Assembly: GCA_945874455.1 (NCBI GenBank)
Contig: CAMCHO010000001.1
Coordinates: 28,918 to 92,917 of the forward strand
Source of the DNA: Opitutus sp. GAS368
Lineage (GTDB): Bacteria; Verrucomicrobiota; Verrucomicrobiia; Opitutales; Opitutaceae
Direction of reading: 5' to 3'
Length of the DNA stretch: 64,000 nucleotides
The notes under the pieces: model-generated
Seen by the model: the letters and a program-made list of their open reading frames with translations, nothing else
Databases searched by the model: none
Told to the model about the DNA's origin: nothing
Position numbers and translations under genes: made by a program
Part shown: in pieces, positions 1 to 64,000 of the stretch
How the letters are laid out: the number at the start of each line of letters is the position of its first letter
How positions within the stretch are numbered: the stretch's first letter is position 1

Positions 1-2
1 GC

Positions 3-308
3 GCCATCTCCCTCTCGGAGATCACCGGCACGCACCTCGACTTCAACCGCCTCGCGGCCGCCCTCGTCGGTAGAATTTTACTCGCCTACCAAAACTTCAT
101 CGACGGCAGCTACACCACCTCGTTCGCCGACCTCTGGCACCGCTTCGACGTCCTGCGGGGTCGCTCCATCGCCCTCCTCGAGGGCGGACGCCGCCACACC
201 GGCACCGTCACCGGCCTCGATGACGAAGGAGCCCTCCTCCTCCGCGACGAAAACGGCCGCACCCAGCGCTACCGCGCCGGCGAGGTCACCCTCGAAAAAC
301 TCGCCTGA
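3..308 (+). CDS. birA: Biotin--[acetyl-CoA-carboxylase] ligase, C-terminal part (5' truncated by window edge)
   Basis: Frame 3 reads AISLSEITGTHLDFNRLAAALVGRILLAYQNFIDGSYTTSFADLWHRFDVLRGRSIALLEGG...TGTVTGLDDEGALLLRDENGRTQRYRAGEVTLEKLA*, typical of the BirA C-terminal domain (GxxxGIDxxGxLxL-like). Confidence 0.72.
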   Translation, partial: AISLSEITGTHLDFNRLAAALVGRILLAYQNFIDGSYTTSFADLWHRFDVLRGRSIALLEGGRRHTGTVTGLDDEGALLLRDENGRTQRYRAGEVTLEKLA

Positions 309-444
309 GTTGCGCCCCCGTTCACGAGTAAACGAGGTCACTGGAGGCGCGACGCTCCCGTCGCGTTGCCCATTCCGTCCCGCCCACCGCCCGCCTGGGT
401 TCTCCACCTCCGGAATCCCCGATGCCCGCTGACAGCTGTCCCCA

Positions 445-532
445 ACGTCATCTGAGTTTTTCACTCCTGGTAGCTGCGAGCGTGAGCGAGTGGTATTTCG
501 ACTATCGTCCAAATATCACGAAACGAGGGGCG
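445..532 (+). repeat. Dispersed intergenic repeat, copy A
   Basis: ACGTCATCTGAGTTTTTCACTCCTGGTAGCTGCGAGCGTGAGCGAGTGGTATTTCGACTATCGTCC..ATATCACGA vs copy B ACGTCATTTGAGCTTTTGAATGCGGGTAGCGGCGAGCGTGAGCGCGGGGTGTTTCGACGATCGTCC..CTATCACGA. Confidence 0.72.
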
Positions 533-693
533 ACCCCGTTCGGCTCCCTGACCCCGTTCGGCTCCCCGGACCGCCCGCGAATCTTCAATTCCCGAATGAA
601 TTTGGCTCGTAGGGTGGGAATAGGCCCGCCACCCTTGAAGCGTAATGGGTCCGCTGCTACACCCGCTCAGCCCTCACGCGATCCCCCGCGCCG

Positions 694-761
694 CGGCTTC
701 GTTCAATCAGACGCCAGAGCCGACGGCCCAGGGCGGCTGTGGCTCACCTTGAACGTTGGGT
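694..761 (+). other. attC-like recombination site (degenerate)
   Basis: Ends in GTTGGGT (755-761, fits R' consensus GTTRRRY), preceded by TTGAA. Paired arms TTCAA(702-706)/TTGAA(749-753), GCCA(713-716)/TGGC(740-743), GCCG(719-722)/CGGC(734-737). The 5' R'' box (RYYYAAC) is not intact. Confidence 0.4.
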
Positions 762-770
762 AAAATCATA

Positions 771-1070
771 ATGGAGCCCGGATTAAAAACCCCCGAGAGA
801 TTTCGGACCCTAGGGGTAATTTGGATCTGCTTCGCTCCCATTGCCTTGGCCATGGCGATGATTTCCAAGGTTCGTTCCCCGACGACGTATTACGTTCAGC
901 TTGCCTCCTTCTCGTTGGTTGCGCTCGCCGGCCTTGTGTGCGGTATCGGTGCGCTGTCTGATCGCCCTTGGGCGGCGCGGGGGCTGCTCGTTCTGACCTG
1001 GCTCGCGGGAGTATATTTCCTTGGCGCTCCGCTCATCTTGGCCGTTTGGCTGCTTTTCTCGGCGCGATGA
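771..1070 (+). CDS. Small multi-TM hypothetical protein
   Basis: ORF 756-1070 with ATG at 771 (MEPGLKTPERFRTLGVIWICFAPIALAMAMI...); about three hydrophobic segments; lies 9 bp after the attC-like site. Confidence 0.5.
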   Translation: MEPGLKTPERFRTLGVIWICFAPIALAMAMISKVRSPTTYYVQLASFSLVALAGLVCGIGALSDRPWAARGLLVLTWLAGVYFLGAPLILAVWLLFSAR

Positions 1071-1226
1071 AAAATGAGCTAGGCGCCAGAGCCAACGACG
1101 CCGGTCCTTGCACGCCTTCAACAACGTGAGAATGGCCCGCCGATACCGCTCGCAGACCTCCGGAGCGAGGGACGCTGAAGCGAGCGTCTCCTTCCATTCC
1201 GGAAAATGGATCGCCTCAAAATCCTA
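1050..1226 (-). pseudogene. Frameshifted N-terminal remnant of a tyrosine recombinase / integron-type integrase
   Basis: Minus strand reads DFEAIHFPEWKETLASASLAPEVCERYRRAILTLLKACKDRR, then continues in another frame as GPASLALAPSSFFIAPRK. This resembles the SAM-like N-terminal domain of integron integrases. A TAG stop precedes it and no catalytic domain is present. Confidence 0.4.
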
Positions 1227-1419
1227 CGAACCTGACACGGTAACCGGTATGGGCACGACGACGCCCGCCCGCCCACCGCCTTCTTGGGAAACGCAAAATC
1301 CTCACTGAAGAAACCAAATGGATTGCCCATGCGCCGCTTACTGTTCTGCCTCCCGCCATGCAGCCCCACCCAGTAGGGCAATCGAGTAAGGGTGGTTAAC
1401 ACTGCTCGGCAAAAAATCT

Positions 1420-1659
1420 ATGCGCGAAATGATGATGTATTTGTTCCCTATGATCATTGTCGCCTTCATGTTCTGGGCGATTACGAATGCGATCCGCACC
1501 CAAAAGAAAAGCGCGGCGCGTCTTCAAGGGTTGTCAAAAAGCAACGATCAAAAATTTGGCGATGCGCTCGAAGTATCCAAGCGTCAGCTCGCAGTGGCCG
1601 AGCAGATGCTGGAAGAATTGCGATCGATTCGCCGCCAGCTCGAGCACAAAGACAAATGA
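1420..1659 (+). CDS. Small hypothetical protein with one TM segment and a charged coiled C-terminus
   Basis: MREMMMYLFPMIIVAFMFWAITNAIRTQKKSAARLQGLSKSNDQKFGDALEVSKRQLAVAEQMLEELRSIRRQLEHKDK; hydrophobic N-terminal helix followed by an amphipathic helix. Confidence 0.6.
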   Translation: MREMMMYLFPMIIVAFMFWAITNAIRTQKKSAARLQGLSKSNDQKFGDALEVSKRQLAVAEQMLEELRSIRRQLEHKDK

Positions 1660-1689
1660 GCTCGTCAGACGGAAAGAAGCCGAACCAGA

Positions 1690-1738
1690 GCGGCTACAGA
1701 CAACCTCCGGGGCTTCGTCCCTTCGGTGTCTGAGCCGC
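1690..1738. repeat. Extended stem-loop
   Basis: GCGGCTACAGACA (1690-1702) pairs with TGTCTGAGCCGC (1727-1738) with one bulged nucleotide; inner CCGGGG...CCC pairing. Confidence 0.6.
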
Positions 1739-1990
1739 AGCGGTCGGTAGAGACGAGGCCCCCGGACCAAAGTCCCGCGCACGTCTTCAGCTCGCAGCTC
1801 AGTTTTCTGGCGCTCACGCATGGACAGGAAACCTACGCCCTGTGACCCGGGATTTCCCTCCCGCAGGTTTGCGGCGGTTTCCCGAAAACTCATCTGCGCT
1901 CAGCTTCCCCACCTCAAAGTTGAGCATTGAGCGCGCGGAACTGACTCGCGAGAGTTACGTCTGTCTCTCGTCTCATCTGCCAACGATTCC

Positions 1991-2998
1991 ATGTCCGCAC
2001 CTGCCACCGCGCTCCAGCCGCTCGCCATCGAAGTCTCCCACCTCGTAAAAACCTACGCTGGGGTCACTGCGGTCGCAGATATCAGTTTCACCGTGGCGCG
2101 CGGCGAAATCATCGGATTCCTCGGCCCCAACGGTGCCGGTAAATCGACCACCATGCGCATCCTCACCGGTTACCTGCCGGCGACGTCCGGCAGTGTCCGT
2201 ATCTGCGGCCTGTCCGTCGCTCACCAACCCGATGAGATCAAACGCAAGATCGGCTACATGCCGGAAAACAATCCGCTCCCGGAAGACATGCGCGTCTCGG
2301 AGTATCTCTATTTTCGCGGCCGCCTCAAAGAGGTCTCCCGCCGCAAACTCGGGCCGCGCATCGACGAAGTCCTCGAGCTCTGCGACCTGAAACGAGTCCG
2401 GCACAAAATCATCGGCCAACTTTCCAAAGGCTACCGCCAACGCGTCGGCATCGCCGAAGCCATCCTCGCCGAGCCTCCCGTCATTATCATGGACGAGCCC
2501 ACCATCGGCCTCGATCCGCATCAAATCCTCATCGTCCGCGATCTCATCGCCAGCCTCCGCGGCCGCATGACCGTCATCATCTCCTCGCATATCCTCCCCG
2601 AGATCGAAATGACCTGCGACCGCGTCCTGATCATCAACCAAGGCCGCGTCGTCGCCAAAGGCACGCCAACTGATCTCCGCCGCGAAGTCCTCGGTGGCTC
2701 CCACTACCAACTTGAAGTGGCGGGCGACCTCACGTCGCTGCCGGCTCACCTCGCCCTCGTCGAACCGACCCTCACAGTCACCGCGCAGACCGAACCCGAC
2801 GCCGCCGGCTTCCGCTCGGTCAGCCTCTCCACCGACCGCGTGGACGAAATCGGCGAGCCTCTCCTGCGCGCCCTCCTCGCGCAAAACGTACGCGTGCGTT
2901 CACTCAGCCGCGTGCACTCGACCCTCGAAGACGTTTTTCTCGCCGCTACTCGCCGCAGCTGGGATGCCATCGCCGCGCCCAAGCCCGCGGCGAAATGA
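1991..2998 (+). CDS. ABC transporter ATP-binding protein (GldA/CcmA-like)
   Basis: Walker A GPNGAGKSTTMRIL, signature LSKGYRQRVGIAEAIL, Walker B VIIMDEP. Confidence 0.93.
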   Translation: MSAPATALQPLAIEVSHLVKTYAGVTAVADISFTVARGEIIGFLGPNGAGKSTTMRILTGYLPATSGSVRICGLSVAHQPDEIKRKIGYMPENNPLPEDMRVSEYLYFRGRLKEVSRRKLGPRIDEVLELCDLKRVRHKIIGQLSKGYRQRVGIAEAILAEPPVIIMDEPTIGLDPHQILIVRDLIASLRGRMTVIISSHILPEIEMTCDRVLIINQGRVVAKGTPTDLRREVLGGSHYQLEVAGDLTSLPAHLALVEPTLTVTAQTEPDAAGFRSVSLSTDRVDEIGEPLLRALLAQNVRVRSLSRVHSTLEDVFLAATRRSWDAIAAPKPAAK

Positions 2999-3121
2999 CC
3001 GCAGGCCCTATGTCTCATGACCAATGATCATCGCTCGCATTCAATTCTCAACCGTCCCTCCCATTCCGGCCGGGCACCTTCGCACGCAGTCGCCCGCCCA
3101 ACCGCGCGCCTCCGCCATTAC

Positions 3122-3170
3122 TCATTAGTCATTAGTCATTAGACATTGGTCATCGGTCATTGGTCATTTC
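3122..3170 (+). repeat. Degenerate heptamer tandem repeat, 7 copies
   Basis: TCATTAG TCATTAG TCATTAG ACATTGG TCATCGG TCATTGG TCATTTC, ending 3 bp before the GTG start of the permease. Confidence 0.9.
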
Positions 3171-3173
3171 CTC

Positions 3174-3935
3174 GTGAAACACTACCTCACTCTCCTCAGT
3201 CACGAAGTCCGCATGTTGCTCGTCAACCCGAGCACCTACATCGCGGCCGTAATGTTTCTCGGCGTCATGGGTTTTATGTTCACCGGCATCCTTGAAAGCT
3301 ACAGTAAGACCCCGCAGGACACCTCACCCGCCCAGGTTTTCTTTTCCATCTTCTGGTTCCCCGTCCTCTTCATCGTCCCGCTCCTCACCATGAAGTGCCT
3401 CGCAGAAGAACGCCGCCTCGGGACGATTGAAACCCTCCTCACCACTCCCGTGACGACCACCGAAGTCGTCCTCGCCAAATACTCCGCCGCCTACCTCCTG
3501 TACGTTTCGCTCTGGGCCTCAACCGGCGGATTTTTTTACATCCTGAAAAAATTCGCTGGCGACTCCCGCTTCCTCGACTCGGGCCCCTTGATCGGCGGCT
3601 ACCTCTTCGTCGCCGTATCCGGTCTGCTCTTCATTGCCGTCGGCGTCTTCGCGAGCTCCCTCTCCCGCAACCAATCCGTCGCCGGTATCCTCTGCTTCGC
3701 AATGCTCGCCGGTTTGATCGTCGGGGTCCGTTTTCTCGCTGATGCCACGTGGCTCAACCGCGATATTTTCACCCTGGCCAAGTCCGCCGTCGACTACGCG
3801 CAAATCTTTTCCCACTACGAAGACTTCACGCGCGGAGTCATCGACGCCCGCCAGATACTGTTCTACTTCAGCGGCACCGTCCTCGCCCTCATCTTCAGCA
3901 TCCTCGGCGTCGAAGCCAAACTGCTGCATTCATAA
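3174..3935 (+). CDS. ABC transporter permease (GldF-like / ABC-2 type)
   Basis: MKHYLTLLSHEVRMLLVNPSTYIAAVMFLGVMGFMF...; GTG start; six hydrophobic segments; 'MKCLAEERRLGTIETLLTTPVTTTEVVLAKY' is a hallmark of ABC-2 permeases. Confidence 0.9.
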   Translation: MKHYLTLLSHEVRMLLVNPSTYIAAVMFLGVMGFMFTGILESYSKTPQDTSPAQVFFSIFWFPVLFIVPLLTMKCLAEERRLGTIETLLTTPVTTTEVVLAKYSAAYLLYVSLWASTGGFFYILKKFAGDSRFLDSGPLIGGYLFVAVSGLLFIAVGVFASSLSRNQSVAGILCFAMLAGLIVGVRFLADATWLNRDIFTLAKSAVDYAQIFSHYEDFTRGVIDARQILFYFSGTVLALIFSILGVEAKLLHS

Positions 3936-4022
3936 GTTGAAAGCGGAGCGTTGAGTGTTGAGAGACCGAACCCAATCATATCTGCCACAGCACTCCATGC
4001 CCACCGATTGCCAACGCCTGAC

Positions 4023-4050
4023 GCTCCACGCTCCACGCTCAGCCCTCAAC
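4023..4050 (+). repeat. Heptamer tandem repeat
   Basis: GCTCCAC GCTCCAC GCTCAGC CCTCAAC; opposite-strand relatives GCGGAGC GTTGAGT GTTGAGA at 3943-3963. Confidence 0.8.
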
Positions 4051-4065
4051 TAACTCCGCTCCGCC

Positions 4066-5544
4066 TTGTCCTCCCCCGACAGCTTCCGTACCGCCCGCTG
4101 GATCCGCACCATCAATCTCGTGCTGCAGGCCGTGCTCTTCCTCACGCTCTTCGGCGGTTTGAACTACCTCGCCCGCAACCTCCACTGGCGCCGCGACCTC
4201 ACCCAACATCGCAGTTTCTCCCTCTCGCCCGAGACCCTCTCCTACCTCCGGCAACTCGACCGGCCTGTGCAAATCGTCGCCACCGTCGGCGACGACCATG
4301 AGAACACTCAGGTCCGTGGCCTGCTCCGCGAATACGCCAACGCCAGCGACGCCTATCCCGCCGGGAAGATCACCGTCAAATACCTCGACGTTTATCAAAA
4401 CCGCCGCGAAGCCGAAGCCCTCGGCCTCGAACAGTCTGACGTGGTGCTCCTCGTCTGCGGCGAAAACCGCCGCGCCGTACCCCTCGCCGAACTCTATCGG
4501 TACAAGGATCAACAGCGCGCCGCCTTCCTCGGCGAACAGGCCATCACCGCCGCCCTCCTTGATGTGTCCAGTCCCGCCCGCAAGAAAATCTACTTCCTCG
4601 CCGGCCACGGCGAACTCCGCCCCGATGAACCCGACGGCAACCGCGGCCTCACCGTCGCGCGCGATCAACTCCGCGTCCGGAACTTCGAAGTCGACGGCCT
4701 CGACCTCGCGGTCAGCCGCAAGATTCCCGCCGATGCCGCTCTCCTCATCGCAGTCGCACCGCAAAGCCGCTACACCCCCGCCGAGCAGGAACTCCTCCGT
4801 GAATACCTCCGGGCCCAGGCCGGCCGGCTCCTCCTCTTCCTCGCTCCCGGCTACGCCCACGGCCTCGAAGACCTCTTGCTCGACTGGGGCGTCCTCGTCG
4901 ACGACGACCTCGTGTTCGACACCGGCCCCGAGAACGTCAGCGACAGCGGCGAGCTGGTCATTCTCGCCTTCGACAAGACCCACCCCATCACCCAGACGCT
5001 GATCAATTATCAATTCAAACTCTTGCTCGGCCGCACCCGCACCGTGCGCCCCGACCCCGGTCGCACCACCGGCACTAGCCTCAACACGGTGACCGTCGCC
5101 GCCACCTCGACGTCCGCTTGGGGCGAGGTCAGCTACCGCGACCTCAGCCAGCTCCCCCGCTTCAACCGCGGCATCGACATCAGTCCCCTCCCCGGCATGG
5201 ACCCCGCCAACCGCCTCGGCGTCATCGTTGCCTCCGAGCGTCTCGCCGTCCGCGACAACCTGCCGTTCAGCGTCCGCGGCGGTCGCCTCGTCGCGTTCGG
5301 CAGTGGCGATCTCCCCGTGAACAACCGCATCGTCAACGCCGGCAATCTGAATATTTTCCTCAACGCCGTGAATTGGACCGTCGACCGCGACACCCAGCTC
5401 AACGTCCCCGCCCGCCCCATCGAGCGCTTCCAGCTCTCCCTCAGCGCCGAGGTGTTCTTGAAACTTCGCTACGCCCTCCTCTTCGTCCTCCCCGGCCTCG
5501 CCGCCGTCCTCGGCCTCGCCGTCTATTGGGCGAGGCGGCGCTGA
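4066..5544 (+). CDS. GldG-like ABC transporter auxiliary protein (ABC_transp_aux family)
   Basis: N-terminal TM, 'KKIYFLAGHGELRPDE', 'YTPAEQELLREYLRAQAGRLLLFLAPG', C-terminal TM; TTG start in the track. Confidence 0.85.
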   Translation: MSSPDSFRTARWIRTINLVLQAVLFLTLFGGLNYLARNLHWRRDLTQHRSFSLSPETLSYLRQLDRPVQIVATVGDDHENTQVRGLLREYANASDAYPAGKITVKYLDVYQNRREAEALGLEQSDVVLLVCGENRRAVPLAELYRYKDQQRAAFLGEQAITAALLDVSSPARKKIYFLAGHGELRPDEPDGNRGLTVARDQLRVRNFEVDGLDLAVSRKIPADAALLIAVAPQSRYTPAEQELLREYLRAQAGRLLLFLAPGYAHGLEDLLLDWGVLVDDDLVFDTGPENVSDSGELVILAFDKTHPITQTLINYQFKLLLGRTRTVRPDPGRTTGTSLNTVTVAATSTSAWGEVSYRDLSQLPRFNRGIDISPLPGMDPANRLGVIVASERLAVRDNLPFSVRGGRLVAFGSGDLPVNNRIVNAGNLNIFLNAVNWTVDRDTQLNVPARPIERFQLSLSAEVFLKLRYALLFVLPGLAAVLGLAVYWARRR

Positions 5545-5654
5545 GGCGCACCGCGCGCCCGTGGCAGTAAGCAGCTCAAGTCGCAGAAAAACCCAACGCC
5601 CCCGACTCGCGCCGCCCGGTCCTTAAACTTAAACTTCCGACTTAAACTTTTTGT

Positions 5655-7685
5655 ATGCGCACCAAAGTCACGCTCGTCCTCATCTTCCTGAACGTCGCGC
5701 TGTTCTTTTTTATCTTCAAACTCGAGCGCCTGTGGCTGACGGAACCTCGCGCCCGCGACGCCCGCAGCCGCGTGCTCGGCCCCGAAGCCGCCGACATCCG
5801 CACCCTGGAAGTCACCAGCACCGCCCCAGGCGGCTCGTTCGCCCTCGCCCGTCGCGGCGACACGTGGTGGCTCACCAAACCCCTCGAGTGGCCCGCCAAT
5901 CCCCACGCCGTCAGCAGCATCATTCACGAGCTCCAGCTCCTCGAAAACGTTTCCAGCTTCAGCGCCAAGGATCTCGCGAGTAACAGCATGTCCCTCGCCG
6001 ACTACGGCCTCGACCGCCCCAAACTCACCGTCTCCTTCGCGTCCGGCGACCCGCTCGCAACGCTCACCCCGCAGCTCTCCACTACTCTGCGCATCGGCGA
6101 TGCCACCAATATCGGCAATCGCCTGTACGTGCTTTCCCCCGACGGCGAACGCATCCACGTCGTCGCCCGTGGTCTCGCCGACAGCCTTTCGCTCGGCCTC
6201 GATAAACTCCGCGCCGACACCCTCCTCACAGTGCCCGTCTACGAAGCGCACGGGCTCCTCGTGCAATCGAGCGCCGTACGCCTCCGCATCCGCCGCGAGA
6301 ACAACCGCTGGCTCTTCGACACCATCATCAACAACGCGCGCGCCAGCAAAACTGCCATCGATCTCGCAATCGCCGGCCTCAATAACCTCCGCGTCAAATC
6401 CTTCAGCCCCGCCACCCCGCCAGCGATTCTCCCCGCAACCACCCCCTCGCTCCGCATCAGCCTCGAGGGCACCAACCGTCGCGAAACCCTCCTCCTCGGC
6501 GAACCCGTTCCCCCGACCGGCTCGCCCCCTCCGAACCTCCCACCCTCAACCCTCAACGCTCCACTTCCGCCAGACCTGTCCGCGTCCGTCGAATACTACG
6601 CCCAGCTCGAAGGCCGCGCGGCCCTCTTCACGGTCGCCGTGCCTTCAGCCCTCGTCGAAACCCTGCGCAACGCCCAAGTCAGCCTCCGCGAAAAACGCCT
6701 CCTCGAATTCGAACTCCCGAGCGTCACCGCCGTTGCCCTCACCGCTCCCAACCAGCCGCCGCTCACCCTGCAACGTATTGACGCCGGCACCACCACCGCC
6801 GACGCCCCTTGGCAAATCGTCCGCCGCGGGGCCCCAGCATCCGGACCCCAGACGCTCCCGGCCGATCGCGCCGTCGTCCAACGCTTGCTCGAACAGCTCA
6901 GCCTCCTCGCCGCCAAAGCTACCGGTGGTTTCATGAGTGACGCGCCCACCAATGCCGACTTGGAAAAATGGGGCTTCAACCGCCCCGAGCGCGAAGTGAT
7001 TTTGACCCTCGCCAGCGCCGGCGCGCCTTCCCTGAACGGCCAACCCGCTAAACTCAACCCGTCCTCCACCGTCACGCTCCAACTCGGCACCGACGCCCAA
7101 GGCGCCCTCTACGCCCGACTCGATCCGCTCACCAACCCCAAGGGCTCCATCTACGCCGTCGACTTCGACCTCGCCCGCGAACTTTCCTTCACCCCCCGCG
7201 ACTGGCGCGAACGCCAACTCCCCGCCCTCCCTCCCACCGCTACGATCACGGCCCTCACCCTCACCTCGACTCAAGCCGACGCTGCTCCGCTCTACACCCA
7301 CAAGCTCGCCGCCAACGAATCCTGGCCCACCGTGTTCGCCGCCGAGCCCGTCGCGAAAAAATCCGCCCTCGAGGTGCTCGTCGCTCAACTCCGCACGCCG
7401 CGCGCCAAACGCTATGTTCAAGACACCTTCACCGAGCGCGTCACCGTCGCCGGCGATGACCGGCCCTGGAGCTACAAACTCGAAGCGACCGTATCGCTCC
7501 CGGGCGGCACAGGCGGCGAGCAGACGAGCACCCGGACGATTTTATTTAGCGAACGCGTCGGCGGCGCCCAGCAACTCGCCGGCTCCAAGGAATTCGAGGC
7601 CGTCTTCGAAATCGAACAAACCCTCCTCGATGCGCTCTGGGCCTTGACCTACGGCCCCCGCGACCCCGGCGCGCCCCCCAAGTAG
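5655..7685 (+). CDS. DUF4340 domain-containing protein
   Basis: N-terminal TM; 'GDTWWLTKPLEWPANPHAVSSIIHELQLLENV' is typical of DUF4340; follows a GldG-like gene as is usual for this family. Confidence 0.82.
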   Translation: MRTKVTLVLIFLNVALFFFIFKLERLWLTEPRARDARSRVLGPEAADIRTLEVTSTAPGGSFALARRGDTWWLTKPLEWPANPHAVSSIIHELQLLENVSSFSAKDLASNSMSLADYGLDRPKLTVSFASGDPLATLTPQLSTTLRIGDATNIGNRLYVLSPDGERIHVVARGLADSLSLGLDKLRADTLLTVPVYEAHGLLVQSSAVRLRIRRENNRWLFDTIINNARASKTAIDLAIAGLNNLRVKSFSPATPPAILPATTPSLRISLEGTNRRETLLLGEPVPPTGSPPPNLPPSTLNAPLPPDLSASVEYYAQLEGRAALFTVAVPSALVETLRNAQVSLREKRLLEFELPSVTAVALTAPNQPPLTLQRIDAGTTTADAPWQIVRRGAPASGPQTLPADRAVVQRLLEQLSLLAAKATGGFMSDAPTNADLEKWGFNRPEREVILTLASAGAPSLNGQPAKLNPSSTVTLQLGTDAQGALYARLDPLTNPKGSIYAVDFDLARELSFTPRDWRERQLPALPPTATITALTLTSTQADAAPLYTHKLAANESWPTVFAAEPVAKKSALEVLVAQLRTPRAKRYVQDTFTERVTVAGDDRPWSYKLEATVSLPGGTGGEQTSTRTILFSERVGGAQQLAGSKEFEAVFEIEQTLLDALWALTYGPRDPGAPPK

Positions 7686-7703
7686 GGCGGACTTCAGTCC
7701 GCC
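7686..7703. repeat. Perfect short palindrome (REP-like hairpin)
   Basis: GGCGGACT-TC-AGTCCGCC between stop at 7685 and ATG at 7721. Confidence 0.75.
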
Positions 7704-7720
7704 TTCCGCCGCCGCCCCCC

Positions 7721-10510
7721 ATGCGCCGCACGTTAAACTACCTCTGGATCGGCACCCGCTGGGGCAGCGCGTGCGCCTACGCCTGCACCCTTTGGTCCGT
7801 TTGGCTGGTCCTCGTGTGCTTGCTCGCCGTCCAAACCTACATCGCGAGCCAACACGAATTGGAAGTCCCCTCCTTTTTGCTCCGCTCACTCGAGGAGCGC
7901 CTCGCCGCCTCCGGCGTCCGCGCGACCTTCGGCCGCACCTCGTTTGACCCCACCGGTCGCATCTTGATCGAAAACGCCCGGCTATCCCTCCCCGCCTTCG
8001 CTGAACCCATCATCTCCGCCCGCGCCATTTACGTGCGCCTCGATCCGTGGGCGCTGGCGATCGGGGAATTTGAGCCCCGCGAACTCCGCCTCTCCGGCGC
8101 GAGCCTCGCCATCCCCGCGATGCTCTCGCCCAGCGGCCTCGCCGAGGAAATCCTCCGAGATCTGGATACGACCCTCGTTCCGCACGAGCAATCCCTCGAA
8201 CTCGCGCAACTCTCCGGCCGCGTCGCCGGCATTTCACTCATCGCCCACGGCGCCATTCACCTCCCGCCACGCGACCCCACCCGGGCCGACTCCCTGCCGA
8301 TCGCCGAATTTCTCGTCCGCAACTACCCCGCCATCTCCCGCCAGCTCGTCGCCGTCTCCGCCCAACTCACCGCACTTGACCAGCCCACCCTGCAACTCGA
8401 ACTCGCCCCCTCGGAATCGCGCATCGCCATCGCGCGCGTCACACTCTTCGCCCGCGGCCTGAAACTCACCATCCCCCAACCCGTCCAGGCCCACGGGCTG
8501 CACATCGTCACCAAGATTCCTCTCTTCGGCGACGCTCCCGTGACCGCACGGCTCGATCTCACCGCCGATTCCCTCGCGCTCCCTTTCGGCGCCCACGCGC
8601 TCCAGGTGCACGCCCTCGTCCAGGGCACGCTGCGGCCCAGCCGGCTCCAGTTCCTCCCCCGCGAGCTCGACGTCTCGGCGGATTCACTTTCCGCCGCCGG
8701 TTTCTCCGCTCGATCCGTCGTCGCCAACCTCACGCCCAGGCCTCTCCCGCAACTCACCGCCACCGTCCATGGACTCCTCATGGGGGCTCCGCTTGCCTTT
8801 CAAATCGAGGCTGACCTCGCCGCGCAAACCGCCACCGTGCGCTTCGATGGCACGATCTCGAACACGAACCTCCAGCCCTTGAGTGAACGCATCCGCGTCG
8901 ACGTCCGGAAATATTTTAATTTCGCCACCCTCGATCACGCCGCCGGCGAGGCCCGCCTCAGCCCCGGCTGGAAATTTGAGCACCTCTCCGCCCGCGTCGC
9001 CTTCCACGGCATCAACGCTTACCGCGTCATCCTGGACGAAGGCCGCGCGGTCTTCGCTTTCGATGGCCGCCACTTCCACGCGTCCGAAGTCGCGGTCCGC
9101 ATCGGCGAAAATGTTGCGCACGGTACGTTCGCCCAGGATCTCCTCACCTTCGACTACCGCTTTCTCCTCGAAGGTAGCCTTCGTCCGCTCGCGATCTCCG
9201 GTTGGTTTCGCGATTGGTGGCCCAATTTCTTCCGCCAACTCGAATTTCCCGTGGCCCCACCCGCCGCCAGCGTGGAGGTCGCCGGTCGCTGGGCCGAAGG
9301 ACGCCGTTCAAACGTATTTGTTTTTGCGGACAGCGCGAAACCCGTCATCCGCGGCGGTGCCCTTGATCGCGTGCGTGCGCGCCTCTTCATTCGCCCGGGC
9401 TTCATCGACGCCCCGGATGTTTTCGCCACTCACGCCACCGGCACCGCCCAAGGCTCCTTTTCCTACACCAGCGATCCCGTCACTATGGAGCGACGTTCGC
9501 TCCGCTTTGACGTCGCGTCCTCGCTCGACCCGTCAGTCGCCGTCACGATGCTGGGCCCCTTGGGCGAGTCGATTTTCTCACCCTTTAAATGGTCCGCTCC
9601 GCCGGCCTTGAAGATCATCGGCCAAATCGATGGCCCCGCCGCCCCCGGCGGCGTCCACACGACGTTTCAGATCTCGGGCCGCACGACCGGAGCGTTTCGT
9701 TTCCAAGACTTCCCCCTCGAGGACCTCGTCTTCACCGCCACCACCCAGGATAACGACATCGACCTGACGAGCATGCAGGCCCGTTTCGCCGAGGGCACGC
9801 TCACGGGAAACGCAAAAATCTTCGGACAGGGCCCCGCTCGCCGTATCCGTTTTGACTATACGCTGAAGGACAGCGGCCTCAGTCGTGCGGTCGCCACGTT
9901 GCAAGCCTTCGACGCTCAGAGAAAAGGCCTGCCCGCCCCGCGCCCTGGAAAATTCATGCAGGAAAAAGCCCACGTGCGCCTCGACCTCAGCGCCGCCGCG
10001 GAAGGCAGTTATCAGGACTTGCTCAGCTACCACGGCACCGGTCAGGCCAGCTTGCAGGGCGCTGGCCTCGGCGAAGTGCAACTCCTCGGCCTCCTGTCGG
10101 AGCTCTTCACCTTCACCGCGCTCCGCTTTAACACCGCCCGCACCACCTTCCAAATCGACGGAGCCAAACTCACCTTCCCCGATCTCACCCTCCGCGGAGC
10201 CAATTCAGTCATCGAAGCCCACGGCAACTTCGCCCTCGACCGCCGTGAACTCGACTTCAAGGCCAAGGTCTTTCCGTTTCAGGAAAGCCAAAGCCTGCTC
10301 AAGAACGTCGTGGGCGCCGTGCTCACCCCCTTCTCAAATATTTTTGAGGTGAAGCTCAGCGGTACCCTCGACAAACCGGATTGGTCTTTTGTCGCGAGCC
10401 CGACGAATCTCTTCCGTTCCCTCGCTCCCGCCGACACCGCCCCGACACCCGCTCCACCGCTCGAGCACCCGGCCATCACTCCGTCAGCCTCGGCCCTCCC
10501 GAAACCCTGA
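7721..10510 (+). CDS. AsmA-like C-terminal domain-containing membrane-anchored protein
   Basis: 929 aa, N-terminal TM, long beta-rich region, C-terminal 'LLKNVVGAVLTPFSNIFEVKLSGTLDKPDWSF' typical of AsmA-like proteins. Confidence 0.78.
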   Translation: MRRTLNYLWIGTRWGSACAYACTLWSVWLVLVCLLAVQTYIASQHELEVPSFLLRSLEERLAASGVRATFGRTSFDPTGRILIENARLSLPAFAEPIISARAIYVRLDPWALAIGEFEPRELRLSGASLAIPAMLSPSGLAEEILRDLDTTLVPHEQSLELAQLSGRVAGISLIAHGAIHLPPRDPTRADSLPIAEFLVRNYPAISRQLVAVSAQLTALDQPTLQLELAPSESRIAIARVTLFARGLKLTIPQPVQAHGLHIVTKIPLFGDAPVTARLDLTADSLALPFGAHALQVHALVQGTLRPSRLQFLPRELDVSADSLSAAGFSARSVVANLTPRPLPQLTATVHGLLMGAPLAFQIEADLAAQTATVRFDGTISNTNLQPLSERIRVDVRKYFNFATLDHAAGEARLSPGWKFEHLSARVAFHGINAYRVILDEGRAVFAFDGRHFHASEVAVRIGENVAHGTFAQDLLTFDYRFLLEGSLRPLAISGWFRDWWPNFFRQLEFPVAPPAASVEVAGRWAEGRRSNVFVFADSAKPVIRGGALDRVRARLFIRPGFIDAPDVFATHATGTAQGSFSYTSDPVTMERRSLRFDVASSLDPSVAVTMLGPLGESIFSPFKWSAPPALKIIGQIDGPAAPGGVHTTFQISGRTTGAFRFQDFPLEDLVFTATTQDNDIDLTSMQARFAEGTLTGNAKIFGQGPARRIRFDYTLKDSGLSRAVATLQAFDAQRKGLPAPRPGKFMQEKAHVRLDLSAAAEGSYQDLLSYHGTGQASLQGAGLGEVQLLGLLSELFTFTALRFNTARTTFQIDGAKLTFPDLTLRGANSVIEAHGNFALDRRELDFKAKVFPFQESQSLLKNVVGAVLTPFSNIFEVKLSGTLDKPDWSFVASPTNLFRSLAPADTAPTPAPPLEHPAITPSASALPKP

Positions 10511-10724
10511 CGCGCTCGCATCGGGCAAGGAAAACGCTTGGGCGAGTGCCCCCAACCTTTGTTTTGTGAGGCAAAACACCCCTCCCGAACGGTCACACGT
10601 GTGCCCTCGGTGAAAGCGCCCAAAAAACATCTTCCTCGCTCCGTGCGGATAGCTCCTCACGCTGCCTTCCGGAGCGATTTCTATCGCTCTGCCCACCGCT
10701 CGTTCCTCCCTCTTTCCGCTCCGC

Positions 10725-11363
10725 ATGATCATTGACTGGCTCACGTTTGCTCCCGCCCTTTGCCTCCTCCTCGTTCCCATCGGGCTTTTTCACGGCAAAA
10801 AAATCCGCTTCTGTGACATCTCGCGCGATTGGGAGGGACACCGGTCGGCGATTTTAGCCCTCAGCCTTCACTGGATCGATCTCACCCGCGCCGCGCTCGG
10901 TGGCTGGTTGCTGATCCACGCCCTCACCCACGCTCCCGGCATCGCGGGCTTCATGCGCTACAGCATCCTCGGCATCGAGGGCGCGGTCATGGTCCTCGCG
11001 GTCGGCCTCCAGACCTTCGTCTGCAAGGAAGAGGACTCCGCGCACGCGCCCTTCGCCTTCGTCACCGGCTTGGTCCTCGGCGTCTATCCGCCCATCGTCG
11101 CCGGTTTCTCTATCGCGCTCGCCATCGCCCTAGCGGCCGGCTCACGCGTGCCCGTAGCTTATTTCCCCGCACTCGGCGTTTTGCTGGCGGGGATCGGGTT
11201 TGGGTTCGAGGGCAAGAAAGCGCTCATTCTCCTTGGGCTGGGTACCTGTGCCTTAATTTTACCTTGGCTGTTCACGATAATGTTTCCCCGCGACCTCGTG
11301 TTCAGCTACCGTGCGCGCCAGCGTAGCCTTGATGCAGAAAACGCGCTCCCTCCTCGTCGCTAG
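10725..11363 (+). CDS. Hypothetical polytopic membrane protein
   Basis: MIIDWLTFAPALCLLLVPIGLFHGKKIRFCDISRDW...; multiple hydrophobic helices. Confidence 0.7.
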   Translation: MIIDWLTFAPALCLLLVPIGLFHGKKIRFCDISRDWEGHRSAILALSLHWIDLTRAALGGWLLIHALTHAPGIAGFMRYSILGIEGAVMVLAVGLQTFVCKEEDSAHAPFAFVTGLVLGVYPPIVAGFSIALAIALAAGSRVPVAYFPALGVLLAGIGFGFEGKKALILLGLGTCALILPWLFTIMFPRDLVFSYRARQRSLDAENALPPRR

Positions 11364-11466
11364 CCGAAGTAATTTTCCGGGCATGGCCCCATGGAGAATG
11401 AAGCTTTCCGCCCTTTTTCGTCACTCGAAAGACCCCACGATCGGTTTTAGCGTTGCTTTACTCCCC

Positions 11467-14196
11467 ATGAAAAAGATCCGCCGCGCCGCCCTCGGTTTTA
11501 CCTTCGCCTGCGGCCTCACCGGCGCCACCCACCTCACTTCCGCGCAAGACACCACGCTCCCGCCAGGCGCGCCGCTGCTCCCCGAGTCCGCCCTCCCCGA
11601 CTACGAGCGCTCGCTCGATCACGCAGCGCTGATCCGCGGTTGGAACAAGGCCTCACTCGCCCGCGGGGAAAAAATCTACCAGCTCGTCTGCCACTCCTGC
11701 CACGGCGACCTCAATCTCGCCGGCTCGATCCCCCAAGCGTTGCGTTTCGCCGAGGGCTCATTCGCCCACGGCAGCGATCCGCTCACGATGTATGCGACGC
11801 TCACGCGCGGCTGGCGGCTCATGGCACCGCAGCCGCAGCTCGTGCCACGCGAAAAGTACGACGTTCTCCACTACATCCGCGAAACCTTCCTCGCCGGCCG
11901 CAACCCTTCGCAGTACGTCCCCGTCACCGACGCCTATCTTGCCGGCCTGCCGAAGGGCGACACCACTGGCCCCGCCGCGACGAAGCGCGAACCGTGGCGC
12001 GAGATGGATTACGGCCCGTTCCTCATCGGCACCTTCGAACTCGCTGACGATGCCCGCCGTGCGGCCGCGACGAAGCTGCCCGGCAACGCTCTCGATACGA
12101 TCACGCCCAACGCCAATCTCGCCTACAAGGGCATTGCCGTGCGCCTCGACTCCGGCGCAGGCGGCATCTCCGCGGGCCAAGCGTGGCTCGTCTTCGAACA
12201 CGACACCTTGCGCGTCGCCGGCGCGTGGACCGGCGAGGGCTTCATCGACTGGGAGGGCATCAACTTCAACAGCCGCCACGTCGTCCACCCGCGCACCATC
12301 GGCGATCCGCAATTCGAAACCAGCGACGGCCCCGGCTGGGCCAATCCCGCCACCGGCACCTTCGACGATGCCCGCGTGATCGGTGCTGACGGACGCCGCT
12401 TCGGTCCGCTCCCGCGCGCCTGGTTGCGCTACCGCGGGCTCTACCGCCAGGGAGAGCGCGCCGTGATTTCCTATTCCGTCGGCGATGCCTCCGTGCTCGA
12501 GAGCCACGACCTCGAGACGCTCGCTGGCCAACCCGTCTTCGTCCGCACGCTCAATATCGGAAAATCCTCCCGTGATCTTATCCTGCGCGTCGCCAACGCG
12601 GGCACTGCTGCTGCGCTCTCCGGCCCGCGTTCCCTCGCGCTCACGGCGACCGAGCCCTTCGTCACCCTGCGCGTCCCCGCGTCGACCACGCCGCTCCGCC
12701 TCGCCGTGCACCTCGCAAAATCCGGCACCGACGCTGCGGCCCTCAACGCTCTCGCCGGCCGCGCCGCCGCGCCCCGCGAGCTCACGGCATTCACGCGCGG
12801 CAGCCCCGCGCGCTGGACCGAAAAAATCGAAACACCCATCGTCCGCAGCGCCACGCAGGGCGCGTTTTCCTGGGAACGCTTCACCCTGCCGCAGGCGAAT
12901 CCCTGGCGCGCCCGCATCCGCCCGAGCGGCCTCGACTTCACGCCCGACGGCAAGGCCGCGCTCCTCTGCACCTGGGACGGCGACGTCTGGCGCATCGACG
13001 GTATCGATACGCCCGACGCCACAGCCGTCACCTGGCGCCGCATCGCCTCGGGTTTGTTTCAACCGCTCGGTATCAAACTCCGGGGCGGCGAGATTTTCGT
13101 CACCTGCCGCGATCAGCTCCTCGTCTTGCGCGACCTCAACGGCGACGGCGAGACCGACTTCTACGAAAGCATCAACAGCGACCACCAAGTCACCGATCAT
13201 TTCCACGAATTCGCGATGGGCCTGCAGACCGACGACGCCGGAAATTTCTACTACGCGAAGAGCGCCCGCCACGCCCGTACCGCACTCGTCCCCCAGCACG
13301 GCACCTTGCTCAAGATTTCCGCCGACGGCGCGACGACCCAAATTCTCGCGAACGGTTTCCGCGCCGCCAACGGGGTGTGCCTCAACCCCGATGGCTCGTT
13401 TTTCGTGACCGATCAGGAAGGCCACTGGATGCCGATGAACCGTATCAACCGAATCACGTCACCGAAATTTTTCGGCAACATGTGGAGCGGGGGCGCACCC
13501 GCCGACACCGCCGACACCGCGATGGCCCCGCCGCTCCTCTGGGTGGACAAAGCCATCGACCGTTCGCCCGCCGAGCTACTCTGGATCAACAGCGAGCGCT
13601 GGGGCCCTCTCAACGGCGCGCTCCTCAACCTCTCCTACGGCCAGGGCCGCATCGAAATCGTCCTCGCCGACGGCACCGGCGATTCCGCGCAAGGCGCGCT
13701 CTGCCGCCTGCCGATTCCGGATTTCCCCACCGGCATCATGCGCGGTCGCGTGCATCCTACCAACGGTCAGCTCTACCTCGCCGGCCTCTCCGCGTGGGCC
13801 ACCTCGCAAACCGAGCAGGAGGGCGGCTTCTACCGCCTGCGTCCCACGGGCAGACCTGCCGCCCTGCCCACCGCGTGGCACGTCATCCACGGCGGCATCG
13901 AACTCACCTTCAGCGAGCCGCTATCCATCGCCACCGCCGCCGACGCCAAGCACTACGCCGTGAAAGTCTGGGATCTCAAACGCAGCGCGAACTACGGCAG
14001 CCCACGCGTCAACGCGCATGCACTCACCGTCACGCGCGCCGAAGTCCTCGCCGACCCGCGCAAAATCCGCCTCACGATTCCGAAGCTCGCGCCCGCGCAC
14101 GTCGTCGAAATCACCTGCCGCCTGCGCGACGCGGGCGGCGCCGAAGTGAGCCGAGTGCTCACGGGCACAATCCACCGCGTGCCGGGCGCGCCATAA
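11467..14196 (+). CDS. Secreted c-type cytochrome + DUF6797 + PVC-type beta-propeller protein
   Basis: ATG at 11467 gives signal peptide MKKIRRAALGFTFACGLTGATHLTSAQ; CxxCH motif CHSCHG; 'REPWREMDYGPFLIGTFEL' (DUF6797-like); 'NRINRITSPKFFGNMWSGGAP' propeller region. Confidence 0.82.
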   Translation: MKKIRRAALGFTFACGLTGATHLTSAQDTTLPPGAPLLPESALPDYERSLDHAALIRGWNKASLARGEKIYQLVCHSCHGDLNLAGSIPQALRFAEGSFAHGSDPLTMYATLTRGWRLMAPQPQLVPREKYDVLHYIRETFLAGRNPSQYVPVTDAYLAGLPKGDTTGPAATKREPWREMDYGPFLIGTFELADDARRAAATKLPGNALDTITPNANLAYKGIAVRLDSGAGGISAGQAWLVFEHDTLRVAGAWTGEGFIDWEGINFNSRHVVHPRTIGDPQFETSDGPGWANPATGTFDDARVIGADGRRFGPLPRAWLRYRGLYRQGERAVISYSVGDASVLESHDLETLAGQPVFVRTLNIGKSSRDLILRVANAGTAAALSGPRSLALTATEPFVTLRVPASTTPLRLAVHLAKSGTDAAALNALAGRAAAPRELTAFTRGSPARWTEKIETPIVRSATQGAFSWERFTLPQANPWRARIRPSGLDFTPDGKAALLCTWDGDVWRIDGIDTPDATAVTWRRIASGLFQPLGIKLRGGEIFVTCRDQLLVLRDLNGDGETDFYESINSDHQVTDHFHEFAMGLQTDDAGNFYYAKSARHARTALVPQHGTLLKISADGATTQILANGFRAANGVCLNPDGSFFVTDQEGHWMPMNRINRITSPKFFGNMWSGGAPADTADTAMAPPLLWVDKAIDRSPAELLWINSERWGPLNGALLNLSYGQGRIEIVLADGTGDSAQGALCRLPIPDFPTGIMRGRVHPTNGQLYLAGLSAWATSQTEQEGGFYRLRPTGRPAALPTAWHVIHGGIELTFSEPLSIATAADAKHYAVKVWDLKRSANYGSPRVNAHALTVTRAEVLADPRKIRLTIPKLAPAHVVEITCRLRDAGGAEVSRVLTGTIHRVPGAP

Positions 14197-14611
14197 TCTG
14201 CACAAACGGCTGGCCGCTGCTCGTAAGTACCCCTGTCTCGGGGCGCAACCCCGTGCGACCTCTGAGTATAACGCCCTCCTCCGGCTCCGCGAGGGCAAGC
14301 TTCACTCACGAGCAAGGTCTCCGCTGCGCTCAACCGTGACATCACCCGCATCGTTTGGACGCTCGGCCGCCCCGCCACCGCAGTCGAGGATCACGCGTCT
14401 CCTCCCCACGTCCTTTGAACGCTGGACTTTTCGGTAACCGCGCAACGACGGTCGCCAGCCCGACCGCGAAGTCATCCTATCCTTCGAGCTCGCGCCTTGA
14501 CCTGGCGCGGCCTTGCGCGGCGGCGCGACGGCGCGCGGCGATTCGCAGCGCTCTGGCTCTGCGCTTGGCTCTCGACTGAATTTCTACGGCTTACTAGGTG
14601 TTTTCAATTCT

Positions 14612-16075
14612 ATGAATTCACGTCTGCCCTCAGATCCCGCTACGCTCGGCAGTTGTCCTGCCCTGACGGTCTACCCCAAAATGCGCCCACCGCTCGATCC
14701 CGAGTTTATGCCCGCCGCGCTGTGGCATCGCGCCTACGCGGCCCTCGTGGCGCAGGATGCCGGCGCCCGCCCGTTCGCACTCGTGCTCGTGCGAACGGAT
14801 GGCGCGGTGTTTCGCCATGATAGCCGCGTGTTGTCCGCAGGGCATCCGGCGGCGGCACTCACGCTGATCTATGCGGAGCGGTTGTTAAAATTTCTCCTCT
14901 GGATGAAGGGCGGCCCACAGGTGCTCGTGGCCGGTGCCGACGACTTGGCCGCCGCGCTTGCGAAAATCTACAGCCCGACGGGCGCGCGGGCCTTCGATGA
15001 CGCTTTCATGGGCGCGAAAATCTTTGGCCGCAGGTTTTCAGTCGAGGCCGCCTCCTTCGAAGCGCTGCCGGCGGCGGTCGAGACCAGTGTCGCGATGGGC
15101 CGGCATCTCGAGGGATGCCGCATCGGCTTCGACTTGGGCGGCAGCGATCGGAAGGCGGCGGCGCTCATCGATGGCAAGATCGTGTACTCCGAGGAGATCG
15201 CCTGGGACCCGTATTTCCAGGCGGATCCCCGATATCACATCGAGGGGGTGCACGATTCCTTATTGCGCGCGGCGGCGCATTTGCCGCGCGTCGATGCGAT
15301 CGGCGGCAGCGCGGCGGGGGTGTACGTGAACAACGAGGTGCGCGCAGCATCGCTGTTTCGCGGCGTGCCGGCGGACGCCTTTGAAACACACATCCGCCGG
15401 ATGTTTTTCACCCTACAAGCGCGCTGGGGCGGCGTGCCGTTTGAGGTCGTGAACGACGGCGAAGTCACCGCCCTCGCCGGCGCAATGTCGATGAACGACA
15501 ACGCCGTGCTCGGCGTCGCGATGGGCACGAGCCTGGCCGCGGGCTATGTGACACCCGCGGGCAACATCACGTCGTGGCTGAATGAGCTCGCCTTTGCCCC
15601 CATCGACTACCGACCCGACGCGCCACGCGACGAGTGGTCAGGCGACAGCGGGTGCGGCGCGCAATATTTTTCGCAACAGGGCGTGGGCCGCCTCGCCAAG
15701 CTTGCGGGCTTCGCCTTCCCCCCGACGCTGCCGCTGCCCGAACAATTGCTCGAGGTGCAGCGCGCCATGCAGGCCGGCGACGCACGTGCGCGGGCGATCT
15801 ACGAATCAATCGGGGTTTGCTTCGGGTATGCCATCGCGCACTACGCGGATCTCTACGAGGTGAGGAACCTCCTCGTGCTCGGGCGCGTCACGTCGGGCGA
15901 GGGTGGCGAAATCATCCTAGAACGCGCGACAGCCGTCTTGCGTGCGGAATTTCCGGCCCTGGCAAAATCGATCCAGTTACGAACTCCGGATGAGCACAAC
16001 AAACGCCACGGGCAGGCGACTGCCGCCGCCAGTTTGCCCGCCTTGCGCGCCCTCCCTGCTACCAACGTCACGTGA
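14612..16075 (+). CDS. ROK/hexokinase-like actin-fold protein
   Basis: 'GCRIGFDLGGSDRKAAALIDGKIVYSEEIAWDP' phosphate-1 motif, 'VVNDGEVTALAGAM', 'LGVAMGTSLAAGYV'; ATG at 14612 preferred to upstream start. Confidence 0.75.
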   Translation: MNSRLPSDPATLGSCPALTVYPKMRPPLDPEFMPAALWHRAYAALVAQDAGARPFALVLVRTDGAVFRHDSRVLSAGHPAAALTLIYAERLLKFLLWMKGGPQVLVAGADDLAAALAKIYSPTGARAFDDAFMGAKIFGRRFSVEAASFEALPAAVETSVAMGRHLEGCRIGFDLGGSDRKAAALIDGKIVYSEEIAWDPYFQADPRYHIEGVHDSLLRAAAHLPRVDAIGGSAAGVYVNNEVRAASLFRGVPADAFETHIRRMFFTLQARWGGVPFEVVNDGEVTALAGAMSMNDNAVLGVAMGTSLAAGYVTPAGNITSWLNELAFAPIDYRPDAPRDEWSGDSGCGAQYFSQQGVGRLAKLAGFAFPPTLPLPEQLLEVQRAMQAGDARARAIYESIGVCFGYAIAHYADLYEVRNLLVLGRVTSGEGGEIILERATAVLRAEFPALAKSIQLRTPDEHNKRHGQATAAASLPALRALPATNVT

Positions 16076-16368
16076 GCGTTGGACCCTTCATTGTCGGCCG
16101 CCCTGGATCGTCCGTACGCAGGCGCTCCACCGGGCCCAGCCAGCGCCGTCAACGCTCGCTCCACCGCTGAGCAAATACGTTTCTTCGCGGAGGCGTTCAT
16201 CTGACTGACCACCCGCGTTTTCTCTCTCGTTTGGAGTGATCGGTGAGGTGCGTGGCCGCCTCGTTGCGGGCTCGGGCGCCCTCTTTTCCCTCGAACGGGA
16301 AACCACCTGCTTGCGTAAGCCGTGGCGATGCTTTCCGTTCACTGCTCTCATCCTCTGTCCTGCTCCCT

Positions 16369-17745
16369 ATGAACCCTGCACTCCCTGTATCGAAAATCGC
16401 GCCCGCCGGGTCGCCCCCGCCGAAAAAATCGAATTTAAAGTGGTTCTTGCTCGCCGGAATCGTCCTGTTGATCGGCCTCGGCGTCAGTGCCTACTTCAAG
16501 AAAAAGGCCGCTGGCCAAACCGTTGTCGTCACCACCGAGAAAGCCATTACGAAGACCATCATCCAGATCGTCTCGGCCACCGGAAAGGTGCAACCTGAGG
16601 TCGAGGTCAAAATCGCCCCCGAAGTGTCCGGCGAAGTCGTCAAATTACCTTTCCGCGAAGGTGCAGTCGTCAAAAAGGGTGACCTGCTGCTGAGTATCAA
16701 ACCGGACGTCTATCAAGCCCAAGTCGAACAACAGCAGGCCAGTCTCGTCGCCGCCCGCACCGGTGTCGTCCTCAGCAAGGCGCAACTCCTCAAGTCCAAG
16801 GACGACCTCAAGCGGGCCGAGGATCTTTATAGCAAGAAACTCATCTCGGATTCGGAGATCCTCAGCTCGCGGACCACCCTCGAAGTCGCCCAAGCCAACT
16901 TCGAAAATTCCCAAGCCACGGTGCTCCGCACCGAAGGCGCTCTCAACCAAGTCCGCGACCAACTCACCAAAACCATCGTCTACGCACCGATCGACGGCAA
17001 GGTCAGCTCCCTGAGCACCGAACTCGGCGAACGCGTCGCCGGCACCGGATCCTACGGCGGCGCCGAAGTCATGCGCGTGGCCGACCTGACCAACATGGAG
17101 GTGCGCGTAAACATTAACGAAAACGACATCATTAACGTTAAGGTCGGCGACAAGGCCAAGGTCGCGATCGACGCTTTCCCGGCCCGCAAATTCGACGCGA
17201 TCGTCAAGGAAATCGGCTCAGCCGCCAGAGTGACCGGGATGAATACGCAGGACGAAGTGACCAACTTTCTGGTTAAGATCCGCATTCTCGACAAGGAGGT
17301 GCCCCTGCGCCCGGGCATGAGCGCCAATGCCGAGGTCGAAACCAAGACAGTCGAGAACGTCGTCGCGGTGCCCATCCAAAGCGTCACGGTTCGCGCTAAG
17401 GATTCGAACAAAACGATCGAAGAAGTTTCCAAGGGCCGAGAGCTATCCGCCAACGAGAACAAGGGCGAAGGCTCGGCGGCCGCGATCAACGACAAGCAAC
17501 AAAAGCAGGCTGACAAAAATGACCGGGAAAACCTGCAACGCGTCGTTTTCGTCAAGAACGGCGACACCGTGAAGCTCGCGAAAGTCGAAACTGGCGTGCA
17601 GGATACCACCCACATTGAAATCAAATCTGGCCTCCAGGCCGGTGATGAGGTGGTCAGCGGAAGTTTCGGGGTCATTACCCGCACCTTGAAGGACGGCACG
17701 AAGGTCGGCCTGGACAAGACCAAGAAGAGTCCGGACAAAAAATAA
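16369..17745 (+). CDS. MacA-like periplasmic adaptor (HlyD/RND family)
   Basis: N-terminal TM, '[42 protein letters not shown]', coiled-coil hairpin, barrel-sandwich second half. Confidence 0.88.
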
Positions 17746-17765
17746 CCCCGCATCGGCTCGCGCCC

Positions 17766-18530
17766 TTGCTGCACGCCCACCACCCTTTGATGAACGCCAG
17801 CCCCTCCGCCGCCCCACCCCGCGCTCGCTCGATCCGCCCCCCCGGCGCGCTCGTCATCGAGATCGAGGCCGTCACCAAACTCTACAAGATGGGAACGGAG
17901 ATCATTCACGCGCTCCGTGGGGTGAACCTGAAGATCCATCGCAACGAATACCTCGCGATCATGGGCCCGTCGGGCAGCGGGAAATCCACGCTCATGAACA
18001 TGCTCGGCTGCCTCGATACGCCCACCGCAGGGCGCTACGAGTTTGGCCAAAAAAATGTCGCGACGATGGTCGACGACGAGCTCGCCGAAATCCGCAATCG
18101 TGAGATCGGTTTCGTCTTCCAGACCTTTAACCTCCTGCCCCGCTCCAATGCGCTGCACAACGTCGAGCTTCCGCTGATTTACGCCGGCCTCGGCCGCAGC
18201 GACCGCTTGGAAAAAGCCCAACATGCCTTGGAGAACGTCGGCCTCGGGGATCGGCTCCACCATCGGCCGAATGAACTGTCCGGCGGACAACGCCAGCGCG
18301 TCGCCATCGCGCGGGCCCTCGTCAACGATCCCGCGATCATCCTCGCCGACGAGCCCACCGGAAATCTCGATTCCAAAACGGGCGAAGAAATCATGGCTCT
18401 CTTCGAGCAACTCTATGAACAGGGCCAGACGATTATCGTCGTCACCCACGAAGAAGACATCGCCCGCCATGCTCGCCGCATCGTACGTTTGCGCGACGGC
18501 CTGATCGAGAGCGACGCCGCCGTATTGTGA
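17766..18530 (+). CDS. MacB/LolD-type ABC transporter ATP-binding protein
   Basis: [63 protein letters not shown]. Confidence 0.94.
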
Positions 18531-18543
18531 GCTGGATTTTCCC

Positions 18544-19794
18544 GTGACCCGCATTGTCTACGAGACCGTCGAGTCCTTCGCCATCGCGTTCGCCCAGATC
18601 GCAGCGAACAAGCTGCGCTCGGCCCTGACCGCGCTCGGGGTAATCATCGGCATTGTGGCCGTCACGCTGATGGGCACCGCCATCCTCGGGATCGACGCCG
18701 GGGTGGAACAAAGCCTTTCCGGGTTTGGCGACGACGTGGTCTACGTGACCAAATGGCCGTGGAAAGACACCAGCGACTGGTGGAATTTCCGCAATCGCCG
18801 CGACATTAACGTCGAGCACGCGCAACCGATCAACGACTGGATCGCCGACCATCCCGAGAGCCCACTCAAACTGGCCGTCCCCGCAGCCAATTGGGGGGCC
18901 AGCGTCATGCGCGGCGAATACCGCGTGAACAATATCCGGATCGTCGGCAGCACCGCGGATCTCGGGCGCATCGTGCGCTCGGATATGAAAGAAGGCCGGT
19001 TCTTCTCCGACATCGAAAATCGTAGTGCCCGCAATGTCGTCGTCGTGGGGTTCGACGTCGCCGATGCCCTCTTTCCCAACGTATCACCGATCGGGAAAGA
19101 AATCCGTATCCGCAATCAACTGTACACCGTCGTCGGCGTGGCGGCACGCCAGGGTAGTTTCTTGGGCCTGTTCAGCTGGGACTCGCAAGTCATCATGCCC
19201 CTCGGCGCCTTCGGACGCTCCTTTCCGGTTCGTTATGCCGAGCCCGAAATTCGCGTGCAGATCGATCTGCAGCGGGCGGAAGAAGCCCGGGACGAGATTC
19301 GCGGCATTATGCGCCGCATGCGCGGACTGAGCCCGGAAAAGAAGGATGATTTTGAAATCAACAGCCAACAAGTGATCCGCGAGCAACTCGACCCCGTGAA
19401 GCGCGGTATCGCCATCGGCGGCCTCTTCATCACGGGCCTCGCCCTCTTCGTCGGTGCCATCGGCATCATGAACATCACCTATGTCAGCGTGAAAGAGCGC
19501 ACCAAGGAGATCGGGACCCGGAAAGCACTCGGGGCGCGTCGCCGCACCATTCTCCTTCAGTTCCTCATCGAGGCCGTGAGCATTTGCGTGCTCGGCGGCA
19601 TGGGCGGACTCGCCATGGCCTGGGGGCTCTCGGCCATCGTGAGCGTGCTGATGCCGACATTCCCTCTGGTCTTTTCCATCGGCCTCGTGCTCCTCGGCCT
19701 CGGAGTCTCGGTCTTCACCGGAATTTTCAGCGGCTTCGCGCCAGCCTGGCAGGCGAGTAAATTGGATCCCGTCGTCGCGTTGCGCTACGAATAA
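18544..19794 (+). CDS. MacB-type ABC permease (FtsX domain), paralog 1
   Basis: 'NKLRSALTALGVIIGIVAVTLMGTAILG', 'VKERTKEIGTRKALGARRRTILLQFLIEAVSICVLGG', 'PAWQASKLDPVVALRYE'. Confidence 0.93.
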   Translation: MTRIVYETVESFAIAFAQIAANKLRSALTALGVIIGIVAVTLMGTAILGIDAGVEQSLSGFGDDVVYVTKWPWKDTSDWWNFRNRRDINVEHAQPINDWIADHPESPLKLAVPAANWGASVMRGEYRVNNIRIVGSTADLGRIVRSDMKEGRFFSDIENRSARNVVVVGFDVADALFPNVSPIGKEIRIRNQLYTVVGVAARQGSFLGLFSWDSQVIMPLGAFGRSFPVRYAEPEIRVQIDLQRAEEARDEIRGIMRRMRGLSPEKKDDFEINSQQVIREQLDPVKRGIAIGGLFITGLALFVGAIGIMNITYVSVKERTKEIGTRKALGARRRTILLQFLIEAVSICVLGGMGGLAMAWGLSAIVSVLMPTFPLVFSIGLVLLGLGVSVFTGIFSGFAPAWQASKLDPVVALRYE

Positions 19795-19806
19795 CTCACC
19801 CGCGCC

Positions 19807-21030
19807 ATGCTCATCGCCGAAATCTTCCGCCTGGCGTTCTCGTCGCTCACCGCGAACAAGCTCCGCTCCAGTCTCACAGTGTTGGGCATCGCCGTCGGCG
19901 TGTTTTCGGTGATCGGAGTCATGACGTTTATCAACGGCATGCGCGGCTCGATCGAAAGCGGCCTGAACGTCCTCGGGGCAAATAGTTTTCAAATCAGCAA
20001 GTTCCCCGCGATCAGCTTTTCCGATTGGAACCGTTTTCGGAACCGGCGCGACGTCACTTACGCTATCGCCAACCGCTTTAAGGATTTGATGGGGGATACC
20101 GCCAAAGTGAATCTGCAGATTGGCCGCGGCGGTCAGGTAGTGAGTTATCGCGACCGCCGCACAAATCCGAATGTGCGCCTCATGGGCACCGACGAGAATT
20201 ACGTCACGGCACTCAACTTCGACATCGTTGCCGGACGTAATCTCGGGGCCGACGATGTGGAATACGGGAGGCCCGTCTGCCTCCTCGGTTCAGATGTCGT
20301 CCTGAAGCTGTTCCCCGGCGAAGAAGCGCTCGGTCAAGGGGTCCGCATGAACGGCCAGAATTACACCGTCGTCGGCCTGCTCGCGCCGAAAGGAACGGCG
20401 TTTGGCGGAAATCCCGATGCTTTGGTGATCACGCCGATTTCACGGTTCCTCGCGGTTTACGGGCGCTCCATGCGCTCGATCAATCTGAACGTGCAGGCAC
20501 CCAGCCAAGCCGAGCTCGCGGCGACCCAAGAGAAATCCGTTGGGATGATGCGTCTCGTGCGCGGACTGCGTCCGGAAGACCTCAATGACTTCGAGATATT
20601 TTCAAACGAATCGCTGATCGATGCTTTCAATAAAATCGCCGACGTCGTTTCCGCGGGCGCCCTGATCATCAGTGCGATCGCGTTGCTCGCTTCGGGGGTG
20701 GGCGTCATGAATATTATGCTCGTGAGCGTGACGGAGCGCACCAAGGAGATCGGCATCCGCAAGAGCATCGGCGCTAAGAAACGCAGCATTCTCCTGCAAT
20801 TTCTCGCCGAGGCCGTCGCACTCTCGCTGATCGGCGGGATCGCCGGTGTCGCCGTCGGAGTGGGCGGGGGTAATGCCGCCGCCTACTTCATGAATACCGA
20901 GATTAATTTCCCGTGGATGTGGGCCGGTATCGGTCTCGCCGTGTGCGGCGGTATCGGCGTGATTTTCGGCCTCTACCCCGCCTGGAAAGCCGCGTCACTC
21001 GATCCGATCGAGGCGCTGCGTTACGAGTGA
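19807..21030 (+). CDS. MacB-type ABC permease (FtsX domain), paralog 2
   Basis: 'NKLRSSLTVLGIAVGVFSVIGVMTFINGM', 'VTERTKEIGIRKSIGAKKRSILLQFLAEAVALSLIGG', 'PAWKAASLDPIEALRYE'. Confidence 0.93.
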   Translation: MLIAEIFRLAFSSLTANKLRSSLTVLGIAVGVFSVIGVMTFINGMRGSIESGLNVLGANSFQISKFPAISFSDWNRFRNRRDVTYAIANRFKDLMGDTAKVNLQIGRGGQVVSYRDRRTNPNVRLMGTDENYVTALNFDIVAGRNLGADDVEYGRPVCLLGSDVVLKLFPGEEALGQGVRMNGQNYTVVGLLAPKGTAFGGNPDALVITPISRFLAVYGRSMRSINLNVQAPSQAELAATQEKSVGMMRLVRGLRPEDLNDFEIFSNESLIDAFNKIADVVSAGALIISAIALLASGVGVMNIMLVSVTERTKEIGIRKSIGAKKRSILLQFLAEAVALSLIGGIAGVAVGVGGGNAAAYFMNTEINFPWMWAGIGLAVCGGIGVIFGLYPAWKAASLDPIEALRYE

Positions 21031-21092
21031 ACGGATTTTCGATTTTAGAATTTCGTTCACAGGGAAACCGAAAATCCGGAATCGAAGCTCCG

Positions 21093-22310
21093 TCACCCGC
21101 GCCGAATTTCCGAGCCTTGGAACCGGAGCTGAACCCGGAAAACTTTCTTGATGCGGCAGGTGATCAGGCCCGTGGCGACATCGAATTTCTCCGGCACTTC
21201 GATCCGGTGGATATCCACGACGGCATGAAATCCGCGCTCTGAAAATACGTCGATCAACATGGCCAAGGCGGTGGGGTCACCGAGGAGTGCTTCTTCGGTA
21301 TTCACCAACGCCGCACCCGAGATAGCGTGGCGTTGCACAATCGGCAGAATTTTTTTTGCGATGAAACTAACGACCTGGCCAAAAAGTTCCGGCTGGCCGA
21401 ATTCGTAACCATCGAGGCGCTTCACCAGTTCCTGCCGAGCGTGGACGATAATTTCATTGGCCACGGGCACATGCCGCAGGCGATCCACCGTGCGCGGGTC
21501 GAGTTCGAGGGTGCTTTGGTAGTTGAGCTCCTTGAGGATGTTTTGCTCGACCTCGTGCAGCGTGCCGTGCGCGTTGATGAAGTGATAGTGGAAGGTTTCC
21601 TTGAGTGACTGCAGCGCGTCCCACGTCTGGTCCTTAAACACCCGGTAGCGCCGACGGGCGAGTCCTTCGTCATGGTCCGTCGGACGATCTTCAATCATTT
21701 CCCCGACCCCCGAACGCAGCACTTCGTCGTTGTGCGCCCTCGTCTCCGTTCCACGCCTGAGCTGACGGGCGACCGACTCCTTTTCATCCACAAACAGCAC
21801 CATGATGTGCACCGTGGGTTGACGAAAATGGATGCTCAAAGGGGAGCCGTAAAACTCGCGCCGCAGACCATGCATTTTCCCCACGAGGAGCTTCAAGCAC
21901 TCGACCTGCACATGGGTGCGCGGGAATCCGTCGAGAATGGCGCCATCGTGATAATCGTTACGGAGCAGGCAACGCAGCAGCAGACCGACCACCTCGCGGT
22001 CCCCCACCATATTACCACCATCCTTGAGCGACTTGGCCTCGGGCGAATCGAGGAGAGCGCTGATGACGATCGGTGGGCACGTCAGACCGCGGGCTTGGGT
22101 GATAAACGCGGTGTTGGTGCCTTTGCCGGAGCCCGGAGCACCACCGAGGAGAATGATCTCTTTGGGAAACCGCAGGTTTTCCCGCCCAAATTCTTCCTCC
22201 AAGCGCTGCCAAACGGAACTAAAGATCAATTGAGCGTCCTTGATTTCGAGGTCAGTCAGCTTGGGAGCTGCCGGGGCAGAGGGTTGAAGTGGGAGAGCGG
22301 GCGTAGACAT
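21093..22310 (-). CDS. Adenylate-kinase-like nucleoside monophosphate kinase (long, atypical)
   Basis: P-loop 'IILLGGAPGSGKGTNTAFI', 'NDYHDGAILDGFPRTHVQVECL'; start MSTPALP at 22310; about 405 aa. Confidence 0.8.
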   Translation of the reverse strand: MSTPALPLQPSAPAAPKLTDLEIKDAQLIFSSVWQRLEEEFGRENLRFPKEIILLGGAPGSGKGTNTAFITQARGLTCPPIVISALLDSPEAKSLKDGGNMVGDREVVGLLLRCLLRNDYHDGAILDGFPRTHVQVECLKLLVGKMHGLRREFYGSPLSIHFRQPTVHIMVLFVDEKESVARQLRRGTETRAHNDEVLRSGVGEMIEDRPTDHDEGLARRRYRVFKDQTWDALQSLKETFHYHFINAHGTLHEVEQNILKELNYQSTLELDPRTVDRLRHVPVANEIIVHARQELVKRLDGYEFGQPELFGQVVSFIAKKILPIVQRHAISGAALVNTEEALLGDPTALAMLIDVFSERGFHAVVDIHRIEVPEKFDVATGLITCRIKKVFRVQLRFQGSEIRRG

Positions 22311-22574
22311 GACGTGTGACGAGGAGGTGGCGCGAGGGCCTAGAGGGTTTTGCGGGCGGGGCGGACACAAGAAAAATCTGCCGTTCCTCGCCGCCGAGGG
22401 TGCAGCTCCCGATGCCTTCCGCAGACTCAAGGCGATCGCGGAGGAGTCGTTCGGCTCGGTTTTTATCGAGCTCAAACTCCGCTCCGAGGATGGCGTGGAG
22501 GCGCTCGCGAAACTCCGACCGCACCCACCTCGCTCGCGGGCGCGGGGTTACGACTCGGGGCCGCAGTGGGCGGC

Positions 22575-25181
22575 CTACGTTTTCTTGGTGATGATGCGTG
22601 GCGCCGTTTCCATCTGGCCGCGGGTAACGCCGAGTTGGTTGATGAGTTTGAGCTCACGCCACAGGTCCGCGCCGGTGATTTCACCGCGCATGAGTTGGCC
22701 GTAGCGCGTCAACGTCCGCGTGACCTCGTCGGCACTCTCATTGACGAATTCGACGCGGAAGCTACGGGCACCGAGTTCGATCAGCCGCGAGACATATTCG
22801 GCGCCGGTCTGGGCGCGATTATTGAAGACCGTGTTGCGGCAGCCGGCGTCGGCCTTGAGCGGGAGTTCGGCGCCGACCCGATCACGGAGGGCGACCCGGT
22901 GGGTGTCGCAAGGACGACCGCAGTCGCGGTAGTCTTTCCCCTTGGACAGAAATGCGCAGAACACACAGTGCTCCATATGAAACATCGGCATGTGCTGGTG
23001 CACCGTGATATCGAACCACGTACCCGGCGCGCCGTGGAGCAGCGCTTCGAGTTGCGTGATATTCAGGTCGTAACTCGCCGTGACGCGCTCGAGGCCGTGG
23101 TGCTGGAGCAGGTACTCAGCCGTGAGCGGGTTGGCGACGTTGAGCGAGAAATCGCCACGGCAGCGGTCAGTTTTGAAAAATGCGAGATGGTCGTGATTGC
23201 GCACGAGATAGCCGTCGGCGTCGGACGAACGCACCTGTTTCAGAATCCACTCCTCTCCGGGTTTGAAGACGCGGGGCGGGGCAACCCAGATCGACGCCCT
23301 GCGCGCGTCGAGGGGAGCTAGGTCCTGGGGCATGGGGTCTAGAGAGCGCTGGAGTTCGCGGAAGCGGGCGACGGCGTCACGGTAGTGCTTCGGATTCTCG
23401 AACTCACAATACAGGGTGCGCGCACCCGCAGACCAAGCGGCGTCGAGCTGTTCGAGGAGGCGGATGACGGCGATGAGCTCGGGGGGGCGCTCCGCTGCGG
23501 CGGTCACCGGCAAAGCTGAAAGCGTGGAGCGACGAGGTGCGCTCTCCGCGAGCTGCCAGCGCTGCGGAAGCGCACAGAGCGTTTCGAGCGCGCTGGCGGA
23601 TTCGCGCCGGAGGCGGTTCAGTTCGCTGATGGGGAGAATCACGTCGCCTTCGAGGTGGGAGTGCAGAGCGCCGAGCTTGAAGGGCGTGCCGCCGAGGCGG
23701 CCGAGTTGCTCGCGGAGGCGCTCCGGCGTGAGGGGCTGTTTCTCAGCGGCCGCGAGTGGGACGGCGGAATCCAGCTGGACGACATGGCCGTGACCATCGT
23801 TGGCAATGAGCGTCAGCGGCGCGCCCGTGCGCCCGTGGACTTCGAGCGTGATCGGGCGCTGAAACCGAATCTGCTCACCCTCAAACGTCGTGCGCACTTC
23901 GCGATCGAGCGCGGGGTCGTTGGTCTTCCAGACGAGCTGTCCACTGCGCACCCGACGCCAGTCGATATCACCGTGGCCGAAACGCAGCATAGTTTCACCG
24001 GTGCGACTGGTCTCGACTTGGTAAACTCGGCCGCCCTGCTCACGCTCATCGGGTTTGCCGGCGTCGAAGACGAGGCCGTCGCCGGGTTTCAACGGCGCCG
24101 CAAGACGAAGCGCAACGGAGTCGTTTTCTACCCGCGCCACTTCGCCAAGGAAGACGCCGCGCTTGGTCCCGAAGCGGGCGTGGGCGAGCTTTTGATTGTC
24201 AATCCCACGAAACCAGCCGGTGAAAAGACCGCGGGAGAAACTCATCTCGAGTTCGTAGCGGGCCGTCTGCGCCTCGAATTTCGGAGCTGCGACACCCGTG
24301 AGGTCGGCCATCACTTTATCGAGCGCCTGGCGATAAACCCGCGTAATGCTGGCAACGTATTCAGGAGACTTGAGGCGACCCTCGATCTTCAGCGAGGACA
24401 CTCCGACGCGAACGAGGTCGGGCAAAACCTCGAGGCCAGAGAGGTCTTGCGGGCTGAGCAGATAACGTTTGTCGCCGAGGGGAACCTGGACGCCGTCCGA
24501 GATCAAGTCGTACGGCAAACGGCAGGCTTGGGCACATTCGCCGCGATTGGCGGAGCGTCCGCCGAGGGACTCACTCGTGAGACACTGGCCGGAATACGCG
24601 ACACAGAGGGCGCCATGCACAAACACCTCAAGAGGCAGCGGACGCGGCGCGTTGCGCGCTGAGTGCGGAGCGTCGGCAAGCTGAGCCGCCTGAATCGACG
24701 CAATATCCGCGAGGGAATTTTCGCGGGCGAGGACGACCAGCTGGGCCCCGAGTTCGCGGGCGAAGGCCACGCCGGCGGCACTCGTGATCGTCATCTGCGT
24801 CGAGCAATGAATCGGGAAATCTGGCGACAGCCGACGAATGAGCCGGCAGATCCCGACATCTTGCACAATGGCGGCGTCGACTCCGCTCGCGATGATCGTG
24901 CGGAGGTAGTCCTCCGCGTCGGCGAGCTCGTTGGTGAAGATGAGGGTATTGAATGTGACGTAGCCCTTCACGCCGCGCCGGTGGAGAAATTCCATCAGCG
25001 CGGGCAGATCAGCCTGGGTGAAATTTTTCGCCCGCATCCGGGCGTTGAAACGCTCGAGCCCAAAGTAGATCGCATCGGCCCCGTTTTCGATGGCGGCACG
25101 GGCGCACTCCCAATCGCCAGCCGGGGCGAGGAGCTCGGGACGTTTGAACGTGGCTGAGGGCGTGGGCGTGGGGGCACTCAT
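22575..25181 (-). CDS. U32 family peptidase / collagenase-like protein (COG0826)
   Basis: 'PELLAPAGDWECARAAIENGADAIYFGLERFNARMRAKNF', 'EVFVHGALCVAYSGQCLTSESLGGRSANRGECAQACRLPY', 'LSPQDLSGLEVLPDLVRVGVSSLKIEGRLKSPEYV'; start at 25181. Confidence 0.92.
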   Translation of the reverse strand: MSAPTPTPSATFKRPELLAPAGDWECARAAIENGADAIYFGLERFNARMRAKNFTQADLPALMEFLHRRGVKGYVTFNTLIFTNELADAEDYLRTIIASGVDAAIVQDVGICRLIRRLSPDFPIHCSTQMTITSAAGVAFARELGAQLVVLARENSLADIASIQAAQLADAPHSARNAPRPLPLEVFVHGALCVAYSGQCLTSESLGGRSANRGECAQACRLPYDLISDGVQVPLGDKRYLLSPQDLSGLEVLPDLVRVGVSSLKIEGRLKSPEYVASITRVYRQALDKVMADLTGVAAPKFEAQTARYELEMSFSRGLFTGWFRGIDNQKLAHARFGTKRGVFLGEVARVENDSVALRLAAPLKPGDGLVFDAGKPDEREQGGRVYQVETSRTGETMLRFGHGDIDWRRVRSGQLVWKTNDPALDREVRTTFEGEQIRFQRPITLEVHGRTGAPLTLIANDGHGHVVQLDSAVPLAAAEKQPLTPERLREQLGRLGGTPFKLGALHSHLEGDVILPISELNRLRRESASALETLCALPQRWQLAESAPRRSTLSALPVTAAAERPPELIAVIRLLEQLDAAWSAGARTLYCEFENPKHYRDAVARFRELQRSLDPMPQDLAPLDARRASIWVAPPRVFKPGEEWILKQVRSSDADGYLVRNHDHLAFFKTDRCRGDFSLNVANPLTAEYLLQHHGLERVTASYDLNITQLEALLHGAPGTWFDITVHQHMPMFHMEHCVFCAFLSKGKDYRDCGRPCDTHRVALRDRVGAELPLKADAGCRNTVFNNRAQTGAEYVSRLIELGARSFRVEFVNESADEVTRTLTRYGQLMRGEITGADLWRELKLINQLGVTRGQMETAPRIITKKT

Positions 25182-25182
25182 G

Positions 25183-26454
25183 TTAGGCAGCGGTAGCGAG
25201 CGGTTCGGCGAGAGCAGATTTTTTTGTGGCCGGGATCGCGACGTGCGGGGCCGCGTTGCGCAGCACCGCGGCGAGCACAACGGTGAGCGCAAAGAAGCCG
25301 ACGGCGATGTAACCAAGAATGTGATATCCCACGAGGTGGCCCGCCGGGTCCCGCGTGACGAACACGCCCGCCAGCGCCGTCGCGAGCGCACTCGCGGCTT
25401 GTTGCAACGCGGCATTCACGGCCATGAAGCCACCGCGATAACGCGATTCGACCGCGTTCGTAATCATCGTCATCGCCGGAGCGAAGCGCCCGGACATCGT
25501 GACCATAAAGAACGCCATCATCATTGAAACAAACCCGAGAGAGGACGCCCCCAAATGCGTGATGATCACCGCGACCGCGGCCGCCGCGGCCGAGATACCG
25601 GTGAGCAAACGAAGACGGTTCACGTGGTCGCTGAGCCAGCCGATGACCGGCATGCTGACCGAGGCGCACACTCCACCGACGACGTAGGCGATCGGCAGCT
25701 CCGACTCGGCAATCCCCATATTAGCAACCATGGAGGGTGCGACAAACGGCACGAGGCAGCCGCCGCCCATGATCAGCACGGCGCCCAGCGCGAGGGCGCG
25801 CAGATGAATGCCGTGCGTGAGGATCTCGCGCATCTGACGAATGGGTTCGTGGCCGTGCACGGCGGTGCGCAGGTGCGGCAGCGCGAGCGCGGCAAGCGTC
25901 AAGGTCAGCACGGCGCAGCCAGCCAACATGAAGAACGGCGCGTGCCACCCGAATTTTCCGGCCAAAATCAAGCCGGCCGGCACGCCCAAGACCGAAGCCA
26001 TCGGAAACGCTGACATCACGACGCTCGTGGCCCGCCCGCGTCGCTCCGGCGGAATCACGTCGGCGATCATGGCGTTGACGAGCGCTCCGGCGAGTCCGCC
26101 GAAAGCGCCAGCAGCGAGACGCGCCACGAGCAGCCAGTGGTGGGTCGGGGCCAGGGCGCAGGCGAGCGTCGTGAGGCCGAATCCGGTGTAGGTGATGAGC
26201 AGCGCGCGCTTGCGGTCGAAGCGGTCCATGAAAAAGCCTCCGATAAATCCGGAGACGGCGGCCGCGAGCCCGTACGAGGCGACGAGGTGGGTGAACTGGG
26301 CGGGAGTGATGTCGAACACTCGCATGAGCTGCGCACCGAGCGGCATCATGATCATGAAATCGATGATGTGCGTGAATTGTACCGCACCAAGCGCGAGCAG
26401 CGTCGTGATTTCGCGACCCTTGGTGAGGGCATGGTGATCGGCGCTGGCAGGCAT
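25183..26454 (-). CDS. MFS transporter
   Basis: 12-TM pattern; 'GGFFMDRFDRKRALLITYTGFGLTTLACALAP'; stop lies 1 bp from the U32 start. Confidence 0.9.
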   Translation of the reverse strand: MPASADHHALTKGREITTLLALGAVQFTHIIDFMIMMPLGAQLMRVFDITPAQFTHLVASYGLAAAVSGFIGGFFMDRFDRKRALLITYTGFGLTTLACALAPTHHWLLVARLAAGAFGGLAGALVNAMIADVIPPERRGRATSVVMSAFPMASVLGVPAGLILAGKFGWHAPFFMLAGCAVLTLTLAALALPHLRTAVHGHEPIRQMREILTHGIHLRALALGAVLIMGGGCLVPFVAPSMVANMGIAESELPIAYVVGGVCASVSMPVIGWLSDHVNRLRLLTGISAAAAAVAVIITHLGASSLGFVSMMMAFFMVTMSGRFAPAMTMITNAVESRYRGGFMAVNAALQQAASALATALAGVFVTRDPAGHLVGYHILGYIAVGFFALTVVLAAVLRNAAPHVAIPATKKSALAEPLATAA

Positions 26455-26494
26455 GAGGGGAGGAGCGTTGGCCTTTTTACCCAAAGCGCAATTG

Positions 26495-27430
26495 TCAGCT
26501 CTCACGCTCACGTCCGGGCGTCGCGATTTGGGGCGGAGCGGAAAAGCCCCCCGCTCGCGCGTGGCCGCGCAATAGGCCGAGGAACTGCTCGACGCCGCGG
26601 CTCTGGTAGCGTTGGAGATGGCGGATGACCGCGATTTCTCGGGTCGGCGTCGTGCCAGAAATGTGCAGGTAAGTCAGGCGGCCTTCGTCATCGTGCGTGT
26701 GCGCCACTTGCGGCAAAATTGAAATACCCAGCCCCATGGACACGAAGAGCTTCAGCGTAGCGACCTGCGCGCAGCGATAGCCAATCTTGGGCACAAAGTT
26801 ATGGTCGCCGAAAAAACCCTGAATTTGCGTCGCCAAGGTACTCGAATCACCCATCGAGACGAACGTTTCCTCAGCGAGGTCGGCAATGCCGATTTCCTTG
26901 AGATCCGCGAAGGGGTGTCGCTGACCTACCACAAGCAGCAATGGTTCTGTCAGGAGGGGTTCAATCGAGAGACGCGGGTCCTTGACCGGGAGTGCCACCA
27001 CCGCGAGGTCGAGCTCACCCTCGACTACCGCCCTCACCAAGGTGTGCCGGAAGTCTTCCCGGGCGTGGATCAGGAGGTTGGGGTGTTTGGTCCGACACTC
27101 TGCGATCAAGGGAGCCACCAAGTAGGGCATAATCGTCGGCACCGCACCGACGGTGATGCGCCGGTCGAGGGAGGGATGGTCGCTCAGTTCCTTCGCCGCG
27201 TTTTCCACTTCGAACAGAATCCGACGGGCGCGATCGATAAAGGTCGCTCCCGCTTCGGTGAGAACTGCCTTCCGCCCCAAACGATGAAACAGTTTGCGCC
27301 CAATCTCGCGCTCAAGATTTATAATCTGCTGGCTTAATGATGGTTGAGATATACTCACGCGCTCCGAAGCCCGGGTAAAATTCCCGGTCTCAGCGATCGC
27401 GACAGCATAGCGAAGTTGGCTCAGTTCCAT
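26495..27430 (-). CDS. LysR-family transcriptional regulator (OxyR-like)
   Basis: 'MELSQLRYAVAIAETGNFTRASERVSISQPSLSQQIINLEREIGRKLFHRLGRKAVLTEAG' wHTH; LysR substrate domain follows. Confidence 0.94.
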   Translation of the reverse strand: MELSQLRYAVAIAETGNFTRASERVSISQPSLSQQIINLEREIGRKLFHRLGRKAVLTEAGATFIDRARRILFEVENAAKELSDHPSLDRRITVGAVPTIMPYLVAPLIAECRTKHPNLLIHAREDFRHTLVRAVVEGELDLAVVALPVKDPRLSIEPLLTEPLLLVVGQRHPFADLKEIGIADLAEETFVSMGDSSTLATQIQGFFGDHNFVPKIGYRCAQVATLKLFVSMGLGISILPQVAHTHDDEGRLTYLHISGTTPTREIAVIRHLQRYQSRGVEQFLGLLRGHARAGGFSAPPQIATPGRERES

Positions 27431-27433
27431 AGT

Positions 27434-27476
27434 CTATTCCAATGACAACAATAGGAAGTCGCGATTTCAACTATTG
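27434..27476. promoter_or_regulatory. Candidate LysR operator in divergent intergenic region
   Basis: CTATT(27434-27438), AATAG(27450-27454) and CTATTG(27471-27476) form overlapping inverted repeats (CTATT-N11-AATAG; CAATAG-N16-CTATTG) just upstream of the lysR start. Confidence 0.4.
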
Positions 27477-27540
27477 AATGAGATAGGGTATAGTCTTCCA
27501 CGTCGAACCCTTCACGGGCCGACACAACAAAGACAAACCT

Positions 27541-27711
27541 ATGAAAAACGACATCATCACCCTTGCGGTAGTTCTCGGCACCCTCGTTGCCGGCACCGCG
27601 TTTCTGCTTTCTTCCGACTCTCCAGTCAGCGTGGAAACCCTCGTCGGCTACGGGAGCGTGATCGCTCTGCTGGCAGTCGCGGCGTTGGACTACCGCCTGA
27701 CTTGGAAATGA
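27541..27711 (+). CDS. 56-aa small membrane protein
   Basis: MKNDIITLAVVLGTLVAGTAFLLSSDSPVSVETLVGYGSVIALLAVAALDYRLTWK*; TATAGT -10-like box at 27489-27494; intrinsic terminator 48 bp downstream of stop. Not in the supplied ORF track (short). Confidence 0.65.
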   Translation: MKNDIITLAVVLGTLVAGTAFLLSSDSPVSVETLVGYGSVIALLAVAALDYRLTWK

Positions 27712-27758
27712 AGCAACGGTCCCACAGGGGAGGCCGTTGAGTAAATGAACCTCGCACA

Positions 27759-27792
27759 GGGGCCCGGGCAACCGGGCCCCTTTTTATTTTTT
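27759..27792 (+). terminator. Intrinsic terminator
   Basis: GGGGCCCGG-GCAA-CCGGGCCCC (27759-27780), 9-bp perfect stem, GCAA loop, followed by TTTTTATTTTTT. Confidence 0.92.
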
Positions 27793-28001
27793 GCGAGCTA
27801 GGCTTCGGAAAATCCAACTGATAAATCCAACTGATTATTAAAAAGGTGGTCTAGCTTCGGACCGTGCGGTCGCGTGCCGGGCGGCGAAATGGATGGCGGC
27901 AATGTCGACGCGCAGGGCGCCTTCCCGGCGGCCGAGGCAACCGCGAGGACGTCAGTCGCGGTTGTTCGCTGAGCGAATGGCGCCGATTCCGGCTCCACGG
28001 A

Positions 28002-28175
28002 ATCGCCCGCCAACAGGCTCCTGAAAAAAACCGCGTTATTCCACGTTGCGTTCAAGATTAGCTTAACCGGGCTCAAGGGTAGGAGCCTGCTTGCGGGCGA
28101 TTTTTGCATCCTGAATCGCCTGCCAGCAGGCTCCTACAAAAGGCCGTCCTTCGGTTCGGCTTGAACGCAACGTGG
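28002..28175. repeat. REP cluster / nested palindromic element (BIME-like)
   Basis: REP-like units 28002-28023, 28079-28101, 28115-28137 (GTAGGAGCCTGCTTGCGGGCGAT and relatives); outer perfect 16-bp inverted repeat CCACGTTGCGTTCAAG (28041-28056) / CTTGAACGCAACGTGG (28160-28175). Confidence 0.88.
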
Positions 28176-28205
28176 ACTGAGTGGCCACGTGAACGCGCAA
28201 GAGGA

Positions 28206-28763
28206 TCAGCGGGATCCAGTCAACGCGGGCGGCGCATCAAGCGCGTCCTCGGTGGCGGAACGCTTCAGACAGACGGCGGTGATCAGCGAAATCACCGTCC
28301 CAAAGAACATGCCCGAAATGAAACCGAAGACCGCCAAGACGGCGGGTTTCATCATCGTGGCCGACATTTTCTGAATCTGCTCAATGCGATCAGCCGGGAT
28401 ACCATCGGCCTCAAGTTTTTCCGCCTGCGATTGCAACAGCACCTCCACCAAATTCGGATTAATGAAAGCCGTGTAGAGATAGTTGGTCACGAGGCCGATC
28501 AACGCAGCGAACAGGGTGATCATCACGCCGCACGCCAAGGCTGATCCATAACCAAAGTTTTCGCGCGGCGGTACCTCGGCCCGCCTAGCTTTCGTCCCGA
28601 GCACGATACAGGCGATGCCAACGGCAAGTCCGCAGCCCCTTTGAATCCACTGCGCTGTATCCAGCTTCGACGGACTGTCGTGCAGACCGAGCAAGAACAT
28701 CGCTAACGAAACGAGCGCGCCGCCCAGCGCCATCGCGAAACCGTAAGTGAGGTAGGTTTTCAT
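28206..28763 (-). CDS. DUF4199 domain-containing membrane protein
   Basis: MKTYLTYGFAMALGGALVSLAMFLLGLHDSPSKLDTAQW...; four TM segments; DUF4199-like. Confidence 0.75.
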   Translation of the reverse strand: MKTYLTYGFAMALGGALVSLAMFLLGLHDSPSKLDTAQWIQRGCGLAVGIACIVLGTKARRAEVPPRENFGYGSALACGVMITLFAALIGLVTNYLYTAFINPNLVEVLLQSQAEKLEADGIPADRIEQIQKMSATMMKPAVLAVFGFISGMFFGTVISLITAVCLKRSATEDALDAPPALTGSR

Positions 28764-28845
28764 TGGACGACAGACTTAACGTCGCCGCCAAAAAAACAAC
28801 GTCACCGTGATTGCCAGCCAACCTACCGGCTAGCGGCGCCCGCGC

Positions 28846-29673
28846 TCAGCGGTTGTCCCCGCCCATCATACGGCCAAGGCCGCCGAGGACCGAGCCTTCG
28901 TCGCGACCACCACTGCCGGTCTGCGGCGCGGCGGCGACGATGCGGCCAGCCAGCCGTGAGAACGGCAGCGATTGCAGCCAGATCTTCCCGGGGCCACGCA
29001 GCGTGGCGAAGAAGAGACCTTCGCCGCCGAAGAAAGCCGTTTTCACGCTACCGACGTATTGGATATCGTAGTCCACGGTCGGCTGGAAAGCCACGATGCA
29101 GCCGGTGTCCACCCGGAGCGATTCGCCGGGATTGAGCACCCGTTCGTAGAGCGTGCCGCCGGCGTGGACGAAGGCCAGGCCGTCGCCTTGGAGGCGCTGC
29201 ATAATGAAGCCCTCTCCGCCAAAAAGACCGGCCCCAAGGCGTTTTTGAAACGCGATGCTGATACTCACGCCTTTTGCGGCGCAGAGGAATGAGTCTTTTT
29301 GTGCGATGAGTTCGCCGCCGAGTTCGCGAAGATTGACGGGCTGGATTTTACCGGGGTAAGGCGCACCGAAAGCGACGCGCTTTTTCCCCGCGCCCTGATT
29401 CATAAAGACAGTCATGAAGAGAGATTCGCCGGTGAGCAGGCGTTTGCCGGCCCCGAGGAGCGCACCCATGAAACCTTTGCTCGCCGTCGAGCCGTCGCCA
29501 AAAATCGTCTCCATCGCAATGCCTTCATCCATGAACATCATGCCGCCGGCTTCGGCGACGACGGCTTCCTGGGGATCGAGCTCGATTTCGACAAACTGCA
29601 TGTCGTCGCCGTGAATGGTGTAATCAACGACGTGCATGGAGGGAAGGAAGGGCGGTTGGCCGGAGGAGTTCAT
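28846..29673 (-). CDS. AIM24 / TIGR00266 family protein
   Basis: '[45 protein letters not shown]', '[21 protein letters not shown]', '[21 protein letters not shown]'. Confidence 0.88.
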
Positions 29674-29864
29674 GGAAAAAGAGAAGGGAAATTAGGTGAA
29701 GGGAGGAATGCCTGAGAAGACAAGGAATCGTGGGAGGCTGGGCGGTCGAAATCAATCCGTCGTTAAACTTACGGGAGACGCTGGTGCGCGGCTCGTCTTT
29801 TTTTAATTTTGACGCTACCGGCCCCCGCTTGAAGCGTGGATTCTATAACCCTTATCTTTCACCT

Positions 29865-30293
29865 ATGAAGTTTCATCCCCTCGGTGTTGTCCTCGCACTC
29901 GCGCTTTCGATGGTTTCCCCCGCGCTCGCCGCTGAAACCTCAGCCAAACCCGCCGCCACCAACCCTGCGGCTTTTAAAGGCGCCTTCACGGGCAAATGGC
30001 AGGGCCAAAACAGTACCGGCGGCGTCCTCAAGCTCGACTTCAAGTCCGGGGCCGACTCCAAACTCGGCGCCGATGTCCTCTTTGTTTACGAAGGTACCGA
30101 TGTCCGCGCGCAGACCAAGTCCCTCAAGGTCGAGGGCGATCAGATCGAGCTCGTGATCACGTGGGAAATCCAAGGCACCGCTGCTTCCACCAAGCTCGTC
30201 GGCTCCCTGAAGGGCAATGACATCGCCGGCACCTACGAGAGCACCGCCGCCGAAGAGCCAGCCAGAGGCACCTGGATCGTTTCCCGGAGCTAA
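29865..30293 (+). CDS. Secreted hypothetical protein
   Basis: Signal peptide MKFHPLGVVLALALSMVSPALAAE; beta-rich 'GAFTGKWQGQNSTGGVLKLDFKS...IAGTYESTAAEEPARGTWIVSRS'. Confidence 0.75.
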   Translation: MKFHPLGVVLALALSMVSPALAAETSAKPAATNPAAFKGAFTGKWQGQNSTGGVLKLDFKSGADSKLGADVLFVYEGTDVRAQTKSLKVEGDQIELVITWEIQGTAASTKLVGSLKGNDIAGTYESTAAEEPARGTWIVSRS

Positions 30294-30314
30294 TTCGCGA
30301 CGCGCCTCCGTCGC

Positions 30315-31736
30315 ATGAAAACGAAAGTCGCCATCGTCGGCGGAGGTCTAGCCGGGCTCTCCTCCGCCGCTCATCTTTTATTAGCCGCCGCCGAGCAGTA
30401 CGAGATTCACGTCTTTGAATCCGCGCCCATGCTCGGCGGCCAATGCGCCTCGTGGCTCGATGCCAAGGGCCGGCCCGTTGAAACCGGCATCCACCTCGAT
30501 TTCCCGTGGTATCATAACAAAGACGCCCTCTTCGCGGCGATCGGCCACCCGTTGCCCCTCAAAGAAACCGATGGCAACTACTACGTGTGCAACGGCCAGA
30601 CCGGCCAGATCGACACGCTCCTCGCCGGTAAATCCGTCTTAAAAACCCTGCGCGGCCTCGCGACTTTTCCCGGCCTCACGCCCACCGAACGACTCCAGCT
30701 CATCGGCTTTATTTTTCGCCTCATGCGCATGGATGACCGCATGGCGGACTCTTTTGATCACCTCTCCGTCACGCAGTTTCTACTCGATCAAAAACTCAGC
30801 GCCGGCATCCGGCAGCAACTCGCGCTCGAAGCAGTCACGATCCAAGGGTTGCGTGCCGAAGAGGCCAGCGCGGCCTCGTTCATCAAATTCCTGCGCACGA
30901 TGTACGGCAGTATGGGTATTTTTGATACCACGTTTTTCGGCGCTCCGCTTAGCGTCGCCCTCGTCGATCCCCTGGCAGACTTCATCACCCGCCACGGCGG
31001 GCACATCCACCTCGCGACGGCAATCAAGAGTGTCACACCCGCCACCGCTGGCCCCGCCCGGATCAGGACCACTGCCGGCGTCACTCACGAAGCCGATCAC
31101 GTCATCTTTGCCGTGCCCGGCTATGCCGTGCCCGCGCTCCTGCCCGCCGAGCTGCGTACGACCTCGCCCTTTGCTGCGCTCGCCGACCTCAAAGAGACGC
31201 CCATCATCACGATCACCCTGTGGTACGCGACCAAGGTGTTCACCGATGGAAACGTTTACATCTCGCCACGCGACCGCGAACACGGGCCCATCTTCGATGC
31301 GGTGGCCGACAAAGCCTTTCATTGGAAAGATTGGCCCAAGCTCAAAGCAGAGGGTAGCATCATCCAAGTCCTGATCGACGCCGCCGATGATGTGCTGCAC
31401 CTAAGCGATGCCGAGATCTTGGCCAAAGTATCTCAAGACCTCGCGCGCTTCTTCCCTCATTGCCGCGGCCAAGCCTCCATCGATGCCACCGTGCTGCGCT
31501 TAAAAAACACCTACTGCGGCACGCGCGTCGGCTATTGGTCCAAAGTACCGCGCAAACACCAGACCGGCCTCCCCGGCCTCTGGCTGGCGGGCGACTACAC
31601 CGCTGGCGTGTATCACTACGGCATGGAGTCAGCGATTATATCCGGCAAGGCCGTGGCGAATGAACTCCTCCGCGAAATTAATCACGCAGGCTTTGAGATT
31701 CTACGCCCCCGTTATCTCCCCTTCGTCCGCGTTTAA
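30315..31736 (+). CDS. FAD-dependent oxidoreductase (phytoene desaturase / HpnE-like)
   Basis: Dinucleotide-binding motif 'KVAIVGGGLAGLSSAAHLLLAAAEQYEIHVFESAPMLGGQCASW'; C-terminal 'GLWLAGDYTAGVYHYGMESAIISGKAVANELL'. Confidence 0.87.
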   Translation: MKTKVAIVGGGLAGLSSAAHLLLAAAEQYEIHVFESAPMLGGQCASWLDAKGRPVETGIHLDFPWYHNKDALFAAIGHPLPLKETDGNYYVCNGQTGQIDTLLAGKSVLKTLRGLATFPGLTPTERLQLIGFIFRLMRMDDRMADSFDHLSVTQFLLDQKLSAGIRQQLALEAVTIQGLRAEEASAASFIKFLRTMYGSMGIFDTTFFGAPLSVALVDPLADFITRHGGHIHLATAIKSVTPATAGPARIRTTAGVTHEADHVIFAVPGYAVPALLPAELRTTSPFAALADLKETPIITITLWYATKVFTDGNVYISPRDREHGPIFDAVADKAFHWKDWPKLKAEGSIIQVLIDAADDVLHLSDAEILAKVSQDLARFFPHCRGQASIDATVLRLKNTYCGTRVGYWSKVPRKHQTGLPGLWLAGDYTAGVYHYGMESAIISGKAVANELLREINHAGFEILRPRYLPFVRV

Positions 31737-32082
31737 TCAGACGCTCCCTGCTCAAGCAGACGCGCGGAAATGATCTTAAAACTGAAGTTTGAAAACTCGC
31801 TGGTTGACAGCGACCGGCCCGCGGCCCGTTCCTCCCCTTCGTGATCATCGTGACCCATGTCCGAATATCCGCTAGTCCGCCTTCAAAACCGAACAAGTTG
31901 TTGAGTTTCCGACTTGGGATCTTCGTTACCCGGCTCTTCGCGCCGCTGGCTGGTCAGGCGGGCTTGGAGATTTTGTGGTGGGGCGGGACTACAGGTTCCG
32001 ATTCAGTCACACGTCACCCTCCCCTTGAACCCTTCCGCTGAACCTCCGAATCCCTCGCCGTTATCAGCAAACCCTCCGCACG

Positions 32083-32289
32083 ATGCCCATCGCGCCCCGC
32101 GATAAATGGTCTGCCTTGCACGTTCTCTCCGGCCTGAAGCAGCACGCGATCGACAACCTCAACCACCGCATCAAACGGGACGACATGTCCGACACGATTT
32201 GTGAGGCACCCACCTCGGCCGAGCGGGTCGGGGCGGAGGAAATCCAGCGCAGAAAATCCAATTTTCTATCAGTAAAATCTTCCGTCTGA
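32083..32289 (+). CDS. Small ORF upstream of fusion protein (uncertain)
   Basis: 68 aa MPIAPRDKWSALHVLSGLKQHAIDNLNHRIKRDDMSDTICEAPTSAERVGAEEIQRRKSNFLSVKSSV; same strand, ends 31 bp before the next start. Confidence 0.3.
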   Translation: MPIAPRDKWSALHVLSGLKQHAIDNLNHRIKRDDMSDTICEAPTSAERVGAEEIQRRKSNFLSVKSSV

Positions 32290-32319
32290 TTGAGATTAAC
32301 CACCACCCTATAAATTATC

Positions 32320-34368
32320 ATGACTACTCTCCCACCGACAGAAAACCGGATTTTCGGCGGGAGAGGTTCCGCAAACACGCCTACGATATCGCTGGCTTTT
32401 GCGAAAACCGACGAAGAGCGCGAACGCATTTTTCGTTTTCGCTATCAGATCTATGTCACCGAAATGGGCAAGCAGCCCAAGGACGCCGACCACCACGCGC
32501 AAACACTCCGCGATGAGCTGGACAACGCCGAGACCGACCTGCTCTACGCCACGAGCGAAGGAGAGATTGTCGGCACGCTAAGGCGCAACACGCTAGACAT
32601 CCTGCAGCTGCCCGCATCCTGGCGAGACCGCTACCGCTTGGACGCGTTTGCGGACTATCCCCCGCAGGCCCTCAGTTACACCTCGCGCGCCATGGTGGCC
32701 GCGGAGTGGCGCGGCTCGACACTTTTTTCAAAGCTGCTGTCGCAGATGTATCTCCGCGGCCAGGAAAAGGGCGTCCGTTTCGACTTCTGTAACTGCGCGC
32801 CCTCGCTGATCGAGCTCTACGAGCAACTGGGCTATCGCCGCTACGCCGATGCGTTTGTCGAGCACGACGTCGGCTACCGCGTGCCACTCGTCTGGGTCGT
32901 GGGAGACCTCGAACACCTGCGCGCCGTGCGGTCGCCGTTCCTGCGAAACGCGATCAAGTTCCCTGACGACCCGGACGCCCGCGCACGATTTACGACGAGC
33001 TTCGCGACACACGCGAGCCGCGTCAATCGGCGCATTGTGGACGCGGATCTGTTCTGGGAAATCCTGGCCGAGAAACTACATCGCGAACCCCGGCACGCCA
33101 TCCCCCTGCTCGACGGCATGACAGAGGAAGAGGCGCAGCGCTTCCTGCACAGCGGCACCATCCTCCAGTGCAAACAGGGCGAATCGATCCTGCGGCGCGG
33201 CGATGTGGGCGACGAACTGTTTGTCGTGCTCGAAGGATGGCTCGAGGCGCAGCGTACCGTGGGCCCGCTCGCCGCCTCAATCGCGCTGTTCGGCCCCGGC
33301 CAGGTATTCGGCGAACTCGCCTTTCTCAACCGTCGGGCCCGCACCGCCGATGTGATCGCTCGCACCGACGCGAGCCTGCTCGTGATCACGCAGACATTCC
33401 TGCGCAAGTCATTGCTCCAGTCGCCGGACATCACGGCCCGCTTTCTGCTCAACCTCTCACTGGTGCTGTGCGATCGGCTGGAAATCAGCACCACTCAATG
33501 GGTGGAACGTCTGCAGAACGAAGACCTTGAGTCCACCCCGCCGCAACCCGCGCCGACCACGCCAGGCACGGCCGCGGGGTCCTACGCGTTTGGTGAGTTT
33601 CGGGAGAATGCCGCAGAGCTCACACGCCTGAAACAGCAGGGCCGCGTCGCCGAACAGTTGGAACTCGACGGCATGCGGCGCGCGGGTCTGCAGCCCGGCA
33701 TGCGTGTGCTGGATCTGGCCTGCGGCCCCGGCGTGGTGACGATGCAACTGGCACGCCTGGCGCATCCCGGCCTAGTGACCGGCGTCGATCTGAGCGAAGA
33801 TCTGCTCAGTGAAGCCCGAAAACTGGCGCGCGAGGAAGGCGCGGTGAACGTCGAGTACGCGTGCGCCAACGTCTACGAACTGACGCTGCCGGATCACACG
33901 TACGACTTCGTCTACGCCCGCCTGCTCTTCCAACATCTCGAGTTCCCGGAGCGTGCGCTCGCGCAGGTATGCCGCGTCCTCAAACCGGGCGGTATTCTCT
34001 GCGTACTCGACATCGACGACGGCTGGCTCACGCTCGCACCAGAACCGAAAAGTTTCGGCCCGTTTACCCGAGCGGCAGCCGAAGGCCAACAGCAGCACGG
34101 CGGAGACCGTTTCGTCGGCCGCAAACTATCGGCCTTGCTCACGAAGGCCGGACTGGAGCAGGTCGCGGTTCACATCAGCTCTCTGACCAGCCACGACATT
34201 GGGTTGAAGAACTTCCTCGACATCACCACCGGTTTCAAACGCGAGCAGATTGCCGCGGCTCCTAGCGTGGTCAGCGACCAACTGAAAGACATCTACGGGA
34301 TTCTCGAGGTGCCGCACGCGTGGGGCGCCGTGGGCGTATTCTCCGCAACCGGCCGTACACCCGTGTAG
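32320..34368 (+). CDS. Tri-domain fusion: GNAT/FeeM-like N-acyltransferase + cyclic-nucleotide-binding domain + class I SAM methyltransferase
   Basis: 'ISLAFAKTDEERERIFRFRYQIYVTEMGKQ...AMVAAEWRGSTLFSKLL'; 'CKQGESILRRGDVGDELFVVLEGWLEAQRT...FGPGQVFGELAFLNRRARTADVIARTDASLLVI'; 'GMRVLDLACGPGVVTMQLARLAHPGLVTGVDLSEDLL...VCRVLKPGGILCVLD'. One uninterrupted 682-aa frame. Confidence 0.88.
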   Translation: MTTLPPTENRIFGGRGSANTPTISLAFAKTDEERERIFRFRYQIYVTEMGKQPKDADHHAQTLRDELDNAETDLLYATSEGEIVGTLRRNTLDILQLPASWRDRYRLDAFADYPPQALSYTSRAMVAAEWRGSTLFSKLLSQMYLRGQEKGVRFDFCNCAPSLIELYEQLGYRRYADAFVEHDVGYRVPLVWVVGDLEHLRAVRSPFLRNAIKFPDDPDARARFTTSFATHASRVNRRIVDADLFWEILAEKLHREPRHAIPLLDGMTEEEAQRFLHSGTILQCKQGESILRRGDVGDELFVVLEGWLEAQRTVGPLAASIALFGPGQVFGELAFLNRRARTADVIARTDASLLVITQTFLRKSLLQSPDITARFLLNLSLVLCDRLEISTTQWVERLQNEDLESTPPQPAPTTPGTAAGSYAFGEFRENAAELTRLKQQGRVAEQLELDGMRRAGLQPGMRVLDLACGPGVVTMQLARLAHPGLVTGVDLSEDLLSEARKLAREEGAVNVEYACANVYELTLPDHTYDFVYARLLFQHLEFPERALAQVCRVLKPGGILCVLDIDDGWLTLAPEPKSFGPFTRAAAEGQQQHGGDRFVGRKLSALLTKAGLEQVAVHISSLTSHDIGLKNFLDITTGFKREQIAAAPSVVSDQLKDIYGILEVPHAWGAVGVFSATGRTPV

Positions 34369-34936
34369 CGCGGACCGGAACCGAAAGAGACCCGCATCGA
34401 TGGAAATCCCTCCCGCTGAAAACCCAATTACCGATCCGTTGTTGACTCGACCTTAGCCGCGATTGCCGCCCGCTCGGACATCCACCCACCGGAAACAGCG
34501 GGGAACCAAAATACTCTAAAGAAATAACGAACCCACCTCCAGACCGCCTGCGGGTTGGCGGCAGACTTCGCGGAACGCTGATAGCCGCGCCACGCGTGCG
34601 ACGGTGGCCGACCGGAAAGCCGTACCTCCTGCGCGAAACGTCAACCAACCCTTGCCCCCACCCTCGTCACGCCGCTCACAGAGGCCGCGACTTGACGCCG
34701 CCGAATGCAAAAGAAAGCTGCGGCGCCGCTCCCGCCACCCTACTCGGACGCGCGTCGCTCTCCTCCACGTTTCCACCTTTTTTCGTCCGACCCTGAGCTT
34801 CGCCGCCCCCGCGCTCTTCACCCTCAGCCTCGTCTCGGTTGCACCGGCCGCGACCAACCCATGCCCGCAAAAGACACCCCGCTGCCCGCACTCGGCTTGC
34901 ACCGCGCGCCAAAATTTCACCCCATTCACCACCCTC

Positions 34937-36535
34937 ATGCACTCGTCCCTCCGACTCACCTGCCCCCTTTCTCTCTTACTCTCCTTGTTCAGCGTCGTCG
35001 CCTCCGCGATCCACGCCGCCGAACCCGCCTCGCCGCGTCCGCCCAACATCCTCTTCGCCATCGCCGATGACTGGGGCGTCCACGCCGGTGCCTACGGCAC
35101 GAAGTGGGTGCGCACTCCCCATTTCGACCGCGTGGCCCGCGACGGCATTCTTTTCAAAAACGCCTACACGCCCAACGCCAAGTGCGCCCCCTCCCGCGCC
35201 GCCATTCTCACCGGCCGCAACTCGTGGCAACTCAAGGAAGCCGCCAACCACCTCTGTTATTTCCCACCCGAGTTCAAAGGCTGGGGCGAAGCCCTCGCCG
35301 AAAACGGCTGGACCGTCGGCCACACCACCAAGGGCTGGGGCCCCGGTGTCGCAAAAAACGCCGCCGGCCAACCGCGCGCCATGACCGGGAAAGCTTTCAA
35401 CGATCGCAAAGCCCAGCCGCCCACCTCCGGTATCGGAAATTCGGATTACGCCGGCAACTTCGACGACTTCCTCGCCGCCACCTCGCCCGACAAACCGTGG
35501 GCCTTCTGGTATGGTGCCATCGAACCGCACCGCGGCTACGAGTTCGGCTCGGGCGTCGCCAAGGGCGGCAAGAAACTCACCGACATCGACCGCGTGCCGA
35601 CCTTCTGGCCCGACAACGAGACCACCCGCCACGACCTCCTCGATTACGCCTTCGAAATCGAACACTTCGACACCCACCTCGGGCGCATGTTGGCCGCACT
35701 CGAAAAACGCGGCCTGCTCGCCAACACCCTCGTCATCGTCACCTCCGATCACGGCATGCCCTTCCCCCGCGGCAAAGGCAGCGCGTATGAATATTCCAAC
35801 CACATCCCGTTCGCCGCCATGTGGCCCGCCGGCATTGCCGGCCGCGGCCGCGTCGCCGACGACTACATCAGTTTCATCGACCTCGCGCCCACGTTTACCG
35901 AAGTCGCCGGGCTCGCGTGGGCGCAGACCGGCATGGCCGCATCTCCCGGCCGCAGCCTGACCGATATCTTCCGCGTCGATCGCTCCGGCCAGATCAACCC
36001 CGCCCGCGACCACGTGCTCATCGGCATGGAGCGCCACGACATCGGCCGCCCCGGCGACGTCGGTTATCCCATCCGTGGCATTGTTAAAGGCGGCCACCTC
36101 TACCTCGAAAACTACGAGCCCTCGCGCTGGCCCGCCTGCAATCCCGAGACAGGTTACCTCAACGTCGATGCTAGCCCCACCAAGTCATTCATCCTCGACG
36201 CCCACCGCGCCAACACCGCCGATCCCTTTTGGGCGCTCTGCTTCGGCCGCCGTCCCGCCGTGGAATTCTACGATCTCAAAACCGACCGCGACTGCGTGAA
36301 GAATCTCGCGACCACGCCCGCGACCGCCGCCCAACGCGGCGCGCTGAAAATCGCGATGGAGACCGCCCTCAAAGCCCAGGGCGACCCGCGCATGTTTGGC
36401 CAAGGCGCGATCTTCGACCGCTACCCGCACTCGAACAACGCCAACATCAATTTCTACGAACGCTACATGAAGGGCGAAAAAATCTCGGCCGGCTGGGCCC
36501 TCCCCACCGACTTCGAAAAAGCCCCGCTCGACTGA
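34937..36535 (+). CDS. Secreted sulfatase
   Basis: Signal peptide from ATG 34937; '[19 protein letters not shown]', sulfatase motif '[12 protein letters not shown]' (CxPSR), '[18 protein letters not shown]'. Confidence 0.92.
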
Positions 36536-36668
36536 TCAGAGCACTCTCCCGACGGCTCCGCCCTTCGGGAGGGGAACGTGACACGGGCGTCCCGCCCCTG
36601 AAAATGAGGGCCATCCGTCAACATGGGCACGATTCCCCCCTCACCCCGACCAACCGAAAACTCCACGG

Positions 36669-36692
36669 CACGGCGGTTTCCCCACCGCCGTG
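36669..36692. repeat. Hairpin CACGGCGGT-TTCCCC-ACCGCCGTG
   Basis: Perfect 9-bp arms; related hairpins at 40171-40186 and 61910-61929. Confidence 0.75.
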
Positions 36693-36855
36693 CGTGCGCG
36701 GCACCCGCCATCGTCGTCTCAACCGCGCGTGCTCAAGGCTCCGCGTTATTTGCGACCACGGATCTCCCGTTCCGCGCGTTTTTGTGTCCGCGCATTTTTC
36801 TTGGCTCGCGGTCGCCAGTCATCTCGGTGCACCGTTCGCCATCATTTTTATCCCC

Positions 36856-37467
36856 ATGAAAACTCCCGTGCTCCTCTCCACCCTCGCTCTCCTCGCCTCG
36901 TCCGCCCTTCCCGCCATCGCCCAAAACGGCAAACCCGACGCCGAGGGCTACATTCGCGATTGGCTCGTGCTCGCTCCGCTGCCCATCGCCGAAAGCTCCG
37001 GCGCCGACGCCCTCGACAAAAAACAATTCCCCGAAGAAGCCTCGCCCGCGGCCAAAGAAGGCGCTGTGCAAAAGTTGGCCGGCAAGGAACTCGCCTGGGC
37101 CAAAGTCGCGTCATCAACCTTCTACGTCGATTTCAAGGAGCTCCACCCCTCCAAAAGTGAACAGGTCGTTGCGTGGGCTGTTGCCTATGTCGTCGCCACG
37201 AACGAAAAGTCCGGTCTCACGCTGAAGATGAACAGCAACGACCAGGGCAAAGCCTATCTCAACGGCCAGGAACTCGTGAAATTTACGGACACCCGCACCC
37301 TCGAAAAAGACGCCGAGGACACCGCCGCCAATGTCACTCTGAAAAAAGGCGTCAACGTCCTCGTCCTCAAAGTTGTCAACGAAGAGAACAACTGGCAGGG
37401 CAGCGTGCGTTTCCTCGATAAGGCCGGCCAGCCCGTCACCGACGTCAAGATCGAGACCAAACCGTAA
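36856..37467 (+). CDS. Secreted protein, possible carbohydrate-binding-like jelly-roll
   Basis: ATG 36856, signal MKTPVLLSTLALLASSALPAIAQ; 'DWLVLAPLPIAES...LKMNSNDQGKAYLNGQELVKF...LKKGVNVLVLKVVNEENNWQGSVRFLDKAGQPV'. Confidence 0.78.
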   Translation: MKTPVLLSTLALLASSALPAIAQNGKPDAEGYIRDWLVLAPLPIAESSGADALDKKQFPEEASPAAKEGAVQKLAGKELAWAKVASSTFYVDFKELHPSKSEQVVAWAVAYVVATNEKSGLTLKMNSNDQGKAYLNGQELVKFTDTRTLEKDAEDTAANVTLKKGVNVLVLKVVNEENNWQGSVRFLDKAGQPVTDVKIETKP

Positions 37468-37735
37468 GCGCCCGCGACACCGCGAGCGGCCCAAGCCCGC
37501 AGGATCGGAAGCCTCTCCGCGGCGGCGAATAGGCGCATCTCAGTTTTCTGTTTTTCGTTTTCCTGTGATCGCGACTGGCGGTCCGTGCGCGACAGCCACG
37601 TCAAAAAAACTGGCGGCTACGATGAACCTGGAAAAGACAGTGGAAAAGCGGAGAGCGCGGAGGCGAAGACCATTTTAGGTGCTGCGCGGAAGCACCACCC
37701 GCGAGGTGAGCCGCCCAGCGCTCCGCGCCGGCACC

Positions 37736-38659
37736 TCACACGTCGCAAATCCGCACGGCCTCGCTCAGCGAAGCCACCTTGTCCCGCAGGGGAATAAACT
37801 CCTGCCCGACATAGCCGCGATACCCTGTATCCACAATCGCCTGCATGATCGGCCCGTAATTTACTTCCTGCGTCGCATCGATTTCGTTGCGCCCCGGCAC
37901 GCCCGCCGTGTGGTAGTGGCCAATCCACTCCTTGTGCTGCTTCACTCGCCGGATCACGTCCCCGTGCATGATTTGCACGTGGTAAATATCGAAGAGCACC
38001 TTCACGCGCTCCGATCCCACCAGCCGACAAATCTCCACCGAGCGGTCGATGTCGTCGCAGAAATAATCCGGGTGCCCCTTCATCTCTTCGCTCACCTTCG
38101 AGTTCAACATCTCGAGACACAACGTCACTTTTTTCTCCTCCGCATAACCGGCGATTTTCTTCAGCCCCTCGACCATATTCTTGGTGCCGACTTCATCGGA
38201 GATTCCACGGCGGAAACCGGAAAACGTAATCACTGAGGGAAACCCCGCCGCCGCCGAGGCGTCGATCCGCTCCCGCAGCACCTGGAGGCATTCCGCGTGT
38301 TCCTCCACGTGCGCAAAGCCCTTCGCGAAGCCGTGGCTGCTCGTCAGCGCACAGACGAGACCATGTTGCTTGAGCAAAGAAAAATTATTCGGGGTGGTCA
38401 GTTCTACCGAGGGCAGACCCAGCCGCACTGCGACCACGCACAGTTCTGCCAACGTCATCGGCTTGAAGCACCAGGGCACCACCGATTGCCGCACCTTTCC
38501 GTTTTTCGCGCGATACACTTCACCCTCGGCCGCCCGCCCGGTCACCGCTCCCGCAGCCAGGCCTACTGCTCCCAGCGCCGCAACCCCGCGCAAGATTTGT
38601 CGACGGGACAACGCAGCTTCTGGACGGGGCACCTTCGGGGTCGTTTTCATCCCGACCAC
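37736..38659 (-). CDS. Hydroxypyruvate isomerase-like TIM-barrel protein with TAT signal
   Basis: 'LSRRQILRGVAALGAVGLAAGAVTGRA' TAT motif; 'NSKVSEEMKGHPDYFCDDIDRSVEICRLVGSERVKVLFDIYHVQIMHGDVIRRV...HTAGVPGRNEID'. Confidence 0.87.
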   Translation of the reverse strand: MVGMKTTPKVPRPEAALSRRQILRGVAALGAVGLAAGAVTGRAAEGEVYRAKNGKVRQSVVPWCFKPMTLAELCVVAVRLGLPSVELTTPNNFSLLKQHGLVCALTSSHGFAKGFAHVEEHAECLQVLRERIDASAAAGFPSVITFSGFRRGISDEVGTKNMVEGLKKIAGYAEEKKVTLCLEMLNSKVSEEMKGHPDYFCDDIDRSVEICRLVGSERVKVLFDIYHVQIMHGDVIRRVKQHKEWIGHYHTAGVPGRNEIDATQEVNYGPIMQAIVDTGYRGYVGQEFIPLRDKVASLSEAVRICDV

Positions 38660-38904
38660 TCCACGCCCAAACCGCTGTCCAACTCAAGCCTTCCCCACGT
38701 CGTAAAAAAGATTCCCCTCACTGCCCATTTCCCCGCATCTTGCCCAAAACATTCGCGTCTTCCCTGCGAGCGTCGTCCCGCCTCACTCATTCCCTACCCC
38801 ACACGACCGTACCTAGCCCGCCGCGCAGCCCATCGACAAACGTTGCGCAAATCTCCCTTTCAGTTTTCGTTCGCTCCTCTTCTTTTCCCGCCTTCTCACC
38901 CACC

Positions 38905-40149
38905 ATGCTATCCTCACTCCGCCCGTTCACCGCGCTCATCGCGTTCTCCACCGTGACCCTCTCCGCCCTCGCCGCCGGCTCCGACTGGCCGCAGTGGCGC
39001 GGCTCCGACCGCACCGACGTATCCAAGGAAACAGGACTCCTCAAATCGTGGCCCGCCGATGGCCCCAAACGTCTCTGGCTCTTCGAAAACGCCGGCCAAG
39101 GCTATTCCGGCCCGGCCATCGCCAAGGGAAATTACTACACCATCGGCACTCGCGACGGTTCCGAAATCCTCCTCGTGCTCAATGCCAACACCGGCAAGGA
39201 ACTGTGGACGGCTAAACTCGGCAGCATCCTCGATAACGGCTGGGGCGGCGGCCCGCGCGGCACGCCCACCGTCGACGGAGACCGGGTCTACGCCCTCAGT
39301 GGCCCCGGTGATCTCGTTTGCGTGAACGCGGCCACCGGAAAAATCCTCTGGCAGACCACCATGAAGAGTCTCGGCGGAAAAACCCCCAACTGGGGCTATT
39401 CCGAGTCTGTCTTGGTCGACGGCCCGCACCTCCTCTGCACCCCCGGCGGCGCCAACGGCACCGTTGCCGCCCTCGACAAACTCACCGGCAAAGTCGTCTG
39501 GCAGTCGAAAGACTTAACTGAACCCGCCCACTATTCCTCGATCGTCCCCGCGCAGATCAACGGCCAAGCCCAGCTCGTCCAACGCAACGAAAAATCCATT
39601 TTCGGCCTCGCGCCCAAAGACGGAAAACTTCTCTGGCAAACCTCCTTCGCCGGCCGCACCGCCGTCATTCCCACGCCCATCGTCCGTGGCAACGAAGTCT
39701 ACGTGACCGCCGGCTACGGCTCCGGTTCGAAGCTCGTCCGCATCGCCGCCGACAACCAAGTCACCGAGGTCTATGACAACAAAGTCATGAAGAACCACCA
39801 CGGCGGCGTGGTGCTCGTCGGCAACCACGTCTACGGCCACAATGACAACGGTTGGGTCTGCCAAGACTTCGCCACCGGCGCCGAAATCTGGATGAACAAG
39901 AGCCTGGGCAAAGGCGCGGTGAGTTCTGCCGACGGCATGCTCTACTGCCTCGATGAACGCACCGGTACACTCGTCCTCGCCGAGGCGTCGCCCACTGCAT
40001 GGAAAGAAATCAGCCGCTTCACCCTTTCTCCCCAGACGAAAATCCGCAGCGAGAAGGGCCGCATCTGGACGCACCCCGTGATCAGCCACGGCAAACTCTA
40101 TCTCCGCGACCAAGACTTGATCTACTGCTTCGACGTCAAGGCCCCGTAA
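38905..40149 (+). CDS. PQQ-binding-like beta-propeller protein
   Basis: ATG 38905 signal peptide; 'DWPQWRGSDRTDVSKETGLLKSWPADGPKRLW' and repeated 'GKELW / GKILWQT / GKVVWQS / GKLLWQT' blades. Confidence 0.9.
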   Translation: MLSSLRPFTALIAFSTVTLSALAAGSDWPQWRGSDRTDVSKETGLLKSWPADGPKRLWLFENAGQGYSGPAIAKGNYYTIGTRDGSEILLVLNANTGKELWTAKLGSILDNGWGGGPRGTPTVDGDRVYALSGPGDLVCVNAATGKILWQTTMKSLGGKTPNWGYSESVLVDGPHLLCTPGGANGTVAALDKLTGKVVWQSKDLTEPAHYSSIVPAQINGQAQLVQRNEKSIFGLAPKDGKLLWQTSFAGRTAVIPTPIVRGNEVYVTAGYGSGSKLVRIAADNQVTEVYDNKVMKNHHGGVVLVGNHVYGHNDNGWVCQDFATGAEIWMNKSLGKGAVSSADGMLYCLDERTGTLVLAEASPTAWKEISRFTLSPQTKIRSEKGRIWTHPVISHGKLYLRDQDLIYCFDVKAP

Positions 40150-40593
40150 GTTCCCTCGCGCGACCGCGCAGCGGTTTCCTCACCGCCGTCACCCAGCCGT
40201 CTCGCTCGCCCTAGGTTCAGCGTAGTCCTGCTCGTGAGCGCAGGGCTTGCTGAGCTTATTTCAACTGGTACGCGACCACGTGTGCGTGAAGTAAGTCGGC
40301 ACGTAAACGATCCGCTTCGCCCCTTCGTGGCCGGTGTCGGCCGCTCACACGTTGGCGCGGCGCGTATCGGGCTACACCTGCTTTTACTTCGTCGCCTCCT
40401 TCAGTTGCGGTCACACTACCTCCCTCACGGGCGCAGCTCCCGGATAGCGGTGGACGGGAGTCTGGCTGCGACCAAGCGGGACTGGGCTGCAGTTCCTCCG
40501 CAGTCCTTGCAGGGACTAAACACCCTGCCACTTTCTTTGCGGAACCGACCACTCGGCCACGCTGCCACCACCTCCTCCCGCCGCCACCATTCG

Positions 40594-41295
40594 ATGCTCC
40601 CCTTCGCCCGCGAAGTCCGTCCCGCTCCCCTCGCCCGCCACGTCCTCAACGAGCACGCTATGCTCGAAGCCGTGCCGCCTGACTGGATACTCGTCCCGCC
40701 CGGCGACGCCGCGTTGAGCCGGCGCATCAAACAGGACGGCCCCTCCCTCACTGTCATCGAAATCAAAGGCCGCAAACGGTTCTCGCAGGGCATCTGGGCC
40801 CCCGCCGCCCGCATAGAGGTCCTGCGCGCCGCTCTCGTTCTTGAACGCGCCAGCCCCTCGTATCAGCGAAAACTTGACGCCGGTCGCCAGCGCCGCGCCG
40901 CTGACGAGGAGGACTACGCGGTCGATTTCCGCGACGCCGTCGTCCGCTTCCTCAACTTCCACGCAACTCTCCGCCTCGAAGCCGCGACCCTCGCCAACCT
41001 CATCACCGACCACGCCACGCCCGTCGGGAGCGGCACCGTCGCACGCACCGAACGCATCCCCCTCGAGCAACGCGCCGAGGCCGCCACCATCGCCTGGCTC
41101 CGTCACCAAACGACCGGCTACGATACAATGGTCATCCCCCGTGAAAAAGGCCGCCGTCGCGAAATGCGCCGCCTACTCGCGCAGCGCTCCGTACAACTCC
41201 TTGTAAAGTATCGCAGCGGCCAGCCCATCGACCGCGCTCAATGCCCCTTGCACCGCGCCCTCCAACCGTGGTTGCCTACCCGCACCGTCGGTTGA
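40594..41295 (+). CDS. DUF2293-like domain-containing protein
   Basis: ATG at 40594; C-terminal 'AATIAWLRHQTTGYDTMVIPREKGRRREMRRLLAQRSVQLLVKYR' resembles DUF2293. Confidence 0.6.
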   Translation: MLPFAREVRPAPLARHVLNEHAMLEAVPPDWILVPPGDAALSRRIKQDGPSLTVIEIKGRKRFSQGIWAPAARIEVLRAALVLERASPSYQRKLDAGRQRRAADEEDYAVDFRDAVVRFLNFHATLRLEAATLANLITDHATPVGSGTVARTERIPLEQRAEAATIAWLRHQTTGYDTMVIPREKGRRREMRRLLAQRSVQLLVKYRSGQPIDRAQCPLHRALQPWLPTRTVG

Positions 41296-41314
41296 TCACG
41301 CCTCTGCTTTCCCC

Positions 41315-42823
41315 ATGAAAATCCCCCTCTGCTCGCCCGTCAGCTTTGCCACCCTCGTCCTCGCGCTCGCCGCCGGCGCACTCTCTGCCCGCGCCGATGT
41401 TTCATTGCCCGCCATCTTCTCCGACCACATGGTCCTCCAAAGCGACGTCCGCGTCCCCGTCTGGGGCACCGCCTCGCCCGGCGAGAAAATCACCGTCGAC
41501 TTCGCCGGCCAATCCGTCGCCACCACCGCCGCCGGCGACGGCACCTGGCAGGTCGCCTTCGCCCGTCTCGCCACCAGCCCCACCGCCCGTTCGCTGACGA
41601 TCAAAGGTAACAACACGATCACCATTCAAGACGTGCTCGTCGGCGAAGTCTGGCTCGGCTCTGGTCAGTCCAACATGGCCATGACCGTCAACCGCGCGAA
41701 GAATTACGAGGCCGAAAAAGGCGCCGCCAATTTCCCGCTCATCCGCCACTTTAAAGAAGAATCCCCTAACGCCGATTCCCCGCAGTCCACCAGCAAAGGC
41801 CGTTGGGTGCTTTGCACCCCCGACAGCGTCGGCACTTTTTCCGCCGCACTCTATTTCTTCGGCCGCGAGCTCCACCCCACGCTCAGCGTACCCGTCGGCC
41901 TCATCAACTCTTCCGTCGGCGGCACCCCGATCGAGGCGTGGATCGCCGCCGATGCGCAGAAAAACAGCAAAGAAATCCAAGCCGCCATCGCCGCACTCCC
42001 GCCGGCTCCACCCACCGCCGACGCTGCTCTCAATCCTCCGACCGCTGCGCCCAAAACCGCAGCCAACGAAAAACAAAAAAACGCTCAGAAAACAGCGAAG
42101 GCCACCAAGGCCACCGCATCTCGCAGCACCACCGGCGGTCTCTTCAACGGCAAGATCGCACCCCTCATCCCTTACGCGATCCGCGGCATACTCTGGTATC
42201 AAGGCGAAGCCAACACCACCGCCGCCAAAGCCTCGCTCTACGAACACCAATTGGCTCTGCTCGTCCGCGACTGGCGCACGCGCTGGGGCACCGAGCCTCC
42301 CTTCGCGTGGGTGCAACTGCCGAACTTCGTGGGCGCCGGCCGCGATTGGCCCATCGTGCGCGAAGCGATGCTCAAAACCCTCGCCCTCCCCAAGACCGGC
42401 ATGGCCATCACCATCGACGTGGGCGAAGCCAACGACATCCACCCGAAAGACAAACAGACCGTCGGCCACCGTCTCGCGCAGTGGGCCCTCGGCAGCGTCT
42501 ACGCGCAAAAGGTCGCCGCCACGTCCGGTCCACTCCCGGCCGGCCATGAAATCCGCGGCCGCGAAATGATCCTGCGCTTCCGACACACCGAGGGCGGCCT
42601 CGTCGCCCAAGGCGGGCCACTCACCGGCTTCGTGGTCGCCGGCGCCGACCGCAGGTGGTCCCCCGCCCAAGCACGCCTCGTCGGCAATACCGTCGTCATT
42701 TCCGCGCCCGACGTGCCCGCTCCCGTCGCCGCCCGCTACGCCTGGGAAAACTTTCCCACCTGTAATCTCTACAACGGTGCCGGCCTCCCCGCCTCCCCGT
42801 TTCGCACCGACGACTGGAAATAA
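41315..42823 (+). CDS. Sialate O-acetylesterase-like SGNH hydrolase
   Basis: Signal peptide; 'LPAIFSDHMVLQSDVRVPVWGTASPGEKITVDFAGQ', 'GEVWLGSGQSNM', 'IRGILWYQGEANT', 'DIHPKDKQTVGHRLAQWALG'. Confidence 0.93.
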   Translation: MKIPLCSPVSFATLVLALAAGALSARADVSLPAIFSDHMVLQSDVRVPVWGTASPGEKITVDFAGQSVATTAAGDGTWQVAFARLATSPTARSLTIKGNNTITIQDVLVGEVWLGSGQSNMAMTVNRAKNYEAEKGAANFPLIRHFKEESPNADSPQSTSKGRWVLCTPDSVGTFSAALYFFGRELHPTLSVPVGLINSSVGGTPIEAWIAADAQKNSKEIQAAIAALPPAPPTADAALNPPTAAPKTAANEKQKNAQKTAKATKATASRSTTGGLFNGKIAPLIPYAIRGILWYQGEANTTAAKASLYEHQLALLVRDWRTRWGTEPPFAWVQLPNFVGAGRDWPIVREAMLKTLALPKTGMAITIDVGEANDIHPKDKQTVGHRLAQWALGSVYAQKVAATSGPLPAGHEIRGREMILRFRHTEGGLVAQGGPLTGFVVAGADRRWSPAQARLVGNTVVISAPDVPAPVAARYAWENFPTCNLYNGAGLPASPFRTDDWK

Positions 42824-42885
42824 CGCGCGCCGCCAGCGCACCTTTCGTTCATCCCGCTCGTCGTTGCCGTGCGCTCGCGGACCCG

Positions 42886-45800
42886 ATGCAACCCCTCCAT
42901 CCCACCCTCGCCGTCTTTTTAAGTTTCGGCACCGCCGCGATCTCGTTCGCTCAAACCACGCCGAAATCCTCGGAGTTCTTAAAAACCTACTGCGTCGAAT
43001 GCCACGGTGATGCGAAGCCCAAGGCGGGCCTCAACCTCACCCGAATGATGGCGCAGACCTCGGTCGGTCGGCACGCGGACGATTGGGACAAGGTGCTCGA
43101 CATGGTGGATACGGCCGAGATGCCGCCCTCCGACGCCAAAAAAATTCCCACCGCTCTCGAGCGCATTGCGGCGGCCACCGCGATCCGCACGACGCTAAAA
43201 ACCTACGAGCGCGAGCATGCCGGCGAGCCCGGCCGGGTGACGGTACGGCGGTTGACGAGCGGCGAATATTCCTACGCGATTCGCGACCTCACCGGCCTCG
43301 ACCTCAAGGTCGGCATCGACGCCTCGAGCGATTCGGTCGGCGGCGAGGGCTTTACCAATTTTGGCGATGTGCAGTTCATGCAGGACGCCAGCGTCGAGCG
43401 CTACCTCGAGGCTGCCAAACAAGTCGCCGATCACGCCATCATCGGCGCCGGACCCCTGCAGTTTTTTTCCGACCCCGGCCGCACGGGCCTGGAGCTCTCC
43501 GCGCTCCACCGCATCAACGCCCTCTACGCGGCCCATGGTTTTCGCGTGGTCTCCGGCGAGGGCGGGCTGCCCTTTGGGCTCGAACGCTACAGCAAGGCAT
43601 TTTTCGTCGCGTGGTCATTTCAACACCGCGTGGCCTTGGGCAGCCCGCAGGCGACGCTGCGCGACTTGGCCGCCCAAGCCGGCATCACGGGGCGATTCGC
43701 CGAGCACGTCTGGTCGGTCGTCAACCAACCGGCCCTCGGTTATCCCAGCAGCGAAACGGTCGCGCGCTGGCAGGCGCTGCCAGCGCCCGCCTCGCCCGCC
43801 AGCCTCCCGGATTCAATCGCGCAAGCGCGCGCCGGGTGCGATGATCTTCAGAAAAATCTGACGACGTGGCCGAGCTGGTTCTTCGGCCGCGGCGATGCGG
43901 CCGCCGGCGGCGCGGGCGACGAGAGCCCGCTGATGTTTGACGACCAAGCCTTGGCCGTCCACGCGACCCACACCTACACCTATCCACTGGGAGTACGCTT
44001 CGGCCGCGGCGGACTCGGCCCCACCGCACCCGCACCTCATGCGACCGCGCCGATCAAGGTCGTGTTGAGTTTCGCCAATATCAACCCGCTCGCCAGCGCA
44101 CGTCCCGTCGTGATCTGGCGAAATCCCCGCGTGATCACGCGCGGCGCGCCCGCCGGCCGGGGCCGGGGCGCGCCGGGTGCAGCCGCCGCCGATCCCGCCG
44201 CGGCAAATGCGACCGTCGTCATCGCGGGCGCCGCTCGCGGGCGTGGGCCCTCCGGCCCGATTCTCTCCACTCAGTCGCTTCGCTCCGTGCTGTCGGCCGA
44301 CGTCGTGGCGACACTCGCGTTTGGCACCAGCCCCGACGGCACGCAGCTGGGCTCGGACGATTTCGCGGCGACGGCCACCGTGTCGCTCGAGCTGCCCGCT
44401 GCCGCCCCCGGCACCACGGCCGAACTGCAGGTCGATGCCCAGCTCGGCGCCGATCGCAATGCGGTCGTACGCGTCGTGGTCGGCGACACCGAGGCCGTGC
44501 CGGCGCGGGGAGCACGGGCCCGCGTCTTTCTCGGCGACACCGCGAGCGCAGGCTACCGCACGTGGCGCGCCGGCATCGCCGAATATGTGTCGCTCTTGCC
44601 ACCCAATTCCCACGGCGAGGCGAACCCCGCCGACAAAGACCCGGTGCCCGCGCCGTTCGACAACACCTATAACAGCCCCGAACACGACGCGTTCGTAATG
44701 AAGATAAAGTACCAGCGGACCGACGCGTTCTTCACCGCCAACCTCATCGATGGCGATGACCGCGTGCGGCTCAACCACGCGTGGCACGACCTCTTCGGAT
44801 CGTGGCCCTATCACGATGCCTACCTCGGCCTGCTGGCCGATCATTACGACCTAAAGCAGATGAGCCGCAAACTGCAGGACGTGGGTGCGGAGCAAATCGC
44901 GGCGCTGCCAGCCGAGGTCCAGTCACACGTGGCGGCGCTGCGCGCGCATCACGGCGAGGTGATGAAGGCACTCGCGGACGCTCAATCCGGCCACGTCGAG
45001 GATGTACTCGCTTTCGCGAGCCGGGCCTGGCGCCGGCCGCTGACCTCCGAGGAAAAAACGCGCCTGAGCGATTTCTACGAGCGCTCCCGCACCGCCACGT
45101 TGGCCCACGACGACGCGATCCGCGCGGTGCTCGCGCGCGTCCTCGTATCGCCCGCCTTCCTCTATCGCGTCGAGCCCGTCGCGAGCCGCGTCGAACGCCC
45201 GCTCAACGACTGGGAGATCGCCAGCCGGTTGAGTTTCTTCCTCTGGTCCTCGATCCCCGACGACGAGTTGAACCGCGCCGCCGCCGCCGGCGAGCTGAGC
45301 CAGCCCGCGCAGCTGGCGGGTCAAGTGAAGCGCATGACCGCCGATCCCAAAGCGCGCCGCCTCGCGACGGAATTTTTCGGCCAGTGGCTCGGGTTTTACC
45401 GCTTCGACGAATTTCGCGGCGTCGATACCGTCCGCTTCCCGGAATTTACGGAGGAAGTAAAGTCGGCGATGTATGCGGAGGCCGTCTCGACCTTCGAGTA
45501 TCTCGTGCGGCAGCAACGTCCCTTGCGCGAGCTGCTCCACGCCGACTACACGTTTCTCAACCAGCCGCTCGCCACATTCTACGGGATCGACCGGGCCGTG
45601 AAATCAAAGGACGCCGTCGAACGCGTCGAAGGCGCGAACGCCTTCAACCGCGGCGGCGCGCTGCGTCTCGGCGCAGTGTTGACGACGACGTCCGCTCCGC
45701 TGCGCACCAGCCCGGTAAAGCGCGGCGACTGGCTGCTGCGGCGCATCCTAGGAACCCCTACGCCACCGCCGCCGGCCGACGCGGGCACGTTGCCCGGCGA

Positions 45801-46251
45801 CCCGCAGTCCTTCGGCGGCAAGTCACTGCGGGAAAAACTCACTGAGCACAAACGCGACCCCGCCTGCGCTAGTTGTCACCTGCGCATCGATCCGCTGGGT
45901 TTTCCGCTCGAGGGTTTCGACGCCGTCGGCCGCACCCGCTCAAACTATGACGACGGTCTTGCCGTGGACACGACCGGCGAGTTTGCCGACCAGTCCCTGA
46001 TCGTCGGCGCCGACGGCCTCTTGACCTATCTGAAGTCCAAGGATGCTCAGGTGATGAAGACCCTCTCGAGAAAAATGCTCGGCTATGCCCTCGGCCGCAC
46101 CGTCCTCGCCTCCGACCGCGCGCTCATTGCGGAGCTCACCGCCGCCGGCGGCGACGCCACGTTCTCCGATCTCGCGATCAAAATTGTTTCCAGCCGCCAG
46201 TTTCGCCATCGTCAGGGCAGCGACGAGGACGCGAACCGTTCGTCGCAATAG
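42886..46251 (+). CDS. DUF1587/DUF1592/DUF1588/DUF1585 planctomycete-type cytochrome protein
   Basis: Heme motif 'YCVECHGDAKPKAG'; 'SGEYSYAIRDLTGLDL'; 'ASRLSFFLWSSIPDDEL'; 'CASCHLRIDPLGFPLEGFDAVGRTR'. Confidence 0.93.
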   Translation: MQPLHPTLAVFLSFGTAAISFAQTTPKSSEFLKTYCVECHGDAKPKAGLNLTRMMAQTSVGRHADDWDKVLDMVDTAEMPPSDAKKIPTALERIAAATAIRTTLKTYEREHAGEPGRVTVRRLTSGEYSYAIRDLTGLDLKVGIDASSDSVGGEGFTNFGDVQFMQDASVERYLEAAKQVADHAIIGAGPLQFFSDPGRTGLELSALHRINALYAAHGFRVVSGEGGLPFGLERYSKAFFVAWSFQHRVALGSPQATLRDLAAQAGITGRFAEHVWSVVNQPALGYPSSETVARWQALPAPASPASLPDSIAQARAGCDDLQKNLTTWPSWFFGRGDAAAGGAGDESPLMFDDQALAVHATHTYTYPLGVRFGRGGLGPTAPAPHATAPIKVVLSFANINPLASARPVVIWRNPRVITRGAPAGRGRGAPGAAAADPAAANATVVIAGAARGRGPSGPILSTQSLRSVLSADVVATLAFGTSPDGTQLGSDDFAATATVSLELPAAAPGTTAELQVDAQLGADRNAVVRVVVGDTEAVPARGARARVFLGDTASAGYRTWRAGIAEYVSLLPPNSHGEANPADKDPVPAPFDNTYNSPEHDAFVMKIKYQRTDAFFTANLIDGDDRVRLNHAWHDLFGSWPYHDAYLGLLADHYDLKQMSRKLQDVGAEQIAALPAEVQSHVAALRAHHGEVMKALADAQSGHVEDVLAFASRAWRRPLTSEEKTRLSDFYERSRTATLAHDDAIRAVLARVLVSPAFLYRVEPVASRVERPLNDWEIASRLSFFLWSSIPDDELNRAAAAGELSQPAQLAGQVKRMTADPKARRLATEFFGQWLGFYRFDEFRGVDTVRFPEFTEEVKSAMYAEAVSTFEYLVRQQRPLRELLHADYTFLNQPLATFYGIDRAVKSKDAVERVEGANAFNRGGALRLGAVLTTTSAPLRTSPVKRGDWLLRRILGTPTPPPPADAGTLPGDPQSFGGKSLREKLTEHKRDPACASCHLRIDPLGFPLEGFDAVGRTRSNYDDGLAVDTTGEFADQSLIVGADGLLTYLKSKDAQVMKTLSRKMLGYALGRTVLASDRALIAELTAAGGDATFSDLAIKIVSSRQFRHRQGSDEDANRSSQ

Positions 46252-46480
46252 AAACAAAATGTCTAGCGCGCCACCCCCGCAACGATGCAGGCAAAGACAG
46301 TTCTTCACCGCTCATTTTCGCTCAGCTCCCCTCATCAAAGCCAATACCTCACTCGCGCGCTTCGCCGGTCAGACGGAGCACGCCAGCGATCACCTCGCCC
46401 TCGATTCCTGAAGGTCAGCGGTTTAAAAATGTCCTAGCATAAGTTACCCTCAAGAAACCTTCTTCGCAGCGAATAATCTC

Positions 46481-47830
46481 ATGAGCACCCGCCCCAACTG
46501 CCTCCCTCTTTCCCGTCGCCACTTCCTGCGCGGCGCGGGCGTCGCGCTCGCGTTGCCGTGGATGGAATCGTTCACCGCATTCGGGCAGACGGTGACCGCC
46601 AGCGCCAAGCCCACCACGCCGCCGCTGCGCCTGGGTATCGTCTTTTTCTCAAACGGCGTGGAGCCGATTCACTGGTGGGCCAAGGGTGCCGGCGCCACCA
46701 TGGAACTGGGGCCCGCCGCCGCTCCGTTGCTGCCGCATCGCGAGGACATCGTGTTCGTGCAAGGACTCTACAGCCACGCCGCCCTCGCCTCCACCAGCCC
46801 CCACCTCGGCCGGATGAACGTGCTGTCCGGCGCGTCCGTCAGCCTCGATCCCGGCGAGATCCGCGTCGGCACCACGATGGATCAGGTGCTCGCCGCACAC
46901 TTGGGCAGCCGCACCGCTGTCCCGAGCCTCGTGCTCGGGATCGAGCCCAATGAACTGCGTCTGGAGGACGGCCTCTCGATGATTTACGGTTCGAGTTTGT
47001 CGTGGGCTTCCCCGACCCGACCCGCGACCAAGGAAATCTATCCGTCGCGCGCGTTTGACCGGCTCGTCGGCGACGGCACCGGCCGTCGGCTCGATCGCAG
47101 CATCCTCGACGAGGTCCGCCAAGACTCGCAGAGCCTCAAGCCCAAGATCAGCCACGGCGACAGCGTCAAGCTGGAGGAATATCTCGAATCGATCCGCGAT
47201 ATCGAGCGACGCATCGAGCGCGCCGCCCGCGACGAGCGTCTCGAGGGCTGGCGCCCGACCCTCGCACAGCCCGACATGCCTCGCCCGAAAAACGAGCTAC
47301 CGCAACACGTCCCCGATCACATGAAGCTCATGCTCGATCTGACCGTGCTCGCGTTCCAAATGGACAAGAGCCGCATCGCCACGCTGATGCTGAATAACGA
47401 TCTTTCGCAGATGAACTTCAAGTTCCTCGCAGGTGTGCAGGGCGCGTTACACCTCGACCTCACCCACAACGGCAAGGCCGTCGACAAGGAGGCGATGTAC
47501 CTCAAGACGAATCAATTTCACGCCGCGCAGTTCGCCTACCTTGTCCAACGGATGAAAGCGATCAAGGAGGGCGACAGCACCCTCCTCGACAACTCGATCC
47601 TCATGTTTGCTTCGAGCCTCTTCGACGGTGACGCCCACAGCGCCAGCCAGCTGCCGATCGTCCTCGCCGGCAAGGGCGGCGGCTCGCTGAAGACCGGTCG
47701 CATCCTCGATTACCTCGCGGCCGGCGATGACAACCGCAAAGTCTGCAGCCTGCACCTGTCCCTGATGGACCGCATGGGCGTGAAACTCGACCACTTCGGC
47801 GACGCCAGCACGCGACTGGCGGGCTTGTAA
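46481..47830 (+). CDS. DUF1552 domain-containing TAT-exported protein
   Basis: '[22 protein letters not shown]'; '[22 protein letters not shown]'; DUF1552 family pattern. Confidence 0.92.
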
Positions 47831-47891
47831 CGGCCTTCGGCACCGCCGTCCGCCTCGGTTAGAAAAACGTTTGCTCGGCGACGTGGAAAGG

Positions 47892-47910
47892 GCGGAGGCT
47901 CATGCTCCGC
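47892..47910. repeat. Intergenic hairpin GCGGAG-GCTCATG-CTCCGC
   Basis: 6-bp arms, in the 120-bp spacer between DUF1552 and TBDR genes. Confidence 0.55.
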
Positions 47911-47950
47911 TACGGATGCCCTCTCTCCCGTCGTCCGTTGCGTACCGCCC

Positions 47951-50900
47951 ATGAACCTCGCACCCTACCTGTTCTCCTCCGCCGCTGCCTGCCTCGCTCT
48001 TTTCCTCGCTGCGCCCCTCTGCTCCATCGCCGCCGATCCCACCGCGCGCTCGACGACGCAATCCTTAGGCGCGATCTCCGGCCGCGTCCAAAACGTCGCC
48101 ACCGGCCAATATCTCAACAACGCCCGCGTCACCGTAAAAGGCACCGAACTCGTCGCCTTCACCGACCAAACCGGCAGCTATCGCCTCACCGGGGTGCCCA
48201 GTGGACCGACCGTGCTCGAAGTGTTCTTCACCGGCCTCGACCCACTCCAGCTTCCCGTGAACATCCGTGCCGGCGACGTCGTTGATCAAGACATCAGCCT
48301 GACCAACAGCGCGCGCTACGGCACCGACGCCTCAGGTACCGTGAAACTCGATTCTTTCGTCGTGGCAACCGCGCGCGAGACGGACAGCGCCGCCATCGCC
48401 ATCAACGAGCAGCGCTTTGCCCCCAATATCAAAAACATCGTGTCGGCCGATGCGCTCGGTGACGTCATGGACGGCAACGTGGGCGAGTTCCTCAAATTCA
48501 TGCCCGGCATCACCGCCGAGTATGACCGTGAGTCCGGCGGCTCCGTCGCTTCAGTCTCTGTGCGCGGTTTCCCGACGGCCCAAGCGGTCGTCTCCGGCGA
48601 CGGTCTCCAAATGGCCAATACCGGCAATCCGCAGGGCTCGTCGCGCGTGTTTCAGTTCACGCAGGTTTCCATCAATAACATTTCGCGCCTCGAAGTGACC
48701 AAGGTCCCGACACCCTCCACTCCCGCCGACTCCATGGCCGGCTCGATCGACATGGTGAGCAAGAGCGCCTTCGAACGCAAAAACGCCCAGCTCCGCTACA
48801 GCGTCGGCCTTTCGGGAAATCACCGCACCGCGAGTTTCCGTAAAGTCCCCCACACGACCGACGAGCGCGTCTACAAAGTTCTCCCGAGCTTCACCTTCGA
48901 CTACACTCTGCCCGTTTCGAAAACCTTCGGCCTCGTCGTCACTGGCCAGAGCCAGAATCGCTTCATCGAAATGGAGTGGGTCCCGCGCGGTTTCAGCGCC
49001 ACCGCCAACGGTGTAACCGGCGCCTCGATCAGCCGGCCTTACTTGCAATCCTTCCAGCTCAACAGCGTGCCGCGCGCCAATACCCGCATCGCCCTCGGCC
49101 TCAAAGCCGATTGGCGCGCCACGCCCAACGGCGTGCTCTCGCTCAACGTCGAGCGCAGCCGCTTCGTCTCCGACCGCTCCAACGCCTCGATCTCCCTCAC
49201 GACCGGCACCAACGGCGTGCCCACTCCCGCCACCGGCGTGCCGCTCACCTTCGGCGACGACTTCACCTCCGGTGCCACCGGCCGCGGCGCCATCACCATC
49301 GGCAACGGCGGCGCCGGCGTCCGCCAACAACTCGACACCGAAGCCGTCGGCCTGCGCTACCGCTTTGACAACGGTGATTGGCGCATCGTCGCCGCCCTCG
49401 GCCAATCGAGTTCTTCCGGCGGTTATCAAGACACGATCCACGGCCGCTTCCGTGCCCTCGTCATCGTCAACCGCATCCCCGTCCGTGTGGGTTTCGCGAA
49501 GATCGACGACGTCCGCCCGCAGGCCATCCAAGTCTTCGACAACACCGAACGCCCCTTCGATCTCACCAATCTCGACAACTACCAGCTCAACTCCGCCACT
49601 TCCAGCCCGCGCGTCATCCGCGACGGTCTCACCAACGGCAAACTGGATGTGCGCAAAACCCTGCCGTCGCTTTCGTTTCCCGCGGCGATCCAAGTCGGCG
49701 GACTCCGCCGTGTGCAGATCCGCGATGTCCGCCGCGAGAGCATCAACTGGAACTACAACGGCCCCGACGGAAATCCCGCGACCCCCGATTCGCCCGCGCT
49801 CTTCCGCAACACCGTCTACGTTAATCAGAGCGAAAACTTCGGTTTCCGAAACATGCCCTTCGTCTCCACGGCCAATGCCCTTCGCGCATTTCAAGGCAAC
49901 CCGACCCTCTTCACCAAAACGCCCGCTCAAGTCACAGCCGAGGAACTTTTCCGTCTGAATAATTCCGAGTGGCTGCAAGAGGCGGTGACCGCCGGCTACG
50001 TCCAAGGCGAATTCGGGCTCTTCCACAATCGCCTCAAAGTCCTCACCGGCGTCCGCTACGAAAAAACCGACGCCGACGGCCAGGGGATCCGCAATGAGCC
50101 CAACGCCGTCTGGGCGCGCAATGCCGACGGCACGTTCGCGCGCACCGCCACCGGTGCCCGCATCCGCCGCACCGAAGCCGGCGTCGTCGGCTCGTTGCAG
50201 GAGCTCACCGCCACCCGTCAAGAGCGCGGTACCAAAGCCTCGCGCACCTACGATGGCAGTTACCCGAGCGTACACTTCACTTATCAGATCAAAGAAAATT
50301 TCCTCGCCCGCGCCGCCTACGCCAAGACTTACGGCCGCCCCGATTTCTCCGCCATCGTTCCGAACACCACCGTCGACGAAACCGACTTCGGCAACGCCAC
50401 ACCCGACCCCTCGCAAATCCCCGGCCGCATCACCACACGCAACACCGGCCTGCGTCCGTGGACCGGTGACAACTACGATCTCTCCCTCGAATACTACACG
50501 CCGCAGGGCGGCATTTTCAGCGCCGGAGTTTTCCGCAAAGAGATCCGCGACTTCTTCGGCGACGCCGTGAAAGCCGCCACCGCCGCCGACCTCGAACTCC
50601 TCGAACTCGACCCGCGCTACGTCGGCTGGCAAATCACGACCGCCTACAACGTGCCCGGCACTGCCCGCGTCGACGGCGTGGAATTCAACGCCCGCCACTC
50701 GCTCCGCGCCCTCGGCTCGTGGGGCCGCTCCTTCAGCGCCTTCGCCAACGGCACCAAGCTCAAGCTGCAGGGCGGCCGCGACGCCGACTTCGGCGGCTTC
50801 ATTCCCGAGAGCGCCAACTGGGGCCTCGATTTCACCCGCAAGCCTTTCAGCGTAATGTTCAAGTGGAACTACCGCGGCCAGCAACGCGGCGGCAGCGTCC

Positions 50901-51130
50901 TCGCCCTCGGTCCGGACGCCTACGAATACTCCAAATCGCGCACCCGCCTCGATATCAACGTCGACTACCAACTGCGCAAAGATCTCTTCCTCTACGCGAG
51001 CGCGCAAAACGTCTTCGATATCCCGGAAACGCTCCTGCGTTTCGGTTCCCAAACCCCCGGCTACGCCCGCGTCTCGCAAGTCCTAACGACCGGCGTCCAG
51101 CTCACCCTCGGGATCAAGGGGACGTTCTAA
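47951..51130 (+). CDS. TonB-dependent receptor with N-terminal carboxypeptidase-regulatory-like domain (paralog 1)
   Basis: 'GAISGRVQNVATGQYLNNARVTVKGTELVAFTDQTGSYRLTGVPSG'; plug 'VGEFLKFMPGITAEYDRESGGSVASVSVRGF'; C-terminal 'QLTLGIKGTF'. Confidence 0.94.
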   Translation: MNLAPYLFSSAAACLALFLAAPLCSIAADPTARSTTQSLGAISGRVQNVATGQYLNNARVTVKGTELVAFTDQTGSYRLTGVPSGPTVLEVFFTGLDPLQLPVNIRAGDVVDQDISLTNSARYGTDASGTVKLDSFVVATARETDSAAIAINEQRFAPNIKNIVSADALGDVMDGNVGEFLKFMPGITAEYDRESGGSVASVSVRGFPTAQAVVSGDGLQMANTGNPQGSSRVFQFTQVSINNISRLEVTKVPTPSTPADSMAGSIDMVSKSAFERKNAQLRYSVGLSGNHRTASFRKVPHTTDERVYKVLPSFTFDYTLPVSKTFGLVVTGQSQNRFIEMEWVPRGFSATANGVTGASISRPYLQSFQLNSVPRANTRIALGLKADWRATPNGVLSLNVERSRFVSDRSNASISLTTGTNGVPTPATGVPLTFGDDFTSGATGRGAITIGNGGAGVRQQLDTEAVGLRYRFDNGDWRIVAALGQSSSSGGYQDTIHGRFRALVIVNRIPVRVGFAKIDDVRPQAIQVFDNTERPFDLTNLDNYQLNSATSSPRVIRDGLTNGKLDVRKTLPSLSFPAAIQVGGLRRVQIRDVRRESINWNYNGPDGNPATPDSPALFRNTVYVNQSENFGFRNMPFVSTANALRAFQGNPTLFTKTPAQVTAEELFRLNNSEWLQEAVTAGYVQGEFGLFHNRLKVLTGVRYEKTDADGQGIRNEPNAVWARNADGTFARTATGARIRRTEAGVVGSLQELTATRQERGTKASRTYDGSYPSVHFTYQIKENFLARAAYAKTYGRPDFSAIVPNTTVDETDFGNATPDPSQIPGRITTRNTGLRPWTGDNYDLSLEYYTPQGGIFSAGVFRKEIRDFFGDAVKAATAADLELLELDPRYVGWQITTAYNVPGTARVDGVEFNARHSLRALGSWGRSFSAFANGTKLKLQGGRDADFGGFIPESANWGLDFTRKPFSVMFKWNYRGQQRGGSVLALGPDAYEYSKSRTRLDINVDYQLRKDLFLYASAQNVFDIPETLLRFGSQTPGYARVSQVLTTGVQLTLGIKGTF

Positions 51131-51135
51131 TACCC

Positions 51136-51220
51136 ACGTCATTTGAGCTTTTGAATGCGGGTAGCGGCGAGCGTGAGCGCGGGGTGTTTCGACGATCGTC
51201 CCCCCTATCACGAGGCGTCG
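51136..51220 (+). repeat. Dispersed intergenic repeat, copy B
   Basis: Approx. 80% by eye to 445-532 (copy A), same orientation. Confidence 0.72.
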
Positions 51221-51455
51221 CTATAAGTTTTCCTCGGCACTCACCCTCGCCCCAGCGGCGAGGGACCGCATGGCTTGCCGACCAGCCGCAGCGCGACAAA
51301 ACGTAGTCCGCTTTCCCCTACGGCGCGATAAACTCCCGCCCCCCCCTTGGCTCGGACTTGTTTGCGTAGCGATCATCTTGCCGGCGCGCACGCACTCGCG
51401 ATTCACCTCCGCACCGCCGTCGTTTCCGAGTTCGAGGAGCGTGTTCAGAACAGGG

Positions 51456-51583
51456 CGTCGAAAAACGTGCAGCGAATCGGAGGAAAGGGAGGAGCCCGCT
51501 TGCGGGCGATTCAGCGCGACCGAAGTCTCCACCAGCACCCCCTCGCCCTCCAGCGAGCTCCTGCTTCAGCCCGTTTTTCGACG
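51456..51583. repeat. Second nested REP-pair palindromic element
   Basis: Outer perfect 12-bp IR CGTCGAAAAACG (51456-51467)/CGTTTTTCGACG (51572-51583); inner REP-like arms AGGAGCCCGCTTGCGGGCGA (51490-51509)/TCGCCCTCCAGCGAGCTCCT (51543-51562). Confidence 0.8.
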
Positions 51584-51835
51584 TCCCCGCACACGTGAGC
51601 GTCATCCCGCGGCCCATCCCGTCGCTGACAAGCAGGATTCTCCTTCGCATGGGCACTGCACATTCCCGTGCGGCCGCGCGGATCGTTGCGCGCGGCAACC
51701 GGATGATGGGTGCTCCGCCCCCGCACGAGGACCGACCCTCAGCGTCGCTCGCCAAAAGCTTGCCAACCCCACAACCGCCCCGCCACACCCTCACCGTCAG
51801 CGCCCCACCCCCGCGTCCACGTCAACGGATCCATT

Positions 51836-54800
51836 ATGCTTTGTCACCCCTTCCGCCCTCGCCTCTCGCCCGCCCTCGCCGCCGTCCTCGTTTTCGCCTG
51901 CGCTTGTTCGCTGACTGGCGACGGGGTCGTCTCTTCGGCCCGCGCCCAAGCCGTCGCCACCGGCACGATCGAGGGCCGCGTCTCCAACCCCTCGACGGGC
52001 GACACCCTCGAAAAAGCCCGTCTCACGATTGAGGGCACCTCTTTCGAAACCTTCACCGATGCCGACGGGCGCTACCGTTTCACCTCGGTCCCGGCGGGCG
52101 CGGTCCGGATTCGCGCCTCCTTCACCGGCCTCACCGCACACACCGCCACGGTCATCGTTACCACGGGCCAGACTTCGTTGCTTGATGTGGCCCTCACCGC
52201 GGGCACTTCGCGGGCCAATGCCGACGGCGGCCCCGTAAAACTCGACCATTTCGTCGTCGCCACCTCGCGGGAAATGGAAGGCGCCGCCCTCGCAATCAAC
52301 GAACAGCGCTTTGCCTCCAACATCCTCAACGTCGTTTCCACCGACGAATTCGGCGCCACCGCCGAGGGCAACGTGGGCCAGTTTCTCAAACATCTTCCCG
52401 GGATGACCATCGACTACGCCGGCGGTGATGCGCGCAGCATCTCCATGAACGGCGTGCCGGGAAACAACGTGCCGATCACCGTCGGCGGTTTCGATCTCGC
52501 GAGCGGCGCCTCCGGCGGCACCGTGCGCACGATTGAACTCGAGCTCGTCTCGATCAACAATATCTCGCGTATCGAGGTTTCTTATTCGCCCACACCCGAA
52601 TCGCCCGGCTCCGCCCTCGCCGGCTCCGTCAACATGGTGCCGCGCGGCGCTTTCGAACGCGTGCGACCGGTCCTCAGCGTGAGCGCGTTCGCCATGTTCC
52701 GCGACAACGAGCGCACGCTCGCCAAGACTCCGGGCCTCTTCCGCGAACCCACCCGCAAAACCCAGCCGGGGTTCGATTTTTCGTGGGTCGTCCCTGTCAA
52801 CCGGCGTTTCGGTTTCACGCTTTCCGGTAACACCTCCACGCAGTACGCCCCCAACGATATGATGTCCACCGTCTGGCGCGGTACCAGCGCGGCCACCAAC
52901 GGCGCCGCCTTCCCCGACACCCCGATCGGCCAGCCCTACCTCACCGACTACGCAGTGCTCGACGGCATGAAGACCACCACGCGCTCCTCCATCGGCACGA
53001 CGCTCGACTACAAGCTCACCGAGCGCGATCGCCTGTCACTTTCTTTTCAATACGCCTACCTCGACGCACCGTTCAACAATCGCACGCTCACCTTCCTCGT
53101 CAGTAACACGTCCTTGGGTCAGTTCTCGACCAAGTACACGCGCAGCAACGCCACCGGTGGTGCGCTCCAGCTCGTGAGTCAGGCGCGCAAAAAATCCGGC
53201 ACGAGTTACATGCCGACTTTCGTGTGGCGCCACGATGGTGCGGTTTGGAAAGTGGAAGCCGGCACCGGGCACTCCTACGCGAGCAACCACTACGTCGACA
53301 TCGGCAAGGGCCTGTTCCAAAGCTCTACCGCCCGTCGGAATAACGTCACCGTGACCTTCGATAACATTTCCTACCTGCGGCCCGAGACTATCACCGTCAC
53401 GGAACCCCGCACGGGCCAGCCCGTCGATCCGTTCAATATCGACAGCTACGTGCTCACGGCAGCGACCTCCGTCCCCAATCACGCCTTCGACGTGCGGCGC
53501 AGCGCCTACGCCAACGCCCGTCGCGATCTCAACCTCTTCAACGTCCCCGTCGTCGTCAAAGGCGGCCTCGACGTGAAGCAAAACCTGCGCGATATCCGCG
53601 GCGCCAACACCACCTACAATTACGTCGGCGCGGATCGCCGCGCCACCCTCACGCCCACGGATCCCCTCGGCAGCGATGATGGTGCGCGCGCCGCCTTCGA
53701 TACCTACACCGCCGGTCGCGGTTCGCCGTTCGGATTCCCCGGCGTCCAATGGGTGAGCAACGAGCGCTACTGGGATATCTACCAGCAGCATCCCGAATAC
53801 TTCACCGTCAACGAGGCCACGGCACACACGGGGGCCGTCAATCTCTCGAAACACATCGAGGAGGTGATCTCATCCGCCTACGTTCGCACCGACGCCGCCT
53901 TTTTCCAGCGGCGGCTGAAAGGGGTGGTCGGCCTCCGCGCCGAGCAGACCAACGTGCAGGGCGAGGGCCCGCTCACGGACCCCACACGTAATTTCCAGCG
54001 CGACGCCGCCGGGAACGTCATTCTCCTCCCCGGCACGCGCACCGGCGCGCCGATCACGACCGACCCCGTGCGCCTCGCCCAGCTCACCCGAGTCGATCGT
54101 GGCCTGCACGCCCAGAAGGAATACCTCCGGTTCTTTCCGAGCCTCAATGTGAGTTTCAACGTCCGCGAAAACCTGATCGCCCGAGCAGGCTACTACCACT
54201 CAATCGGCCGTCCTGATTTCGCCGAATACTCCAGCGGCCTCACCCTGCCAGACACCGAAAACCTGCCGAGTGGAAACAACCGAATCACCGTCAACAACGT
54301 CGGCCTCAAGGCCTGGAGCGCGAAGTCCACCAAGGTGAGGCTCGAGTATTATTTTGAGCGGGTCGGCCAGATTTCGATCGGTGCCTTCCAACGCGATTTC
54401 GAAAATTTCTTCGGCAGCACCGTGTTCAACGCCACACCCGCGTTCCTCGCGCTCTACGGCTTGGACCCAACGACCTACGATCCCTACGACGTCGTCACGA
54501 AACACAATCTCCAGAGCACCGTGCGCATGACCGGCCTGGAATTCGACTACAAGCAGGCGCTCACGTTTCTGCCCCCGTGGGCGCGTGGCGTGCAGGTGTT
54601 CGCCAACGCCAGTGCGCTCCGCGCCACGGGTGAAGGCGCCAGCAACTTCGCCGGTTATGTTCCGCGCACCGCGAGTTGGGGTGTGAGCCTCACCCGGCCG
54701 AAATACAATGTGCGCATGAATTGGAACTACCGCGGCCGCCAGCGGCGCGGCATCGTCGCCACCGGCCGCAGCATTGAGCCCGACACCTACAACTGGGGCT

Positions 54801-54997
54801 CCAAGGCTCTCTACATCGACCTCACCGCCGAATATTATTTTTGGAAACAGGTCGGCCTATTCGCCAACCTCCGCAACCTCGGCACCGCCCCGCAGGACGC
54901 GGAAGTCGCCGGCCCCAGCACCCCTCCTCATGCTCAATTCCGATCCCGGCAGGACAATGCTTCCCTGTGGACGATGGGGCTCAAGGGAACTTTTTAA
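51836..54997 (+). CDS. TonB-dependent receptor with N-terminal carboxypeptidase-regulatory-like domain (paralog 2)
   Basis: ATG 51836; 'GTIEGRVSNPSTGDTLEKARLTIEGTSFETFTDADGRYRFTSVPAG'; 'VGQFLKHLPGMTIDYAGGDARSISMNGVPGNNVPITVGGF'; C-terminal 'LWTMGLKGTF'. Confidence 0.94.
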   Translation: MLCHPFRPRLSPALAAVLVFACACSLTGDGVVSSARAQAVATGTIEGRVSNPSTGDTLEKARLTIEGTSFETFTDADGRYRFTSVPAGAVRIRASFTGLTAHTATVIVTTGQTSLLDVALTAGTSRANADGGPVKLDHFVVATSREMEGAALAINEQRFASNILNVVSTDEFGATAEGNVGQFLKHLPGMTIDYAGGDARSISMNGVPGNNVPITVGGFDLASGASGGTVRTIELELVSINNISRIEVSYSPTPESPGSALAGSVNMVPRGAFERVRPVLSVSAFAMFRDNERTLAKTPGLFREPTRKTQPGFDFSWVVPVNRRFGFTLSGNTSTQYAPNDMMSTVWRGTSAATNGAAFPDTPIGQPYLTDYAVLDGMKTTTRSSIGTTLDYKLTERDRLSLSFQYAYLDAPFNNRTLTFLVSNTSLGQFSTKYTRSNATGGALQLVSQARKKSGTSYMPTFVWRHDGAVWKVEAGTGHSYASNHYVDIGKGLFQSSTARRNNVTVTFDNISYLRPETITVTEPRTGQPVDPFNIDSYVLTAATSVPNHAFDVRRSAYANARRDLNLFNVPVVVKGGLDVKQNLRDIRGANTTYNYVGADRRATLTPTDPLGSDDGARAAFDTYTAGRGSPFGFPGVQWVSNERYWDIYQQHPEYFTVNEATAHTGAVNLSKHIEEVISSAYVRTDAAFFQRRLKGVVGLRAEQTNVQGEGPLTDPTRNFQRDAAGNVILLPGTRTGAPITTDPVRLAQLTRVDRGLHAQKEYLRFFPSLNVSFNVRENLIARAGYYHSIGRPDFAEYSSGLTLPDTENLPSGNNRITVNNVGLKAWSAKSTKVRLEYYFERVGQISIGAFQRDFENFFGSTVFNATPAFLALYGLDPTTYDPYDVVTKHNLQSTVRMTGLEFDYKQALTFLPPWARGVQVFANASALRATGEGASNFAGYVPRTASWGVSLTRPKYNVRMNWNYRGRQRRGIVATGRSIEPDTYNWGSKALYIDLTAEYYFWKQVGLFANLRNLGTAPQDAEVAGPSTPPHAQFRSRQDNASLWTMGLKGTF

Positions 54998-55135
54998 ATC
55001 GGGTTTGCCTTCGGCGCACGGCCCAAGGCTCCCGTTCACTCACGCTGAGGCCGGCTAAGTTAGCGAGACCGCGCCCTGCGCTCACCCAGCGTTTGCGTTA
55101 CCGCGAAAAAAAGTTTCGTCTCAATCCTCCACCCG

Positions 55136-57571
55136 ATGAGTCGGCCCTCGCCACTATCTTTAAGAACCGTCGCCGCGCTCGTCACGTTGGCCACCGCTGC
55201 CGCCGTCGTCTCCTGCACGGTCGCACCGACCGTGACCATTGCCACGGGCAAACAGATCTACGGACAAAAATGCGCCGACTGTCATGGCGCACGCGGCGAG
55301 GGCGTGGACAACAAATACAAGGAGGCGCTCGTCGGCGACTGGTCGCTGCCCCGCCTCGCCCGTTACATCGAGAAAAACATGCCCGACGATCATCCGGGCA
55401 CGCTCGCGCCCCGTGAGTCCGAGGCCGTCGCCGCCTACGTTTTCGAGTCCTTTTACTCACCCGCCGCGCAAGCCCGATTGCACCCGGCGCGCATCGAGCT
55501 CGCCCATCTCACAAACGCCCAATACGCCGCGACGATCGCTGATCTTATCCGCGCGGTCGGCCCGCCCACCGCCGCGGAGCCCGTGTCCTCCGACGCACCG
55601 CCCGGCCTCACCGCTGCATATTTTTCGGTCGCTCAACGCGGTCGTTTCGACGCCGCGAAAATCGCGCACCGCGGCACCGACGCCGGCGTCGATTTCGTCT
55701 TCCCCGAAAACGGCGAACTCCGCGCGCGCCTCACGCTCCCGCCCCTCGACCGTCCCGCCACGCCCAACTCGCGAGAGCCCGCCGGTTTCTCCGCACAGTG
55801 GCGCGGCACCGTCATCGCCGAAGAGACCGGTGATCACGAGTTCGTCATCCGCACACCCAACAGCATCCGCGTCTGGATCAACGCCGAACCCGATTTGCGC
55901 TCAGGCGTCGAGCCCACGATCGACGTCAACGTCTCCACGCCAAAGAACCCCGACCACCGCGTCACACTCCGCCTCCTCGGCGGCCGCGCCTACCCCATCG
56001 CGATCGACTGGTGGGCCTTGCCCGAAAAAACCGGTTCGCCCGCTGTACCCGCTATCTCGCTCCGCTGGAAACCGCCGCACGGCAGCGAGCGCCCGATCCC
56101 CGCGCGCAATCTTTCGCCTCGGACAGCCTCACCCACTTTTGTCGCCGCCACGCGCTTCCCCGCCGACGACAGTAGCCAAGGCTACGAACGCAGCAGTTCC
56201 GTTTCTAAAGCTTGGGACGAAGCGACGACCAACGCCGCCTTCGAAGTCGCGACCCACGTCGTCAAACACCTCGATCGCCTCGCCGGCACGCGCCCCAACG
56301 ATCCGGCGCGCACCCAAAAACTTGCAGCCTTCGCGGAAAAATTCGTCGGCGCCGCGTTTCGCCGCCCGCTCACTCCGGAGGAGACGCAACGTAGTGTGAC
56401 CACGCTCATGCACACGGCGCCCGACGTGGAAACCGGCGTGCGCCGCGTCGTCCTCCTCGCGCTGAAATCGCCACACTTTCTCTACACGGAGGTGCCCGCG
56501 CACGACTCCGAGACCACTCGCACCGCCACCCGCCTCGCCTTTTCCCTCTGGGATTCCGCGCCCGACGCCGAGCTCGCCCGTGCGGCCAAGGAAGGTCGGC
56601 TCCGCAGGCGAGAGGAAGTCTCCGCCCAGGCCGCACGTCTCCTCACCGATCAGCGGGCGCGCGCCAAGGTGCGCGAGTTTTTCCAACACTGGCTCCAACT
56701 CCGCTACCTCGAGGACCTCGGCAAGGACACGAAACTCTTCCCTGATTTCACGCCCGACATCATCGACGACTTGCGTGCGTCACTCGGCGCGTTTGTTGAC
56801 GACGTCGTGTGGAGCGAGCGCTCCGATTTTCGCGAACTGCTGCGCGCCGATTATCTTTTCGCCAACGATCGCCTCGCCACATTCTACGGCCTGCCCTCAC
56901 CGGCCGGCTTGGCGACATCCGCCGAATTCGCACGCGTCACCGCGCCCGCCGGCCAACGTTCCGGCGTGCTCACGCACCCGTATTTGCTCGCCGCACTTTC
57001 CTACAAGGCCACCAGCTCGCCCATCCATCGCGGCGTGTTTCTCACGCGCAGTATCGTTGGCCGCGCCCTGAAACCACCGCCCCAGGCGCAGGCTTTTGAC
57101 GAGACCTCGTTCGACCACGGCCTGACGATGCGGGAGAAAGTTACCAAACTCACGCGCTCCGAAAACTGCCAGGGCTGCCACGCGGTGATTAACCCCCTCG
57201 GCTTCAGCTTGGAACACTTTGACGCCGTCGGCCGCTACCGCACCGACGACGCCGGGCGCCCCATCGACGCTGCGAGCGACTACGGCGACGAGGACCACGG
57301 CACCGTCCGCCTTTCCGGCCCGCGCGACGTCGCGGAATTCGCCATCACGAGCGAGCGAGCAAACCACGCCTTCATCGAGCAGCTCTTCCAGCACCTCGTG
57401 AAGCAATCTCCCCGCGCCTACGGGACCGACACCGTCGCCCAGCTGCGCGATTCTTTCATCGCTTCCGGTTACAATTTGCGGACGCTGATCGCCGACATCG
57501 CCACTCTGGCGGCGCTCCACGGCACCGCGCCCACGACGCTCGCCGCTACCTCAACCCGCCACTCGCCATGA
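55136..57571 (+). CDS. DUF1592-type cytochrome protein with PA14-like insertion
   Basis: '[11 protein letters not shown]' heme motif; '[24 protein letters not shown]...[35 protein letters not shown]' PA14-like; '[26 protein letters not shown]'. Confidence 0.92.
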
Positions 57572-58881
57572 CCCCACTCCTCCGCCGCGAATTCCTCCGC
57601 CAAGCCGGCCTTTCCGCCGCCGTGCTGCCGTTCATCTCCGGCCTCCCCAGCCTCGCGCTCGCCGCCCCGGCCCGCCCGCGGCAGCGACTCATCGTCGTCT
57701 TCTCTCCCAATGGCACCATCCCGCCGGCGTTCTGGCCCGACCAAGTCGGCCGCGACTTTCAGTTGAAGGAAATCCTCAGCCCGCTCGCGCCCTACCGCGA
57801 CCGAATGCTGACCCTGCACGGTCTCTCCAACAAAGTCCGCGGCGATGGCGACGGCCACATGCGCGGCATGAGCTGCCTGCTCACCGGCATTGAACTGCTC
57901 CCGGGCAATATCATGGGCGGTTCCGGCGTGCCCGCCGGCTGGGCCAGCGGCATCTCAATCGACCAGGAGATTAAAAATCATTTCCAGAGCCGCGATCTCA
58001 CGCGCACCCGCTTTGGCTCCCTCGAATTCGGCGTCGGCGTGCAGGACCGTGCCGATCCCTGGACGCGCATGTCCTACGCCGGCAGCGGCCAGCCCGTCGC
58101 GCCCATCTCCGATCCGTATCAGATGCACGAAAAACTCTACGGCCAGATGAAGGACCGCGAGAGCCTGCGCAGCGTGCTCGATCCGTTGAAGGCCGATCTC
58201 GCCAAAGTCCGCTCCCTCATCAGCACCGAGGATCGCCGCACGCTCGAACAACACGAAGCCCTCGTCCGCCAGCTCGAACGCGAAATCACCCAAAGCGGCA
58301 GTCAAACCCTCCGCGTGACCGCACCCGACCTCGAACGCGGCGTCGCCGACCAAAATGACAACGTCCCGCGTCTCTCGCGCATGCAGATCGATCTGCTCGT
58401 AAATTCCTTCGTCAACGACATGGCCCGCGTCGCCACTCTCCAATACACCAAGTCGGTCGGCGGCGCGCGCATGAACTGGCTCGACATCACCGACGGTCAC
58501 CACGGCCTCTCGCACGAGCCCGATACCGACGAAGCCGCGCAGAAAAAACTCATCAAGATCAACACCTGGTTCGCCGGCGAAGTGCGTTATCTCGCCGACA
58601 AACTCGCCGCCACGCCCGAGCCCGGGGCCGACGGCTCCATGCTCGATCATACGCTGATCGTCTGGACCAACGAACTCGGCAAAGGCAACAGCCACACGCT
58701 CGACAACATCCCGTTCGTGCTCCTCGGCGGTGGCTTCGGTTTCGAGATGGGCCGCGCGCTGAAGTTCGACAAGGTCCCACACAACCGCCTCCACCTCGCC
58801 CTCGCCCACGGCGCCGGCCATCGCCTCGAGTCGTTCGGGAAAACCGAACTCTGCAGCGGTGGACCACTCCCCCTCACCTGA
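57568..58881 (+). CDS. DUF1552 domain-containing protein
   Basis: '[22 protein letters not shown]'; '[25 protein letters not shown]'; ATGA overlap with upstream stop (57568-57571). Confidence 0.92.
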
Positions 58882-58938
58882 TCGTCAACGGACCGCCGCG
58901 CCCCGTCGCCGCGCCCATCCCCACGCTATCCCCCACCC

Positions 58939-60267
58939 ATGCCAACCCCAAGCTCACCCCCCACCCGCCGGGCGTTCCTGAAAAAATCCTTCACCGCCAC
59001 CGGGGCCGCGCTCTTCCCGCTCATCGTTCCCGCGCACGTCCTCGGTCGCGGCGGCGGCGTGGCCCCGAGCAACCGCATCACCCTCGGCGGTATCGGCATC
59101 GGCCCGCGCGGCAAAATGGTCCTCGCCACCATGCTGCCCGCGCCGGATATGCGCTTCATCGCCACCTGCGACATCCAGTCCCGCATGCGCGATTCCGTCA
59201 AAGCGTCCATCGACGAGCGATACGGTGACAAAGCGTGCACCACGTATCGGGATTTCCGTGACCTCCTCGCCCGCCCCGATCTCGACGCCGTCCTCATCTC
59301 CACCGGCGACCGTTGGCACGCCCTCGCCTCCATTTTAGCCGCCAAAGCGGGCAAAGACGTTTACTCCGAAAAACCCTGCGGCCTCACCATCGGCCAATGT
59401 CAGTCCCTCGCCGATACCATCCACCGCACCGGTCGCGTTTTTCAGGCGGGCACGCAGCGCCGCAACGTCCCCAACTTCCAGTTCGCCGCCCATCTCGCCC
59501 GCTCCGGAAAACTCGGCCGCCTCCACACGCTCCACGCCTCCATTTACAAACTCGGCCAAAACTACGACTGGCTCCCCGCCGAACCCGAGCCACCGCGCGA
59601 CGAAATCGATTGGGATCTCTGGCTCGGCCCGTCACCGTGGCGGCCCTACAATAAGTCCTACGTCGTCGACCGCCGCTGGCGCGGTTACTACGACTTCGAT
59701 TCCGGGGCCAAACTCCTCGACTGGGGCGCCCACACCGTCGACCTCTGCCAATGGGCCAATCGCGCCGACGACACCACGCCCGTCACCTACGAACCCGACG
59801 GAGAAACCGTGCACGCTCGCTACGCCAACGGCGTGAAACTCGTCATGCGCCCCACCGGTTGGATCGGCCAACCCGCCGGCCTCAACAAAGCCGGCAACTA
59901 CGCCGTCGGCTCCACCGGCACCTGCCCCGTCCGCTTCGAAGGCGACGAAGGCTGGATCGAAACCGGCGACAACGGCGCGATCGAAGTTTTCCCCGCCTCC
60001 CTCCGCGGCGAACTCCGCGCCTTCAAAATGGCCGGCACCGATCCCACCAACCACACGCGCGAATTCCTCGACTGCGTAAAATCCCGCGCGCTCCCCGCCG
60101 CCAATTACAACGTCATGCGCCACACCCACGTCGCCTGCCACGCCGCCGCCATCGCTTGGCAGCTCGGCCGAAAAATGACCTTCGATCCCGCCACCGAATC
60201 CTTCACCGGCGACGAGCAAGCCAACCGCATGCGCACCCGCGCCCTCCGCGAACCCTGGCACATCTAA
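58939..60267 (+). CDS. Gfo/Idh/MocA-family oxidoreductase with TAT-like signal
   Basis: 'TRRAFLKKSFTATGAALFPLIVPAHVLG'; 'ITLGGIGIGPRGKMVLATML'; 'KAGKDVYSEKPCGLTIGQCQSLADTI' (EKP motif). Confidence 0.92.
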   Translation: MPTPSSPPTRRAFLKKSFTATGAALFPLIVPAHVLGRGGGVAPSNRITLGGIGIGPRGKMVLATMLPAPDMRFIATCDIQSRMRDSVKASIDERYGDKACTTYRDFRDLLARPDLDAVLISTGDRWHALASILAAKAGKDVYSEKPCGLTIGQCQSLADTIHRTGRVFQAGTQRRNVPNFQFAAHLARSGKLGRLHTLHASIYKLGQNYDWLPAEPEPPRDEIDWDLWLGPSPWRPYNKSYVVDRRWRGYYDFDSGAKLLDWGAHTVDLCQWANRADDTTPVTYEPDGETVHARYANGVKLVMRPTGWIGQPAGLNKAGNYAVGSTGTCPVRFEGDEGWIETGDNGAIEVFPASLRGELRAFKMAGTDPTNHTREFLDCVKSRALPAANYNVMRHTHVACHAAAIAWQLGRKMTFDPATESFTGDEQANRMRTRALREPWHI

Positions 60268-60302
60268 CCACCCGCGCCCTCCGCGAACCCTCGCACATCT
60301 AA
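60235..60302 (+). repeat. 35-bp tandem duplication spanning a gene 3' end
   Basis: ACCCGCGCCCTCCGCGAACCCTGGCACATCTAA (60235-60267) and ACCCGCGCCCTCCGCGAACCCTCGCACATCTAA (60270-60302); one mismatch in 33 bp. Confidence 0.95.
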
Positions 60303-60442
60303 GTCCTCCCCGTAGCCGCGAGCGCCAGCGAGTGGTCCGTTCTCGTTGCGCGAAGCGCAGCGACGAAGCCCTCCCTCACCCCAACTCCGCCCACCAGCGC
60401 CCCGCTCCTTTTCACTTCTCCGTCTTTCCATTTCCCGCCCCC

Positions 60443-61897
60443 ATGAGCCTCCGTCTCCCCCTCTCTCCCTCTCTCCGTCTCTCCCTCTTCATCGCCGTCC
60501 TTCTTTCCTTCTTCCTCTGCCTCTCCGTCACAGCCGCCACCCCCGCAGCCGCCAAGCCCCGCGACCTCCTCACCACCGCCGCGACCCTCACGGCCCCGCT
60601 CGCCGAGCGCGCCCGCGCCCTCCAACAGCTCGCCCTCGTCGCCTCCGCCGAAGCCGTCCCTGCTCTCGCCGCCCTCCTCGCCGATGAAAAACTCGGTCAC
60701 TACGCCCGCGATGTCCTCGAGCAAATGGCTCACGTCGACGCTGACACTGCGCTCCTCTCCGCCCTCCCGCGCCTCACCGGCGACGCCCAGCTCGGCGTGA
60801 TCAACTCCCTCGGCCTCCGCCGCAACGTCCGGGCGGTCGACTCCCTGAACGCCCTCGCGTTCTCCGATGACGCACCCACCACCGCACCCGCCCTCCTCGC
60901 CCTCGGCCGCATCGCCACACCCTCCGCCCTCGCCACCCTTCAGCCCGCTCTTACCCGCAAGTCCCCGGCCGTCCGCGCCGCCACCGCCGAAGCCCTCCTC
61001 CTTGCCGCAGACCGTCTCGTCCTCGAAGGCAAGCGCCCCGCCGCCCTCCCGCTCTACCACGCCGTCCGCCGCGCCGACGTCCCCGCCACGCTCCGCCTCA
61101 CTGCCACCCGCGGAGCCATTCTAGCCGACGTCACCCCGGGCCTCCCGTTACTCCTCGAACTCCTCCGCTCGCCCGAGCTCGACGCCCGCGATCTCGCCCT
61201 CCGCACCGTCCGCGACATCCGTGGCCCGAAAATCACCGCCGCCTTTCTCGCCGAAATCAACGCCCTCGCCGCGCCGACCAAAACCCTCGCGCTCGCCGCG
61301 CTCGCCGCCCCCACCACCGAGCCGCCCGTCCCCACCGTCCCTGCCTCACTCTTCAACGGACGCGACCTCGCCCACTGGGACGGCGATCCCACCGTCTGGC
61401 GCGTGCGCGACGGCGTGATCGTCGGCGGTTCCCTCGACGGCAACCCCCGTAACGAGTTCCTCACTACGCTCCGCCCTTACAAGAATTTCGTCCTCCGCCT
61501 CGACTACCGCCTCGTCGGCACCAAGGGCTTCGTCAACGGCGGCGTGCAATTCCGCAGCGTGCGGATCGACCAACCGCCCAACGAAATGTCCGGCTACCAG
61601 GCTGACATCGGCGCCGGCCACTCCGGTTGCCTCTACGACGAATCCCGCCGCAAAAAATTTATGGCCCGCGCCACCGACGAACAGATCAAACGCCTCGAAA
61701 AACCCGGCGAGTGGAACGTCTACGTAGTCCGCTGCGAAGGCCCGAAGATCACGATCACCTTGAACGGCGAAACCACCGTCACCTACACCGAGGAAGACAA
61801 AACCATCGCCCTCGACGGCCTCATCGCCCTCCAAATCCACGGCAACTGTTCCGCCGAAATCTCCTTCCGGAATATCACCCTCGAAGCGCTACCGTAG
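60443..61897 (+). CDS. Secreted HEAT-repeat + DUF1080 (3-keto-disaccharide hydrolase-like) protein
   Basis: ATG 60443 signal; alanine-rich HEAT-like repeats; 'SLFNGRDLAHWDGDPTVWRVRDGVIVGGSLDGNPRNEFLTTLRPYKNFVLRLDYRLVG...FVNGGVQFRS' DUF1080. Confidence 0.9.
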   Translation: MSLRLPLSPSLRLSLFIAVLLSFFLCLSVTAATPAAAKPRDLLTTAATLTAPLAERARALQQLALVASAEAVPALAALLADEKLGHYARDVLEQMAHVDADTALLSALPRLTGDAQLGVINSLGLRRNVRAVDSLNALAFSDDAPTTAPALLALGRIATPSALATLQPALTRKSPAVRAATAEALLLAADRLVLEGKRPAALPLYHAVRRADVPATLRLTATRGAILADVTPGLPLLLELLRSPELDARDLALRTVRDIRGPKITAAFLAEINALAAPTKTLALAALAAPTTEPPVPTVPASLFNGRDLAHWDGDPTVWRVRDGVIVGGSLDGNPRNEFLTTLRPYKNFVLRLDYRLVGTKGFVNGGVQFRSVRIDQPPNEMSGYQADIGAGHSGCLYDESRRKKFMARATDEQIKRLEKPGEWNVYVVRCEGPKITITLNGETTVTYTEEDKTIALDGLIALQIHGNCSAEISFRNITLEALP

Positions 61898-62122
61898 CCT
61901 GCAACCGGGCGGCGGTTTCCCACCCGCCGAGGCCACGGGTCTTGATTGGGGCTCGGCCAGCCATTCCTTCACCGCAGATGTCGCCTCCCACCGCGTGCCT
62001 GTTTCCAAACGAACCAGCCAAACGAGCCTTGCCCACCCCGCCGCTTCAAGCCGACTTGGCTGCCGAGGTGGCTGCAGGTTTGCGTAAACCAAAATTTCCG
62101 CTCCCACTCCCCACTCCTTCGT

Positions 62123-63052
62123 ATGCACACCCCCACCCTCCCCACGCGCCGCGCCTTCCTCGGAACCGCCGCCACCCTCGCCGCCGCCACGCTCCTGCCC
62201 CGCCACGCGTTTGCCGCCGCCGCCAAACCCAACTCCGTCTTCAACGGCGTGCGCATCGGCGCCATCACTTACAGCTACCGCAGCATGTTTACATCCGCGG
62301 AGGAAACCCTCGGCGGGCTCCTGCAATGCGGACTCAGCGAAGTCGAACTCATGGGCGGCCCCATCCAGCAGTTTGCCGGCATCAGCGTCGCCCCCGCCGG
62401 CGCCAAAAAGAAAGCCGCCCCAGTCCCGCCCACCGAAAAACCCACCGATGCCACGCGCGCCGCCCAGCTCGCGAAGTGCCGCGAGCTCCGCAAACTTTAC
62501 AACGACGCCGGCGTCAATATTCACCTTCACAAAATCGCCTTCGGCTCCACCGACGAGGAAATCGATTTCAACTTCGAGGTCGCCAAGGCCCTCGGCTGCG
62601 TCGGCATCACCACCGAGCGCTCCGACACGATGGCCAAGAAACTCGCGCCCTTCGCCACCAAACACAAAGTCTGGGTCGCCTTCCACAACCACACCGCCAA
62701 TCTGCCGACCATGGGCGCCCTCGACCCGATCCTCGAGCTGAGTCCCTACATCGGCTTCAACCTCGACATCGGCCACTACGTCGCCGGTAGCAAAGGCCTC
62801 TCGCCCATCCCCGTCCTCGAAAAATATCACGACCGAATCGTCAGCCTGCATCTGAAAGACCGCACGGTCGACGGCGGCAATGTTCCCTGGGGCCAAGGCC
62901 AGACGCCCATCAAAGAAGTGCTCCAGCTGATCAGGAAAGAGCGGTGGAAATTTCCGGCCGATATCGAAGTGGAATACAAAATCCCCGAAGGCTCAACCGC
63001 GGTGACTGAAGTCACGAAGTGCGTCCAGTTCTGCAAAGCCGCCCTCGCCTGA
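62123..63052 (+). CDS. Sugar phosphate isomerase/epimerase-like TIM barrel, TAT signal
   Basis: ATG 62123; 'TRRAFLGTAATLAAATLLPRHAFA'; 'GFNLDIGHYVAGSKGLSPIPVLEKYHDRIVSLHLKDRTVDGGNVPWGQGQTPIKEVL'. Confidence 0.9.
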   Translation: MHTPTLPTRRAFLGTAATLAAATLLPRHAFAAAAKPNSVFNGVRIGAITYSYRSMFTSAEETLGGLLQCGLSEVELMGGPIQQFAGISVAPAGAKKKAAPVPPTEKPTDATRAAQLAKCRELRKLYNDAGVNIHLHKIAFGSTDEEIDFNFEVAKALGCVGITTERSDTMAKKLAPFATKHKVWVAFHNHTANLPTMGALDPILELSPYIGFNLDIGHYVAGSKGLSPIPVLEKYHDRIVSLHLKDRTVDGGNVPWGQGQTPIKEVLQLIRKERWKFPADIEVEYKIPEGSTAVTEVTKCVQFCKAALA

Positions 63053-63309
63053 GCGGCGGCCCGTTGCGCCCCACCGTCTCAGCCGCAGCCACTCGCTGAG
63101 AGGGAGGGCCGCCGCTCGCCGACCTGCCGCTTCGCGATGAAAAAATGCCTCCTGTCAGCAAGCGCCCGCCCTGCACCCTGGTTGGCAGTGGGTGCAATCG
63201 TGAGTTTAGTTTTGGCGGGAGACAGGCCGCACCCTGGGTGTCGTGAGGCCTTAAGACCTGAATCAGCCGTTTTACATTCACGGTAGTTCTCACGTCCGCT
63301 TCTTCACGG

Positions 63310-63340
63310 GCCCCTTGGCGCAAGCCTCGGGGCCTTTTGT
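63310..63340 (+). terminator. Intrinsic terminator-like hairpin
   Basis: GGCCCC-TT-GGC-GCAA-GCC-TC-GGGGCC followed by TTTTG; GCAA loop. Confidence 0.75.
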
Positions 63341-63605
63341 TGGGCTCCAATGCTTCATCCGCCGTAGTTGAGCGTCGGACACCGACTCCGATCGCCCTAT
63401 CAAGTGATGTTACGGCGTGTTACGGTATTCTTTGAATACTTTAATAACCTCCCTTGATTTCGTCCGCTCAGGGATCCCGAGGTGGGCGTGGCCGATAGCG
63501 GGGACTTGGAGGCCGATTTGCCTGCACTCTTCCTCGCCCTAGCCCAAAATTTCACACCCAGCTTGGTCGATTCCGGTATCGATCATAGCAGCGCCAAAGA
63601 CATCA

Positions 63606-63634
63606 CCCGCCGACCTTCGGCGCGGCTTTTTCCT
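63606..63634 (+). terminator. Short terminator-like hairpin
   Basis: CGCCGA-CCT-TCGGCG (63608-63622) followed by CGGCTTTTTCC. Confidence 0.45.
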
Positions 63635-63853
63635 TAGCTGCTTGTCCTGTTACCTGACCCTTTTTGCATTGCTGGGGAGGCCAAACGGGGTCACGCATTG
63701 ACCCGTGACACCACTGGCTTGAATAATCCCGCAATCGCTGCGCCGACACGGTCGGAACCGCCGCCCATACTGACTGACCCTCGCCGCGATCTAAGTGACG
63801 CGTGTGAAGGGGCCGGAGAGGGTTTTAATCGTTAATATTCGCCTCGCGCGGCT

Positions 63854-64000
63854 TCAGGCCGAGAGCGGCTCGACCTCGGCTTCGAGGCGGCGGCCGAGCG
63901 CGGTGCGGGTTTGCTCCAGATCGTAGGCTTGCTGGAGGTTCAGGCAGAAGCGTTCGCCGGTGCCGAAGAAGCGGCCGAGGCGGAGGGCCGTGTCGGCAGT
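63854..64000 (-). CDS. higA: HigA-family antitoxin, C-terminal part (5' truncated by window edge)
   Basis: Minus strand reads TADTALRLGRFFGTGERFCLNLQQAYDLEQTRTALGRRLEAEVEPLSA*, the characteristic HigA/VapI 'ADTALRLxRFFGTxxxFWLNLQxxYDLE' end. Confidence 0.85.
   Translation of the reverse strand, partial: TADTALRLGRFFGTGERFCLNLQQAYDLEQTRTALGRRLEAEVEPLSA

Follow-up and report, generated by a model that had tools for sequence, protein, structure and literature searches.

OxzA, TyzA and TrzA have been shown to be N-acyl amino acid synthases (PMC12856293, PMC10404671). In the acyl-oxazolone pathways OxzAB, TyzACB and TrzAS, a FeeM-fold enzyme makes the N-acyl amino acid and a partner, a ThiF-nitroreductase, modifies it; no cyclic nucleotide-binding (CNB) domain is mentioned for OxzA, TyzA or TrzA in these reports (PMC10404671, PMC12856293). 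Acyl transfer under cAMP control is known from the type III cAMP-GNATs MsPat and MtPat, in which the CNB domain comes first, the GNAT fold acts on protein lysines and a methyltransferase is absent (PMC8556138). The autoinducer synthases LuxI, BjaI and TofI use SAM as acceptor, form lactone products and carry neither a CNB domain nor a methyltransferase. N-acyl amino acid methyl esters (NAMEs) are produced by Roseovarius. In structure NAMEs resemble AHL signals, and their synthase genes are reported not to have been found (PMC11580390).

Here we describe a protein from a freshwater Opitutus, encoded in the 64,000-nucleotide stretch of DNA that was analysed (the window), which differs from each of these systems. 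Its N-terminal domain shares its fold and Pfam family with FeeM and N-acyl amino acid synthases (PF21926; 2G0B), but while no such fusions have been reported for FeeM, the Opitutus chain continues with a CNB domain and a methyltransferase, the latter taking the place of the ThiF-nitroreductase partner of the acyl-oxazolone pathways. Singly, FeeM-type enzymes, CNB domains and methyltransferases are all familiar. In the literature searched, we found no paper on an N-acyltransferase fused to a CNB domain and a methyltransferase, and no description of nucleotide-gated N-acyl amino acid synthesis. The sequence-only reading of this DNA had known of no described system with this domain order, which agrees with our search, although the FeeM-CNB module itself is not unique to the Opitutus genome.

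Domain architecture and conservation of the fusion protein

The fusion gene (32320..34368, + strand) is one intact frame from ATG to stop, encoding 682 aa plus the stop codon. Its product carries, in order, a FeeM domain (residues 37-186), a CNB domain (residues 283-363) and a class I SAM methyltransferase domain (residues 463-561), all above the curated Pfam cut-offs. This is the architecture that the sequence-only reading had proposed, and the motifs it quoted, including VLDLACGPG of the methyltransferase, are present in the translation. Full-length orthologues (682 aa, 97-99% identity) are found in two further Opitutus-type genomes, the gene being present in three of the nine genomes of the genus, which are close relatives of one another; the near-identical loci L092 and L093 are from Opitutus/Opitutae metagenome bins. 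The dN/dS ratio of the whole gene is 0.11-0.19 in orthologue comparisons and mostly 0.04-0.13 for the individual domains, with a single FeeM comparison at 0.25, whereas the N-terminal tail and the second linker are nearly without constraint. Since the orthologues are 97-99% identical over 682 aa and dN/dS is 0.11-0.19, the frame is not due to chance, and the fusion is real, rare and under purifying selection in three close genomes. In the searches made here, the FeeM-CNB-methyltransferase order in one chain came up only in close relatives of the window genome. The full-length model is of low pLDDT (66.5) and yields no domain packing.

The N-terminal domain (32428..32877, + strand) reaches the gathering score of the FeeM family PF21926 (31.0 bits vs a cut-off of 27); as this is barely over the cut-off, its substrate could be a different one. 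A profile built from 11 FeeM-CNB N-terminal domains matched the autoinducer synthases BjaI (E 1.1e-6), RpaI, TofI and MesI in the PDB, and the fold of residues 1-227 as modelled by AF2 (pLDDT 78) matches TofI, MesI, BjaI, FeeM (2g0b) and LasI, with AHL synthases on top and FeeM 2g0b at a TM score of 0.77 by target length. Residues R41, D68, R88 and R131 are invariant across the FeeM-CNB set, and the R-D-R pattern aligns with residues common to AHL synthases in the profile alignment. Together, the profile and fold matches and this pattern place residues 37-186, as judged from sequence and model, in the FeeM/AHL-synthase branch of GNATs, with a predicted substrate. Despite its likeness to LuxI, BjaI and TofI in profile and fold, the Opitutus domain is part of a chain that, unlike these enzymes, includes a CNB domain and a methyltransferase.

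The CNB domain (33166..33408, + strand) scores 59.4 bits against PF00027 (gathering cut-off 27.5) and matches PKA, PKG and CRP in both sequence and fold. Its phosphate-binding cassette, F330-G-E332...R341-T-A, occupies residues 330-343 (FGELAFLNRRARTA), in which G331, E332 and R341 are kept and are invariant in eight homologues, bearing out the CRP-type domain with a phosphate-binding cassette that had been read from the sequence. The spacing from Glu332 to Arg341 is the same as in PKA. The Thr that follows Arg341 is like that of cGMP-dependent kinase sites, which suggests that cGMP is as possible a ligand as cAMP.

The methyltransferase domain (33565..34365, + strand; residues 416-682) has its Pfam core at residues 463-561, assigned to Methyltransf_11/25, and scores 83 bits against Methyltransf_11 over residues 464-561 (cut-off 21.2). 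It has an ordinary class I fold with SAM-binding motif I; the closest solved structure, which its fold matches, is 3mgg, of a protein whose function is not known. In Sinorhizobium, a gene for a distantly similar methyltransferase overlaps a SpoIIE phosphatase gene (L091:4638-8173).

Around the fusion gene, the neighbours scanned encode an amine oxidase, a sulfatase and AIM24, and a ThiF and nitroreductase partner adjoining the acyltransferase was not among them. A single promoter-like site ends beside the fusion ATG, and Rfam gave no match between positions 28 and 38 kb in the window. The FAD amine-oxidase-like gene (30315..31733, + strand) lies upstream, separated by 584 nt, and we do not claim an operon across this gap. 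It is found in the same three of nine genus genomes as the fusion, but because these are closely related the co-occurrence is weak evidence, and a link between the two genes is uncertain; in one genome (G008) the amine-oxidase-like gene is split between two frames.

Distribution and gene context of FeeM-CNB proteins

Two short peptide patterns, scanned against 84,980 species, identified FeeM-CNB proteins in Opitutus, Bacteroidota, a Myxococcota-type bin, Holophagae, Thalassospira, Alteromonadaceae and Puniceicoccaceae; as these patterns are narrow more such proteins are expected. The module is rare outside Opitutus, where it is spread over Bacteroidota, Acidobacteriota, Myxococcota, Pseudomonadota and a further verrucomicrobial family. 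By profile search it turned up in 2 of 199 Acidobacteriota, 3 of 346 Bacteroidota (the starting genome included) and 1 of 297 genomes of the phylum of L095, namely the L095 genome itself; the long-linker type was found in 1 of 388 Verrucomicrobiota, the window genome. Among the matches listed in plasmid searches there were CNB-only or methyltransferase-only proteins and no FeeM-CNB protein. Long CNB-matching proteins of other Opitutales were set aside as unrelated, being MMPL/RND-type transporters of ~930 aa with a C-terminal CNB domain (L016, L018, L020), and L098 was rejected as a second paralogue since it covers the sequence flanking the same locus upstream, on a different contig.

Several variant architectures were also seen. 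In L099 (6001-7197), L104 and L136 the FeeM-CNB protein has a C-terminal extension, which in L099 weakly resembles a Crp helix-turn-helix below the cut-off, and these proteins are possible synthase-regulator fusions; L136 has two FeeM-CNB genes in tandem. Several Opitutaceae genomes, some of them from the genus of the window, encode a FeeM domain joined to a class V aminotransferase-like domain (L064:316-1956, L070:298-1971, L076), and a GNAT/FeeM-like domain is fused to a class I/II aminotransferase in L044 (1414-3171) and L050.

The gene context of the homologues links the module with the same methyltransferase subfamily outside Opitutus. In Bacteroidota (L094, L096 and L097, near-identical and counted as one), a separate methyltransferase gene, whose product is 36% identical to residues 421-678 of the Opitutus protein, lies a few bases upstream of the FeeM-CNB gene. 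In the Holophagae locus L110, a methyltransferase gene is divergent from a gene for a 731-aa FeeM-CNB-cytochrome P450 fusion (L110:6025-8217), and its product is 44% identical to the Opitutus domain, the best match seen. Across 95 related genomes, methyltransferase matches other than the orthologues reached E 3e-29 at best, so that a methyltransferase of 44% identity next to FeeM-CNB in a different phylum is unlikely to be a coincidence. The methyltransferases linked to FeeM-CNB cluster together in a tree with moderate support (86/87). The FeeM-CNB proteins form two well separated clades (100/100), one with the window protein and the Bacteroidota pair and the other with L110 and L135; as the window and Bacteroidota proteins fall in a different clade from L110, the link to the methyltransferase is present in both parts of the tree. 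The majority of the FeeM-CNB genes fetched lack such a methyltransferase alongside, none of this subfamily being a neighbour in L151, L152, L099, L103 or L136, and methylation is therefore not obligatory for the module.

Other partners are found as well. In L135 (2904-6471 for the two genes), from the same Holophagae genome as L110, the FeeM-CNB gene ends 34 nt before a ThiF-nitroreductase fusion gene whose product scores 570.9 bits against the NCBIfam 'Rv1355c family' model (cut-off 476). Rv1355c is TrzS, the partner of the proven N-acyl amino acid synthase TrzA (PMC12856293). By sequence L135 is an acyl-oxazolone-type operon, as the window locus is not, and its acyltransferase bears a CNB domain; the TrzS-type neighbour offers, by analogy, a functional anchor for N-acyl amino acid synthesis by FeeM-CNB proteins. 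In L104 and L046 the FeeM-CNB gene is followed by an LCM-type methyltransferase of a different family. An NRPS is encoded directly downstream in L134 and a PKS-NRPS ~2.7 kb downstream in L133, a haem-oxygenase-like redox gene overlaps the FeeM-CNB gene in L142, and class III cyclase genes lie on either side of it in L095.

Proposed function and alternatives

From the domain identities and gene linkage described above, we infer the catalytic and binding steps and propose, with confidence evenly balanced, that the protein is soluble and joins an N-acyl amino acid synthase responsive to cNMP to a product-modifying methyltransferase. The FeeM-type domain would acylate the amino group of an amino acid, or of a comparable small amine, with acyl-ACP or acyl-CoA as donor, as its family, its fold and the operon partners of its homologues suggest. 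The CNB domain would bind cAMP or cGMP and turn the acyltransferase on or off, given that the contact residues are intact and that the Opitutus genome encodes two class III cyclases, and the methyltransferase would methylate the acylated product, as the fusion and linkage indicate. The free carboxylate would be the most economical methyl acceptor, with N- or side-chain O-methylation as alternatives, and the tailored product may be a NAME, the simplest product of acylation followed by carboxyl methylation. In FeeM-CNB systems generally, an adjoining or fused ThiF-oxidase, P450 or methyltransferase would tailor the N-acyl amino acid and the CNB domain would tie output to cAMP or cGMP. That one polypeptide makes a methylated N-acyl amino acid, such as a NAME-type signal, and is itself controlled directly and allosterically by cAMP or cGMP is a tentative reading, which we hold to be possible but rather doubtful; if it is true, an intracellular second messenger would determine how much of an intercellular lipid signal is put out, with no transcriptional step. 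Second-messenger-gated acylation and methylation, as first suggested from the sequence, has gained comparative support from the unfused operon, the divergent gene pair, the TrzS-type partner, the cyclase neighbours and the intact cNMP contacts, while its chemistry and gating are steps that we still infer.

The alternative that survives best is that acylation and methylation concern different small molecules and are joined for common control only, the CNB domain governing both halves or chiefly the methyltransferase. The position of the CNB domain between the two catalytic domains is consistent with this, as are the many FeeM-CNB genes without a methyltransferase, which make the pairing optional; however, the linkage of one methyltransferase subfamily to FeeM-CNB in three phyla fits a shared pathway, and we consider separate substrates unlikely. 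Ornithine lipids occur in methylated form, and the protein might instead be an aminolipid enzyme, with an OlsB-like lyso-lipid N-acyltransferase and methylation of the head group. Acetyltransf_5 (PF13444, the OlsB family) does pass its cut-off over residues 40-139 (29.8 vs 22.4 bits), with weak matches to OlsB and exosortase acyltransferase models, but the OlsB equivalog model itself scores 24 bits against a cut-off of 350 and no O-acyltransferase of the OlsA type is among the neighbours scanned, which makes this quite improbable.

cNMP binding is absent from several domains with the CNB fold, and the CNB domain could likewise be a structural or dimerisation module that has lost its nucleotide response; the invariance of Glu332 and Arg341 at PKA-like spacing, together with a CNB dN/dS of 0.04-0.07, renders this very unlikely. 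Least likely, a cAMP-regulated protein-lysine acetyltransferase of the kind of mycobacterial Pat, extended by a methyltransferase, would account for the pairing of CNB and GNAT and for the match of the Pat model to the CNB part, but that model spans the CNB domain only (25.8 vs a cut-off of 460), the domain order is reversed from the N-terminal CNB of Pat, and the GNAT falls in the FeeM/AHL-synthase branch rather than the Pat type.

The Opitutus fusion and its two-gene counterpart in Bacteroidota are thereby concrete candidates for a NAME-type synthase. Since FeeM-CNB genes lie beside NRPS, PKS-NRPS, P450 and TrzS-type genes, the module may be a general route to second-messenger control of acyl amino acid products.
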